NCBI GenBank assembly: GCA_024690605.1
Contig: JAILOV010000016.1
Location: 32,045-96,044, forward strand
DNA from: Lachnospiraceae bacterium
GTDB lineage: Bacteria > Bacillota > Clostridia > Lachnospirales > Lachnospiraceae
Reading direction: 5' to 3'
Length of the DNA: 64,000 bases
Shown here one piece after another: positions 1 to 64,000 of the stretch; position 1 is the stretch's first letter; every line of letters begins with the position of its first letter. A program made the translations under genes and the position numbers. The notes below the pieces were generated by a model. It worked only from the letters and a program-made list of their open reading frames with translations, was not told where the DNA came from and ran no database searches.

Positions 1-3000
1 GAGACACTCTGCGCCAAATCGGGCCTGTCGTTTCTGGCCTGGCGCAGGGTGCCGGTCGAAAAAAAGGTGCTCGGTCATCAGGCGCTGTCCTGCATGCCCT
101 GTATCGAACAGGCTTTTGTCGGAAAGCCGGAAAATGTAGAAAAAGGAATCGACTTCGAGAGAAAACTCTATGTGGTGCGCAGGGAGTTCGAGCAGGGGGC
201 GGATGCGACCTATATCTGCTCCCTGTCCTCCCGCACCGTTGTCTACAAGGGCATGTTCCTGGTCGGACAGCTGCGCACCTTCTACAAGGATCTGCAGAGC
301 GATGATTACACATCGGCCATCGCGATCGTGCACTCTCGCTTTTCAACGAACACGAATCCCAGCTGGGAAAGGGCACATCCGAACCGGTTCATCGTCCACA
401 ACGGAGAGATCAACACGATCCGCGGCAACGCGGACAAGATGCTGGCGAGAGAGGAAACCATGGATTCCGCGTATCTGAAGGGGGATCTGGTGCGTGTCCT
501 GCCGGCGATCAATGTGCAGGGGTCGGATTCCGCCATGCTGGACAACACGCTGGAATTCCTGGTGATGAACGGCATGGAGCTGCCGCTGGCGGTGATGATC
601 ACGATCCCGGAGCCCTGGGTCAACAACAAGACCATGAGCCAGAGCAAACGGGATTTCTACCAATATTATTCCACGATGATGGAGCCGTGGGACGGCCCGG
701 CGGCCATCCTGTTCTGCGACGGCGATATCATGGGCGCCGTGCTCGACAGGAACGGACTTCGTCCGTCGCGCTATTACATCACCTCGGACGACACGCTGAT
801 CCTTTCCTCCGAGGTCGGCGTGTTGCCCGTGCCGCCGGAGAAGATCGTGAAAAAGGACCGTCTCCGTCCCGGCAAGATGCTGCTCGTGGACACGGTGCAG
901 GGCCGTCTGATCGACGACGAGGAGTGCAAGGAACGCTACGCCAGACGCAATCCCTACGGGGAATGGCTCAACGATCATCTGGTGACGCTGCATGACCTGA
1001 AGATCCCCAACAAACGGATCGCCTCCTATACCGAGGAGGAACGCGGGCGCATGCAGAAGGCCTTCGGCTACACCTATGAGGAGTTAAAGGACACGATCCT
1101 GCCGATGGCGCGGGACGGTGCGGAAGCGATCTGCTCCATGGGGATCGACATCCCGCTGCCGGTGCTGTCATCGCATCATCAGCCGCTGTTCAACTATTTC
1201 AAGCAGCTCTTCGCACAGGTCACCAACCCGCCGATCGACGCGATCCGCGAGGAGATCGTGACCTCGACCAATGTCTATCTGGGCCGCGACGGCAATCTCC
1301 TCAAGGAGGAGGCCGGGAACTGCACGATGCTCATGGTGAACAATCCGATCCTGACCAACACGGATCTGTTAAAGATCAAGACCATGCAGCACGAGGGCTT
1401 CAAGGTGCAGACGATCCCCATCGTCTACTATGTCAACACGAGACTGGAAAAGGCGCTCGACCGCCTGTTCATGGAGGTTGACAAGGCCTATCGCGACGGC
1501 GCGAACATCGTGATCCTGTCCGACCGGGATGTGGACGAGAACCATGTGGCGATCCCTTCGCTGTTAGCTGTCTCGGCGCTCAGGCAGTATCTCGTGCGCA
1601 CGAGGAAGGCAACCTCGCTCTCGCTGATCCTCGAATCCGCGGAGCCCCGCGAGGTGCATCATTTCGCGACGCTTCTGGGTTACGGTGCCAGCGCGATCAA
1701 TCCCTACCTGGCGCAGGAATCCATCGCCGGCCTTATCGACAGCGGCATGCTGGACAAGGACTATTACGCGGCCGTGGATGACTATAACAGTGCGGTGCTT
1801 CACGGGATCATCAAGATCGCGTCCAAGATGGGCATCTCCACGATCCAGTCCTATCAGGGCTCCCAGATCTTTGAGGCGATCGGCATCGACCACAGCGTGA
1901 TCGACAAGTATTTCACCGGGACCGTGAGCCGCATCGGCGGGATCGGTCTCGAGGACATCGAGAACGATGTGGAGACCCTGCATGACCGCGCGTTCGATCC
2001 GCTGGGACTGCAGAACGATCTGACGCTCGACAGTCTCGGTTATCACAAGGCAAGAGCAGGCGGCGAGGAACATCTCTACACGCCCGAGACGATCCATCTG
2101 CTCCAGGAAGCGACGAGAAGAGGTGACTACGGCCTGTTCAGGCGCTACACAGCGCTGGTCAACAGGGAGGATTCCGTTCGCAATCTGCGGGGGCTTCTGC
2201 AGTTCAAACTGCCGAAGAAGGGGATCCCCATCGACGAGGTGGAGAGCGAAGAGGAGATCGTGAAACGGTTCAAGACCGGCGCCATGTCCTATGGTTCGAT
2301 CTCCGAGGAAGCGCATGAGACCATGGCCCTCGCGATGAACGCGCTCGGCGGCAAGTCCAATTCCGGCGAGGGCGGCGAGAGTCCCGAGAGGCTCGTCAGC
2401 GCGGGAACTGCCGAGGACAAATGCTCGGCGATCAAGCAGGTCGCCTCCGGACGGTTCGGCGTGACCAGCAGCTATCTGGTTTCCGCCAAAGAGATCCAGA
2501 TCAAGATGGCGCAGGGAGCAAAGCCCGGCGAGGGCGGTCATCTCCCGGGCAGCAAGGTCTATCCGTGGATCGCCAGGACCAGGCACTCCACGCCCGGCGT
2601 GTCGCTGATCTCGCCGCCGCCGCATCATGATATCTACTCGATCGAGGATCTGGCACAGCTGATCTACGATCTGAAGAACGCCAACCGGCAGGCAAGGATC
2701 TCCGTGAAGCTGGTCTCCGAAGCCGGTGTCGGCACGGTGGCGGCCGGTGTCGCCAAGGCGGGGGCACAGGTGGTGCTTGTCTCCGGCTATGACGGCGGAA
2801 CCGGCGCGGCGCCCAAATCTTCGATCCACAACGCGGGACTTCCGTGGGAACTGGGGATCGCGGAGACGCACCAGACACTGATCATGAATCATCTGCGGAA
2901 CAAGGTGCGGATCGAAGCGGACGGCAAGCTCATGAGCGGTCGGGATGTCGCGATCGCGGCGATGCTGGGCGCCGAGGAATTCGGCTTTGCCACGGCACCG

Positions 3001-4212
3001 CTCGTCACGATGGGCTGCGTCATGATGCGCGTGTGCAATCTGGACACCTGCCCGGTGGGCGTTGCCACGCAGAACCCGGAGCTTCGGAAGCGTTTCCGCG
3101 GGAAGCCCGAATATGTGATGAACTTCATGCGCTTTATCGCGAGAGAGCTGCGGGAGATCATGGCCGAGCTCGGGATCCGGAGTGTGGATGAGCTGGTGGG
3201 CAGAAGCGATCTGCTCCGGATGCGGGACGATCTGACGGGCCGGCAGGCCAAGGTCGATCTGTCCGGGATCCTCGACAATCCCTATGCTGGTAAGAAGAAC
3301 ATGCGCAGGCAGACCCTCTTTGATCCGGCCGAGGTCTATGACTTCAAACTCAAAAAGACGCCGGACGAGCGTGTGCTGCTTAAGAAATTCGACAAGGCCC
3401 TGCAGAAGGGACAGAAAGCCGCGGTCGATCTGCCCGTGATGAACACGGACCGGGCATTCGGTTCCATCTTCGGATCGGAGATCACGAGGCGTTTCGGCGA
3501 TCAGGAACTGGCGGAGGACACCTTTACCGTGCGGACGCAGGGTGCCGGCGGGCAGTCCTTCGGTGCGTTCATTCCGCAGGGACTCACGATCCGCCTCGAG
3601 GGAGACGCCAATGACTATTTCGGCAAGGGCCTTTCCGGTGGGAAGCTCATCGTGGTGCCGCCCGAGGGATCGGCATTCCGGCGTGAGGAGAACATCATCG
3701 TCGGCAATGTCGCGCTCTACGGTGCTACCAGCGGCAAGGCGTTCATCAGCGGTGTGGCAGGCGAGCGATTCTGCGTGCGCAATTCCGGTGCCATGGCCGT
3801 GGTGGAGGGTGTCGGCGATCACGGCTGTGAGTACATGACCGGCGGCGTGGCGGTGATCCTGGGACGGACCGGCAAGAACTTCGCTGCCGGCATGTCGGGC
3901 GGCATCGCCTATGTGCTGGATCCCGACACGGATCTCTACACGCGGATCAACAAGGAGATGGTGTCCTCGCAGGAGATCACCTCGAAATATGACGTGCAGC
4001 AGCTCAAGGATCTGATCGAGGAGCATGTGGCGGCGACAGGATCGCCGCTGGGCAGAGAGATCCTCGATGATTTCGCCGGATGGCTGCCGCGGTTTAAGAA
4101 GATCATCCCGCATGATTACATGCGGATCCTGACAGCGATCGGACAGATGGAGGAGAAGGGCTTAAGCCGTGAACAGGCGCAGATGGAGGCGTTCTACGCC
4201 TGCCATCGATAA
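1..4212 (+). CDS. gltB: Glutamate synthase large subunit, 5' end cut off by the window edge
   Basis: Frame stays open from base 1 (ETLCAKSGLSFLAWRRVPVEKKVLG...). Glutamine amidotransferase, FMN-binding synthase core (GEGGHLPGSKVYPWIARTRHSTPGVSLISPPPHHDIYSIEDLAQLIYDLK) and C-terminal GXGXG beta-helix domain (GAGGQSFGAF...GDANDYFGKGLSGGKL). Confidence 0.97.
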   Translation, partial: ETLCAKSGLSFLAWRRVPVEKKVLGHQALSCMPCIEQAFVGKPENVEKGIDFERKLYVVRREFEQGADATYICSLSSRTVVYKGMFLVGQLRTFYKDLQSDDYTSAIAIVHSRFSTNTNPSWERAHPNRFIVHNGEINTIRGNADKMLAREETMDSAYLKGDLVRVLPAINVQGSDSAMLDNTLEFLVMNGMELPLAVMITIPEPWVNNKTMSQSKRDFYQYYSTMMEPWDGPAAILFCDGDIMGAVLDRNGLRPSRYYITSDDTLILSSEVGVLPVPPEKIVKKDRLRPGKMLLVDTVQGRLIDDEECKERYARRNPYGEWLNDHLVTLHDLKIPNKRIASYTEEERGRMQKAFGYTYEELKDTILPMARDGAEAICSMGIDIPLPVLSSHHQPLFNYFKQLFAQVTNPPIDAIREEIVTSTNVYLGRDGNLLKEEAGNCTMLMVNNPILTNTDLLKIKTMQHEGFKVQTIPIVYYVNTRLEKALDRLFMEVDKAYRDGANIVILSDRDVDENHVAIPSLLAVSALRQYLVRTRKATSLSLILESAEPREVHHFATLLGYGASAINPYLAQESIAGLIDSGMLDKDYYAAVDDYNSAVLHGIIKIASKMGISTIQSYQGSQIFEAIGIDHSVIDKYFTGTVSRIGGIGLEDIENDVETLHDRAFDPLGLQNDLTLDSLGYHKARAGGEEHLYTPETIHLLQEATRRGDYGLFRRYTALVNREDSVRNLRGLLQFKLPKKGIPIDEVESEEEIVKRFKTGAMSYGSISEEAHETMALAMNALGGKSNSGEGGESPERLVSAGTAEDKCSAIKQVASGRFGVTSSYLVSAKEIQIKMAQGAKPGEGGHLPGSKVYPWIARTRHSTPGVSLISPPPHHDIYSIEDLAQLIYDLKNANRQARISVKLVSEAGVGTVAAGVAKAGAQVVLVSGYDGGTGAAPKSSIHNAGLPWELGIAETHQTLIMNHLRNKVRIEADGKLMSGRDVAIAAMLGAEEFGFATAPLVTMGCVMMRVCNLDTCPVGVATQNPELRKRFRGKPEYVMNFMRFIARELREIMAELGIRSVDELVGRSDLLRMRDDLTGRQAKVDLSGILDNPYAGKKNMRRQTLFDPAEVYDFKLKKTPDERVLLKKFDKALQKGQKAAVDLPVMNTDRAFGSIFGSEITRRFGDQELAEDTFTVRTQGAGGQSFGAFIPQGLTIRLEGDANDYFGKGLSGGKLIVVPPEGSAFRREENIIVGNVALYGATSGKAFISGVAGERFCVRNSGAMAVVEGVGDHGCEYMTGGVAVILGRTGKNFAAGMSGGIAYVLDPDTDLYTRINKEMVSSQEITSKYDVQQLKDLIEEHVAATGSPLGREILDDFAGWLPRFKKIIPHDYMRILTAIGQMEEKGLSREQAQMEAFYACHR

Positions 4213-4222
4213 GGAGTGAACC

Positions 4223-5710
4223 ATGGGTAAACCAACCGGATTTCTGGAATATGAGAGAAAGAGCTCCCCGGCGATCCCGCCGAAGGAGCGCATCAAGAAC
4301 TGGGAGGAATTTCACACACCGCTGCCGGAAAAGGAGCGCACGATCCAGGCGTCGCGCTGCATGGCCTGCGGCGTCCCGTTCTGTCAGGCGGGGGCCGATA
4401 TCATGGGCCGCACGACGGGGTGCCCCTTGCACAATCTGATCCCCGAATGGAACGATCTGATCTATCGGGGAAACTGGCGGGAGGCTTACCGGCGGCTCAG
4501 GAAGACGAACAGCTTCCCGGAGTTTACCGGCCGCGTGTGCCCGGCGCTCTGCGAGGTCGCCTGCACCTGCAATCTGGGCGGCGATCCGGTCGGCGGCAAG
4601 GAGACGGAGCTGGCCATCATCGAGCGCGCCTATCGCGAGGGCTGGGCGGCAGCCGAACCGCCTGCCGTGCGGACGGGGAAGCGGATCGCGATCGTGGGAT
4701 CGGGACCGTCGGGACTCTCCGCTGCGGATCTGCTCAACCGCCGCGGACACAATGTGACGGTCTTTGAGCGCTTTGACCGTCCGGGCGGTCTGCTGATGTA
4801 CGGGATCCCCAACATGAAGCTGGAAAAGCGCTTTGTGGAAAGAAAGCTGAAGATCCTTGAGGAGGAGGGCATCCGTTTTGTCACCGGCGCCGATGTGGGG
4901 AAGAATGTGAAGGCCGATGAGATCCTTGCGGATCATGACCGCGTGCTGCTTGCCTGCGGGGCGTCCAAACCGCGTGATCTGAACGCGCCGGGGAGAGACG
5001 CGGAGGGAATCTTTTTTGCCGTGGATTTCCTGCGGGAGAACACGAAGGCGCTCTTAGATTCCGACTTCCGCAAAGCGGGTTCGATCAACGCGAAGGGGAA
5101 GCAGGTCGTGATCGTCGGAGGCGGCGACACCGGCAATGACTGTCTGGGAACCTGCATCCGTCACGGCGCGAAGAGTGTCGTGCAGATCGAGATGATGCCC
5201 AAGCCGCCGGAAAAGCGCACGGACGACAATCCATGGCCCGAGTGGCCCAATGTGTTAAAGACCGATTACGGTCAGGAGGAGGCCATCGAGGTCTTCGGGA
5301 GCGATCCGCGGATCTATGAGACGACCGTCAGGGAGTTTCTCAAGGATAAGGCGGGAAAGCTCCGCGCGATCCGCACCGTGCGGCTCTCCTGGGAGACGGA
5401 GAACGGCCGGCGGGTGATGAAGGAGATCCCCGGATCGGAGCAGGAACTTCCCTGTGAGCTGTTATTGATCGCGGCCGGTTTTGTCGGCGCGCAGGACTAT
5501 ATCGCCGAAGCCTTCGGCGTGCAGCGGGACAACCGCGGCAACATCGCGACGGCGCCGGGAGAATTCGGAACCTCGGTTACCGGCGTGTTCTGCGCGGGTG
5601 ACATGCACACCGGACAGTCGCTGGTGGTCAAGGCGATCCGTCAGGGGAGAGAGGCCGCGCGCGCCATCGATCTGGATCTCATGGGCTACACCAACCTGAT
5701 CGTGCAATAG
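4223..5710 (+). CDS. gltD: Glutamate synthase small subunit (NADPH, FeS)
   Basis: [13 protein letters not shown]..., cysteine motif [19 protein letters not shown] and GGGDTGNDC dinucleotide-binding motifs; directly follows gltB. Confidence 0.97.
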
Positions 5711-5731
5711 CGAGTCGTCAAAGCGACATGT

Positions 5732-5761
5732 TTGATATCGATCTCCATCATCGTGTATAAT
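5732..5761 (+). promoter_or_regulatory. Putative sigma70-type promoter for the orphan 815-aa gene
   Basis: TTGATA (5732-5737), 18-nt spacer, TATAAT (5756-5761). Confidence 0.6.
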
Positions 5762-5799
5762 GCTGAAGAGTGTTTCTGCATGCGGAAAGGGGCAGGAAG

Positions 5800-8247
5800 A
5801 TGGGATTGATAAAAGATATGGAAGCGTTCCACGAACGGGAGAACGGTGATTTTAAAAATATCCTGAGAGATGCTCTGGGACCGGAGGGAACGGCTGCCTA
5901 TAAAAAAGATGAGGAAAATGAACTGTTAGGACTCACCGGTATCCACGTCGGGATCGAAAGAAGCAGTGCGATAACCGCTTTTTCCACCTGGCTGATGGCG
6001 TTCAAAGACTATTCCGTTCAGGATGTCTTTGCACTGGAAGCGGACAAGAGCGAAGAGAAAAAGGCTGAGATCCGCGGCCTGTTTGAGGAATTCAAAAAGG
6101 ATCTCAGGGAGAACTACAACATCGGTCTCGGTCTCCAAAGAGCCGAGCGACTGGGCGTCTGGCACAGAAGAGCGGCAGAGAAGATATCGGAATTCCGGCT
6201 GCCCGACGAAGCTGCGCAGACATCGGCCGATATGGGAAGACTCGCGGCAAGATGCAATATCCTGCAGACGGTTTTTGTGGATCTTGGTCAGGACACGGCC
6301 GATATGCTCACGGATCCGGCCGTACGTGCCGCCTATTATCATGGAGCCGGCGGCATGATGACGATGCAGGAGACGATCAGCCGGGTGCATGGAGCATCGC
6401 TTGCTCCCGTCTATATGACGAAGAAGATACTCGGCGACGAAACCCAGCTGGCAGAGCATTTTGCCCTGTTTCAGGATGAGTGGGAGCAATACCGCGGCAA
6501 GCGTCTCGCGGAGATCAGGACACCCGGCCTCGGTGTTCTCAATGACAGAATGACGATGCTTTCGATGGCCATGAAGGTCGGAAGCACGCCGGAGCAGATC
6601 AGCGAGGCGGAAGCATTTTGCAGAGGACAGCAGCCCACGCCCTCCTCGAAGTTCTCCTGGGAATCAGAGATGACGCAGAGACGGGAAGCAGTCCGTAAAG
6701 ATGGCGTCGCGTCGTTGCAGGCGGAGATCGATGATCTGGCCTTTACGCTGTCAGAACGTCCGCTGGGGCGTTTTGAGGAGAGGCTCGCTTCCGTGGGGGA
6801 CTATCAGACCATGTCCGCCGACCAGAAGGCCGAGGCTGCCGCGCTGTTTCAGGAAATCTTCGGCAGAAAACTCACCTATGAAAGATTTGAACCGTTCTTT
6901 ACCGGAACGTTCAAAAATGTCTATGATCTGTTCTCAATCAACGGACAAAAAGTGAATTCCTTTTCCTATGCTGCAGGTGCAAAAGGCCTTTCGGATGCGG
7001 ATAAGGAAGTTTTTGTTCAGATCCAGATCCTCAAAGCGCTGAAGGATCCCACATGCAGTCTTACGCTTGATATCCCGCAATATACAGGATATGAAAGGAT
7101 GGAGGCGCAGGATAAGCCGTTTCCGGTCAGCCTTCACAAGAATGAGCTGCTGCTGAATCCGGCCGGTGACAGTAAGGAGATCGATTATGCCGCCGAAGCT
7201 GCGGATTTCCTTGCGGAAGGTATCACGGGCGGGAAAGTGAACACCGCGGACATGGTTCTCGGCGCTCCGGTGGATCGACTGATCGACAAGGCATTGTTTG
7301 ACGGATATGAGGATAAGGATACCCTGGAAAAGATGGGGAAGGATATCTATGACTGCGTTTTCATCAACGGGATCTCTGTCAATGATATCTTCGAGGAGAA
7401 ATACGGAAACGCGGGAATCTCCCCCAATTTTCAGCGGTATGTCAAGAACTCCATTATCATGTCCCAGCGGATGGATCCGAAAAACCTGATCGTTGTGCGG
7501 CCCTTTGACAGGACCGCTGACACCTTTACCCTGCAGGATCCCATTCCTCTGGGGGTCGGGCCGGACATGAAGGGCTTTACCGATGAACAGAGAAGGGAGA
7601 TCTCCGAGCGCAACCGTCAGTTTGTCGAGGAATACCGGAAGCTGTCGCCCGAGGAACGCGAAAAAGACTACCCGAAGCAGCCGGCTGCTCCGGATGCGAA
7701 AGCGGTTCCGCATGGGGGCATGGTCGGTTCGTATCATGAGAAGATCCGGAGCATTGATGAGCACTATCAGAAGATGCTCGACGAGAGCCGGTTTATGCAT
7801 GTTGACTCGCAGGCATACAAGAATATGGTCGCCGCGGCCAAAGCGGTTCATGATCACGCGATCGATTTTGATGACAGTTCACCGGCTTCCCGGGCAAAAA
7901 TGGATGAGCTGATGGGGAATCTGCATGAGGCAGCCGCTGCCTATGCGGAAAAGGAGGCATACCACAAAACCAAAAGAACGGGGCGCGGTGTCAGCCGCAA
8001 GAATACAGCGCTCTCTCTCATGGCGCTGACAGGCGCGGCGGCCGACGAAACGGCTGTGACGGACAGGCGTCTGCGCTGGTCGGACAAGAAGAAGATGAGT
8101 CTGAGCGAATTGACGGATATGGAGAGAAAGGCGAATGCCGGCGCTTTTGGAAAGAAAGCGGAGGAAACCCGAAAGCAGCAGCGCCGCCAACGCAGGCATG
8201 AACAGAAAAAGCGTGAAACGCCGCCGCCGCAGCATACGGGCACTTGA
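5800..8247 (+). CDS. Uncharacterised large (~815 aa) cytoplasmic protein
   Basis: Long ORF; likely start ATG 5800 (MGLIKDMEAFHEREN) after a purine-rich RBS and promoter rather than the ORF-track start at 5770. No recognised domain or signal peptide; strongly basic C-terminus (KKAEETRKQQRRQRRHEQKKRE). Confidence 0.85.
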   Translation: MGLIKDMEAFHERENGDFKNILRDALGPEGTAAYKKDEENELLGLTGIHVGIERSSAITAFSTWLMAFKDYSVQDVFALEADKSEEKKAEIRGLFEEFKKDLRENYNIGLGLQRAERLGVWHRRAAEKISEFRLPDEAAQTSADMGRLAARCNILQTVFVDLGQDTADMLTDPAVRAAYYHGAGGMMTMQETISRVHGASLAPVYMTKKILGDETQLAEHFALFQDEWEQYRGKRLAEIRTPGLGVLNDRMTMLSMAMKVGSTPEQISEAEAFCRGQQPTPSSKFSWESEMTQRREAVRKDGVASLQAEIDDLAFTLSERPLGRFEERLASVGDYQTMSADQKAEAAALFQEIFGRKLTYERFEPFFTGTFKNVYDLFSINGQKVNSFSYAAGAKGLSDADKEVFVQIQILKALKDPTCSLTLDIPQYTGYERMEAQDKPFPVSLHKNELLLNPAGDSKEIDYAAEAADFLAEGITGGKVNTADMVLGAPVDRLIDKALFDGYEDKDTLEKMGKDIYDCVFINGISVNDIFEEKYGNAGISPNFQRYVKNSIIMSQRMDPKNLIVVRPFDRTADTFTLQDPIPLGVGPDMKGFTDEQRREISERNRQFVEEYRKLSPEEREKDYPKQPAAPDAKAVPHGGMVGSYHEKIRSIDEHYQKMLDESRFMHVDSQAYKNMVAAAKAVHDHAIDFDDSSPASRAKMDELMGNLHEAAAAYAEKEAYHKTKRTGRGVSRKNTALSLMALTGAAADETAVTDRRLRWSDKKKMSLSELTDMERKANAGAFGKKAEETRKQQRRQRRHEQKKRETPPPQHTGT

Positions 8248-8297
8248 TTTCATGCCGTAAAACTGATACTATCTTGGGAGAAAGGAAGGCTTGACTG

Positions 8298-9185
8298 ATG
8301 AGTGATTACGTTCTGAGCTGCTGTTCCTCCTGTGATCTTTCCAAGGAGTATTTTGAGCGGAGAAACATTCCCGCTGTCTATTTTCATTTTGAACTGGGCG
8401 GCACGGTCTATCCCGATGACATGGGGGAGACGGTCTCTCCCGACGAGCTGTTTAGGCGGATGCTGGCGGGCGAGGCCACAAGGACCAGCCAGGTCAGCGT
8501 CGGCGAATATGAAGACTTCTTCGAGCCGTTTTTGAAAGAGGGCAAGGACATCCTGCACATCTGTCTTTCCAGCGGTCTGTCCGGCACCTTTAACTCCGCG
8601 CGGCTCGCTAGAGAATCCCTCAAGGAATCCTATCCGGACCGCAAGATCTACATCGTTGATTCCCTCGGCGCCTCCAGCGGCTACGGTTTTCTCGTGGACA
8701 GCCTGGCGGATCTCAGGGATCAGGGCATGGGGATCGACGAGCTGCATGAATATGCGGAAGCCAACAAGCTCCATGTTCACCACTGGTTCTTCTCGACGGA
8801 TCTGACCTTTTACATCCGCGGCGGCCGCGTCTCCAAGACGGCGGGCACCATCGGGAGCATCCTGGGCATCTGCCCGCTCCTCAACATGGACAGCGACGGC
8901 CTGCTCATTCCCCGCGAGAAGATCCGCACCAAGAAAAAGGTCTGCAGGCGGACCGTGGAAAAGATGGTCGAGCACGCGGACAACGGAACGGATTATGCGG
9001 GGAAATGCTTCATTTCCCATTCCGCATGTTTCGAGGATGCGAGATTTGTGGCGGATCTGATCGAAGAAACCTTCCCGCATCTGGACGGCAAGGTGCAGAT
9101 CTTCCCGATCGGTGCGACGATCGGCAGCCACACCGGCCCGGGCACCGTGGCGGTCTTCTTCCACGGAGACGAACGGGTGAAATAG
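8298..9185 (+). CDS. DegV family (fatty-acid-binding) protein
   Basis: SCCSSCDLSKEYFERRNIPAVYFHFELGG..., TSQVSVGEYEDFFEPFLKEGKDILHICLSSGLSGTFNSARLA, RGGRVSKTAGTIGSILGICPLL. Confidence 0.93.
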   Translation: MSDYVLSCCSSCDLSKEYFERRNIPAVYFHFELGGTVYPDDMGETVSPDELFRRMLAGEATRTSQVSVGEYEDFFEPFLKEGKDILHICLSSGLSGTFNSARLARESLKESYPDRKIYIVDSLGASSGYGFLVDSLADLRDQGMGIDELHEYAEANKLHVHHWFFSTDLTFYIRGGRVSKTAGTIGSILGICPLLNMDSDGLLIPREKIRTKKKVCRRTVEKMVEHADNGTDYAGKCFISHSACFEDARFVADLIEETFPHLDGKVQIFPIGATIGSHTGPGTVAVFFHGDERVK

Positions 9186-9218
9186 ACGAAGCGATTAACG
9201 GATGATCGCGGGAGAGGC

Positions 9219-9760
9219 TTAGGCCTCGGGAAGTCCCAGATAGAGTTCCTCGGTCTCCTCCACGGCCTTGTCCCAGCCGATCTGATTCCTGACATGCTGA
9301 CGCGCCAGATCTCCGAGTTTGGCGCGTCTTTCTTTGTCCGGCAGGAGCGCGGTCAGCTGCTCGCGCAGACTGTACGGATCGCTGTGCGTAAAGGTTTCGG
9401 CCACCAGCGATCCGTCCAGGGCGGTCACCACCTCGAGATTTTCGGGGATGTCACTCACCAGGCAGCAGCGCCCGTATCCCATGGCCTCCAGAAGACTCAG
9501 CGCCATGCCCTCCACATCGCTTGCCTGACAGAAGACCATGGCATTGGTCAGGAGCTCTTCCAGCAGTTCACCTTTGACAAAACCGGTGAAAATGATGCGG
9601 TCGTCGCCGGCGGCCAATTTGTAAAGCTCTTCCGCGTAGTCATCGGTCCCGCCGCTTCCGCCGGCGATCACCAGGCGGCAGTTGGTGTCCATGCCGCGGA
9701 ACGCCTCCACGAGATAATGCAGGCCTTTCTCCGGGACCAGACGGCAGAGGGAGAGGATGG
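9219..9760 (-). pseudogene. C-terminal fragment of a GT4-family glycosyltransferase
   Basis: ILSLCRLVPEKGLHYLVEAF...RLVIAGGSGGTDDYAEEL...IIFTGFVKGELLEELLTNAMVFCQASDVEGMALSLLEAMGYGRCCLVSDI. Acceptor-binding N-terminal half is absent; it abuts a second truncated glycosyltransferase on the opposite strand. Confidence 0.85.
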
Positions 9761-10779
9761 GTAAATACCTGCCGAAGGCCATGCAGTCGCTGCTGGACCA
9801 GACTTTCGCCGATTATGAGATCCTCATCGTGGATGACGGATCAACGGACGGGAGCGCGGTGGAATGTGACAGGCAGGCCGAGGGAAGGGAAAACATCCGT
9901 GTTTTTCACAAAGAGAACGGAGGTCTTTCTTCTGCACGAAACTACGGGATCGAGCATGCGATGGGGGAATATATCATTTTTCCGGATCCGGATGACTGGG
10001 TCGAACCGGATTATCTGCAGACGCTCTATTCCCTGATCCTGGAGAATCCGGAGACGGATCTGGCTGTTTGCGGGCATTATGAAACCAAAAACGGACAGGA
10101 TATGTTGTGGGATCCTGAAGCGCACAAAGTTATGCTGAATACTGATGAGGCATTGTTCCTGCTGATGAGGCAGGATCATTATTGCGGTTATGCATGGAAT
10201 AAGCTATACCGCATGGATCTGATCCGGGAACATGCGCTTCGTTTTGATGAAGAACTTGGTATGGTGCAGGATCTTCATTTTGCGGTCCGGTATATTTCGT
10301 ACTGTCGTCTTATTGCTTATGATCCGATCCCACTTTATCATTACTGCCGGGATAACGGTGGGGTCACGCGTTCCAGAAAAATCGGAAAAAGAGAACTCAG
10401 CGGGCTGAGGACTTATGAAAAAATCGCGGATGAGATGCATGAAACACATCCGGCGGTTGTGGCAGATGCATGCGCTTCTCTTTGCGAAATGGTGTTGCGA
10501 TACATAGGCGTATATTATCGATACGATCTGAAAGAACCGGAGAAACTGGCGTTATTACGAGGCAAATTTCGGCAGCACTGCCGCCATTTTTTTGCAAGCA
10601 GACGGTTCGGTATCCGGCATAAATGTGCTGCGGCGTTTGTGATCTTCTCTCCTCGTATGTATTATTTTCTTGTACATACGTTCGGACACATGCGTGAGCC
10701 TCAGATGAAAGGCGATATTATGCGAGAGCAGCTTAAAACTGTCGTGGACGGAGAAAGAACAGATGATCAGATGGATTAA
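9757..10779 (+). pseudogene. GT2-family glycosyltransferase lacking its first beta-strand (N-terminally truncated)
   Basis: Begins MGKYLPKAMQSLLDQTFADYEILIVDDGSTDGS...NGGLSSARNYGIEHAMGEYIIFPDPDDW. The expected preceding xxSVIVPVYN segment is missing and replaced by antisense GT4 sequence. Confidence 0.8.
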
Positions 10780-11956
10780 AACCATAATTCGTTATACGGG
10801 TATCATTGTGCTGCATTTCCTGCTCCTTCCTCCTGCACGTATTCTGCGACTTATTCATTCCGGATATCGGGCGCTCTGGCTGATCTCGGAAAGGGGGTAC
10901 GATGCAAGGGATAACGGCTACTGGTTTTACCGATATCTGCGCACAGATCATCCGGAGATCAACGCATATTATGTCATTACGAAGGACAGCGCTGACCGTG
11001 ACAGAGTCTCTTTTGGAAGAAAAACGGTTCCCTATGGAAGCCTTCGGCATTTCTTAATGTATTACGCGGCGGATTATCTGATCGGGACACATGTGCAGCC
11101 TGCTGCGCCTGGTACGTGGACTTTTTATCGTCTATCCCGGTATGGGATCCGGGCGCGCGGCAGACAGGTGTTTCTGCAGCACGGTATTACCATAAATAAT
11201 GTGAAACATCTGCATTATCCCGGTCTGCGGATCAATCTGTTCCTTTGCGGTGCCAGGCCTGAATATGAGCATATTCAGTCGGATTTCGGTCATCCGGAAG
11301 GAGTGGTGCAATATACCGGTTTTCCGCGTTACGATGCGCTATATGGTGCGGATCAGAGGGAGCGCGAGATTCTGTTGATGCCAACATGACGCAGCGCAGC
11401 CTATCCCACTGGAGATGCATTTCTACAGACGGCTTTTTATAAACATTATCAGGCATTTTTGCAATCTCCGGAATTGCTGGAATTATTGGAAAGGTTGGAT
11501 GTTCGTCTGATCTTTTATCCTCATACGGAACTGCAGAAGGAACTGTTTCGCTTCTCTTCGCCCTCCGACAGGATCATTTTGGCAGATCAGGCGCACTATG
11601 ATGTGCAGACATTATTGCTTAGATGCTCGCTGCTAGTCACGGATTACTCCAGCGTGTTTTTTGATGTGGGTTATCAGGGAAAACCGGTGATCTATTATCA
11701 GTTTGATGAAGAGGAATACCGTAGATATCTATACGCGGAGGGATATTTTTCATACAGGCATGATGGCTTCGGTCCGGTCGTGGAGACAGAGGAAGCGCTT
11801 CTTGCCGCACTTGCAGCCTGTGCAGAGAGCGGCTTTGCGCAGCCGCAGGAGTATGCTGAGCGGGTGGAGCGGTTTTTCCCGATGCGCGACGATAAAAACT
11901 GTGAGCGCACTTATCACGCGATCCTTGCTTTGAGCGGCAGAGGGGCGAAATCATGA
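10763..11956 (+). pseudogene. CDP-glycerol:glycerophosphate glycerophosphotransferase family (TagB/TagF-like), split by an in-frame TGA
   Basis: ORFs 10763..11389 and 11459..11956 share one frame; reading through TGA at 11387-11389 gives ...REILLMPT*RSAAYPTGDAFLQTAFYKHYQAFLQSPELLELLE..., continuous with the family (MPTWR motif, LLVTDYSSVFFDVGYQGKPVIYYQFD). Confidence 0.85.
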
Positions 11957-12555
11957 TCCGGGTTTTACAGTCCGTCAGCAACATGTCGAGAGCCGGTATC
12001 GAGACCATGCTGATGAATTATTACCGGCAGATAGACCGGAGTATGGTGCAGTTTGACTTCCTCGCGAACAAGCCGGTTCCGGGGGAGTATGACGAGGAGA
12101 TCCGCTCGCTGGGCGGGCGGGTGTTTGTGAGCCCCGGTTTGAATCCGGTGCATTATCCTGCGTATGAGCGGTTCATGGCAAAGCTTGCCAAAGAATCGCC
12201 CGAGTTAAGGATCGTGCACGGGCACAATGAAGCGATGGCCTTTTACGCGCTGGAGAGCGCCAGGCGTGCGGGAATCCGGGTGCGTATCGCGCACGCGCAC
12301 AACACGAGGATCCTTCGGGATTACAAGTCCTGTGTGTTTTCGGACCGCGTCACCAAAGAAGCGCTGATTAACCCGGAGGCGTTCAGATTGGCGCTGGAGG
12401 AGGACAATGCCTCATGGGTATCGCAGATCCTTTCGCTGCGCGGCGGATGTGACAGGAGAGCGGGTGAACAGGCCGTGCGGGCGGCAGGGTATGATATCGA
12501 AAAGGAGGCGAGGTTTTTGCAGAGCCGGTATCTGGAGATGGCGGAAAGAAGATGA
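11953..12555 (+). pseudogene. GT4-family glycosyltransferase with an apparent large in-frame internal deletion
   Basis: N-terminus MIRVLQSVSNMSRAGIETMLMNYYRQID... and C-terminus CVFSDRVTKEAL...AAGYDIEKEARFLQSRYLEM both look like ends of a ~370-aa family, but the ORF is only 200 aa and lacks the central nucleotide-sugar binding region. Confidence 0.72.
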
Positions 12556-14183
12556 ATATCAATCGGACGAAAAACGCAGCGCGAAATGTTATTGTGGATG
12601 GGATGCTCAAGGTGACGGGCATCATCCTGCCTTTTGTGATGCGCACGATCTTGCTTCATTATCTGGGAATCGAATATCTGGGACTGGGCGGTCTGTTCCG
12701 GTCCACACTCTCTGTTCTCAATCTTACAGAGCTCGGCGTCGGATCGGCCATGGTGTATTCCATGTACCGTCCGATTACAGAGCATGACACGGACACGATC
12801 TGTGCGCTGATGCGGCTGTACAGGAGGTATTACCGCCTGATTGGCCTCTTTATCGCTGTTGTCGGTCTTGCGCTCACACCGTTTATCCGGAATCTGATCA
12901 AGGGGCATGTTCCGGATGCGTTCAACGTGTATGTGCTCTACCTCATGAATCTGGCGGCGACGGTGTTCACCTACTGGCTTTTTGCCTATAAGAACAGCCT
13001 GCTGAACGCACACCAGCGTGTGGATGTCGCGAGCATGATCGCGCTGATCGTCAGCGTGGTTGAATTTATTCTGAAATTTACGGTTCTGGTGCTGTTTCGA
13101 AATTATTATCTGTTCCTGCTCGTACAGCTGGTCATGCAGATCGCCAAAAACATCATCACCGCGATCCGTGTCAACGCCATGTACCCGCAGTACAAACCGC
13201 GGGGCACCCTGTCAAAGGAAAAGGTGCGGGATATCAATCAGCGGATCCGGAATCTGTTTACCGCGCGGTTTTCCGCGGTCATCACCGGCTCCATGGACAC
13301 GCTGGTCATCACCGCCTTTATGGGACTTACGGTACTGGCGGTATATCAGAACTATCAGTACATTGTCACCTCTCTGCGCTCCATACTGGAGGTGATCCTC
13401 GGTGCCTGTATCGCCGGCGTTGGCCACAGCCTGATCACCGAGACCCACGAGAAGAATTTTCATGATCTGCTCAAACTCAGCATGCTCTTCTTCTGGGTCA
13501 TGGGTGTCTGCAGTGCGATGCTCCTGTGCCTGTATCAGCCCTTCATGCGCATGTGGATGGGCGAAGAAAACATGCTGGACTTCTCCTATGTGATCTGCTT
13601 CACGATCCTGTTCTACAGCCTGGGCGTCAACCGACTGGTCAACATGTTCAAGGACGCCGCGGGCATCTGGCACAGGGATCGGTTCCGCCCGCTGACGGCA
13701 GCGCTGGTCAATCTGGCGCTCAATCTGACACTCATCCGTTTCTGGGGACTCTACGGCGTGCTGCTCTCCACCGTGATCTCCGTTCTTCTCGTGCAGATCC
13801 CGTGGCTTGTCTACAATCTGTTCCATGAGGTCTTCCCCACGGTCTACATGAAGCAGTACATCGTTTCTTTGGTCCGGGGATCGGCCGTGGCGGTACTGGG
13901 CTGCACGTCCTCATGGTTTATCTGTGCGCAGTTCGATCTCGTGGGTCTGCGTGCTCTGCTCGTGAACGGGCTGGTGGCCCTCATGATGTCCAATATCTTC
14001 TGCTACCTCGGCTATGGTGACAAACCGATGTTCTGGCAGACCGTCCACCAGATCCTCGCAGTCTTTAAACGCAAGATTTCCGGGAGATCATCAAAGAAGA
14101 ACGGAGACTCATGTATGACGGCAGACCGAACTATGTCCAGCTCAAGGCCGCCATGGTGGAGGAACAGGAGGGCGCCCGTCTGA
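12552..14183 (+). CDS. Polysaccharide (Wzx/MOP-type) flippase; terminal ~35 aa probably non-native
   Basis: Multi-TM protein MNINRTKNAARNVIVDGMLKVTGIILPFVMRTILLHYLGIEYLGLGGLFRSTLSVLNLTELGVGSAMVYSMYRPI.... The tail ISGRSSKKNGDSCMTADRTMSSSRPPWWRNRRAPV is an out-of-frame read of the following GGDEF gene. Confidence 0.88.
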   Translation: MNINRTKNAARNVIVDGMLKVTGIILPFVMRTILLHYLGIEYLGLGGLFRSTLSVLNLTELGVGSAMVYSMYRPITEHDTDTICALMRLYRRYYRLIGLFIAVVGLALTPFIRNLIKGHVPDAFNVYVLYLMNLAATVFTYWLFAYKNSLLNAHQRVDVASMIALIVSVVEFILKFTVLVLFRNYYLFLLVQLVMQIAKNIITAIRVNAMYPQYKPRGTLSKEKVRDINQRIRNLFTARFSAVITGSMDTLVITAFMGLTVLAVYQNYQYIVTSLRSILEVILGACIAGVGHSLITETHEKNFHDLLKLSMLFFWVMGVCSAMLLCLYQPFMRMWMGEENMLDFSYVICFTILFYSLGVNRLVNMFKDAAGIWHRDRFRPLTAALVNLALNLTLIRFWGLYGVLLSTVISVLLVQIPWLVYNLFHEVFPTVYMKQYIVSLVRGSAVAVLGCTSSWFICAQFDLVGLRALLVNGLVALMMSNIFCYLGYGDKPMFWQTVHQILAVFKRKISGRSSKKNGDSCMTADRTMSSSRPPWWRNRRAPV

Positions 14184-14734
14184 TCGTGGGTGTCAATGAT
14201 ATCGACGCCGCCATGCGGCAGGAAAAGGAATACGAAAAACGCCTGACACAGGCGCAGAATAAGGCCAATATCGATGCGCTGACCGGTGTCAGGAACAAGC
14301 ATGCTTATCTGGAGGAAGAGGCTCGGCTGGACAAACTGATCGGCGGGCATGAAGTACCGGAATTTGCCGTTGTGATCTTCGATGTGAACGACCTGAAAAA
14401 AGTCAATGACACCGAGGGACATCAGGCGGGCGATCAGTACATCCGTGATGCCTGCGGGCTCATCTGCGACAGCTTTAAGAAGAGCCCCGTCTTCCGGGTC
14501 GGCGGCGATGAATTCGCGGTGATCGTGCGGGGAGATGATTATCTCTCTGTCGGGGAGCGCATCGACAGGATCCGGAAACATAACGAAGAGGCCATACGGA
14601 ACGGCGGTATCGTGGTCGCCTGCGGAATGGCCCGGTTTGAGCGGGATGACTGCGTGGCCGCGGTCTATGAGCGGGCGGACCGGGAGATGTATGACGACAA
14701 GAGCAGGCTCAAGAAGGCGGCGGAAAGAGCGTGA
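14111..14734 (+). pseudogene. GGDEF-domain protein with only the end of a PAS domain at its N-terminus (5'-truncated)
   Basis: GGDEF domain (NIDALTGVRNKHAYLEEEA..., FRVGGDEFAVIV). N-terminus MYDGRPNYVQLKAAMVEEQEGARLIVGVNDIDAAMRQEKEYEK matches only the end of a PAS as in the neighbour at 16152 (MMDGEPVYVSMKGARLKDDDKHIIIGVSNVDTQMRQQEALE). Confidence 0.75.
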
Positions 14735-14749
14735 CGGACCGTGCCGGCG

Positions 14750-14778
14750 TTGAATAAAGATGAAAAATGTGCTATGAT
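14750..14778 (+). promoter_or_regulatory. Putative sigma70-type promoter for the downstream lipoprotein gene
   Basis: TTGAAT, 17-nt spacer, TATGAT (14773-14778). Confidence 0.6.
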
Positions 14779-14857
14779 GACAGTGTTTTGAAGCGGAATT
14801 GAGGTGCGGAAAGGAGCGTTCTGTGTGTGACGGGACGTCTTCTTTGTTTTATCAAAG

Positions 14858-16132
14858 GTGAGGAAGATGAGAAAAGGATCGATCGGAACAAACGGAAAAA
14901 GGGCATTGAGCATGGCACTGGTCGCCGGCATGCTGCTTGCCGGCTGCGGCCGTGCGGGGGAGCAGCAGGCTGCACAACCGGAGCCCGCGCAGGAAGAGCC
15001 GGCGGAGACCGTCAGCGAGCCGGAAACCGAAAAGACGGAGCCGGTCTATGCACCGGAGAGTTTTGACCCGGAAACGATCCGCAGCGTGACCGGGCACGCA
15101 TCCACGGTGAACATGGAAGACTGCGACACCCTCACGCAGATCGTGGATCGTCTGGAAGACGGAAAGGGCTACACGAACACGCAGATCGGGGAAGCGGGTG
15201 TGCTGCTGGTCGGAAACGATCTTTTTGAGTGGGAACCGGGCAGCACCGCATCACTCGACGCGGAGATCTTTGCCTATGAAAACGGAGCGCCCGTCTACCT
15301 CGGCTATGTGGCGGGCGGCGGCACCGCGTATCCGCTGCAGGTCAGGGACGATGTGCTCTATTCCGGCGGCAATCACTATATGGTCAAATACACGGTGAAG
15401 GACGGAAAACTCGCGGTCCTGGAAGAGGTCTACGTGGTCTACGACAAGGACGGCAACGACACCTGCTACTACCGCACGGGGGACACGGCCTTTGCGGATC
15501 ATGACGCGGCAACGGCAGCGGCAAAATTCGATGCGCTCTTTGCCGAGCTGGACGGCACGGAGGTGCTGACCTTTGACCAAATCGACCGGTCGGCGGCGGG
15601 CGTGCTCCCGGCCTATGAGTATCCCGGTCCGGAGGTGTTCTACACCGAGGTGTACCGCTATCTGGTCGACGAATTCGGTCCGAATTATCCGAAAGGGGAT
15701 GTCACCATCCCCTGCCCGGTCATCGTCGCGGAGGATGACAGCAACAAGCAGGATATCCTTCTGTACGGGGATTTCTGGGTGTTCAACTACGATCTGAAGG
15801 GAGATACGCTCGAATGTGCCTCCGGCGGCGCCTACCCGGGGGTCATGCACATCAGCAGTGACCCGGAGAAAGGCTATGCGGTGACCGGTATGGACATCGT
15901 GGCGGACGGCAGTGACTACACGGAGAGTGCCAAAAAGATCTTCGGAAAGCACTATGACGAATTCTCGAAGATCAACGCGGATGACAAGTCCCGCGAGGAG
16001 ACCAGAGCACAGATCATCGCCAATTACGTGGCAGCCAACAACCTGACGATCACCGCCTACAAAGACTACGGCTGGGATCCGGTGGAACTGCCGGAGGAGA
16101 ACATCGATTCCTTTTACAGCGATCTGAACTGA
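14858..16132 (+). CDS. Putative lipoprotein of unknown function
   Basis: Signal peptide with lipobox (MALVAGMLLAGCGRAG) and Pro/Glu-rich linker (AQPEPAQEEPAETVSEPETEKTEP). Confidence 0.85.
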   Translation: MRKMRKGSIGTNGKRALSMALVAGMLLAGCGRAGEQQAAQPEPAQEEPAETVSEPETEKTEPVYAPESFDPETIRSVTGHASTVNMEDCDTLTQIVDRLEDGKGYTNTQIGEAGVLLVGNDLFEWEPGSTASLDAEIFAYENGAPVYLGYVAGGGTAYPLQVRDDVLYSGGNHYMVKYTVKDGKLAVLEEVYVVYDKDGNDTCYYRTGDTAFADHDAATAAAKFDALFAELDGTEVLTFDQIDRSAAGVLPAYEYPGPEVFYTEVYRYLVDEFGPNYPKGDVTIPCPVIVAEDDSNKQDILLYGDFWVFNYDLKGDTLECASGGAYPGVMHISSDPEKGYAVTGMDIVADGSDYTESAKKIFGKHYDEFSKINADDKSREETRAQIIANYVAANNLTITAYKDYGWDPVELPEENIDSFYSDLN

Positions 16133-16151
16133 GGTTTCGGAAAGGACGATC

Positions 16152-19100
16152 ATGGACTTCCAGAAAATTGTGGAAAACATGCCCGCGATGACCTGCATCG
16201 TTTCGGTCGAGTTGCTCCCCGACGGACGGTGCGGCAAATTCCGGCTGGTCGCGGGCAACAAGGCCTATGTCGATTCCATCGAGCATCCCGCACCCGGGGC
16301 GCAGATGCTCAAGGACAAATTTGTTCCGAACTCGGAATACACGGATTACCTCACGAGGGATCTGAATTTCGAGGACTACTGCTATCGGGCAGCCGTAGAA
16401 AAGAAGTGCCTGCATTCTTATGCCCACCCCGACCGGATGGCGGTGTGGCTCAACATGTTCTTCCTGCCGCTGTGCAAGGGGGAGGATGGTCTGTACTACT
16501 GTTACTACACCATGGAGATCAATTTCGAGCCGGATTCCAGTCAGATCGCCAATGTCTCCAGTGAGATGGCGCAGTCCGTTCTGGACACCTGCATCCGGCT
16601 CCGCGGGACCAATGATTTCCGGGCGACCATGAAGGAGGTGATCGCCGGGATCCGGGAACTGTGCGATGCCGAGCACTGCTGCATCCTCGTGATGAACGAT
16701 CTGGAACGATCCTGCTATGTTCTGGGAGAAGCATTCTCCAAAGACACGAGGCTCCTTCCCATGGAGAATTATGTCAACGATGAGTTCTATGATATCGCCG
16801 ATTCGTGGACCGCGACCATCGCCGGGAGCAACTGCCTGATCGTCAAGGATGAGCATGATATGGAGCTCATCAAGGAGCGGAATCCGGTCTGGTACGAATC
16901 CATCACCTCCGCCGGCGGCAAGAACATCGTGCTGTTCCCGCTGAAATCCAGAAACCGCCTGCTGGGCTACATGTGGGCGATCAACTATGATCCCTCGCGC
17001 TCCGTCCGGATCAAGGAGACGCTGGAGATCACGACTTTTATCGTGGGCTCCGAGCTCGGCAACTATCTGTTGCTGGATCGACTGCGCAAGTTGAGCTCCA
17101 AGGACATGCTGACCGGCGTCATGAACCGCAATGAGATGAACAACTACGTCGACAGCCTCTGCCACGGCGACGCGGGCGATGTGCCGGTGGGCGTCATCTT
17201 TGCCGATCTGAACGGCCTCAAGGCGATCAACGATCTGGAGGGACACAATGCCGGCGATCTTCTCCTGAAGAACGCGGCCAATGTGCTCCGCGAGAGCTTT
17301 GAAGAAAAGCAGATCTTCCGCGCGGGCGGCGATGAATTCGCGATCATCCTGACCGGCATCACGGAAGAGGAACTGAACGGGCGCATGGACGCAGTCCGAA
17401 AGGCCTGCGAGAAATACGGCAATCTCTTCTTCGCGCTCGGCGGCCATGTCGAAAAGGACAGCCGCAATGTCCGCATTGCCCTGAAATCCGCCGATGAAAA
17501 GATGTATGAGGACAAGCGTATCTTCTATGAAAAGCATAAGGAGCGCATGGCAGGAGAACAGGAACGGACTGCCCGGGAGGAGGAGACGGACGCGCTCTTC
17601 CGCGAGCGGAGCATCTTCCAGGAGGTGAACTACGATCAGTTGACGGGACTCGCCAGCATGACCTATTTCTTCAAGCTGGCGGAGACCGCGCGCAGGAACA
17701 TGCAGGGGCAGGGGATCCCCGCCGCACTCCTGTACATCAATCTCAGAGGACTGAAATACTACAACAAGCGCTACGGCTTTGCAGAGGGCGACGCGCTGAT
17801 CAAGGATTTCGCCAGGATCCTGTCGCAGCAGTTCGGCGAGGAATGCTGCAGCCGCTTCGGCCAGGATCATTTCGGCGTCTTCACGGAAACGGAGGATCTG
17901 GAAAAGAAACTGAACCGGGTGTTCCGGGAGGCGCGGGACTGCAACGGCGGCAGATCGCTGCCGGTGCGGGCGGGCATCTATCTGGATTCCATGGGGTTCG
18001 TGGAGTCGTCTCTCGCCTGCGACAGGGCCAAATCCGCGTGCGACGCCATTCGCCCCGAAAGCCAGTCATGCTTCCGTTACTTCGATGACAAAATGCTCCA
18101 GCGGGAGAACAATCGTCAGTATATCATCGACAATCTCGATCGTGCCATCAATGAGAACTGGATCAAGGCGTTCTATCAGCCGATCATCCGGGCGACCAAC
18201 CGCAGGGTCTGTGACGAGGAGGCCCTGGCCCGCTGGATCGATCCCGAAAAGGGCATGCTCTCGCCGGCGGAGTTTATCCCGATCCTTGAGGACACCCGTC
18301 TGATCTACAAGGTGGATCTGCACATCCTGGATCTGATCATCGAGAAGATGAAGAGTCAGAAAAACGCGGGACTGCATGTGGTCCCTGTGTCCGTCAATCT
18401 GTCCAGAACGGATTTCGAAGTCTGCGACATCGTGGAGGAGATCACCAACCGCGTGGACGCGGCGGGGATCTCACGGGACATGATCACCATCGAGATCACG
18501 GAGAGTGTTGTCGGTGAGAACTTTGAGTTCATGAAGGAGCAGGTGGAGCGGTTCAAAAGGCTGGGGTTCAAGGTCTGGATGGATGACTTCGGCAGCGGCT
18601 ATTCCTCGCTTGATCTGCTGCAGGAGATCCAGTTTGACCTGATCAAGTTTGACATGCGGTTCATGCGGCAGTTTGAGCAGACACCCAAATCCAGGATCAT
18701 TTTGAAGGAACTCATGCGGATGGCGCTGAATCTCGGCACGGAGACCGTGTGTGAGGGTGTGGAGACCATCGAGCAGGTACAGTTTCTGAGTGAGATCGGC
18801 TGCACCAAGCTGCAGGGCTATTATTTCTGCAAACCGATCCCGCTGGAGGACATCCTCGACAGATACCGCAGGGGCATTCAGATCGGCTTTGAGATCCCCG
18901 AAGAGGTCGGCTATTATGAGGCGATCAGCACCATCAATCTCTATGACCTCGGATCGGTGACCAACGACGATCCGGAAAAGGTGAGGCACTACTTTGACAC
19001 GCTTCCCATGGCGGTCGTCGAATACGATGGAGAGGTCGTGCGTGTGATCCGCTGCAACCGGTCCTACAAGGATTTCCTGAAGCGCTATTTTAATATCAAT

Positions 19101-20141
19101 TCCGTGGGAGACGCAAATCTGCTCTCCGATATCGAGGAGGAGACGGGCCCCGGTTTTGTGGACGCCTTACGGAGCTGCTCCGAACAGGAGGGCAATCAGT
19201 CCTTTGTTGACGAGAAGATGTACGACGGCTCCACCGTGCATTCCATGATCAAAAAGGTTGCCGGAAATCCGGTCCGCGGCGTCTCCGCCTTTGCGATCGC
19301 GGTGCTGGCCATCACGCCGGAAAACGAGAGTCGCCTGACCTATGCGCATGTGGCACAGGCGCTTTCCTCCGACTATATCGACCTCTATTATGTCGATGTG
19401 GAGACGGAGGTGTTCACCCAGTATTCCATCGGCGGAGAGGGCAGTTCGATCTCCTCCGAGCGCAGCGGCATGAACTTCTTTGAGCAATGTCGCAGGGACG
19501 CCATGATCTATCTCTACGAAGAGGATCGTGATAAATTCCAGAAGGCCTACACCAGAGAAAACGTGCTGAAAGCCATCGATGAAGAGGGAGTCTTCCATCT
19601 GACCTACCGGCTGATGATGGACGGGGAACCCGTTTATGTCAGCATGAAGGGCGCGCGGCTCAAGGATGATGATAAACATATCATCATCGGTGTCAGCAAC
19701 GTGGACACGCAGATGCGGCAGCAGGAGGCACTGGAGCGCCTCCGCGAGGAGCAGACGATCTATTCCCGGATCGCCGCACTGATGGGCGATTTCATCGCGA
19801 TCTATACCGTTGACCCGGAGACCGGTGCCTACATGGAATACAGTGCGACAAAGGAATTTCAGAGTCTCGATACTTCGATGCTCGGCATGGATTTCTTTGA
19901 GGATTCCCGCAGGGAGATTGAGAGTGTCATCTACCCCGATGATCTGGAACACTTCCATCAGGAATTTACCAGAGAGCGGATCCTGGAAAAGACAGGGGAC
20001 GGCGGTGTCTTTAAGATGCATTATCGTCTTGTGTTCGACGGAAAGCCTGTCATGATGACGCTTCGTGCGGGACTGGTCAGGGAAAAGGACAGGTCGGAAC
20101 TGATCATCGGACTGAACAAGACGGAATCGGAGGATCGCTAG
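16152..20141 (+). CDS. Multidomain c-di-GMP protein: sensor/GAF-like region, GGDEF, degenerate GGDEF, EAL, PAS repeats
   Basis: KDMLTGVMNRNEM...FRAGGDEFAIIL (intact GGDEF), second GGDEF-like with FGQDHFGVF, EAL motif FYQPIIRATNRRVCDEEALARW with ITESVVGENF and MDDFGSGYSSLDLLQEIQFDLIKFD, and C-terminal PAS-like repeats. Confidence 0.93.
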   Translation: MDFQKIVENMPAMTCIVSVELLPDGRCGKFRLVAGNKAYVDSIEHPAPGAQMLKDKFVPNSEYTDYLTRDLNFEDYCYRAAVEKKCLHSYAHPDRMAVWLNMFFLPLCKGEDGLYYCYYTMEINFEPDSSQIANVSSEMAQSVLDTCIRLRGTNDFRATMKEVIAGIRELCDAEHCCILVMNDLERSCYVLGEAFSKDTRLLPMENYVNDEFYDIADSWTATIAGSNCLIVKDEHDMELIKERNPVWYESITSAGGKNIVLFPLKSRNRLLGYMWAINYDPSRSVRIKETLEITTFIVGSELGNYLLLDRLRKLSSKDMLTGVMNRNEMNNYVDSLCHGDAGDVPVGVIFADLNGLKAINDLEGHNAGDLLLKNAANVLRESFEEKQIFRAGGDEFAIILTGITEEELNGRMDAVRKACEKYGNLFFALGGHVEKDSRNVRIALKSADEKMYEDKRIFYEKHKERMAGEQERTAREEETDALFRERSIFQEVNYDQLTGLASMTYFFKLAETARRNMQGQGIPAALLYINLRGLKYYNKRYGFAEGDALIKDFARILSQQFGEECCSRFGQDHFGVFTETEDLEKKLNRVFREARDCNGGRSLPVRAGIYLDSMGFVESSLACDRAKSACDAIRPESQSCFRYFDDKMLQRENNRQYIIDNLDRAINENWIKAFYQPIIRATNRRVCDEEALARWIDPEKGMLSPAEFIPILEDTRLIYKVDLHILDLIIEKMKSQKNAGLHVVPVSVNLSRTDFEVCDIVEEITNRVDAAGISRDMITIEITESVVGENFEFMKEQVERFKRLGFKVWMDDFGSGYSSLDLLQEIQFDLIKFDMRFMRQFEQTPKSRIILKELMRMALNLGTETVCEGVETIEQVQFLSEIGCTKLQGYYFCKPIPLEDILDRYRRGIQIGFEIPEEVGYYEAISTINLYDLGSVTNDDPEKVRHYFDTLPMAVVEYDGEVVRVIRCNRSYKDFLKRYFNINSVGDANLLSDIEEETGPGFVDALRSCSEQEGNQSFVDEKMYDGSTVHSMIKKVAGNPVRGVSAFAIAVLAITPENESRLTYAHVAQALSSDYIDLYYVDVETEVFTQYSIGGEGSSISSERSGMNFFEQCRRDAMIYLYEEDRDKFQKAYTRENVLKAIDEEGVFHLTYRLMMDGEPVYVSMKGARLKDDDKHIIIGVSNVDTQMRQQEALERLREEQTIYSRIAALMGDFIAIYTVDPETGAYMEYSATKEFQSLDTSMLGMDFFEDSRREIESVIYPDDLEHFHQEFTRERILEKTGDGGVFKMHYRLVFDGKPVMMTLRAGLVREKDRSELIIGLNKTESEDR

Positions 20142-20142
20142 A

Positions 20143-21471
20143 TCAGGTCTGCTCCCGGAGCAGATAGGTCTGATCCTCGTCGATCATGGCGAGCAGATGC
20201 CCGGCGATCTCCGGATCGAACTGTGTGCCGCTGCAGCGCACGATCTCGTCGCGCACCTCTTGCTGCGCGCGCGGAGAGGAATAGGAACGCTTGGAGGTCA
20301 TGGCGTCATAGCTGTCCGCGAGACAGATGATCCGTGCTTCTTCCGGGATCTCCCGTCCGCACAGGCCGTCCGGATAGCCCTTGCCGTCAAAGCGCTCATG
20401 ATGCCACCGGGCACCCTTGGAGAGCCAGGGAATCTCGGTGATGGTCTTTAAGATCTCCCATCCGATGACGGTGTGCTTGCGGATCTCCGCGAACTCTTCT
20501 CTGGTCAGTTTTCCCTTCTTGTTGATGATCTCTTCCGCGATCCCGATCTTGCCGATGTCATGAAGGAGCCCCAGCTCATAGATCTCTGTCTGCTCCTTTT
20601 CCGTTTTTCCCATGCGCTTCGCGATCTCGCGGGCGTATTTCGCGACGCGCTCCGAATGACCGTTCGTGTAGTGATCCTTGGCATCCACGGCCTTGGAGAG
20701 CGCCAGCATGACTTCCTGCGAGAGCCTCTCCTGTGCTTCGGCAGCCGCTTCTCTGGCGCGGGCCTCCTTCAGCTCGGCCGTCGCCTGCACGAGCCGGTCA
20801 TGCTCCGGGGATTCCAGCGAGAGGAAGATGACCAGGCAGCCGATGGAGGCGATGAAAAAGGTGAGGAGCACATCGTCAAAGAAAAGCATCTGCAGCAGAA
20901 ACAGGATGCCCGAGATGATGATGGCAAGGAGCATGGTCGTCAGCTGGCTTCTGCGGTAGCGCTCCCTGTGGGTCGCCATATAGATGCTGCCGATCGCGAA
21001 GAACAGGATCGGAAAACCGTAGGCTACGGGTGTGAAGAGCATCTGATGAATGTAATTTCCCTCCGTATCATAGGTGAAGACCAGACCGGTGAAGGGGTTC
21101 GTCGCCAGAAGCAGCAGGTCGATACTGAGGAGCGTCGCGTTGAAGATCTTGCGCCGCTTCAGATCCCGCTCGTCCATCGAGGAGTAGGCGTAGATGTAGT
21201 AGATGAACAGAAAGCCCGTGATGGCAGCCAGCGCGGAATCAGCGATGTTGAACAGATAGTGGACCGCGTTCGGGACGAGCGCGTGCGCACTGGTCACCAC
21301 AGCGGTCGCGACATCGACGATATCCGTGATCGTGACGAAGAGCGCAAAGCGCCGGAATGCGATGTTGACCCGGGTGGGGTTTGTGTATCGCATGACCAGG
21401 TAGATGAGGAGGACGATATCCAGCGGGATGACCGCCAGCTCCAGAAAAATGTTGTAGTCAAGATGGATCAT
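20143..21471 (-). CDS. HD-GYP phosphodiesterase with N-terminal multi-TM (7TM-like) sensor
   Basis: Hydrophobic N-terminus, then KDHYTNGHSERVAKYAREIAKRMG...LLHDIGKIGIAEEIINKKGKLTREEFAEIRKHTVIGWEIL...HHERFDGKGYPDGLCGREIPEEARIICLADSYDAMTSKRSY. Confidence 0.93.
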   Translation of the reverse strand: MIHLDYNIFLELAVIPLDIVLLIYLVMRYTNPTRVNIAFRRFALFVTITDIVDVATAVVTSAHALVPNAVHYLFNIADSALAAITGFLFIYYIYAYSSMDERDLKRRKIFNATLLSIDLLLLATNPFTGLVFTYDTEGNYIHQMLFTPVAYGFPILFFAIGSIYMATHRERYRRSQLTTMLLAIIISGILFLLQMLFFDDVLLTFFIASIGCLVIFLSLESPEHDRLVQATAELKEARAREAAAEAQERLSQEVMLALSKAVDAKDHYTNGHSERVAKYAREIAKRMGKTEKEQTEIYELGLLHDIGKIGIAEEIINKKGKLTREEFAEIRKHTVIGWEILKTITEIPWLSKGARWHHERFDGKGYPDGLCGREIPEEARIICLADSYDAMTSKRSYSSPRAQQEVRDEIVRCSGTQFDPEIAGHLLAMIDEDQTYLLREQT

Positions 21472-21596
21472 AACACAGGTATTTTAACACACCGCAGGGG
21501 AAATTCCCATACCCGCGGGGACGGCGACGCGCGCTGTTTCGGATCGATCGAGGGAAGAATGCGGGAGCCGACCGGCATGTCCGTCGGATTCATGAT

Positions 21597-24359
21597 ATGA
21601 TGATGAACATGTACAACATATATTTTGAAGTGGCGGCTACCGGCTTTCTGGGTATCCTCCTTCTGTATCTGCATATCGAATATCCCAACGCCTCTGAGAG
21701 CAATCGCCGCTACAGACAATGGGTGACCTGGATCCTGGTCAGCGAGATCATGGATGTGATCACCGGGCGCATGATCGACTATGGCCATCTGATCCCTCCT
21801 TGGATCAACATCGCGGCCAACACGGTCTATTTCTACACGACCGCCGGTTCCTTCTGGAGCTTCAGCAGATATCTGCACTCCTTTGTGAAGAACAGGGTCA
21901 GTGGCACCTATATGCGCATCAACAATGTGATGTTTATCACCTATCTCATACTCATGACATTGAACATCCGTATGGGATGGGTGTTCACCTTTGACAGTCA
22001 GGGTACCTATATCCACGGCCCTATTTATTTCACATGCTATGTGATCCAGATCATCATTGGCCTCATGTCCACGATCCTGCTCTGGAGTTATCGCGGGAAG
22101 ATGGAAAGGCGCCAGAAGATCGCCATCTGGGTGTTCATGATCCTCATCGTCTCCGGCTTCTTCCTGCAGGCGGTCTATTTTCCCAAGACGCTGCTGACCT
22201 CCTATATGTGTTCGATCGCAGCCATGACGATGCTCTTTGTCATCGAGACGCCGGATTATCTCAAACTCACCAGGACCATGACGCTTCTGGAGGAGGAGAA
22301 GATCCGCGCCGATGTCGCCAACAACGCCAAGTCGGAATTCCTTGCCAAGATGTCCCATGAGATCCGCACCCCGATCAACGCGGTGATCGGCATGGACGAG
22401 ATGATCCTGCGCGACGGCCGGGACGAGAACATCCGGGCCTATGCCTTTGACATCAAAAACGCGGCGGAAGCGCTCCTGTCCACCATCAACGACATCCTGG
22501 ATCTGTCCAAGGTGGAATCCGGCAGGATGGAACTGATCCCCGTGGAATACGATGTTTCCAGCATGCTGCATGATGTTTCCAACATGCTCGTGTTCCAGAC
22601 AAGACAGAAAAATCTGGCGTTTGTCTTTGATTTTGCCGAGGACATCCCCTCACGGCTTCTGGGGGATGATGTCCGCATCCGGCAGATCATGGTCAACCTC
22701 CTCACCAATGCCGTGAAGTATACGGAGAAGGGATCGGTGACCTTTGCCGTCTCGGGAAGGCGCGAGGGAGACAGCTACCGCCTGCATGTGAGCGTGAAAG
22801 ACACCGGGATGGGCATCCGGGAGGAGGATCAGAAGAAGCTCTTCGAGCAGTACACCCGCCTGGATCAGGAGAAGAACCGGCACATTGAGGGAACCGGCCT
22901 CGGCATGAGCATCACCGTGCAGCTTCTGTCACTCATGGGGAGCGCACTGCAGTTAAAGAGCACCTACGGGGAGGGCTCGGAATTCTACTTTGATATCCTG
23001 CAGCCCATTGTGGACGAGACACCGGTAGGCAGGCTGGAGGAGCGGATCGCGCGGCAGAGCGAAGCTTTTTGCTATGACGTTTCGTTCATCGCGCCGCGTG
23101 CGCAGGTGCTTCTGGTGGATGACAACTCCATGAACCGAAAGGTTGCGCGCTCGCTGCTGCGTGACACACAGGTGCAGGTGGATGAGGCCGCCGGCGGCTA
23201 TGAATGCATCGAATGCGTGAAGAAAAAGCACTACGACGCGATCCTGCTCGATCACATGATGCCGGATCTGGACGGGATCGAGACGCTCCGCAGACTGCGG
23301 GAGGCGGACATGTACAAATGTCGGGGGACGCCGGTCATCGCGCTGACGGCCAACATGGTCGCCGGTGCGCGGGAGATGTATGAACGGGAGGGATTTGACG
23401 GCTTTCTCGGCAAGCCCATCCGTCCGGAGCGCCTGGAGGAACTGTTAAGGGAGATCCTGCCTGCCGATCTGGTCGAGAAGGCGCCGCCCGGAAGCAGAGG
23501 GTATGTGCCTGCGGAGGGATCATCCGGAAACATCGGCGAAGCTGCCGACATCACGATGCTTCCTGTGGTTGAGGGCGTGGATTACGAAGACGCCCTGCGG
23601 CATCTCGGCGGCACGGCACTGATCGCGGAGATGATCCGGGATTTCCGCCTGCAGGCGGGCACGGATGCGGCCGGACTGGCACGGTGGTACCGGGAACTGT
23701 CCGGAGCCGGAGACAGGGAGGAGGCGCGGAAGCAGTATCACGTGCTGGTACACAGCATGAAGAACAGCGCAGCCATGATCGGCGCGGTCACTGTGGCTTC
23801 CCTCGCCCGCGTTCTGGAATACGCCGCCAGGGACAGCCGGCTTGATGTGATCGATCGCGTGCATCCCGTTTTTCTGGAGGAGTGGGACAGTCTGACGGAG
23901 CGGCTTGCGGATGCCTGGCCCGGAGAGAGCGACGCATCGGCCGGGCAGGATGCCGACGGAACGCCAGTGCCTGAAGAGACACCGGCGGACGCGGTGTCCG
24001 CCGGGAAGAAGACCGTTCTCATCATCGACGACAGCCCGATGATGTTACGAAACCTCAAGGCGATCCTGGAGGAGCGCTATCAGGTGGCCATGGCTCCCGG
24101 CGGGGAACGGGGACTGCGCTATCTGCAGAAGAAACACCCGGATGTGATCCTGTTAGACTATCTGATGCCGGACTGGGACGGTGCGAAGACACTTGCGGAG
24201 ATCAGGAAGCTGCCCGGCGCGCAGGGGATCCCTGTGATCTTTCTGACCGGCGAGAGTGACGATGTGATGGCAAAGCTTGCCGATCTGCATCCCGCGGGGA
24301 TCGTGAAGAAGCCGCCGGTGATCGACGAGCTTCTTAAGGCGATGGCGTCCTGCCTGTAG
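21597..24359 (+). CDS. Hybrid sensor histidine kinase (7TM-like sensor, HisKA, HATPase, REC, Hpt, REC)
   Basis: AKMSHEIRTPINAVIGMDEMIL (H-box), DDVRIRQIMVNLLTNAVKYT (N-box), GTGLGMSI (G-box), REC1 HYDAILLDHMMPDLDG, Hpt-like LVHSMKNSAAMIGA, REC2 DVILLDYLMPDWDG. Confidence 0.95.
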   Translation: MMMNMYNIYFEVAATGFLGILLLYLHIEYPNASESNRRYRQWVTWILVSEIMDVITGRMIDYGHLIPPWINIAANTVYFYTTAGSFWSFSRYLHSFVKNRVSGTYMRINNVMFITYLILMTLNIRMGWVFTFDSQGTYIHGPIYFTCYVIQIIIGLMSTILLWSYRGKMERRQKIAIWVFMILIVSGFFLQAVYFPKTLLTSYMCSIAAMTMLFVIETPDYLKLTRTMTLLEEEKIRADVANNAKSEFLAKMSHEIRTPINAVIGMDEMILRDGRDENIRAYAFDIKNAAEALLSTINDILDLSKVESGRMELIPVEYDVSSMLHDVSNMLVFQTRQKNLAFVFDFAEDIPSRLLGDDVRIRQIMVNLLTNAVKYTEKGSVTFAVSGRREGDSYRLHVSVKDTGMGIREEDQKKLFEQYTRLDQEKNRHIEGTGLGMSITVQLLSLMGSALQLKSTYGEGSEFYFDILQPIVDETPVGRLEERIARQSEAFCYDVSFIAPRAQVLLVDDNSMNRKVARSLLRDTQVQVDEAAGGYECIECVKKKHYDAILLDHMMPDLDGIETLRRLREADMYKCRGTPVIALTANMVAGAREMYEREGFDGFLGKPIRPERLEELLREILPADLVEKAPPGSRGYVPAEGSSGNIGEAADITMLPVVEGVDYEDALRHLGGTALIAEMIRDFRLQAGTDAAGLARWYRELSGAGDREEARKQYHVLVHSMKNSAAMIGAVTVASLARVLEYAARDSRLDVIDRVHPVFLEEWDSLTERLADAWPGESDASAGQDADGTPVPEETPADAVSAGKKTVLIIDDSPMMLRNLKAILEERYQVAMAPGGERGLRYLQKKHPDVILLDYLMPDWDGAKTLAEIRKLPGAQGIPVIFLTGESDDVMAKLADLHPAGIVKKPPVIDELLKAMASCL

Positions 24360-26550
24360 GCAGAAAAGCCGCCCGGAGAAACCGCAGCGGATGCTCCTTT
24401 CGCAGTCTCGCGAGGAGCATCTTTTTCATGTCCGCGGCTTCCCGTTCCGCCTGCAACAGGTCGATCGTGCCGCCGTAAAGATCCGTTTCCAGAAGCTCGA
24501 TAAATCCGGTATCCTCTGTCGCAAGATCCGGCCGTTCCCGGTATTCCCTGAGCGTTTCCGTCTCGCCGATCCCTTTGTCCAGAAGCGCGAGCAGACGCAG
24601 ATCCCGGCGGCACAGCACCCGGAATCTTTCGCGCGCGTCCATGCGGGCAAAACGCCTGACAGCCAGAAGCCTTCCGATGAGCAGGATGAGCAGGATAAAG
24701 AAGAGACCGACCGTCAGCGGGATCACCACGACATACCACGGGATCACGATCCGGCGGACCGGTTCCTCTTCCTCTTCGGCAGGATCCTCCTCCCGTCGGT
24801 CAGACCGTTCATCATGCACGGGCTCCGTGTAGCCCGCTTTGGTCTCCGCGGCAGTCCGCCACCAGGACCGCGGCTCATAGCCGGGCGTCGGTTCATAGGC
24901 GATCCATCCCACACCTTCCTGCCACACCTCGGGCCAGGCGTGTGCCATGGAGGAATCGACCGTGACCGTCGCGTCGCCGCTCTCGGGGAGGATGTAGCCC
25001 TGCACATAGCGGGCGGGAAGTCCGTCGGCCCTGGCGAGGAGCACAAAAGCCGTCGCGAAATGGCTGCAGAAGCCGGCCTGCTTCTCCGTGAGGAAATAGT
25101 CCAGGAACGCTTCACCGCTCTGAATATCCCGCGGAAGGGCACCGGGGTTCTCCGTGTAGGCAAATCCCCGAAGGAACGCTTCCAGACGTTTCATCCGGCT
25201 GCGGGGATCGGACGCGTCGCCGTACACCTCGTCCATGCGCTGCCGCACCGCGTCTGACAGGGCGATCTCCTGTGTGTAGACGGAGAGGATGTGCTCTCTG
25301 TGACGCGCAAGATCCTCCCGGGTAAACGAGCGCCCAAGCTGCACGCGCATGCGCTGCGCGGTCCGCTCAAAAGCCTCCCCGGAGAGCGGTGTCGCCTGCT
25401 GCAGGTAATCCCCGAACACGTCATGATCGATGTTCATCTGATAGAACGGGATCTCATAGGCCGTGTCGGTCGACTGCTTCGCGGCCCAGCGGAGATCGCC
25501 GCCCGTTTCCCGCAGCGCGCCACTCTGTGATGCTTTTTCCGTGAGCAGGGCTTTGAGCGGCGTGAAGGCGTAGTCCGTGCGGATCCCGAGATACCGTATC
25601 TGCAGAGAGGAACGCCAGATCAGATCAGTGGGCGTGTCCGTGTATCCGTCGACGGATGCAAGGAGGGAGAGGGTGTCCAGCAGCATGTCGGATCCCGCGG
25701 AATCGTCGGTGTCGGTCCATTCCCTGCCGTCAAAGGTGTCAAAGGTCCTGCCGGAAAGCTTGAAGAACGCGCTGCCCGACGGGATGCCGGAAACGGTCAG
25801 GATCTCCTGCGGATCGTCCTGCACGCTGCCGGTGATCGTTCCCCTGCCGGAGAATCCCATCGTGGAAGCCGCGGGATCCGGCAGGCCGCCCATTGTAAAA
25901 CGCGTTTTCATGCGCGAGAGGCCTTCCGAGGCATGCTGAATGGCGGCTTTGACGAATGCCCAGTCATAGGGCTTTGCGGGCGCGGGACTGGCCCAGGTGA
26001 GGAGGATGGTCACCAGAAGAAACGGTGCGACATAAACCAGATGCGCGCCGTTTTCCGTGGAACCCGTCTTGCGCCAGGTCCGCTGGATCTCGCCTGCAGC
26101 CGTGAGCAGGATCAGGAAAAACGCGGAGGAAACGCAGAGCTTGTCCAAAGGAAAGCGCACGGCCGCAGCAGCGATGAAGAGTGGAATGAGCGCGCAGGAA
26201 GCAGTCAGCCGCAGAGGGCGCAGGTGACAGATCAGGAGACCCGCGGCAAAAGCGCCTGCACCGATGACCGGGAGCCAGAGGACATCGCTGTATTCTGCGA
26301 GTTTTTCCCGGATGGCATCGTTGCGGGTCAGCATCCACAGAGCGAGCACGAGCGCAAGAATGAGGCCGCCGATGACGGAACGGCCCGTCCAGCTCAGGTT
26401 TTTCATTGCGGTCAGAATGCCGGCAAAGAGGATCACCAGAAGTGCCGCCGGCAGCGTCCGGTGTTCCATGCCGGCCGCCGGTGCCAGAAGCGATCCGGCG
26501 CCTGCGGCAATTGCCAGGATATAGAGGAGCTCCTGCAGCAGCGTGTTCAT
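24334..26550 (-). CDS. Membrane transglutaminase-like (TgpA-type) protein
   Basis: Likely start ATG at 26550 (MNTLLQELLYILAIAAG), overlapping the DUF58 stop (ATGA). Multi-TM N-terminus; QAGFCSHFATAFVLLARADGLPARYVQGYI...AHAWPEVWQEGVGWIAYEPTPGY gives a Cys-His-Asp core. Confidence 0.92.
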   Translation of the reverse strand: MNTLLQELLYILAIAAGAGSLLAPAAGMEHRTLPAALLVILFAGILTAMKNLSWTGRSVIGGLILALVLALWMLTRNDAIREKLAEYSDVLWLPVIGAGAFAAGLLICHLRPLRLTASCALIPLFIAAAAVRFPLDKLCVSSAFFLILLTAAGEIQRTWRKTGSTENGAHLVYVAPFLLVTILLTWASPAPAKPYDWAFVKAAIQHASEGLSRMKTRFTMGGLPDPAASTMGFSGRGTITGSVQDDPQEILTVSGIPSGSAFFKLSGRTFDTFDGREWTDTDDSAGSDMLLDTLSLLASVDGYTDTPTDLIWRSSLQIRYLGIRTDYAFTPLKALLTEKASQSGALRETGGDLRWAAKQSTDTAYEIPFYQMNIDHDVFGDYLQQATPLSGEAFERTAQRMRVQLGRSFTREDLARHREHILSVYTQEIALSDAVRQRMDEVYGDASDPRSRMKRLEAFLRGFAYTENPGALPRDIQSGEAFLDYFLTEKQAGFCSHFATAFVLLARADGLPARYVQGYILPESGDATVTVDSSMAHAWPEVWQEGVGWIAYEPTPGYEPRSWWRTAAETKAGYTEPVHDERSDRREEDPAEEEEEPVRRIVIPWYVVVIPLTVGLFFILLILLIGRLLAVRRFARMDARERFRVLCRRDLRLLALLDKGIGETETLREYRERPDLATEDTGFIELLETDLYGGTIDLLQAEREAADMKKMLLARLRKEHPLRFLRAAFLPTGRTPSP

Positions 26551-27713
26551 GTGAGGACCTCCTGCAGACGGTCCTCGCATCCGATCCGCAGGAATGCGGT
26601 GCGGCCGGAAGGAGACGAACGGGGGAACGCAACCTCCCGGTCGCTCACCACGAAGACCATCACCGGCACACCGGATCGCTCGAGCTGATCCGCGGCTTCC
26701 TGCGCCGCCGCGGCCCATTCCTGCAGGAGCAGGATGACCGCACTTCCCTCACGGATCTCGGGATGCGATGCCACGGATCCAAAAAGGGACTGCTGAACAC
26801 TCTCCTCCTTGAAATGAAAACCGGACACGGCCTGATAGAAATCCGCAAAGGATTCCGTTCCCTCAAGCGTATGGGTCACACTCCCGTGATCGAACGCGTA
26901 GACCCCCACGGGGACACCGTGGTTGACATAGTAAAGCGTCAGCGCGAGCAGCGTTTCCAGAAGCTTGTTCTCCGGCGGCAAAAATGCGGCCGGATCTTCG
27001 CTGTACCGGCACGAATCCATGAGGATACTGACCTGCGGCGTGCTCTCGCCGGTCCGGGTCCGGATCATCGGTTCACCGGTCCGGGCGGTGATCTTCCAGT
27101 TGATGCTCCGCGGATCGTCGCCGGGGACATAGCTGCGAACGAGCACGTCTGGTTCGCTCGTCGACCGGGCGGCATCCCGTGGGGAAGCGTTGATCTCATC
27201 CAGACAGGAGACGCCTGTCAGCTCGACGAGACGCGGCATGACGGTCACCTTGAGCGTCTCCCTGTTCCGGAAGGTGAGGGAGAACAGGCGCAGATAATCC
27301 GTGACGGTGACACTCTCGATGCCGACGTCATATTCCCCTCGGTATCTGCAGACCAGGATCGTTTCCTTGCGGACACCGGTGTGCGGGAACAGTTCGATCT
27401 CCTCATCATCGGCAAAATCCCGGATCGAGGAGAAGTCGGAGAAGAAGCGCGTGCGGATGCCCGCGTGCGCGAAGAGATCCTCGTTCTGCAGCGTGTAGTA
27501 GAACGGCGTGGCGGTGCCGGCCACGACCGTCTTGCCTTCCAGCTGCTGATAGATCTTGAAACGCAGAAAGACGATCAGCGTGTAGACGAGAGAAACGGCG
27601 GGGAAAAGGAGCATGAAAAAGAAGAACCCGTAACTGACGGTCCCGCCGACCAGGGAGATCCCAACGAGCGACAGAGCAAACAGTACCAGTGCGATCAGCC
27701 GGTTCCGACGCAT
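26547..27713 (-). CDS. DUF58 domain protein
   Basis: DVLVRSYVPGDDPRSINWKITARTGEPMIRTRTGE...VSILMDSC; sits between a MoxR ATPase and a transglutaminase-like protein. Confidence 0.93.
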   Translation of the reverse strand: MRRNRLIALVLFALSLVGISLVGGTVSYGFFFFMLLFPAVSLVYTLIVFLRFKIYQQLEGKTVVAGTATPFYYTLQNEDLFAHAGIRTRFFSDFSSIRDFADDEEIELFPHTGVRKETILVCRYRGEYDVGIESVTVTDYLRLFSLTFRNRETLKVTVMPRLVELTGVSCLDEINASPRDAARSTSEPDVLVRSYVPGDDPRSINWKITARTGEPMIRTRTGESTPQVSILMDSCRYSEDPAAFLPPENKLLETLLALTLYYVNHGVPVGVYAFDHGSVTHTLEGTESFADFYQAVSGFHFKEESVQQSLFGSVASHPEIREGSAVILLLQEWAAAAQEAADQLERSGVPVMVFVVSDREVAFPRSSPSGRTAFLRIGCEDRLQEVLT

Positions 27714-27714
27714 G

Positions 27715-28638
27715 TTACATCGGCACCCTTGCTTTGAGCATGTCGGCGTAGATCACGGCATCCACATCCTCGCGTGCGACGCGCGCCTCATAGGTGAGTT
27801 CCACGCGGTGATGCAGCACATTGACCACAACGGCCCGGATGTCATCGGGAATCACATGATCCCGCTCCTGCAGAAAGGCCCGGGCCTGTGATGCCTGTAC
27901 CAGATGGATCATGGCGCGCGGGCTCACGCCCAGGACAAAGCGCGATTCCTGTCTGGTCAGCGTGACGATGTCATCGGCGTAGCGGAGGATCTCATCGGTC
28001 ACTTTGACGTCCCGCACCTCCGCGCGCAGGCGGATGACATCCTCTGAGGTCAGCACATGTTCCACCGTGTCCGGTGTTCTGCCGTCAAGGAAATTTCTGG
28101 TCATCAGGATCTCGTTGTCCGCGTCCGGATAGCCGACCGACAGTTTCATCATGAAGCGGTCCAGCTGTGCCTCGGGCAGCGGCCAGGTGCCGGCAAAGGA
28201 AACCGGATTCTGTGTGGCGATGACCATGAACGGATCGGGCAGCCGGATGATGCGGCCGTCCACCGTCACCTGTCCCTCCGCCATGGCTTCCAGCAGGCTC
28301 GCCTGCGTCTTGGGCGAGGTGCGGTTGATCTCGTCGGCCAGGATCATCTGGCGCATGATCGCGCCCTCACGGAATTCGAACTCGCCGGTCTTCATGTTGT
28401 AGACCGACACGCCGGTGATGTCCGACGGAAGCGTGTCCGGCGTGAACTGGATGCGTCCGAAGCTCATCTGCACGACGGAGGCGAGGGTCCTCGCGAGCGT
28501 GGTCTTGCCGACACCCGGCACATCCTCCAGCAGCACGTGGCCGCCGGCCAGCAGGCAGATCAGGAGGTTGTCCACCACCTCCTCCTTGCCCACGAAATAA
28601 TCGTTGATCGATCGTTTCAGTCTGTTGATCATGTTCAT
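27715..28638 (-). CDS. MoxR-family AAA ATPase
   Basis: GHVLLEDVPGVGKTTLARTLASVVQMSFGRIQFTPDTLPSDITG, ADEINRTSPKTQASLLEAMAEGQVTVDG, ATQNPVSFAGTWPLPEAQLDRFM. Confidence 0.96.
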   Translation of the reverse strand: MNMINRLKRSINDYFVGKEEVVDNLLICLLAGGHVLLEDVPGVGKTTLARTLASVVQMSFGRIQFTPDTLPSDITGVSVYNMKTGEFEFREGAIMRQMILADEINRTSPKTQASLLEAMAEGQVTVDGRIIRLPDPFMVIATQNPVSFAGTWPLPEAQLDRFMMKLSVGYPDADNEILMTRNFLDGRTPDTVEHVLTSEDVIRLRAEVRDVKVTDEILRYADDIVTLTRQESRFVLGVSPRAMIHLVQASQARAFLQERDHVIPDDIRAVVVNVLHHRVELTYEARVAREDVDAVIYADMLKARVPM

Positions 28639-29528
28639 GCCTCCGGCGGAAAGGCAAGCCGCAGCTTGCTGATGAAATCTCCCAGCACATAGCGGGAGTC
28701 GATCTGTTCATAAACACGGACCATCGGCATGGTCTCGTCCGATCTGCTCGAGGTGTCCTCCTCGACCATCGGTGCGTGCGCCTCGCGGAATCTGCCGCAG
28801 CCGGGGTTTAGTGTCACGGCGACGGCCGGCGAGTCACCGAGAGACCAGCTCTCACCCTGTGTCCATCCGGCAAGAGGCGAGTTATTATAGGCGACCATGT
28901 TGTCAAACAGATGCCTGCCGATCTCGCCGCAGGGAGCGATCCGCTCCTCGATCTCCGCCAGCCCGATCGTGATCGTGGTGTAGACGCTTGAGGGAACCAG
29001 CCACAGTTTTACGCCGCTTTTCAACACGGCATTGGCGGATGCCACATCATTGCCGGCGTTGAATTCGCGAAACGGCGCGCGGATGTCTCCGGCGCCGTGC
29101 GTGCCGATCCAGACCACCGTGACCCGTTCCCGGATCTCCGGGCGTTTTCTCATCGCCGCTGCGACATTGGTGATCGCGCCCTGGCACAGGACAAACAGCG
29201 GATGCGGATCCTCCCGCATCGCTTCTTCGATCAGGAAATCCGCCGCAGGGGACACCTGTGCGGGGTCCGCGTCATCCGCGAGCGGTCCCTCTTCTCCCAT
29301 GAAAACCGGAACCTCGCGCTTCATCGCGCGGAGGATCGTCAGGATCTCGTCATAGCTTCTCTGCACGGAACCCGCCTCATGAAAATGGGTCGCGGCGATC
29401 CCCCGCACGATGAGTCTGGGGCTTAAGAGCGCGTGCACGATCGCGAACGGATCGTCCGCCTCGCACGCTGCGTCCGTGTCGATGATCACACGGATCTTTT
29501 TTTCGTCCGGTACATCAAAATGAAGCAT
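28635..29528 (-). CDS. Inosine/uridine-preferring nucleoside hydrolase family protein
   Basis: IRVIIDTDAACEADDPFAIVHALLSPRLIVRGIAATHFHEAG; EFNAGNDVASANAVLKSGVKLWLVP. Stop overlaps the moxR start. Confidence 0.9.
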   Translation of the reverse strand: MLHFDVPDEKKIRVIIDTDAACEADDPFAIVHALLSPRLIVRGIAATHFHEAGSVQRSYDEILTILRAMKREVPVFMGEEGPLADDADPAQVSPAADFLIEEAMREDPHPLFVLCQGAITNVAAAMRKRPEIRERVTVVWIGTHGAGDIRAPFREFNAGNDVASANAVLKSGVKLWLVPSSVYTTITIGLAEIEERIAPCGEIGRHLFDNMVAYNNSPLAGWTQGESWSLGDSPAVAVTLNPGCGRFREAHAPMVEEDTSSRSDETMPMVRVYEQIDSRYVLGDFISKLRLAFPPEA

Positions 29529-29656
29529 AGGCGTTCCTCCCGTTTCTGTTTCCGGTATTCATGTTAGCATGCGCACATCGGGAATGCAACGCGGCGTCGA
29601 CCCCGGAAGATCACGTGTCCGAATCTCAAAAAATCACACATTCAGACCTCAGATCA

Positions 29657-29685
29657 TTGACTTCCCGTGCGGAAGATAATATAAA
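29657..29685 (+). promoter_or_regulatory. Putative sigma70-type promoter for the zinc-ribbon membrane protein trio
   Basis: TTGACT, 17-nt spacer, TATAAA. Confidence 0.55.
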
Positions 29686-29708
29686 AGGATCATATTGTGA
29701 GGTGAACC

Positions 29709-30485
29709 GTGAAAGAGAACACGTATCTGATCTGTCCGAACTGCGGCGCCGAGATCGACATCGACAGCACGAAATGTCCGTATTGCGGATACATCAATCT
29801 CGAGGGCGCGGAGAAGAAATTCCGGTCAGACATCAATGAGATCAGGGATCATATCGAGGAGGCGAAAAAGGAACCCTCGAAAGCGCTCGTGAAGGGATTT
29901 ACGGGCGGAACCAGGATCATCCTGATCGTGGTGGCGGTGCTGGCCGTCCTTGCCGGGCTCTATGTTGCGGAACTGGTGAGAGAAACCCGGGATAAGCCGA
30001 AGCTCATCCTGTCCGCGGACGATGAGGCCTATGCCTCGGCGTACCGGGAAACGGCCGGGGAACAGCTTGCGGAAGCATTTGATGACCGGGATGTCGAACG
30101 GATGGCAGGGATCTTTGACCGGGCCTATTCGCAGGAGCGCGTTTCCCTCTGGGGTGTGCCGCACTATGAAGCGGCCTACGCGTCCAGCTGCTACCGGAAA
30201 CTCCAGCAGTGCCTCGCCGGTCCGGACGGAGAGAAGATCCCGAAAAAAGAGGCCGAGGAGATCACCTATTACTGCTTTTATTTCTACTTCCGGGCGTACG
30301 GTGAGGACGCTGCGGAGATCTTCGATCCGATCCGGGAGACGGAGATCCTGCCGCTCCTTACGGGAAGACTGGGCTACACCGTGGACGAGATGGAGGGCTT
30401 CCGGGATGCGGTCTGGGATTCCACCAATGTGGACAGGACAAAGGTATACCGGTTGACAAAGAAACGATACAGGGACTATCGGTAA
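29709..30485 (+). CDS. Zinc-ribbon single-pass membrane protein, unknown function
   Basis: CPNCGAEIDIDSTKCPYCGYIN zinc ribbon, then hydrophobic helix IILIVVAVLAVLAGLYVAEL. Confidence 0.85.
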   Translation: MKENTYLICPNCGAEIDIDSTKCPYCGYINLEGAEKKFRSDINEIRDHIEEAKKEPSKALVKGFTGGTRIILIVVAVLAVLAGLYVAELVRETRDKPKLILSADDEAYASAYRETAGEQLAEAFDDRDVERMAGIFDRAYSQERVSLWGVPHYEAAYASSCYRKLQQCLAGPDGEKIPKKEAEEITYYCFYFYFRAYGEDAAEIFDPIRETEILPLLTGRLGYTVDEMEGFRDAVWDSTNVDRTKVYRLTKKRYRDYR

Positions 30486-30486
30486 A

Positions 30487-31299
30487 ATGGAACAGACGAT
30501 CACAATGAAATGTAAAACCTGCGGGAGCAATCTCGGGATCGAGGATGAAGTCTGCCCGTACTGCGGGAGGATCAACGAGCAGGCTGCCGGTCATCGGGAA
30601 GAGATGCAGCAGGTCCGGGATGAATATGAACGGACCAGAGACGATGTTAAGGTCCGGTCGCGATCCGCCGGCAGGATCGGCCGGTTGGCCGTGATCGGCG
30701 CGATGCTTCTGGTCATTGCCGTTCTGGAGATCAGCGTGGTCCGGAATTCCGATGTAGAGATCCGTGAGAAAACAAAGACCGACCGGATCGCCCGTGAGGT
30801 GGACAGAAACAGGGATGCCATCGCGGAGACGCTGCGGGAGCTGGAAAAGAACAGAGCATACCTGGCCATGGACTGCTACATGCTGAATTACCGCCTGCGC
30901 GGAGATGACGCCTATGCCGACTACAGCAGAGTGTTTACGGCGGCTATCAATTACAGCGTGATCTATGAGGATATCCTGAACATCGTTGACGGCTACGAGG
31001 GCTATGACGAAAAGACACCCCGGGACTGGTGCGATGACATCGCGATCTACATCAGCGACTGGGATCGGTATGTCGGCGGATCGTTCTGGCATGACTCGGC
31101 GGATTCGCCGATGCACACGGGCGAACACGGGGCGTTCATCGCCGATGCCCGAAAAGACGCGCAGGATCTGGTGCAGGTCTATTTTGACCTGACGGACGAA
31201 CAGGCATCCGCCATGTGGACGATGGATGAAGAGGCTGTCGCGGACATGCTGTATGAAAACTGCCGGCGGCTCTATCCGGAAAAGAGGTCTGATGCGTAG
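30487..31299 (+). CDS. Zinc-ribbon single-pass membrane protein, unknown function
   Basis: CKTCGSNLGIEDEVCPYCGRIN zinc ribbon, then helix LAVIGAMLLVIAVLEI; starts one base after the preceding stop. Confidence 0.85.
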   Translation: MEQTITMKCKTCGSNLGIEDEVCPYCGRINEQAAGHREEMQQVRDEYERTRDDVKVRSRSAGRIGRLAVIGAMLLVIAVLEISVVRNSDVEIREKTKTDRIAREVDRNRDAIAETLRELEKNRAYLAMDCYMLNYRLRGDDAYADYSRVFTAAINYSVIYEDILNIVDGYEGYDEKTPRDWCDDIAIYISDWDRYVGGSFWHDSADSPMHTGEHGAFIADARKDAQDLVQVYFDLTDEQASAMWTMDEEAVADMLYENCRRLYPEKRSDA

Positions 31300-31702
31300 A
31301 GAAAAGAAGAAAAAGGATCCGGTGATCCTGCTCCTGGATCTGCTCATCATCGTCCTGCTGTTCGTGATGCTCTTTTCCGGAGCCCGCGCCTATTTCTACA
31401 GGAGCCTGACGGATGAGCATTCCTTCGGGCAGGACGCGGGCATGATGTCTTTTGAACTGCAGAGAGGGGACTATGCCGCACTGATCCGCGGGAGATACGT
31501 CAATGAGTTCAACGGAGAGACGGAAGCGTCCCGTTATCACGCGCTCGCGGATTATGTGGAGGCCGCGTCCATGCTGAAGGTCTATGCCGCAAAACACGAC
31601 GATGACAGGGCACAACAGCAGCGGGCGATCATGACCGAAGCACGGGAAGAGATGGGCGATCTCACGGTCTTTGCCGACCGGGTGGATGAAATGTTCCGGT
31701 GA
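31292..31702 (+). CDS. Small single-pass membrane protein, unknown function
   Basis: Likely start ATG 31292 ([35 protein letters not shown]), overlapping the previous gene. Confidence 0.75.
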
Positions 31703-31724
31703 GGATCAGCTTCCGGTCGACCGG

Positions 31725-32178
31725 TAATAAGCCGCAGGGGAGTGCGCAGAAGATCATGAAGCTGCAGCGCCTCCGTCAGTTCCTCCAGCCGGTTCCGATA
31801 GTCCACGTCGGAGAGCCGGTAGATATCCTTGAGCAACTGGAAACTGTCCACGATCGGCACATCCCACCACAGCTGCATCCGCTGCCCGAAGACGACGCCG
31901 ATCCGCCGGACATGGTCCTGCCGGTCTTTCCAGGGGATCCTTCCGTCGACCGTCACTTCTCCGCCATCCGGCGTCATGATCCCGGAAAGGATCTTGACTG
32001 TTGTGGACTTCCCGGCGCCGTTCGGTCCGATGGTGCCCACCAGTTCCCCGCGCGCGATGTCAAACGACAGATCCCGCAGCGCTTCGACGGTCTTGCGCTC
32101 CCGGAAAAGACTCCCTTTTTTCCGCTTCTCCGGAACGGAAAAGGTCTTGTGCAGGTTTTCTACATGGATGAAAGACAT
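31725..32178 (-). pseudogene. ABC-2 type transporter ATPase fragment lacking signature and Walker B motifs
   Basis: [16 protein letters not shown]...[34 protein letters not shown]...[21 protein letters not shown]; similarity stops at [10 protein letters not shown] and the frame then runs antisense into 31292-31702. Confidence 0.85.
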
Positions 32179-32231
32179 GTCATAAAGATACCTTTTCATG
32201 TGTTTGACGTCAAGGAACAATCACGAAGAAA

Positions 32232-32255
32232 GAGGCACAGATCTCTCTGTGCCTC
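32232..32255 (-). terminator. Intrinsic terminator downstream of the DUF4342 gene
   Basis: Perfect 10-bp stem GAGGCACAGA-TCTC-TCTGTGCCTC; minus strand continues TTTCTT. Confidence 0.75.
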
Positions 32256-32293
32256 CCTCCGTTCAGAATGTGTCTGCATTCTGATATACGATT

Positions 32294-32686
32294 TTACTTC
32301 ACTTCATCCGTGGTTCCGTCCTTTTTCACGATCTCGATCTTGCAGCCGAAGCCGAATGCCGCGATCGCGCCGGCGATGAGCGCCCAGGGCGCCGCGACCG
32401 CTCCGAGGAGACCGCCCAGGATACCGACATTCACGGGAACGCTGAGCACGATCTGTTCGTCCTTTTTGATCTGGATGCGATCCACGTTGCCCTCTTCCAC
32501 GCGGGCCTTGATGCGGTTGATGATATCCTCGGTCTTCTCTTTGTCTTCACCGGAGCCAACGGGAATAAAGCTTTCGATCGCCTTGTCCGGATCGTTGTCC
32601 GATTTTCCCAGGAGCTCCTTGGCTGCCGCATAGTCCAGTCCGGTTGCGCTCATGACCTTTTCGATTGCTTCGATCGTAAGTTCCAT
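32294..32686 (-). CDS. DUF4342-type protein with UBA-like N-terminus
   Basis: MELTIEAIEKVMSATGLDYAAAKELLGKSDNDPDKAIESF (UBA/NAC-like), then VPVNVGILGGLLGAVAAPWALIAGAIAAFGFGCKIEIVKKDG. Confidence 0.75.
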   Translation of the reverse strand: MELTIEAIEKVMSATGLDYAAAKELLGKSDNDPDKAIESFIPVGSGEDKEKTEDIINRIKARVEEGNVDRIQIKKDEQIVLSVPVNVGILGGLLGAVAAPWALIAGAIAAFGFGCKIEIVKKDGTTDEVK

Positions 32687-32928
32687 TTCTCCCTCTCTTT
32701 CCGGAGCGTTCGCTCCTGTTTGCCGTACATCTGATAAACAGAGTATACGACGAAGGATCGGCAGGATAAACATCCAATTTGGCAAAATGGGAGGGTGTAT
32801 TTTTCGGATCCGGATCTTCTGTCAAGATCTGATCCGGTACAGATCAAATATTAAGGAGTGTATGATCGGGAGATGCGATATAGTGTATAGTGATCAAGCA
32901 GGCATTCGTACCACGGAGGAAAAGAAGG

Positions 32929-34146
32929 ATGGATATCGCACACAGAAAAGTGAGGAAAAGGATCCGTTTTACCGATGAGGACAACCGGCCTCTTTCGGGG
33001 CAGGCGATCGGCATTCATCAGCAGGATCACGCATTCCTGTTCGGATGCGGCGGCTTTGTTTTCATCCCGTATATCATGCAGGGAGATGAATTCTCCCGGC
33101 AGGTTGCCGACAGCTGGCTGGAGATCTTTAACTACGCCACGCTCCCGTTTTACTGGGGCAACTATGAACGGGAGGAGGGAAAAACAAACAAAGATACGCT
33201 CATGAAGACCGCGCAGTATCTGAAGGAGAATGGCGTCCGGGTCAAGGGACATCCGCTCTGCTGGCACACCGTGTGCGCCGACTGGCTCATGAAATATGAC
33301 AATGCCACGATCCTGGAAAAACAGTTCGACCGGATCGAGCGGGAAGTGACCGGGTTTAAGGGCGTCATCGACATGTGGGATGTGATCAACGAAGTCGTCA
33401 TCATGCCGATCTTCGATAAATATGACAATGCGGTCACAAGGATCTGCAAGGAAAAAGGCCGCGTCGGTCTCATCAGGGAAGTGTTCGCGAGAGCACATGA
33501 AAGCAATCCCGAGGCGGTGCTGCTCCTCAATGATTTCAACACTTCCATTGATTATGAGATCCTGATCGACGGCTGCCTGAACGCGGGTGTGCCCATCAGC
33601 GCCATCGGGATCCAGTCCCACCAGCATCAGGGCTACTGGGGACGGGAGAAACTTCTGGAGGTCCTGGACCGATTCTCTTCTTTCGGACTGCCGATCCACT
33701 TTACCGAAAACACGCTGATCTCCGGCGAACTCATGCCGCCTCATATCGTGGATCTCAATGACTGGCAGGTGGAGCAGTGGCCGACGACCCCCGAGGGGGA
33801 AGCACGCCAGGCGCGGGAGATGGAGGAGATGTACCGGATCCTGTTCTCACACCCGCTGGTCGAAGCGATCACCAGCTGGGATTACAAGGACGGCGCCTGG
33901 CTCGGAGCACCGAGCGGACTGGTCAGAGAGGACGGATCACGCAAGCCTTCCTTTGAGATGCTGAAGAAACTCGTGAAGGAGGAATGGTGGACGGATACCA
34001 CCGTAACGACGGACGAGAACGGCTGGGCGGAGGTGGAAGCCTTTAAGGGAGATTATGCCATAAACTGCGGGGATCGCCGGGCCGATGTGCGGCTGACGAA
34101 TGACGCGGAAACGGTGATCGTCATCCCGCGCGGATCGGACCATTGA
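32929..34146 (+). CDS. Glycoside hydrolase family 10 (endo-xylanase-like), no signal peptide
   Basis: KGHPLCWHTVCADWL, acid/base region DMWDVINEVV, nucleophile region LPIHFTENTLIS, SWDYKDGAWLGAPSGLVREDGSRKPSFEML. Start ATG 32929 after GGAGGA. Confidence 0.92.
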   Translation: MDIAHRKVRKRIRFTDEDNRPLSGQAIGIHQQDHAFLFGCGGFVFIPYIMQGDEFSRQVADSWLEIFNYATLPFYWGNYEREEGKTNKDTLMKTAQYLKENGVRVKGHPLCWHTVCADWLMKYDNATILEKQFDRIEREVTGFKGVIDMWDVINEVVIMPIFDKYDNAVTRICKEKGRVGLIREVFARAHESNPEAVLLLNDFNTSIDYEILIDGCLNAGVPISAIGIQSHQHQGYWGREKLLEVLDRFSSFGLPIHFTENTLISGELMPPHIVDLNDWQVEQWPTTPEGEARQAREMEEMYRILFSHPLVEAITSWDYKDGAWLGAPSGLVREDGSRKPSFEMLKKLVKEEWWTDTTVTTDENGWAEVEAFKGDYAINCGDRRADVRLTNDAETVIVIPRGSDH

Positions 34147-34179
34147 AAACGGCCGGCAAAAGCCGGGGATGAGGGGAAT

Positions 34180-34208
34180 TTGACAACGCTCCGCTCTTTC
34201 CCTAGTAT
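34180..34208 (+). promoter_or_regulatory. Putative sigma70-type promoter
   Basis: TTGACA, 17-nt spacer, TAGTAT upstream of the gene at 34250. Confidence 0.65.
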
Positions 34209-34249
34209 AAAAGAGACAGGAAATCTGTCTGAAAGAAAGGAGGACAGGG

Positions 34250-34765
34250 ATGATGGAAGAGAAGATGAAAAAAGTCAGTCGGCGGATGAACATCTACATG
34301 AGTCTGGCAATGAGCATCTGCCTGTCGATCGTGGGGGTGCTGAACGGCAACATCACCAAGATCATCGCGGGATTTGTTCCGGCGTCGCAGCTTGTCGTGA
34401 GCATCCTTACGAGCTTCCTGATCAGTCTGCTGATCAGTCTGGTGATCGGCTTTCTCGTGCCGATCCATAAGGTGTGCGGTGCCGCTTCAAAGAACATGAA
34501 GCCGGGGATCGGAAAGCGGTGCGTGGAGAGCCTGATCTCGGATCTGATCTATACGCCGGTCATGACGCTGGCGATGACGCTTTTTGCTTACATCCGGGTG
34601 ATGCGGTCCTCGGGCGGGACGGCGGAACTCCATTATCTGCCGATGTTCCTGGCATCGCTCGTGGTCTGCATGGTCTTCGGCTTTGTTCTGATCTACATTT
34701 TTACACCGGCATTCCTGAAAAAGGCCATGAAGGCGGAAGGCGTGGAGCAGCCGCCGCAGGGCTGA
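34250..34765 (+). CDS. DUF2798-like multi-TM membrane protein
   Basis: Several hydrophobic helices (YMSLAMSICLSIVGVLNG, LVVSILTSFLISLLISLVIGFLVPI, FLASLVVCMVFGFVLIYIF). Confidence 0.75.
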   Translation: MMEEKMKKVSRRMNIYMSLAMSICLSIVGVLNGNITKIIAGFVPASQLVVSILTSFLISLLISLVIGFLVPIHKVCGAASKNMKPGIGKRCVESLISDLIYTPVMTLAMTLFAYIRVMRSSGGTAELHYLPMFLASLVVCMVFGFVLIYIFTPAFLKKAMKAEGVEQPPQG

Positions 34766-34767
34766 TG

Positions 34768-34789
34768 AAAAATCCGGCAGGACTGCCGG
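34768..34789 (-). terminator. Intrinsic terminator after trpG
   Basis: Minus strand CCGGCAG-TC-CTGCCGG-ATTTTT. Confidence 0.6.
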
Positions 34790-34827
34790 GCGATGGTTTC
34801 GGATCCTGATGGAAATGCCGGGAGAGA

Positions 34828-35394
34828 TCAGACGGACAGGAAATTCCGGAGCATGATCTTGCCCTCCGGCGTCAGGATGGATTCCGGATGAAACTGAACA
34901 CCGAAGACGGGGCGGGTTTTGTGCATGACAGCCATGACCTCCCCGTCTTTTGTCTGCGCGATCACGCGAAGCTCTTCGGGGAGCGTATCTTTGTCCGCCG
35001 CAAGGGAGTGGTAGCGCGCCACGGGGGTTTCGGGGGAGCAGCCGGCAAACAGCGGCGTGCCCGTGTCCAGCGTGACGATCGACTGCTTGCCGTGCATGAG
35101 CTTTGCGGCATAGGTGATGACACCGCCAAAGGCTGCACAGATCGCCTGATGTCCGAGACAGACGCCGAGGATCGGCGTGTCGTCGTCGAGCGAACGCACG
35201 GCGTCAATGATGATGCCGGCGTCCTCGGGACGCCCGGGACCGGGGGAGAGGATGATGTGAGCGGGATGCAGCGCGCGCACCTCTTCCACGGTCTTTTCGT
35301 CATTGCGGATCACCAGGATGTCGGGATCGATCTCGCCGATATACTGGTAGAGGTTATAGGAAAAACTGTCGTAGTTGTCGATCAGCAGGGTCAT
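34828..35394 (-). CDS. trpG: Anthranilate synthase component II (glutamine amidotransferase)
   Basis: LLIDNYDSFSYNLYQYIGE, LSPGPGRPEDAG, ILGVCLGHQAICAAFGG, GVQFHPESILTPEG. Confidence 0.93.
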   Translation of the reverse strand: MTLLIDNYDSFSYNLYQYIGEIDPDILVIRNDEKTVEEVRALHPAHIILSPGPGRPEDAGIIIDAVRSLDDDTPILGVCLGHQAICAAFGGVITYAAKLMHGKQSIVTLDTGTPLFAGCSPETPVARYHSLAADKDTLPEELRVIAQTKDGEVMAVMHKTRPVFGVQFHPESILTPEGKIMLRNFLSV

Positions 35395-36878
35395 GCGTCA
35401 CCTCCGGTCTCTTCGCCGGCGAGCTCCTGTGCGCGTGTGAGAGCGGTCAGCGAGGCTTTTGCCTTGTTCAGGCATTCCTGGAATTCCGTTTCCGGGACGG
35501 AGTCCGCCACGATCCCGGCACCGCTGCGGACATAGACCATGTCTTTCTTTTTGTAGACGATCCGGATCGCGATGCAGGTGTCCATATTCCCCGTGAAATC
35601 GATATAGCCGATGGCGCCGCCGTAGATCCCGCGTTTGTTGTTCTCCAGTTCGCCGATCAGCTGGCACGCTCTGATCTTGGGCGCTCCCGAAAGCGTTCCC
35701 GCCGGAAGCACCGCCTCGATCGCATCCAGTGCGTCCTTGTCCTCCCGGATCTGACCGCGCACCGTGGAACCGATGTGCATCACGTGAGAAAAACGCAGGA
35801 CGTCGCGGAGCCGTTCCACCTCGACGGTGCCGAACCGGCTGATCCTGCCGAGGTCATTCCTGCCCAGATCCACGAGCATGTTGTGTTCCGCGAGTTCCTT
35901 TTCATCGGCCAGAAGCTCCGCTTCCAGCTGCCGGTCCTCCTGTTCGTTTCTGCCGCGCGGCCTCGTGCCGGCGAGCGGAAAGGTGTGGAGCACACCGTCC
36001 TCGAGCCGGACCAGGGTCTCGGGGGAGGCACCCGCCACTTCCATGTCCGTTCCCGAGAAATAGAACATGTAAGGAGAGGGATTGATCGTGCGCAACATCC
36101 GGTAGGTGTTTAACAGATTGCCCTCAAAGGGCGCGCACAGTCTGTTGGAGAGCACGATCTGGAAAATGTCGCCCTCGCGGATGTGGTTCTTGGCCTTTTC
36201 CACCATGACACAGTAGGCCGCGCGGTCAAAGAGCGGCTGCACCTCGCCGAGGAGCCTGCCGGATGTTTCCGCGGTCTTTTGGCCGTTCCGGATGAGCGCC
36301 GCCAGCCGGTGCAGCTCCGATACCGCACGGGCATAGCCCTCCTCGCCGTCGGACAGGAACATGTTGACGATGAGGATGATCTTCTGACGCAGGTTGTCAA
36401 AGGCGATCACCTTGTCGAAGAGCATCAGATCCACATCCTGAAATCCTTCGGAATCGACGGTCTTGCAACGGACCTCGGGCTCGCTGTAGTTGAGATAGTC
36501 ATAGGAAAAATAGCCGACAAGACCGCCGGTGAAGGGCGGGAGATGATCGAAGCGGGGGCTTTTGTACCCGGCGAGGACCTCGCGGATGAACGCGGACGGA
36601 TCCGCAGTGGAGATCTGCCGGTCCCCTGCCTGCAGCACACCGTCCGTGCAGGTGATGCAGAGCTTCGGTTCAAAACCGAGGAAGGTGTAACGTCCCCATT
36701 TCATGTCCGCGCCGACACTTTCCAGAAGGAAGCAGTGTGCGGACTCGTGTTTCAGGATCTTCAGTGTTTCGATCGGTGTCGTGAAGTCGGAGAGCAGTTC
36801 CGTGCTGACGGGCATGATCCGATAATCGCCCGCTGCGGCAAGCTCTCTGATCGTTTCCGGATTCGGCAGAATTTCCAT
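35391..36878 (-). CDS. trpE: Anthranilate synthase component I
   Basis: Likely start ATG 36878 (MEILPNPETIRELAAAG). LLESV motif near N-terminus; IREGDIFQIVLSNR, PSPYMFYF, AGTRPRG, LPAGTLSGAPKIRACQLIGELE, RSGAGIVADSVPETEF. Overlaps trpG by 4 bp. Confidence 0.93.
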   Translation of the reverse strand: MEILPNPETIRELAAAGDYRIMPVSTELLSDFTTPIETLKILKHESAHCFLLESVGADMKWGRYTFLGFEPKLCITCTDGVLQAGDRQISTADPSAFIREVLAGYKSPRFDHLPPFTGGLVGYFSYDYLNYSEPEVRCKTVDSEGFQDVDLMLFDKVIAFDNLRQKIILIVNMFLSDGEEGYARAVSELHRLAALIRNGQKTAETSGRLLGEVQPLFDRAAYCVMVEKAKNHIREGDIFQIVLSNRLCAPFEGNLLNTYRMLRTINPSPYMFYFSGTDMEVAGASPETLVRLEDGVLHTFPLAGTRPRGRNEQEDRQLEAELLADEKELAEHNMLVDLGRNDLGRISRFGTVEVERLRDVLRFSHVMHIGSTVRGQIREDKDALDAIEAVLPAGTLSGAPKIRACQLIGELENNKRGIYGGAIGYIDFTGNMDTCIAIRIVYKKKDMVYVRSGAGIVADSVPETEFQECLNKAKASLTALTRAQELAGEETGGDA

Positions 36879-36924
36879 GGTCCCCTCCCCGTGTGAACTC
36901 CCTGCCGGGATAAGAAAGGAATGA

Positions 36925-37554
36925 TTACTGGATCGTCGCTTGTTTCCAGGGATTGGATGCGCTGGTATCCGTCGGATCCCAGCCCCGTTCGGGCGCATTC
37001 GGATCGATGTCGGCGAGAACCGGTTTGCCGAGCGCACCGGGGGTCTCGGAATCGGAATAGACAACGACGGTCGTGCCGGGCTTGCAGTTGTCATAGATCC
37101 ACTTCGCGTCTGCCACCGAGAGACGGACACAGCCGAGGGAGGCGGATTCGCCGAGCAGATTGTACTGGTCCCATTCCAGGGAATCCGGCGATTTGGTGCT
37201 GTAGGGAACGGAGTGGAACAGAATGCGCCTGTTGAAACGGACCGCATAGCGGCCGTAGGTGCCGTCGACCATCAGACGCCAGTCATAGTAGTCCGAAGTC
37301 TGGAAACTGCCTTCCGGCGTGCCGTGTCCCTTTCTGCCGCAGGAGCAGGTCATGGACTTGACGGGAACGGTATTGCCCTGTTCATCCACGTGGTAGACCG
37401 TCACGCAGTTCATCGCACGATTGACATAAACAGCATAGTCCGGTCTGGCGTCAAACACGGAGCTCAGGGCGACTGCCTCAGCCTGTTCGGGCAGTGTGAG
37501 CACGGTCAGGATCAGGACCATGGCCAGAATGGCGGTTTTGCGGTTCAATCTCAT
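36925..37554 (-). CDS. Secreted L,D-transpeptidase (YkuD) family protein
   Basis: N-terminal signal sequence (MRLNRKTAILAMVLILTVLTLPEQAEA); catalytic HSVPYSTKSP...LGESASLGCVRLSVADAKWIYDNC. Confidence 0.93.
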   Translation of the reverse strand: MRLNRKTAILAMVLILTVLTLPEQAEAVALSSVFDARPDYAVYVNRAMNCVTVYHVDEQGNTVPVKSMTCSCGRKGHGTPEGSFQTSDYYDWRLMVDGTYGRYAVRFNRRILFHSVPYSTKSPDSLEWDQYNLLGESASLGCVRLSVADAKWIYDNCKPGTTVVVYSDSETPGALGKPVLADIDPNAPERGWDPTDTSASNPWKQATIQ

Positions 37555-37610
37555 ACAACCTCCTTGAAAACAGCGGGTTTGTATAAGATAGACCGGTAGC
37601 AAGTGTTATG

Positions 37611-38534
37611 TCAAGTGGAATCTCGAAATTTTCTGATCATTTCATTGGTGAGGCTGGCGGTTCCGGGGACATCGCCGATCTCATCGCGCCTCCACCAGCG
37701 GGCTTCGGCCAGTTCGGAGGGATCCCGGCGGATCGTGTCATCTCCCGTGACCTCGCAGAAGAGGCCGAGGAGCAGTGCGCCGTCAAAACCCCAGGGCTGG
37801 GAACGGTAATAGGTGATGTGATCCACCTGCAGGCCGACCTCTTCCATGACCTCGCGCCGGACCGTATCCTCGAGGGTCTCGCCGATCTCGCAGTAACCCG
37901 CCACGAGAGAGCGTCCCTTATAGGTCCGGGCACCGGCGTTGTAGACGCTGGACTGATGTCCGTCGGCATACCGGGAGAGGATGATGCGGTCGCCGGAGGT
38001 GACACCGATGATGACGGCCGGATTGATGCGCGGATAGACCGGCAGCCCGCAGGAAGGACAGCGCATCGCCCGCTCCTTTTTGTCGGGGATGAGCGCAGCA
38101 CCGCAGGAGCCGCAGAAGCGGGTGTGCCGGTACCATGCGTGCAGATGCCATGCCGTGGCACCCGCGAAGGAGAGTTCCTGCGGGAGCCCCCGGCGGAAAA
38201 GTCTGGTTGTGAGCATCGTGAAGCCGGGAATAGCGGCATCGCCTTCTGCGGTATCGAGAAAGACGGGGGTCTCATCAAGACGGAACAGAAAACGCAGGGA
38301 GGCGAGCCGGTCCGGTGCCTGCTGCATGTAATCCAGCACATGCGGGAACACCAGTTTCGGCGCTGCGGGGTAGTCATCGCTGACCGGCCGGTCGATCAGG
38401 CGTCCGGTGTCGTCAAAAACGCGCACGAGCACCCTGCCGCCCCCGCCGGCAAAAGCGAAGACGAGATCGTCCGGCTGCGGGTCGGACGGCGCGTAGGTGT
38501 TGATGAGTCTGTGCGGCGCGATTTCCTGAATCAT
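37611..38534 (-). CDS. nudC: NADH pyrophosphatase, Nudix family
   Basis: Zinc finger CGSCGAALIPDKKERAMRCPSCG, Nudix box GYCEIGETLEDTVRREVMEEVG, SQPWGFDGALLLG motif. Confidence 0.94.
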   Translation of the reverse strand: MIQEIAPHRLINTYAPSDPQPDDLVFAFAGGGGRVLVRVFDDTGRLIDRPVSDDYPAAPKLVFPHVLDYMQQAPDRLASLRFLFRLDETPVFLDTAEGDAAIPGFTMLTTRLFRRGLPQELSFAGATAWHLHAWYRHTRFCGSCGAALIPDKKERAMRCPSCGLPVYPRINPAVIIGVTSGDRIILSRYADGHQSSVYNAGARTYKGRSLVAGYCEIGETLEDTVRREVMEEVGLQVDHITYYRSQPWGFDGALLLGLFCEVTGDDTIRRDPSELAEARWWRRDEIGDVPGTASLTNEMIRKFRDST

Positions 38535-38562
38535 ACCCCTATCCTATCAGCACCTTTGACAG

Positions 38563-38592
38563 TTGACAAGACCCCGGAAAATTTCATAAAAT
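38563..38592 (+). promoter_or_regulatory. Putative sigma70-type promoter for ileS
   Basis: TTGACA (38563-38568), 18-nt spacer, TAAAAT (38587-38592). Confidence 0.65.
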
Positions 38593-38636
38593 ACCCTTAA
38601 CTGCGTTCATTTTTAAGAAAAAAGGAGTCAGGCACC

Positions 38637-41846
<3,210 letters not shown>

Positions 41847-41874
41847 TCAAAGCGCATCAAGGAGGAACGAAAGC

Positions 41875-44382
41875 ATGTTGGAAAAGAAGAAAGCGAAGAA
41901 TACGGACATTGTGACCAAACGGGAGGAGTTTGACAAGGAACTGTTCAAGCGGAGCGTTCTTTACAATGTCAAGACCCTTTTCCGAAAAACGATCGAGGAG
42001 GCGACGCCGCAGCAGGTTTTCCAGGCGGTTTCCTATGCCTTAAAGGATCAGATCGTTGACATGTGGATGACCTCGCAGCGCGCTTCGATTGAGCAGGATG
42101 TGAAGATCGTCTGGTACATGTCGATGGAGTTCCTGATGGGAAGAGCCCTCGGCAACAATCTGATCAACATGCGCGCCTATAAGGCGGTACGCGAGGCACT
42201 TGACGAGCTGGGCGTCGACATCAACGCCATCGAGGATCAGGAACCCGATCCGGCGCTGGGCAACGGCGGTCTGGGACGTCTGGCTGCCTGCTTCCTCGAC
42301 TCGCTGGCAACGCTTGGCTACATGGCTTACGGCTGCGGCATCCGCTATAAATACGGCATGTTCAGACAGAAGATCGAGGACGGCTACCAGGTTGAGATGC
42401 CGGACAACTGGCTGGAGAACGGCAATCCGTTTGAACTGGTGCGGCCGGAATACGCCAAGGAAGTGCGCTTCGGCGGCTATGTGGAATCCCACGCCGATGA
42501 GAACGGCCGGATCATCTTTGAGCACAAGGCTTATCAGGCGGTCAAGGCGGTGCCCTATGACCTGCCGGTCGTGGGCTACGGCAACGGCTTTGTCTCGACG
42601 CTCCGGATCTGGGACGCGCAGCCCATGGAACGCTTCCATCTGGATTCCTTTGACAAGGGTGACTATCAGAAGGCGGTCGAGGAGGCCAACCTCGCCAGCC
42701 AGCTCTGCGATGTTCTCTATCCCAATGACAACCATGTTTCCGGCAAGGAACTGCGCCTGAAGCAGCAGTACTTCTTCATTTCCGCGTCCGTGCAGGAGGC
42801 GGTCGACCGGTATCTCCGCCATCACAGGGACATCCGCAAGTTCTATGAGAAAAATGTGTTCCAGCTCAACGACACGCACCCGACCGTTGCGGTCGCCGAG
42901 CTCATGCGTGTCCTGATGGACGACCACGGGCTCACCTGGGATGAGGCCTGGAAGATCACAACGAAGACCTGCTGCTACACGAACCACACGATCATGGCGG
43001 AAGCGCTGGAGAAATGGCCGATCGATCTGTTCCAGCGGCTGCTCCCCCGCGTCTATCAGATCGTTGATGAGATCAACCGCCGGTTTGTCGACCAGATCGT
43101 CAAGAAGTACCAGTCGATCCCGTCGATGGATGTCTCGGAGAAGATCCGCAGCATGGCGATCCTCTATGACAATCAGGTGAAGATGGCGCATCTGGCGATC
43201 GCCGGCAGCTATTCCGTCAACGGCGTGGCGGCGCTTCACACGGAGATCCTGAAGAAGCAGACGCTTCGCGATTTCTATGAGATGACCCCCGCGAAGTTCA
43301 ACAACAAGACGAACGGCATCACGCAGCGCCGATTCCTCGCGCACGGCAACGAGCTGCTCGCGGACTGGCTGAATGAGAAGATCGGCGACGGCTGGATCAC
43401 CGACCTCTCGCAGCTTGCGAAACTCAAGGATTTTGTCGATGACCGCACGGCGCAGAAGGAGTTCATGGACATCAAGAGAAAGAACAAGAAGCGCCTCGCC
43501 AAGTATATCAAGAAGCACAACGGTATCGAGGTCGATCCCGATTCGATCTTCGACGTGCAGGTCAAGCGTCTTCATGAGTACAAGAGGCAGCTTCTGAACA
43601 TCCTGCACGTGATCCATATCTATGACATGATCAAGGATCATCCCGGAACGGATTATTTCCCGAAGACCTTTATCTTCGGCGCCAAGGCGGCCGCGGGCTA
43701 TGCCAACGCCAAGCTCACGATCAAGCTGATCAATTCCGTTGCGGAAGTCGTGAACAACGATCCGGCGGTCAACGACAAGCTGCGCGTAGTCTTCATCGAG
43801 GATTACCGCGTCTCCAACGCCGAGATCATCTTTGCGGCGGCCGACGTCTCGGAGCAGATCTCCACGGCGTCCAAGGAGGCCAGCGGCACCGGCAACATGA
43901 AGATGATGTTGAACGGCGCGGTCACGATCGGGACCATGGACGGCGCCAATGTGGAGATCGTCGGCGAGGTCGGTCAGGAGAACGCGTTCATCTTCGGTCT
44001 CACGTCGGATCAGGTCATCAGCTACGAGAACAACGGCGGCTACAATCCGGAGGAGATCTATCAGAAGAATCCCAATGTGCATCGCGTCCTCGATCAGCTG
44101 GTGGACGGCACCTTCTCGAAAGGCAATACCGAGCTGTTCCGGCCGCTCTACAACTCCCTGCTCAACACGATGAATTCCTCCAAAGCGGACACCTATTTCA
44201 TCCTCAAGGATTTTGAGGCCTACGCGGAGGCACAGCAGGAGGTCACGATCGCTTATAAGGACAAGAAGCGCTGGGCGAAGATGGCCATGATGAACACGGC
44301 CTGCGCCGGCAAGTTCTCCTCCGACCGCACCATTCAGGAATATGTGGATGATATTTGGCATTTGGAAAAGGTGAAATTATGA
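41875..44382 (+). CDS. glgP: Glycogen/maltodextrin phosphorylase
   Basis: [54 protein letters not shown]-site region [28 protein letters not shown]. Confidence 0.97.
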
Positions 44383-46706
44383 CTTCAGTTCAAACACTGG
44401 AAGAGGGCAGAGGCGCCTGGCTCATCGACGGCTATGTGCTCGTTGAGGACGGGCCGGAGGCGGAAAGTATCATCACCGGACGAACCGGTGCGCCGATGGA
44501 CAAAGAGCGGGCGCGCAAAAACACGATCGCCTGGGAGATCCTGTCCGCACACAACCGGAACGAAGGGGAGGACAGGGACGAAAACCTGAAGATCCGCTTC
44601 GACAAGCTGACCTCCCATGACATCACCTTTGTCGGCATCATCCAGACAGCGCGCGCGTCGGGCCTTGAGCGGTTTCCGATGCCCTATGTGCTGACCAACT
44701 GCCACAATTCCCTCTGCGCGGTCGGCGGGACGATCAATGAGGACGATCATGTCTTCGGTCTGTCCGCGGCAAAAAAATACGGCGGGGTCTATGTGCCGCC
44801 GCATCAGGCGGTCATCCACCAGTTTGCGCGGGAGATGCTCGCCACGGGCGGCGGGATGATCCTCGGAAGTGATTCCCACACCCGCTACGGAGCGCTCGGT
44901 ACCATGGCGGTCGGCGAAGGCGGTCCCGAGCTCGTGAAGCAGCTGTTGAAGCAGACCTGGGATGTGAAGCGTCCCGAGGTGGTCGCGGTCTGGCTGGAGG
45001 GCGAGCCGGTGAAGGGCGTGGGGCCGCAGGACGTGGCGCTCGCGATCATCGGTGAGGTCTTTGCCTCCGGCTATGTCAAGAACCGGGTCATGGAGTTTGT
45101 CGGACCCGGCGTGGAAAATCTGTCGGCGGATTTCCGCATCGGCGTCGACGTGATGACGACCGAGACGACCTGCCTGTCCTCGATCTGGCAGACGGATGAC
45201 CGGATCCGGGAATTCTATGAGATCCACGGCCGTGAGGGCGATTATAAGGAGCTCCGCCCGGGCGATGTCGCCTATTATGACGGTCTGGTGCGCGTCGATC
45301 TCTCGGCGATCCGGCCGATGATCGCCATGCCGTTCCATCCGAGCAATGTCTGCACGATCGACGAACTGAACGCGAACCCCGAGGAGATCCTGGCGGAAGC
45401 GGAGGATCGCGCGAGAGTGAGCTTCGGCAAGGATGTGCAGTTCTCGCTCCGCGACAAGCTCGCGGACGGGAAGATCCGCGTGGATCAGGGGATCATCGCG
45501 GGCTGCGCGGGCGGCGGCTTTGAAAACATCTGTGCGGCGGCGGACATTCTGAAGGGACACGACATCGGCAACGATGCGTTCACGCTGTCGGTCTATCCGG
45601 CATCGGTGCCGATCTATATGGAACTGATCAGGAACGGAGCGGCCGCGGAGATCCTGGAGACCGGCGCGATCCTGAAAACGGCGTTCTGCGGTCCCTGCTT
45701 CGGTGCCGGCGACACGCCGTCCAACAACGCTTTTTCCATCCGTCATTCGACGAGGAATTTCCCGAACCGCGAGGGTTCGAAGATCCAGAACGGGCAGATC
45801 GCTTCGGTCGCTCTGATGGATGCGCGCTCGATCGCCGCGACGGCGGCGAACCGGGGCATCCTCACACCGGCAACGGCGTTTGACGGGGAATTCCGCGGAA
45901 GAACCTATCATTTTGACGCGGAAATCTATAAGAACCGCGTGTTTGATTCGCACGGCAACGCGGAAACCGGTACGGAGCTGGTGTTGGGTCCCAACATCAA
46001 GGACTGGCCGGAGATGGTGAAGCTCACGGACAACCTGCTCCTCAGGGTGGTCTCGGAGATCCACGATCCGGTGACCACAACGGATGAGCTCATTCCCTCC
46101 GGGGAGACTTCCTCCTATCGCTCCAACCCGCTGGGACTTGCGGAATTCACGCTTTCCCGCAAGGATCCCGACTATGTCGGACGGGCAAAGGCGGTCTACG
46201 CGGAGGAGAAAAAGCGCAGGGAGAATGCGCCTTTCGCTTCGATGGAGGCATCCGTGGCCGCGGCGGCGGAAACGATCCGCCGGGAATATCCCGATGTGAC
46301 GCCGGAGAACACGGGCATCGGTTCCACGATCTATGCCGTAAAGCCGGGAGACGGATCCGCCAGAGAGCAGGCGGCCTCCTGTCAGAAGGTGCTCGGCGGC
46401 TGGGCGAACATCGCCAACGAATACGCGACGAAGCGCTACCGCTCCAATCTGATCAACTGGGGCATGCTGCCGTTCCTGATCCCCGAGGGAGATCTGCCGT
46501 TTAAGAACATGGACTACCTGTTCCTGCCGCAGATCCGGCAGGCGGTCCTCGATAAACAGGAGGAGATCAGCGCCTTTGCCGTACAGGGCGACAAGCTCGT
46601 CCCGTTCACGTTGAAACTTGGCGATCTCACGGATGAGGAGCGTCAGATCATTCTCGACGGATGCCTGATCAACTACAACAACACGTTATTGCAGGCGGCG
46701 GGATGA
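44379..46706 (+). CDS. Aconitase-superfamily hydratase (YbhJ-like)
   Basis: [103 protein letters not shown]. Start overlaps the glgP stop (ATGA). Confidence 0.9.
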
Positions 46707-48352
46707 GGCTTTTTCCGCCGGCAAGAAGGGTAACAGCTGTTATTATATGCGCCGCACTGACGGCTGCCCTTGCCGGGTGCGGAAAAACGGTGACCCTGCG
46801 CGCGGATTCCGCCGCGGAGGAAACAGGCGGCGACGCCCCGGCGGCACAGGCCGGATCGGCGGAGGAAACAGGTGATAAGGAGCAGAGGCAGACCGCCTCT
46901 GCTTTCTCCATGTCGGCCGACCGGTTTTACAAAAGGCAGATACCGGGGATCCTGATCGATCAGAACGGTTATGCGGCGGAGGAGATGAAGATCGCGGTCT
47001 TCTGCGGTGAGACGCTTCCGGCGGCTTTTGAAGTGCGGGACGACGAAACGGATGCCGTGGTCTGGACCGGCGAACTGCGTGCCAGATCCCGTTCCGAGGA
47101 CGGAAAGCTCCAGCTGGCGACCGGTGATTTCACGCAGTTTTCCGAGGACGGACGTTACTATCTCTACGCGCAGCGTCTGGGGGAGTCCTGCAGCTTTACC
47201 GTCGGCGGGACGACGCACGAAACGCTTTTGGAGAATCTCCAGAAACGCTACTATTTCAACCGCTGCGGGATCTCCCTGACGGAGGAATACGCCGGCGAAC
47301 ACGCGCACGGCGTCTGTCACAGCACGGACGCGACACTCGCGGGGGACGCGAAGACGCTGATCGATGTGACCGGCGGCTGGCACATGAATGAGCGCGCGGA
47401 CCGGTTCGCGGTCTCCGCGGCGGAGATCGTGGAAAACCTGCTGCTGGCCTATGAACTCAATCCGGACGCCTTTGGCGATGATACGGGGATACCGGAGAGC
47501 GGCAACGGGGTGCCGGATGTGCTGGATGAGGCGAGAGTCGGGATCTCCTGGCTTTTGAAGATGCAGAACGCGAAGACGGGGGGCGTGTATGCCTCGGCGC
47601 TGACAAGGACCGGCATCGACGGAAATCTGGCCAATGCCTCCGTGGAGGTGCAGCCGGTCAGCCGTGAGGCGACCATCGCCTTTGCCTCGGCGCTGGCCAA
47701 ATTCAGCTACAGCTACCGGCATTTTGACAGCACCCTCGCAACGACCTGTCTGCGTGCGTCCGACCGCGCATTCGGCAGTTATCTGCAGTCGCTTTCGGCC
47801 GACATGTCCGCGGATGACGAGGCTTTTACCGCGGCGGCCGAGCTCTATCGCGCGACCGGCGGGCAGGAGTACCGCGAGATCCTCGAAGCGTTCTTCGCGG
47901 CGGAGGATTTTTTTGACCGCGCGATCACCGAACCCCATCTGTTCTTCGGGACGGTGACTTATCTGCAGACCGGACAGGCCGTTGATTTCGGTGTGTCGGA
48001 CAGACTGATGAAGGCGCTGACGCTCACGGCGGAGGCGGTGGCGGCCGATTCCAACCGGTCGATCTACGGCGCTGCCTTTGACGGGACGGACGAGGAGCAG
48101 ACGGTCACAACGCTCCTCCATGACATGCGGATCCTGGCGGTCAGCGATCATGTCAGCTACAGCTACGAATACACGAAGCTTTTGTCGGAGCATCTGCACG
48201 CCCTGTGCGGCCGCAATCCGGAAGCCGGGAACTATCTGTCGGGTTTTTCCGGAGATGCCGCGACAGCCGGATATCCGGGCGTGCTGAATCAGCCGGTGGA
48301 AAACGCGGCACTGGCGGCTGCGGTCGCCATGCTGCTGGCAGAGGGGTACTAG
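46703..48352 (+). CDS. GH9-like lipoprotein (probable pseudoenzyme)
   Basis: Lipobox [11 protein letters not shown]; CelD_N-like [23 protein letters not shown]9 fold segment [68 protein letters not shown]. Start overlaps the hydratase stop. Confidence 0.8.
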
Positions 48353-48353
48353 G

Positions 48354-49196
48354 ATGACGGTTGAGATCGACGGCCTGAAGATCCATTACCGGGACGAGGG
48401 AAGCCACAGGGACGGACAGCCCGCGCTCGTGCTGCTGCACGGATGGGGGGCCAACACGGAGCTGTTTGACGGCATCTACCGGCTGGCTTCCTCCCGCTAC
48501 CGCGTGATCGGTCCGGATTTTCCGGGCGCCGGACAGAGCGAAGAGCCGGCGGAGCCGATGGATGTTGATGATTATGTCACTTTTGTGAAGAAGTTTCTCG
48601 CCACGGTCGCACCCGAGGAGCGGGAGATCATCTTCCTCGGGCACAGCCACGGCGGACGGGTGCTGATCCGTCTGGCGGCGGGAATGGCGGGGTCGACGGC
48701 AGATGCTGTATCGACCGAACCGGTCAACACAAGATCCGGTGGCTTTTCGATCCCGAAGATGATCCTGGTGGACAGCGCCGGGATCGTGCCGGTGAAGACC
48801 GGGGAACAGAACCGGAAGACGGCGAGATACAAACGGTATAAGGCGATCCTGACAAAAAGCGGCATCGCAAAGCTGTTTCCCGGTGCGCTGGATGCGCTGC
48901 AGAAGAAGTTCGGTTCGGCGGACTATGCGGCGGCTTCGCCTGTCATGCGACAGACCATGGTGCGGGTCGTGAACACCGATCTGACGGATCAGATGCCGTC
49001 CGTCAAAATGCCGGTGCTCCTGATCTGGGGGGATGCCGATACGGCGACGCCGATCGCCGACGGGAAGCGCATGGAGGAGCTCATGCCGGAGGCGGGACTC
49101 GCGGTGATCCCGGGGGCCGGCCACTTCTCTTTCCTGGACAATCCGGTCCTGTTCGGCCGCATCCTGGGAAGTTTTCTGGAGATCGACAATCTGTGA
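48354..49196 (+). CDS. Alpha/beta hydrolase
   Basis: LVLLHGWGANTELFDGIY, nucleophile elbow GHSHGG, C-terminal VIPGAGHFSFLDNP. Confidence 0.92.
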   Translation: MTVEIDGLKIHYRDEGSHRDGQPALVLLHGWGANTELFDGIYRLASSRYRVIGPDFPGAGQSEEPAEPMDVDDYVTFVKKFLATVAPEEREIIFLGHSHGGRVLIRLAAGMAGSTADAVSTEPVNTRSGGFSIPKMILVDSAGIVPVKTGEQNRKTARYKRYKAILTKSGIAKLFPGALDALQKKFGSADYAAASPVMRQTMVRVVNTDLTDQMPSVKMPVLLIWGDADTATPIADGKRMEELMPEAGLAVIPGAGHFSFLDNPVLFGRILGSFLEIDNL

Positions 49197-49207
49197 AGAG
49201 GTAGGGA

Positions 49208-50944
49208 ATGCTTATGGAAACAGCAGACGGAGTCATCGGCGTGTTCCGGTTCGGGCAGGGGGTGCTGCTCGCGCTCCATATCGTGCTGCCCTTTGCGGCG
49301 ATCCTGCTGGGATGCCGCCATTATCTGCACATGCTGCAGCTTTCCTCCTATCAGTTTCAGGGATTTTTCCGCTACTTCAAAACACATAAGCCCTTTACGG
49401 TCTTCCATGCGGCCGCGTTTCTGCTGCTTCTGTGGGCGGCCTGCGCCGGCGGCGATCCGTTCATCCTGCGGATCCTGTGCGTTCTGGCGGTGTCGGTCTG
49501 GGGGATCGTGCTCTTTCGCCCGCGGCCCGCGAAAAAGAAGTTTGTGGTGACCCTGCGGGTAGGGCGGCTGATCGCCATCCTGGCCCTGCTCTGGCTCGTG
49601 TTTCTCCTGCTGACAGCAGCTGCGGGAAGCCGCGGAACCGGCGGCTGGGCCTTCCTGCATCCGTTCTTCCTGGCACTCCTGCCGCTTTTTGTCGCGCTGG
49701 CCAATCTGATCGCGCTTCCGGTGGAGAAGGCGGTGCGGCAGTGGTATATCGACGACGCGAAGCGGATGCTGCGGGAACATTCGGGACTCCGGATCATCGG
49801 CATCACGGGAAGCTTCGGCAAGACCAGCGTCAAGCATTATCTCACGACTATGCTAGCGGAACGCTACGCGGTGCTCATGACACCGGGCAGCTTCAACACG
49901 CCGATGGGCGTTGTGCGCACGATCCGTGAGCAGTTAAAGCCCACCCATGAGATCTTTGTGTGCGAGATGGGCGCACGGCACGTCGGGGACATCCGGGAGA
50001 TCTGCGACATCGTGCATCCGCATGACGGCGTGCTCACGGCCATCGGCGACCAGCATCTGGAGACCTTTCACACGAGGGAAAACATCATCCGCACGAAGCA
50101 TGAGCTTCTTGACGCGGTCGAGGAAGCCGCTTCCGGGAAAGCACCGCAGGACATGAGAATGGAGGGAGCAGCCTTCGAAGCGGATGCAAGGTATCTGAAA
50201 TTCATTAACGGCGATGACGAGATCATCGCCGCGAACAGAAAATACGCGGACGCGATCACCTATGGCCTGCAGGCGGGATGTGACTATCGCGGGGAGATCC
50301 TGTCGGTCGGCGTGCAGGGGACGACCTTCCGCGTGACGATGCCGGCCGCCGGGGCGGGGACATCCGGCGCGGACGCTGCCGCCGACGGCACGGAAACCGC
50401 GGAATTCACGATCCCGCTTGTCGGACAGCACAACGTGGTCAACGCGATCGGCGCGATCGCCGTCGCCCGCACGCTGGGCGTCCCGCTCAACAAGCTTAAG
50501 ATGGCGGCCAGGCGTCTGCAGCCCGCGGCCCACCGTCTGGAGATCAAAAAGGTCCCCTACGGAGCGATCCTGGATGACGCCTACAATTCCAATCCCGCGG
50601 GTGCGGAGGCGGCCCTGGGCGCACTGGCTGCGATCGCGCAGAACGACGGCGCGGAGCCGATGCTGAAGATCCTGGTCACCCCCGGCATGGTCGAGCTCGG
50701 GGAGAAACAGGCGGAGTATAACAAAGCCTTTGGCGCGCAGGCGGCAGCGGTCTGCGATTATATCCTGACCGTCGGGTGGACGAACAGTGACGCGATCCGC
50801 GAGGGTGCTCTGGGCGCGGGATTTTCGCAGGACAGGATTTTTATGTGCACGGCGCTCGCCGAGGCGATGACAAAGATGACGGCACTGGAAGCCGGCAGAA
50901 AGCGTGTGATCCTCATGGAGAACGATCTGCCGGACGATTATTGA
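49208..50944 (+). CDS. murF: Membrane-anchored Mur ligase (MurF-like)
   Basis: N-terminal hydrophobic segments followed by GITGSFGKTSVKHYLTTML, TPGSFNTPMGVVRTI, EMGARHVGDI, DDAYNSNPAGAEAAL, GMVELGEKQAEYN. Confidence 0.88.
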   Translation: MLMETADGVIGVFRFGQGVLLALHIVLPFAAILLGCRHYLHMLQLSSYQFQGFFRYFKTHKPFTVFHAAAFLLLLWAACAGGDPFILRILCVLAVSVWGIVLFRPRPAKKKFVVTLRVGRLIAILALLWLVFLLLTAAAGSRGTGGWAFLHPFFLALLPLFVALANLIALPVEKAVRQWYIDDAKRMLREHSGLRIIGITGSFGKTSVKHYLTTMLAERYAVLMTPGSFNTPMGVVRTIREQLKPTHEIFVCEMGARHVGDIREICDIVHPHDGVLTAIGDQHLETFHTRENIIRTKHELLDAVEEAASGKAPQDMRMEGAAFEADARYLKFINGDDEIIAANRKYADAITYGLQAGCDYRGEILSVGVQGTTFRVTMPAAGAGTSGADAAADGTETAEFTIPLVGQHNVVNAIGAIAVARTLGVPLNKLKMAARRLQPAAHRLEIKKVPYGAILDDAYNSNPAGAEAALGALAAIAQNDGAEPMLKILVTPGMVELGEKQAEYNKAFGAQAAAVCDYILTVGWTNSDAIREGALGAGFSQDRIFMCTALAEAMTKMTALEAGRKRVILMENDLPDDY

Positions 50945-50962
50945 GAAAACGGGAGGACAGCC

Positions 50963-51475
50963 ATGGGACGCCGATCGGGAAGAGAGGACAGGAGCATCTA
51001 TCTGCAGTGCAGGGAGGAGGCCGGCATGACACGCGCGCAGGCGAGCGAGGCGCTGGAATTCATCTCCGAAAGCCGGCTGGAGAAGATCGAGACCGGTAAG
51101 ACGCCGGCGCAGCCTGAGGACATCCTTGCGATGGCAAGAGCCTACCGGCGCCCGGATCTCTGCAATCAGTACTGCGCGCACACCTGCCCGATCGGGGTCA
51201 AGACCGTTCCCGAGGTGAAGCCCAGGGGACTTTCCCAGATCGTCCTCGGCATGCTTGCCAATCTCAACGCGCTGGAAAAGGAAAAGGAACGGCTGATCGA
51301 GATCACGGAGGATGAGCGCATATCGGACGATGAATTGTCCGATTTTGTGCGGATCCAGTCGGAACTTGACCGGATCGCGCTGACCGTGGAATCTCTCCGG
51401 CTGTGGGTCAACCAGACCATCGCGCAGGGCGGGCTGGATGAGGAGAAGCTGGATCATCTGCGTGAAAAGGGCTGA
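50963..51475 (+). CDS. HTH (XRE-like) domain protein
   Basis: YLQCREEAGMTRAQASEALEFISESRLEKIETGKTPAQPEDILAMARAYRRPDLCNQYCAHTCPIG. Confidence 0.75.
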   Translation: MGRRSGREDRSIYLQCREEAGMTRAQASEALEFISESRLEKIETGKTPAQPEDILAMARAYRRPDLCNQYCAHTCPIGVKTVPEVKPRGLSQIVLGMLANLNALEKEKERLIEITEDERISDDELSDFVRIQSELDRIALTVESLRLWVNQTIAQGGLDEEKLDHLREKG

Positions 51476-51610
51476 AAAGTCCGGATTCTGTCACAATGCA
51501 CAAAAAAATCCGCAAATCTGTCAATCTTTTGTTCAAAAAGTAAAAAATGTGCTTGTCGAAGTAAAATTTTTCCATTCTCATTGCCGGTCTGTTCGTTTAT
51601 CATTCAGACT

Positions 51611-52189
51611 ATGGACGTTTTCGGGTTTCACAAATCAGCGGGATCAGAGAAGAGAAGAGCAGCCCGCGCGGTCATCATCGGGATTCTGTGTGTGCTTCTC
51701 CTCGGCGGATGCGGCGCGAAGACACAGCGATGGGCCTATATCCATGAACCCGATAAGGAGATCCTGTCCCTGTCCTCCGACGGCAAGGCCGTTTTCAAGG
51801 ATGTGAAATACACCTATACCAAGGATGACAGCAGGATCACCCTGACGGATGCGTCGGGAAACGCGGAGGACCACCGCTATTATATGGACGGCGACCAGAT
51901 GGTCTTCTACGAGCGTTCCGTCTACACGCTGGACGAAGGGACCGCGGGCGACGGGATCGTCGGTGTGTGGAAGAACGGCAAGAGTGAATATGAATTCACC
52001 GCAAAGGGAACCTTCAACGAGGACAACGCATTTTTCGGTCACTACGAAGTTGATGAACAGGCGGGGACCATTCAGTTCATGTATGACGCTCCGTTACAGG
52101 ACGCGCTTCTGTACTACGAACTGGACAGTGACGGAAAACAGCTCACGATCGATTATCCGTGGCCGATGATGGAGTGTCCGGCCAAATAA
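51611..52189 (+). CDS. Putative lipoprotein of unknown function
   Basis: VIIGILCVLLLGGCGAKTQRWAY lipobox followed by a beta-rich repeat-like body; likely start ATG 51611. Confidence 0.75.
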   Translation: MDVFGFHKSAGSEKRRAARAVIIGILCVLLLGGCGAKTQRWAYIHEPDKEILSLSSDGKAVFKDVKYTYTKDDSRITLTDASGNAEDHRYYMDGDQMVFYERSVYTLDEGTAGDGIVGVWKNGKSEYEFTAKGTFNEDNAFFGHYEVDEQAGTIQFMYDAPLQDALLYYELDSDGKQLTIDYPWPMMECPAK

Positions 52190-52198
52190 CAGGATCAA

Positions 52199-52340
52199 AA
52201 GCGGGAAACCGCTTGCGATAAAGACGGCAGACTGCCGTCGGAAACCAATATCTGGGGCGTGCTTCACAAAGCACAGCGATCCGCGGCGAGCCCGGATCGT
52301 GACACCGGAAGGCGGAACGTAAGATCCGCCCATGGCCCCG
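52199..52340 (+). ncRNA. Candidate structured leader RNA / cis-regulatory element upstream of a sugar ABC operon
   Basis: Five consecutive perfect or near-perfect hairpins (52199-52214, 52223-52239, 52259-52274, 52278-52298, 52311-52330) and a closing helix GGGGC (52254-52258)/GCCCC (52335-52339) around the last three. Confidence 0.6.
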
Positions 52341-52368
52341 CAACAAGTGCTCGTCATGGAGGAACATT

Positions 52369-53745
52369 ATGAAGAAACGTTTGGTTTCAGTGTTACTGGC
52401 CGGCGTCATGGCTCTTTCGCTCGCGGCTTGCGGCGAGAGCACGGCACCTGCCGACACGACCGCCCCTGCGACGGAGGCTCCTGCGGCTGAGGAGAAGAAG
52501 GAAGAGGCTCCCGCTGCCGAGGAGAAGAAGGAAGAGGCTCCTGCGGCCGACGCGACCGCGGATGCCGGCGAGGCACTCACGCTCAACATGTGGTGCATCG
52601 CGACGGAGAGCGATTCCAACCGTCATTCCTATGAGGAAGCGATCAAGGAGATGGCAGCGAATCATCCCGAGATCACCCTGAACTGGGAAGCTTTCGAGAA
52701 CCAGTCCTACAAGACCAAGATCAAGGCTGCGGTTTCCGCGAACGAGATGCCTGACATCTTCTTCACCTGGTCCTGCGCGTTCCTCGGCGATTTTGTCGAT
52801 GCGGGCAAGGTCTACTGCCTGGACGACGCTTACAAGAACTATGCAAGCGAGCTTCCGGAAGTCATGATGGGCAACTCCACCTATGGCGGCAAGCACTACG
52901 GCGTTCCGCTGACCATGAACATCGTCGGCCTGTTCGCCAACATGGATCTGCTCAAGGAAGCCGGCTATGACGAGATCCCCGGCACCTATGAGGAGTTCAT
53001 CAAGTGCTGCGATGCCCTGAAGGCAAAGAACATCATTCCGTTCGGCTGCGCGGGCAAAGAGACCTGGTGCGTTACCGAGTACCTTGAGTCCGTCATCGAG
53101 AAGAGTGTCGGCGCGGATGCGCTCAATGACATCTTCCTTGGCAGAGCGACCTGGGACAACGCCGATGTCGGCGCTGCGGTCGATGAGTTCCAGAAGCTCG
53201 TCACCAACGGCTACTTTGATCCCTCCGGCGCTGGTCTGACCAACGACGAAGTGAAGGCCAACTTCATGGCCGGCAAGTATGCGTTCTACATGAACGGCAC
53301 GTGGAACTGCGCGGACTTCGCGGCAAACGCTGACTTCAAGGACAAGGTCAAGGTCAGTGAGTTCCCGGTCATCAACGCTGACAAGGCTAAGCTCGGCCAG
53401 CTCATTGGCGGGCCTTCCGACACGCTCGCGGTTGCGGCTTCTTCTCCGAATGCTGAGAAGGCTGCGGACTACACCTTCGAGCTTGGTAAGCTCATCTGCC
53501 ACTACGGCTATCTGGACGGCTGCGGCCTTCCGGCCTGGACGCCTTACGGCGACACGAGCACGATCAACCCGCTGACGCAGGCTGTTTCCGAGATCTGCGC
53601 GAAGGCTGATTCCTATGTGCTCTTCGGTGACACGGCTATGTCTGCTGACGATGCCAACACCTATCTGTCCTATGTTGATCAGGTGTACGGCTGCCAGGTT
53701 GACGGCACGAAGTTCATCCAGGGTCTTGCGAAAGATATCCGCTGA
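52369..53745 (+). CDS. ABC transporter extracellular sugar-binding lipoprotein
   Basis: Lipobox ALSLAACGES, low-complexity linker, then LNMWCIATESDSNRHSYEEAIKEMAANHPEITLNWEAFENQSYKTKIKAAVSANEMPDIFFTWS...NIVGLFANMDLLKEAGYDEIPGTYEEF. Confidence 0.94.
   Translation: MKKRLVSVLLAGVMALSLAACGESTAPADTTAPATEAPAAEEKKEEAPAAEEKKEEAPAADATADAGEALTLNMWCIATESDSNRHSYEEAIKEMAANHPEITLNWEAFENQSYKTKIKAAVSANEMPDIFFTWSCAFLGDFVDAGKVYCLDDAYKNYASELPEVMMGNSTYGGKHYGVPLTMNIVGLFANMDLLKEAGYDEIPGTYEEFIKCCDALKAKNIIPFGCAGKETWCVTEYLESVIEKSVGADALNDIFLGRATWDNADVGAAVDEFQKLVTNGYFDPSGAGLTNDEVKANFMAGKYAFYMNGTWNCADFAANADFKDKVKVSEFPVINADKAKLGQLIGGPSDTLAVAASSPNAEKAADYTFELGKLICHYGYLDGCGLPAWTPYGDTSTINPLTQAVSEICAKADSYVLFGDTAMSADDANTYLSYVDQVYGCQVDGTKFIQGLAKDIR
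52489..52548 (+). repeat. Two tandem 30-bp copies encoding EEKKEEAPAA in the lipoprotein linker
   Basis: GAGGAGAAGAAGGAAGAGGCTCC[C/T]GC[T/G]GCC repeated twice. Confidence 0.85.
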
Positions 53746-53759
53746 TCACACATTCATTT

Positions 53760-53794
53760 CCCTCTGCCTCCTTCACCGGGGGCAGAGGGTTTTT
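53760..53794 (+). terminator. Intrinsic terminator/attenuator between the binding-protein and permease genes
   Basis: CCCTCTGCC...GGCAGAGGG followed by TTTTTC. Confidence 0.8.
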
Positions 53795-53810
53795 CAGGAA
53801 GGTTAATCCT

Positions 53811-54734
53811 ATGGCTGGTCAAACAAGTGTATCGGATCTGAAAAAACAGCGCAGAAGAAGAGATGTTGTTCAGGGGATCAATATCTTCCTCTTCCTTCTT
53901 CCGGGTCTGCTTCTCTTTGTGAGCATCCTGATCGCACCGATCGCCGTTTCCGTCTACAGGAGCATGTATGACTGGAACGGTTTTTCCGAGGGGACCTTTA
54001 TTGGTCTGGAAAACTACAAGGAGCTGTTCACCAACGGCTCGATCAAGTTCATGGTCTCCCTCAAGAATTCGCTTATTCTTGCCGCCTTTTCCGTTTTCGT
54101 CCAGCTGCCGATGTCTCTGGGACTCGCGCTGATCCTGGGAAGAAAACCGAAGGGCGAGCGCTTTTATCTGACGGTCTTTTTCATGCCGGTTCTGATCTCG
54201 ACGGTGGTCATCGGTCAGCTTTGGCTCAAGATCTACAATCCGGATTACGGCCTGCTCAACACACTGCTCGGCGTGCTGCATCTCGACAGCTGGAAGCATG
54301 TGTGGGTCGGTGAGGTCAAGACGGCGCTGGGCAGTATCATCGTGCCTACCATCTGGCAGTATGTCGGCTATCACATGCTGCTCATGTACGCCGGTGTCAA
54401 GGGCGTGTCCCCCGACCTCCGGGAAGCGGCCATGCTGGACGGTGCGACAGCCGGACAGGTCGACCGCTATATCGTCATTCCGATCATCAAACCCATCATC
54501 CGTGTGAGCGTGATCTTTGCCGTCACCGGATCTCTGAAGACCTATGACCTTGTCCGCATCCTGACGGAGGGCGGCCCGTTCCAGACGACGGAGGTTCCGA
54601 GCACCCTGCTCGAGAACATGCTGTTCCTGCGGAACCGGTACGGCATGGGCAGCACGATCTCGGTCATGCTGATCATCCTGTGCTTCGCATTCGCACTGTT
54701 GATCACTGCGGCATTCAAGGAAAAGGAAACCTGA
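53811..54734 (+). CDS. ABC sugar transporter permease (MalF-like)
   Basis: FLFLLPGLLLFVSILIAPIAVSVYRSMYDWNG, EAAMLDGATAGQVDRYIVIPIIKPII permease loop. Confidence 0.94.
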   Translation: MAGQTSVSDLKKQRRRRDVVQGINIFLFLLPGLLLFVSILIAPIAVSVYRSMYDWNGFSEGTFIGLENYKELFTNGSIKFMVSLKNSLILAAFSVFVQLPMSLGLALILGRKPKGERFYLTVFFMPVLISTVVIGQLWLKIYNPDYGLLNTLLGVLHLDSWKHVWVGEVKTALGSIIVPTIWQYVGYHMLLMYAGVKGVSPDLREAAMLDGATAGQVDRYIVIPIIKPIIRVSVIFAVTGSLKTYDLVRILTEGGPFQTTEVPSTLLENMLFLRNRYGMGSTISVMLIILCFAFALLITAAFKEKET

Positions 54735-54735
54735 G

Positions 54736-55620
54736 ATGAAAGAGATAAAACAATCCAAGGCGATGAAGTTTGACACGACCTATGTGCCCAAGGGGTCAAA
54801 CCCCGTCGCGAAGACGATCATCTATATCCTGCTGATCATCTGGTCGGTGATCAATATCTTCCCGATCTACTTCATGTTCACCTTCTCGTTAAAGTCCAAC
54901 GAGGAGATCTTCGGACTCAATGTCGCGGGACTGCCGAGAGACTGGCTGTGGTCGAACTACGCCTCCGCCATGGGCACCGGCAATATGGGTCTGTATTTCG
55001 TGAACAGCATCCTCGTGACCGGCGCGTCGATCGCCATTTCCCTCATCGCTGCCCTGATGGCTACCTATGCGATCACGCGCATCAAGTGGAGAGGAAGCAA
55101 GCTGACCAACGCGTTCTTCATGCTGGGACTCACGATCCCGATCCAGGCGTCCATCGTGCCGGTCTATGTCGTGCTTTCCAAGCTTCACTGGCTCAACAAG
55201 TACAGCACGCTGATCGTGCCCTACTCCGCGTTCGCGCTGTCGATGGCGATCCTGATCTGCACCGGTTTCATGGTGGAGATCCCCTATGATCTCGACGAGG
55301 CGGCCCGCATCGACGGCTGCGGCCTGTGGCGCACGTTCTTCAAGATCATCCTGCCGCTCATGAAGCCGGCGTATTCGACGATCGGTGTTTACTCCTATCT
55401 GCAGTGCTGGAATGAGTTCATGTTTGCCAACGTGTTCATCAGCGATTCCCAGCACCGCACGCTGCCTGTGGGTATCAAGGCCCTCTCCGGCCAGCACACG
55501 ACGGACTGGGGACCGATCGGCGCGGCACTGGTCATCGCCACTTTCCCGACCCTGATCATCTATATCATTCTGTGCAAGAGGATCCAGGAGAGCTTTATCG
55601 CCGGTGCCGTCAAGGGGTGA
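54736..55620 (+). CDS. ABC sugar transporter permease (MalG-like)
   Basis: IYILLIIWSVINIFPIYFMFTFSLKSNEEIFG; DEAARIDGCGLWRTFFKIILPLMKPAYSTIGVYSYLQCWNEFMFA. Confidence 0.95.
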   Translation: MKEIKQSKAMKFDTTYVPKGSNPVAKTIIYILLIIWSVINIFPIYFMFTFSLKSNEEIFGLNVAGLPRDWLWSNYASAMGTGNMGLYFVNSILVTGASIAISLIAALMATYAITRIKWRGSKLTNAFFMLGLTIPIQASIVPVYVVLSKLHWLNKYSTLIVPYSAFALSMAILICTGFMVEIPYDLDEAARIDGCGLWRTFFKIILPLMKPAYSTIGVYSYLQCWNEFMFANVFISDSQHRTLPVGIKALSGQHTTDWGPIGAALVIATFPTLIIYIILCKRIQESFIAGAVKG

Positions 55621-55649
55621 CCCACCGTTCACAACAGGATCATGAAGAG

Positions 55650-55675
55650 ACCGGCGCCCGCGGGCGCCGGTTTTT
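55650..55675 (+). terminator. Intrinsic terminator after the ABC permease genes
   Basis: ACCGGCGCCC-GC-GGGCGCCGGT followed by a T-run. Confidence 0.85.
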
Positions 55676-55711
55676 GTTACCCTGCGGGCATCGGAGAGGG
55701 ATCGGCGGAGA

Positions 55712-55740
55712 TTGGCAGGAGCGGCAAAACGTGGTATGCT
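55712..55740 (+). promoter_or_regulatory. Putative promoter for the two-component pair
   Basis: TTGGCA, 17-nt spacer, TATGCT. Confidence 0.5.
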
Positions 55741-55749
55741 TATTAGGTT

Positions 55750-57519
55750 ATGCAGACCGAAGCAAACGCAAAAGATCACCCGGACAGGAAGAAGCGGGGG
55801 CGCTCACTTTCCGTTGCCTTAAAGAAGATCATCCTGCTGATCGTCCTGCTCATCCTGCTGTCCTTTCTGATCTCGGTCTATCTGGTCACCGGGAGTGAGC
55901 GCACCAGGACCTCCATGCAGGAGTCGGAAAACGTGCTGATGACGCTCTCGAGCAATATCGCCTCCAACATCCGCAGTTACGCGGAGCTCTCGCGGCTCAT
56001 CATGACGGATGAGCGGCTGGTTGACTTTCTCCGGGCGGAGGCCTCGACGGTGGATATGGGACGCATCAACGATGCGCGATACGCCGTCATGGACATTCTC
56101 AACGTGACGGAGGGTGTGGATTCCGTGATGATCTTCCGCGAGGATCTGATCATGTTTTCCACCAAGCGGTTCTCCTATCAGTTCGATCTGGAGAGGCTGA
56201 GCGGCGAGGAGTGGAAAGCGGATATCCTGGATGCCATGGGAGGCGCCGTCGTCTCGCTCAACCGGAACGGCGTTGCCAAAAAGCCGGACGATACGCCTGT
56301 GGTAACGGTCGGCAGAGCGATCTATGATCTCAACACGCAGAAGCGGACGGGGATCCTGCTGCTCAACATCTCGCCGGTGGTCTATGACCGGATGCTCGGC
56401 CAGCTGCGATACAGCAACATCTGCATCCTGGGGGAGGACGGAACCTTTCTTGCGGGAAACAGGGACTATGCGTCATGGTTTGATCCTGCGTTCCTGACGA
56501 ACACGGTCCGGCACATGGAGGTGCAGGTTGACGGCAAGCGCATGCTCCTGTCCGGCTGCAGGGTGAACGGCATGCCCATCATGATCCTCAGGCTGACCGG
56601 CTATGGGACCGGCGGGATCCCCTACGGGTTCATCTATGTGCTGCTGATCCTGCTGTTCATCTTCCTGGTGGCGTTCTTCTGGGTGGGCACCTTTGTCACA
56701 AAGAACATCACGCGCCCGGTCTTTGAACTGTCCGCTTGGATGGACCGCAACAAGCAGTCCGGTGATCTGAAAAAGATCGACATGAACATCCCCTACAGCG
56801 AGCTGGATATGCTGAAGGGTGACTACAACGACATGATCGATCATGTGAACGAACTGATCGAGACGAACATAGAAAAGGAGAAGACCGTACAGCGCGCGGA
56901 GATGCGCGTGCTGCAGGAGCAGATCAAGCCGCACTTTCTCTACAATTCCATCGAGACCATCGGGGCGCTGGCGCTGGAAGCCGGCGCGGAAAATGTCTAT
57001 GACGCGCTGGAAACGATGGGAAGTTTTTACCGGAATTTCTTAAGCAAGGGGAACCGGGAGATCCGTCTCAAGCAGGAGATCCGCATCGTTAAAGACTACC
57101 TGTCCCTGCAGAAACTGCGTTACGGGGACATTTTAGAGGATATCTACGATATCCCCGAGGACACCAAAGAATATGTGGTGCCCAAGCTGATCCTGCAGCC
57201 GCTCGTGGAAAACAGCATCTACCACGGGATCCGGCTGAAGGGGGAAAAGGGGATCATCAAGATCTCCGCGATAAAGGCGGACGATGCGCTGTATCTCACC
57301 GTGCGGGACACCGGCGTCGGCATGTCCGCGGAACAGATCGAGCGCGTGCTGAACACCGACAGGACAAACGCGGAGGAGCAGGACAGGGGGAGCTTCGGTC
57401 TCTGGGGGACCATTGAGAGGATCAGGATGTACTGCGGCCGTCAGGATGTGGCGAGCATCGAGAGTGTTCCCGGAGAGTTCACGGAGATCCGGCTGATGAT
57501 CACAAGGAGCGGAGTGTAG
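55750..57519 (+). CDS. YesM/LytS-type sensor histidine kinase
   Basis: Two TM helices, HAMP-like region, RAEMRVLQEQIKPHFLYNSIETIGALALEAGA, LILQPLVENSIYHGI, VRDTGVGMSAEQIERVL. Confidence 0.94.
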   Translation: MQTEANAKDHPDRKKRGRSLSVALKKIILLIVLLILLSFLISVYLVTGSERTRTSMQESENVLMTLSSNIASNIRSYAELSRLIMTDERLVDFLRAEASTVDMGRINDARYAVMDILNVTEGVDSVMIFREDLIMFSTKRFSYQFDLERLSGEEWKADILDAMGGAVVSLNRNGVAKKPDDTPVVTVGRAIYDLNTQKRTGILLLNISPVVYDRMLGQLRYSNICILGEDGTFLAGNRDYASWFDPAFLTNTVRHMEVQVDGKRMLLSGCRVNGMPIMILRLTGYGTGGIPYGFIYVLLILLFIFLVAFFWVGTFVTKNITRPVFELSAWMDRNKQSGDLKKIDMNIPYSELDMLKGDYNDMIDHVNELIETNIEKEKTVQRAEMRVLQEQIKPHFLYNSIETIGALALEAGAENVYDALETMGSFYRNFLSKGNREIRLKQEIRIVKDYLSLQKLRYGDILEDIYDIPEDTKEYVVPKLILQPLVENSIYHGIRLKGEKGIIKISAIKADDALYLTVRDTGVGMSAEQIERVLNTDRTNAEEQDRGSFGLWGTIERIRMYCGRQDVASIESVPGEFTEIRLMITRSGV

Positions 57520-57521
57520 AA

Positions 57522-58289
57522 ATGGACAGAGTGTTCAGAGTCATGATCATTGACGATGAGGAATCCGCGCGCAAGCTGCTGCGTGCGGGCATCAAATGGG
57601 ACAGTCTGCACATGGAGGTCGTCGGCGAGGCGGCGAGCGGCATCGAAGCGATCAACGTGATCGACGATTACCGTCCGGACATCGTGTTCGTGGACATCTC
57701 CATGCCGTTCATGGACGGTATCGAATTCACGGAGACGGTCACGGAGCGCTATCCGCATCTGATCATCATCATCATGACGGCGATCGACCAGTTTGAGTAT
57801 GCCAGAAAATGTGTCAGTCTCCCGGTGTTCGAGTATATGCTCAAGCCCATGGTGCGCGCGGAGATCACCCGGGTTCTCGAACGGGCGGGGGAGAGACTGA
57901 AGCAGGAGCCGGATCACTGGGAGGAACAGCGTGCGGAAACCGATGCGGAGCTGCCCGAAGAGGATCAGCTGACGGAACCGGTCCGGCGCTATGTGGAGCA
58001 GAACTACGCGGATTCCATGCTGAACCTTGCGTTTCTCGCCCAGCATTTCGGCTTCAGTCCGAGTTATCTCTCAAGGAAGTTCAAGCAGGAAACCGGCAAG
58101 AATTTCGTGGAGTATCTGACGGAGCTGCGCATGGAAAAGGCGATCAAACTCGCGGCAACGGGGCAGAAGATGTTCCACACGGCCGCGGAGGTCGGCATCC
58201 CGGATCCCAATTACTTCGGGAGATGCTTCAAGAAATACACGGGGATGAGCTATTCGGAATATTCCGCCTCACCCGGACGCCGTGAGTAA
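57522..58289 (+). CDS. YesN-type response regulator (REC + AraC HTH)
   Basis: VMIIDDEESARKLLRAGIKW...DIVFVDISMPFMDGIEF; AraC HTH LAQHFGFSPSYLSRKFKQETGKNFVEYLTELRMEKA...VGIPDPNYFGRCFKKYTGMSYSEY. Confidence 0.95.
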   Translation: MDRVFRVMIIDDEESARKLLRAGIKWDSLHMEVVGEAASGIEAINVIDDYRPDIVFVDISMPFMDGIEFTETVTERYPHLIIIIMTAIDQFEYARKCVSLPVFEYMLKPMVRAEITRVLERAGERLKQEPDHWEEQRAETDAELPEEDQLTEPVRRYVEQNYADSMLNLAFLAQHFGFSPSYLSRKFKQETGKNFVEYLTELRMEKAIKLAATGQKMFHTAAEVGIPDPNYFGRCFKKYTGMSYSEYSASPGRRE

Positions 58290-58304
58290 CGGAGAGCAGA
58301 AGAC

Positions 58305-60713
58305 ATGATCAGTGAGGACCGGATCAAAACGGCATTTCTCATGGCCATGCAGGATGAATTTAAGGACCGGCTGGGGGAGCAGGTCGGTGAGCGGATCATC
58401 AAGGAACGCTTCACGAAGAAGCCCCGCAAAAAGGCCCTGAAGGAATACCGGCAGTCGGAGGAATTTCATCAGGAAAAGCGTGCCAGGATGCTCGCCCTGT
58501 CGCAGGACGAGACGAGCGAATACTGGCTGCTGATCCACCGGCCGCAGGACCATCCGCAGATCGCGAAGATGTGGGAGACGCATCGGGATCTGATCCTTAT
58601 GCTTGCGGAGGAGAAGGGGGATTTTTCGGTCAAGGCGTTCTATCGCGCGCTCTCCGCGAGACAGCGCGCCGCCAGTCTGGAAAAGCAGCTGGTGAAGAGC
58701 GGCCTCATCAAACCGGGCAGGGAACCGGCGGAGGATATCGTCGTGAGGCAGGCTGCGCGGACGATCGCTGACCGGATCGGCCGGTATCTCGCACACAATG
58801 AGATCCTGATCGAGGCGGGAGGTTCCTCCGGAAAGGGAAAGCACAAGCGGTCCGTGCGCAATCCGCTGACGATCCGGACCTTTGACAATCTGGTGAGCCG
58901 GCTCCGATCCTGCAAGGACGCCACGCTCCAGAAATTCGCCCGCATCGACAGTCTGTCGGATCATATCGAAGAGACCTGGTATGCACTCTATCCAGCCCTT
59001 CGGGACGCGGACGATGAAACGGCGCGCCGCGTGGTGAAGCTCTCCGGAAAAGAGGCGCGGGGGAGATGCCGGGAAGAGGTGATGAGGCTCCTGACGCCGG
59101 AGACGATCGCCGCATATCTCAAAGAGAATCCGCGCTACGCCGATATCGCCGCGATCAAGGAAGAGGATTTCCGCATCAGCGTGCAGCTTGCGGACTATCT
59201 GGAGAACGGCATGCCGTCGGATTACACCAGGCTTTATCCTCGCGCCAGACGGATGAAACGATCCTTTATCCTGCACATCGGGCCGACCAATTCCGGCAAG
59301 ACCCACGATGCGATGGAGGATCTGATGCGGTCCGAGACCGGCACCTATCTGGGACCGCTGCGTCTCATGGCCTATGAGCAGTATGAAACGATGGCGGACG
59401 CGGGGATCGACTGTCAGATGCTCACCGGTGAGGAACAGATCGGAGATCCCGAAGCCATGCATGTCGCATCGACGATCGAGATGGCGGACCTCCGCACGGA
59501 ATATGAAGTCGCCGTGATCGACGAGGCGCAGATGATCAGCGAATTCGAGCGCGGCAGCGCCTGGACGGCGGCGATCCTGGGTGTCTGCGCAAAGCGTGTG
59601 CATGTGTGCGCGGCGCCGGAGGCTGTCGAAGTGGTGCAGCGCCTGATCGATTCCTGCGGGGATTCCTGTGAGATCGTGTGGCACGAGCGCATGGTGCCCA
59701 TCCGGCCGGAGAAGCATTCCTTTCGCTTCCCCAAGGATGTGGAGAAAGGGGACGCACTTGTCGTGTTCTCGCGCCGTTCCGTGCACGAGATCGCTAAGGC
59801 ACTGCAGGACAAAGGGATCCTGTGCAGCGTGATCTACGGGGCACTGCCCTATGATGTCCGCCATGAAGAGGTGCGCAAGTTCCGGGAGGGAGAGACCGAT
59901 GTCGTCGTGGCGACCGATGCGATCGGCATGGGCATGAATCTGCCGATCCGGCGCGTGGTCTTTATCGAACAGGAGAAGTTTGACGGGGAGAAGAGAAGGC
60001 CGCTCCTGCCGCAGGAGATCCGTCAGATCGCCGGTCGGGCGGGGCGCTTCGGCCTGTATGAAGTCGGTTTCTACACGACGGTGGGGGATGTGGAGGAACT
60101 CGCCTCGGAATATGAACGCAAGGTCGATCCGATCCGCGACGCCGTGATCGGGCTGCCCGGGGAGATCCTCAAGTTCGACGCGCGCATCTCCCGGATCCTC
60201 ATGAAATGGGCGGAGATCCCCGTGCAGGAGGGCTACATCAAGATGACGGTCGACCGGGAGATCCATCTGGCGGAGCGGCTGGAGACGATCTCCGACAACA
60301 AGGAGCTGATCTATGATTTCATCAGCTTCAAATTCGACGAGGAGGAACCGACGATCCTGTATCTCTGGGAGGAATGCTTCGCGCGTGTGCTCGACGGGGA
60401 GACGCTTGACGATATGGACATCGAGCCCTATACCGACGAATTCACGATGGCCGGTCTGGAACTGGCCTATCGCCAGTATGATCTTCTCTACTCCTGCGTC
60501 CGCTATGTCAATCCGGAATCGCCCCGCCTGGAGGAGATCCAGGAGGAGCGCAAACGGATCACGAAAAAGCTGATGAAGCTTTTAGAGGAGCAGGGCTTTG
60601 AAGGCCGGCGCTGCAAGCGCTGCGGCCGATCGCTCCCCATGGGATACCGGTACAGCCTGTGCGAGAACTGTTTTGAGAAGCGGCGCTACGCCCGGAAACA
60701 CCGCCGCAATTAA
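58305..60713 (+). CDS. SUV3-like RNA helicase with C-terminal zinc ribbon
   Basis: Walker A HIGPTNSGKTHDAM, YLGPLRLMAYEQYE, Walker B VIDEAQMI, VVATDAIGMGMNLPIRRVVF, QIAGRAGR; C-terminal CKRCGRSLPMGYRYSLCENC. Confidence 0.9.
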   Translation: MISEDRIKTAFLMAMQDEFKDRLGEQVGERIIKERFTKKPRKKALKEYRQSEEFHQEKRARMLALSQDETSEYWLLIHRPQDHPQIAKMWETHRDLILMLAEEKGDFSVKAFYRALSARQRAASLEKQLVKSGLIKPGREPAEDIVVRQAARTIADRIGRYLAHNEILIEAGGSSGKGKHKRSVRNPLTIRTFDNLVSRLRSCKDATLQKFARIDSLSDHIEETWYALYPALRDADDETARRVVKLSGKEARGRCREEVMRLLTPETIAAYLKENPRYADIAAIKEEDFRISVQLADYLENGMPSDYTRLYPRARRMKRSFILHIGPTNSGKTHDAMEDLMRSETGTYLGPLRLMAYEQYETMADAGIDCQMLTGEEQIGDPEAMHVASTIEMADLRTEYEVAVIDEAQMISEFERGSAWTAAILGVCAKRVHVCAAPEAVEVVQRLIDSCGDSCEIVWHERMVPIRPEKHSFRFPKDVEKGDALVVFSRRSVHEIAKALQDKGILCSVIYGALPYDVRHEEVRKFREGETDVVVATDAIGMGMNLPIRRVVFIEQEKFDGEKRRPLLPQEIRQIAGRAGRFGLYEVGFYTTVGDVEELASEYERKVDPIRDAVIGLPGEILKFDARISRILMKWAEIPVQEGYIKMTVDREIHLAERLETISDNKELIYDFISFKFDEEEPTILYLWEECFARVLDGETLDDMDIEPYTDEFTMAGLELAYRQYDLLYSCVRYVNPESPRLEEIQEERKRITKKLMKLLEEQGFEGRRCKRCGRSLPMGYRYSLCENCFEKRRYARKHRRN

Positions 60714-60727
60714 GAAAGGACGAAACC

Positions 60728-61075
60728 ATGCTGAAAGTGATCATGATCTCTGCAATCCTGTCCGCGATCGTCGCCCTCGTGGCGGAGATCATCTGCACGG
60801 AGCAGAAGGCAAAAGCGTTCTGGCTGGGGGCATCGACGCTGTATTTCCTGATCAGCAGCGGAGCCTTCTGGTTCTGCTGGAAGGACGGACTGGAGGGCGC
60901 CGTCGCCAAGCAGATCATCGTCTTTCTGGTGATCGTTCTGGTGTCCTTCCTGTGCGCGGTCCTCATCGCATCGGTCGTCATCTCCGTGCTGAAGAAGTGG
61001 GAGGAGGATGAACTCGCCAAGATCGGTGAAAAACCGGAGGATAAGAAAGATGCAGAAAACGACGAAAAAGAATGA
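60728..61075 (+). CDS. Small membrane protein of unknown function
   Basis: Three hydrophobic segments then a charged tail (KKWEEDELAKIGEKPEDKKDAENDEKE). Confidence 0.7.
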   Translation: MLKVIMISAILSAIVALVAEIICTEQKAKAFWLGASTLYFLISSGAFWFCWKDGLEGAVAKQIIVFLVIVLVSFLCAVLIASVVISVLKKWEEDELAKIGEKPEDKKDAENDEKE

Positions 61076-62411
61076 ACACCGGGTCGGCGCGCGGGACAGG
61101 AAGATCGCCGAGACGATCCTGTCGCAGATCAGCGCCTCACCCAGCGCCTTTCATGTCATTCACGGCATGGAGGAAAAGCTTCAGAGGGCCGGGTTTGTGC
61201 GTCTCGCGGAGACAGACGCCTGGAAACTTTTGCCGCTCGGGAAAAAGGGAACCGGCAGATACTATGTGACAAGGAATTCCTCGTCGCTCATCGCATTCGT
61301 GATCCCGAAGCGGGACTTTGCCGGCTGTCGGATCGCCGCAAGCCACAGCGATTCGCCGTCCTTTAAGCTCAAGGAAGCACCGGAAAAAGAGGACGCCGGC
61401 TATATCCGTCTGAATGTGGAGGGCTATGGCGGCATGCTCTGCGCCCCCTGGTTTGACAGACCGCTCGCGATCGCGGGGCGACTCCTCGTGCGAAAGGGGC
61501 GCGGCGCGGGATCCGGGATCGAACAGCATCTCGTGCAGACGGACAGGGATCTTCTGATGCTGCCGTCCCTCGCGATCCACATGAACCGCGAGGCCAATGA
61601 CGGATACAAATACAACGCGCAGAAGGATATGCTGCCGGTCTTCGGCGATGCCGCCGATACCGGTCGTCTGATGCCGATCCTCGCGGAAGCGGCGGGCGTC
61701 AGGGCAAAGGATATCCTGGGGAGCGACCTGTTTCTTGCGGTGCGCGAGGCGCCCGTTTTCTGGGGAGCGGGGGAGCAGTTTATGTCCTCGCCGCGTCTGG
61801 ACGATCAGGAGTGCGCCTGGTGCAGTCTGGAGGGATTTCTTGCCGCGGAAAACGCGGAGCAGATGATGGTCCACTGTGTGTTCGACAATGAAGAGGTGGG
61901 TTCACGGACGAAGCAGGGCGCGGCATCCACCTTTCTCCCGGATGTCTTAAAACGCATCGGCGACAGTCTCGGCAGGAGCGCGGAGCAGTACCACCGCTCG
62001 ATCGCGAACAGCTTCATGATCTCCGCGGACAACGCGCACGCGGTTCATCCGGCCTATCCGGACAAGGCGGATCCCGTGCATCATCCGCGGATGAACGGCG
62101 GCATCGTGCTCAAATACAGCGCCAGTCAGAAATACACAACGGACGGCGTTTCCGCGGCCTTTGTCCGGGATCTCTGCGAGAAGAACGGGATCCCGGTGCA
62201 GACCTTTGTCAACCGCTCGGATGAGGCGGGCGGCAGCACACTCGGCAACATCGCGAACGCGCAGGTGTCAATGAACACGGCGGATATCGGACTCGCACAG
62301 CTGGCCATGCACTCGCCCTATGAATCGGCGGGCGTGGAGGACGTGCGGCACCTGATCCGGTTCCTGCAGGCGTTCTACTGCTCGGGGCCGTTTCTGACCG
62401 CCGATGTCTGA
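61050..62411 (+). CDS. M18-family aminopeptidase
   Basis: ASHSDSPSFKLK, LNVEGYGGMLCAPWFDRPLAIAGRLLVRKG, VHCVFDNEEVGSRTKQGAAS, MISADNAHAVHPAYPDKADPVHHPRMNGGIVLKY. Start within ORF 61008..62411; ATG at ~61050 preferred. Confidence 0.93.
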   Translation: MQKTTKKNEHRVGARDRKIAETILSQISASPSAFHVIHGMEEKLQRAGFVRLAETDAWKLLPLGKKGTGRYYVTRNSSSLIAFVIPKRDFAGCRIAASHSDSPSFKLKEAPEKEDAGYIRLNVEGYGGMLCAPWFDRPLAIAGRLLVRKGRGAGSGIEQHLVQTDRDLLMLPSLAIHMNREANDGYKYNAQKDMLPVFGDAADTGRLMPILAEAAGVRAKDILGSDLFLAVREAPVFWGAGEQFMSSPRLDDQECAWCSLEGFLAAENAEQMMVHCVFDNEEVGSRTKQGAASTFLPDVLKRIGDSLGRSAEQYHRSIANSFMISADNAHAVHPAYPDKADPVHHPRMNGGIVLKYSASQKYTTDGVSAAFVRDLCEKNGIPVQTFVNRSDEAGGSTLGNIANAQVSMNTADIGLAQLAMHSPYESAGVEDVRHLIRFLQAFYCSGPFLTADV

Positions 62412-62880
62412 CCGGGCCGGCATGCAGCTGCTGACGGACGGCATGCTCCCGCTCATCGCCGGTGTTCTGCTCGCGGCGGTAATCCTCACGATCCTCGTGC
62501 TCCTGCACCGAAGAAACAGGAAGCACCCGGTGGATATGATGGAGGGGCATGATTTTGAATACTATTGCGCGGATCTGCTCAAGGCCGTCGGCTTTGCATC
62601 GGTCAAAGTCACGACCGGCTCCCGGGATTTCGGCGCGGACATCCTGGCCGAGCGCGACGGGGTGACCTATGCCGTGCAGTGCAAGCGCTATGATCATCCG
62701 GTCGGTGTCTTCGCGGTGCAGGAGATCTACGCCGCGCGTGACTACTATGACCGTATGGTGGGTGTGGTGATGACCAACGCCGTCTTTACCGAACCGGCCA
62801 GGACCATGGCAGAGAAACTGAAGATCCTCCTGTGGGACCGGGAGGATCTGAAAAGAATGGAGGGGGAGATATGTACATAA
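62404..62880 (+). CDS. Membrane-anchored Mrr-like restriction endonuclease-fold protein
   Basis: N-terminal TM (LPLIAGVLLAAVILTILVLLHRR), then GHDFEYYCADLLKAVGFASVKVTTGSRDFGADILAERDGVTYAVQCKRYDHPVGVFAVQEIYAARDYY: E...GAD...QCK nuclease motif. Confidence 0.88.
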   Translation: MSDRAGMQLLTDGMLPLIAGVLLAAVILTILVLLHRRNRKHPVDMMEGHDFEYYCADLLKAVGFASVKVTTGSRDFGADILAERDGVTYAVQCKRYDHPVGVFAVQEIYAARDYYDRMVGVVMTNAVFTEPARTMAEKLKILLWDREDLKRMEGEICT

Positions 62881-63470
62881 AGGAAAGCGCCATTGCCGCC
62901 GTCGCTCTGGTGGCCGTCATTCCGCTTGTGGGCTTCGCGGTGAACTACGTGGTCACGGGGATCCTGCAGACTCTTTTCAGCCTGATCAGCAGATCCGGCG
63001 GACTCTATCTGTTCTTCGCCAACCGGCTGACCTTTGCCGGTGTCATCTGGCACGAACTCTCGCACGCGCTTTTTGCGTTCCTCACGGGCGCCAAGGTGGA
63101 AGAGATCTCCCTGTATCACAAGGAGGGGAATCACCTCGGCTATGTGAAGTTCCGCCCGCGGGGCATCTGGCCGGCGCAGTGCGTGCAGCTGTCGCTTTCC
63201 GCCTGTGCGCCGGTCATCATGGGGATCCTCGCCCTTTTCGGGATCCACGCGGCATTGCGATCCCTGTCCCTTCCGGTCTGGGGAGTTGTCATCGCCGTCT
63301 ACCTGTTCGTCTCCATTCTGGTGCACATGGACATGTCACCGGAGGATCTGAAGTCCTATATCAAGGGCGTGCCCTTTTTCCTGATCGTCTTCTTTGTGCT
63401 CGCCCTGGTGTATATCTCCGGCCATCCGGAGGCGCTCACGACCGTCAAAGGGTGGTTCATGCGCAGCTAG
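62871..63470 (+). CDS. Multi-TM putative metalloprotease with HExxH motif
   Basis: GVIWHELSHALFAFLTGAKVEEISLYHKEGNHLGYVKF; several TM helices. Start ATG 62871 overlaps the Mrr-like stop. Confidence 0.75.
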   Translation: MYIKESAIAAVALVAVIPLVGFAVNYVVTGILQTLFSLISRSGGLYLFFANRLTFAGVIWHELSHALFAFLTGAKVEEISLYHKEGNHLGYVKFRPRGIWPAQCVQLSLSACAPVIMGILALFGIHAALRSLSLPVWGVVIAVYLFVSILVHMDMSPEDLKSYIKGVPFFLIVFFVLALVYISGHPEALTTVKGWFMRS

Positions 63471-63811
63471 AAATTGCCCCCGTTCCATCCCCAGTCCGCT
63501 GTGGGGGAATACTTGACGTAGATGTGATCCGCCGCGATCCCCAGTACTTCGCCGAAGATCTTTGTGATCTCCGCCGTGAGATTTCCGAAGGCCGTCCGAT
63601 CCGGGCCGCCGTAGATGCTGACTTCGACGAATGCGATCGGCTCGCTGTTGTCCCCGCGGAAATACAGATGATATTCATCCTGAAAACCGGTCATCAGCCA
63701 GCTCTCGCTCTTACCGGGAAGGATGGAGATCGCCTGTCCCAGTCTGGTCTTCAGTTCTTTTTCCTGATCCTCGGTCACCTTTTTGCTGATCTTCGCGTTG
63801 ATGAATGGCAT
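63467..63811 (-). CDS. MIF-like tautomerase-superfamily protein
   Basis: MPFINAKISKKVTEDQEKELKTRLGQAISILPGKSESWLMTGFQDEYHLYFRG...FGEVLGIAADHIYVKYSPTADWGWNGGNF with Pro2. Confidence 0.85.
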   Translation of the reverse strand: MPFINAKISKKVTEDQEKELKTRLGQAISILPGKSESWLMTGFQDEYHLYFRGDNSEPIAFVEVSIYGGPDRTAFGNLTAEITKIFGEVLGIAADHIYVKYSPTADWGWNGGNF

Positions 63812-63914
63812 CGTCTGGTCCTCCTTTTCCTGTTGCTCTACCGCCTGTTGCGGGCGGAACTACTTTGTATTATAGTATTTGCAGCCAAAAACTTCTACAG
63901 TCGATCGGAGGATC

Positions 63915-64000
63915 ATGAAAGAAGTGTATCTGAAAAAGGGTGCCGGCAGGAGTCTCAAGGCCGGCGGCCTGTGGGTTTATGACAACGAGATCGATGAGGC
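63915..64000 (+). CDS. Start of a class I SAM-dependent rRNA methyltransferase (PUA-containing), cut by the window end
   Basis: MKEVYLKKGAGRSLKAGGLWVYDNEIDEA, resembling RlmI-type PUA N-termini; RBS GGAGG upstream. Confidence 0.55.
   Translation, partial: MKEVYLKKGAGRSLKAGGLWVYDNEIDE

Follow-up and report, generated by a model that had tools for sequence, protein, structure and literature searches.

BOX, RUP and SPRITE of Streptococcus pneumoniae are small dispersed repeats that are over-represented between convergent genes (PMC3049150), and RUP has terminal inverted repeats in common with IS630-Spn1 (PMC2229807). The element analysed here resembles these repeats in being small, dispersed and foldable, in that copies insert into one another and in a possible placement within 5′ UTRs (BOX occurs next to T-boxes), but differs in being sense-oriented, in lying between a Shine–Dalgarno sequence (SD) and a start codon and in having a covarying pseudoknot. 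A likeness to the ERIC (IRU) repeats of enterobacteria lies in the ERIC features of a length of about 127 bp, transcription and an orientation-dependent effect on mRNA, whereas neither SD/start-codon targeting nor a pseudoknot appears in their description, as far as the available part of PMC2229807 extends. The C. difficile allosteric group I intron is likewise a mobile-derived 5′ UTR RNA, a domesticated invader that controls access to the ribosome-binding site (RBS) (PMC3984707), but it splices itself as a ribozyme and has a c-di-GMP aptamer, whereas the present element measures about 120 nt, shows no ribozyme core and exists in many copies. Provisionally, the element seems to be undescribed, as no earlier description was found in the open-access literature.

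We assign a probability of roughly 0.6 to the reading that positions 52254–52362 of the window (the whole stretch of 64,000 nucleotides that was analysed) are a domesticated old copy of a dispersed, mobile, non-coding and structured element of the Lachnospirales that acts as a translation-initiation cassette. The leader in question, 52190–52368, had been described from its letters as a run of five hairpins with a closing helix GGGGC/GCCCC and the SD ATGGAGG, and all of these were found at the positions given below. Its minimum free energy was −70.3 kcal/mol against −55.7 ± 4.4 in dinucleotide shuffles (z −3.33), with none of 200 shuffles as low; together with conservation in orthologs, this bears out the proposal of a structured RNA adjoining the RBS. 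No known class had been recognized in the leader by the sequence-only reading, and an Rfam scan of the whole window agreed, with no match over any family's gathering threshold. At permissive E-values, further element loci likewise gave no usable Rfam match to the element. The TD-1 RNA (RF03155), which we take to be a multi-copy structured RNA of Treponema, had one weak partial overlap with an element copy (E 0.34) and was rejected as a candidate, its model finding no element copies over the cut-off in eight genomes, several of them with about 20 or more copies. The features of the locus are as follows.

51581–52189, plus strand: upstream lipoprotein-like gene (open reading frame list; DUF5640 at E 4e-4, below cut-off).
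52199–52214, plus strand: hairpin 1, AAGCGG-GAAA-CCGCTT, of the older leader and outside the inserted element (present in orthologous leaders without the element; compensatory changes).
52215–52222, plus strand: linker GCGATAAA that joins the two hairpins, kept as roughly N-GATA-A (ortholog comparison).
52223–52239, plus strand: hairpin 2, GACGGCA-GAC-TGCCGTC, of the older leader (ortholog leaders; compensatory changes).
52254–52258, plus strand: P1 5′ strand GGGGC, at the SD position of element-free orthologs (paired in all five filled leaders).
52259–52355, plus strand: core of the inserted element, comprising P2, P3, P4, the P1 3′ strand and the pseudoknot tail (covariance models R1 and R2).
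52259–52274, plus strand: P2 hairpin GTGCTT-CACA-AAGCAC (re-paired in orthologs as GTGC/GCAC, GTGT/ACAC and GTGA/TCAC).
52277–52299, plus strand: P3 hairpin with the pseudoknot loop; GATCCG..CGGATC at 52278–52298, 7 bp as CGATCCG/CGGATCG (re-paired in orthologs).
52285–52291, plus strand: pseudoknot strand 1, the P3 loop GGCGAGC with an SD-like GAG core (covariation over 24 loop/tail variants).
52311–52330, plus strand: P4 hairpin GGCGGA..TCCGCC (sequence differs yet pairs in every ortholog).
52335–52339, plus strand: P1 3′ strand GCCCC, partner of 52254–52258 (sequence; ortholog pairing).
52349–52355, plus strand: pseudoknot strand 2, the tail GCTCGTC, adjoining the SD (covariation; sequence).
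52356–52362, plus strand: SD ATGGAGG, probably serving the solute-binding protein gene (sequence; the corresponding end precedes an open reading frame start in 88 of 104 copies).
52369–53745, plus strand: ABC transporter solute-binding protein, with its ATG at 52369 (SBP_bac_1, E 5.7e-28).
53811–55620, plus strand: two ABC permeases, 53811–54734 and 54736–55620 (BPD_transp_1).
55750–58289, plus strand: Cache sensor histidine kinase (55750–57519) and AraC-type response regulator (57522–58289) (Pfam).

Judged from its sequence, the leader is a composite of the older hairpins 1 and 2 (52199–52239) and an element copy at about 52254–52362, and not the single unit as which it was originally read. 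The genome holding the window comprises 2.76 Mb in 79 contigs. Orthologs of the binding protein, at 76–93 % identity, occur in more than 40 of the 79 genomes of the genus, and a large number of these have leaders limited to hairpin 1, a GATA linker and often hairpin 2, followed by an ordinary SD and ATG. A homologue of the lipoprotein-like gene occupies the same place in many members of the genus, its coding sequence ending just 5′ of the leader. The two-hairpin leader is thus common to many orthologous ABC operons of the genus, independent of the inserted element. The compensatory changes seen in both of its hairpins are supportive at most, as the arms were picked by hand and this bias flatters the pairing counts; RNAalifold returned no consensus for the two hairpins, on a poor alignment. 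The element part (P2, P3, P4 and the tail AAGTGCTCGTCATGGAGG) was present in the leaders of five species only (G000, G015, G038, G049 and G117). An element-free ortholog (L031) reads ATTATCTAAGGAGGTAGATCATG where the window reads ATATCTGGGGC–element–ATGGAGGAACATTATG, and because of this correspondence the old SD, in decayed form, probably survives as the 5′ strand of P1.

The wider family was searched with two covariance models, R1, built from nine copies with the window copy left out, and R2, built with the window copy included; the window copy was matched by R1 at E 1.6e-7 and by R2 at E 3.1e-11. The element measures about 110–170 nt and comprises three hairpins and a pseudoknot from the loop of the second hairpin to a tail just 5′ of the SD. 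Its 3′ string also precedes unrelated genes in other members of the genus. A scan for this string in 85,000 species genomes gave 25 stretches; almost all came from rumen Lachnospiraceae or from metagenome-assembled genomes (MAGs) with similar labels, including one MAG with many. Five related MAGs of 2.1–2.6 Mb had 57, 42, 23, 16 and 15 matches to R1 at E≤0.1, and in a group of 39 genomes around one of these MAGs the element was carried by 31, with a maximum of 44 copies at E≤1e-4. When 146 genomes were sampled evenly across the order, six had the element, from four genera and two families. It is rare in the genus of the window (8 of 79 genomes), and the copy in this leader is the single one found in its genome. 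The element had no match in the phage and plasmid collections, and a phage or plasmid origin was rejected on this basis; the matches from a 15-mer scan of viral contigs all lay outside the element's context.

That the element is mobile and was inserted between SD and start codon is well supported. Two MITE-like features were found, namely many near-identical copies at unrelated loci and filled and empty orthologous sites among relatives, the latter for five genes (yebC, parA, argC, argH and tsf). For yebC, the site is filled in G121, as TTTTAGAGGAGGATA–element–GGAGGAAAAAAATG, and empty in G123, as TTTTAGGAGGATAAGTACATG, as well as in G118, G119 and G120. The argH site is filled in G118, as AGAGGCGGTATA–element–ATGGAGGATTAATATG, and reads AAAGGCGG, with ATG following within a few bases, in G119, G120, G121 and G123, where it is empty. 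G121 also has the element at parA and argC, where other genomes have an empty site; at tsf, it is present in G119 and G121 and absent from G122 and G123. One observation concerns this tsf insertion, shared by the G121 and G119 loci (L207 and L189): P4 and the tail have been deleted in one species, with SD and ATG intact.

The position of the copies was highly consistent. An open reading frame starts at the 3′ end of 88 of the 104 distinct copies, with ATG as start codon in 85, and an SD-like core lies within 14 nt to the left of the element in 96 of 116 copies, compared with 15 of 111 for a control window that lies some 20 nt farther upstream. As shown by these starts on the right and SD-like cores on the left, the order at the copies, predicted from sequence, is SD, element, SD and ATG, in the sense direction. 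The genes that follow are unrelated to one another and include atpC (ATP synthase epsilon chain), argH (argininosuccinate lyase), murG (MurG-type glycosyltransferase), parA (ParA-type ATPase), argC, trxA (thioredoxin), yebC, serS (seryl-tRNA synthetase), ruvA and tsf (EF-Ts). At one locus (L301:1248–1680) a T-box leader (E 3e-17, just under the cut-off) is followed by the element between SD and ATG, forming a composite leader, and the gene behind it is tRNA-synthetase-like. Tandem copies were seen at four loci (L121, L082, L176 and L206), the younger copy directly behind the SD of the older one.

The flanks hold indications of how insertion may occur. At argH the SD reads GGCGG on the left and GGAGG on the right, and this difference suggests that the element brings an SD with it. 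In other copies the two flanks are identical over 8–11 nt, as if the SD had been duplicated. Similarity of left and right flanks was 2.99, compared with 1.75 ± 0.24 in permuted pairs; since the observed value exceeds all 2000 permutations (maximum 2.58), some target duplication at insertion is likely. The dinucleotide TA stands directly 5′ of the element in 74 of 116 copies, the ends in their context being TA-GTGTGAAAAATC and CTCGTCATGG, and this TA suggests a TA-targeting transposase acting in trans. Unlike in RUP, no terminal inverted repeats were seen in the element by eye, the ends GTGTGAAAAATC... and ...GCTCGTCATGG not being inverted copies. Nested in the P2 stem of one copy (L157:701–1082, minus strand) is another small element, whose ends GTTACTATTCACGGGT / ACCCGTGAATAGTAAC are inverted.

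Comparison of copies gives good support to a family fold of hairpins P2, P3 and P4 with a pseudoknot in which the P3 loop pairs with a tail abutting the downstream SD; the three hairpins recur among copies with variable length. An alternative pairing next to the SD had been predicted by the sequence-only reading, as AGCAC (52270–52274) with GTGCT (52347–52351). This pairing exists in the window but is not conserved, the corresponding 3′ arms in the four orthologous leaders reading CGCAC, CGCAC, CACAC and TTCAC, and the conserved partner of the tail is instead the loop of the next hairpin (GGCGAGC at 52285–52291 with GCTCGTC at 52349–52355). The general prediction was thus confirmed in the form of a conserved P3 loop/tail pseudoknot. 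Loop/tail pairs in the family include GACGAGC/GCTCGTC, GCTGAGC/GCTCAGC, CCGGAGCGT/ACGCTCCGG, TTCTGAGCGA/TCGCTCAGAA and CCGAGAACGT/ACGTTCTCGG, among others. Over 24 distinct loop/tail variants, 86.3 % of cells were paired (65.2 ± 1.9 when shuffled) and double-change cells numbered 56 (20.5 when shuffled), counts that are inflated by related sequences, yet at seven of the ten pairs both partners change, and the subfamilies are quite different in sequence. Covariation was also found, with a score of 0.572 against 0.182 in shuffles and reached in none of 500 of them, while sliding the register gave at most 0.114. The fit of each loop to its own tail was 7.76, compared with 6.31 when permuted (maximum 7.04 of 5000). 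The GAGC/GCUC core is nearly invariant (GAG/CUC), as expected if the CUC has a second partner, and the flanking pairs covary freely. The pseudoknot is broken in some copies (one type in G042 and G059, and L175). P1, tried as a family-wide covarying helix, was weak, with its own pairing (7.75) within the permutation range (7.25 ± 0.24), and appears convincing in the transporter clade only.

In a tree of the binding protein, the five species with the element in this leader and one without it (G045) form a clade with 99/96 support, most simply explained by one gain in the ancestor of the six species and one loss. P2, P3 and P4 have changed in sequence in the five filled leaders and are still paired, though here too the arms were selected manually, a choice that flatters the count of pairs; the P3 arms, for example, read CGATCCG/CGGATCG, CGGCCCG/CGGGTCG and CGGCTTG/CAAGCCG. 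The pseudoknot is intact in all five, with an A-U to G-U change in four. The re-paired helices and intact pseudoknot over five species argue for a function of the window copy in place, at the RNA level. On balance, the window element is probably a domesticated copy of a mobile non-coding element. A peptide encoded by the open GTG frame of the window copy was considered and rejected, as frames and peptides differ between species, with early stops elsewhere (by eye).

This retention bears on the possibility that the family is a purely selfish repeat, with a fold that serves mobility alone (for example, as single-stranded DNA recognized by a transposase in trans) and a start-codon slot that is a harmless place to insert. 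The many near-identical copies, tandem insertions and polymorphic sites would all be expected of such a repeat, and BOX and RUP of pneumococcus have been judged parasitic (PMC3049150). However, harmlessness leaves the strict sense orientation and the SD/start-codon slot unexplained, and the lone transporter-leader copy has kept all its helices and the pseudoknot over five species, which suggests function in place. We regard the purely selfish reading as rather unlikely.

For the mobile, structured element favoured here, we infer a role as a mobile replacement translation-initiation cassette. Insertion would leave the old SD upstream of the element, in a place that allows formation of the closing helix P1, and translation of the gene would start from the SD at the 3′ end of the element. 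In the tail, the invariant CUC could pair with the GAG of the P3 loop, forming the pseudoknot and leaving the SD free, or alternatively with the GAG of the SD, which would then be masked. The P3 loop would thereby act as an SD mimic that competes for the tail and frees the real SD, and pseudoknot formation would set the amount of protein made. In nearest-neighbour energy calculations with the pseudoknot held, the unpaired probability of the downstream SD in the window copy rose from 0.36 to 0.61 and that of the old SD fell from 0.63 to 0.29. Averaged over copies, the right SD was unpaired at 0.35 when free and 0.38 with the pseudoknot held, so that nearest-neighbour accessibility showed no clear average freeing of the SD by the pseudoknot. 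It is a tentative and somewhat doubtful extension that a mobile regulator targeting SDs may have spread one translational switch, pseudoknot versus SD, to dozens of unrelated genes, creating a new regulon by transposition.

Small bacterial repeats are usually viewed as intergenic litter; this one occupies the most sensitive bases of a gene, the gap from SD to start codon. It fronts the essential genes tsf, serS and murG, would bring or duplicate an RBS and has retained a covarying pseudoknot against that site. Should the element regulate, it would show how a selfish repeat can tie many genes into a single translational network; should it not, it would show how a parasite can survive unharmed at start codons. 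Either way, the natural insertions are ready as a study set.

A role in mRNA processing or stability, in which cleavage of the hairpins, or a nuclease block formed by them, lets the binding-protein message outlast that of the upstream lipoprotein, would suit the position between two same-direction genes, and ERIC copies alter the stability of upstream transcripts in an orientation-dependent manner (PMC2229807). The conserved contact involves a tail touching the SD, however, and at least one copy follows a T-box leader and so precedes the first gene of its transcript, and we consider this role quite unlikely.

The sequence-only reading had proposed a ligand-gated leader of a sugar ABC operon. 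A metabolite riboswitch would agree with a multi-helix junction and pseudoknot adjoining the SD and kept in one clade of the operon, but the same mobile element stands before dozens of unrelated genes, housekeeping genes among them, with no single-pathway association, and is missing from most orthologs of the ABC operon. The operon also has its own two-component system, and the Cache histidine kinase/AraC-type regulator pair is more likely to be its sugar sensor. A riboswitch is accordingly very improbable as an explanation. Least credible of all is a tiny self-excising RNA whose removal would bring the old SD and the ATG together again, in the manner of the C. difficile allosteric group I intron, as the slot exactly between SD and start codon, the GTGTG start of most copies and the resemblance of a GTGYG-like 5′ end and AT-like 3′ end to group II introns are outweighed by three points: at about 120 nt, the element shows neither a domain V nor a group I core, its own good SD makes excision needless, and the Rfam matches include no group I or group II intron family.

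Several variants of the element were also observed. Subfamilies with an extra small hairpin in the P4 or P3 loop (L174, L177–L179, L217, L235 and L236) have kept the pseudoknot bases. In a divergent subfamily (L184, L187, L222 and L224), the P3 loop and the tail each seem to be locally hairpinned (GCCG..CGGC) and not joined in the usual pseudoknot. At another locus (L245:736–843), a Clostridiales-1 RNA near threshold (43.7 bits, cut-off 48) was found close to an element copy.
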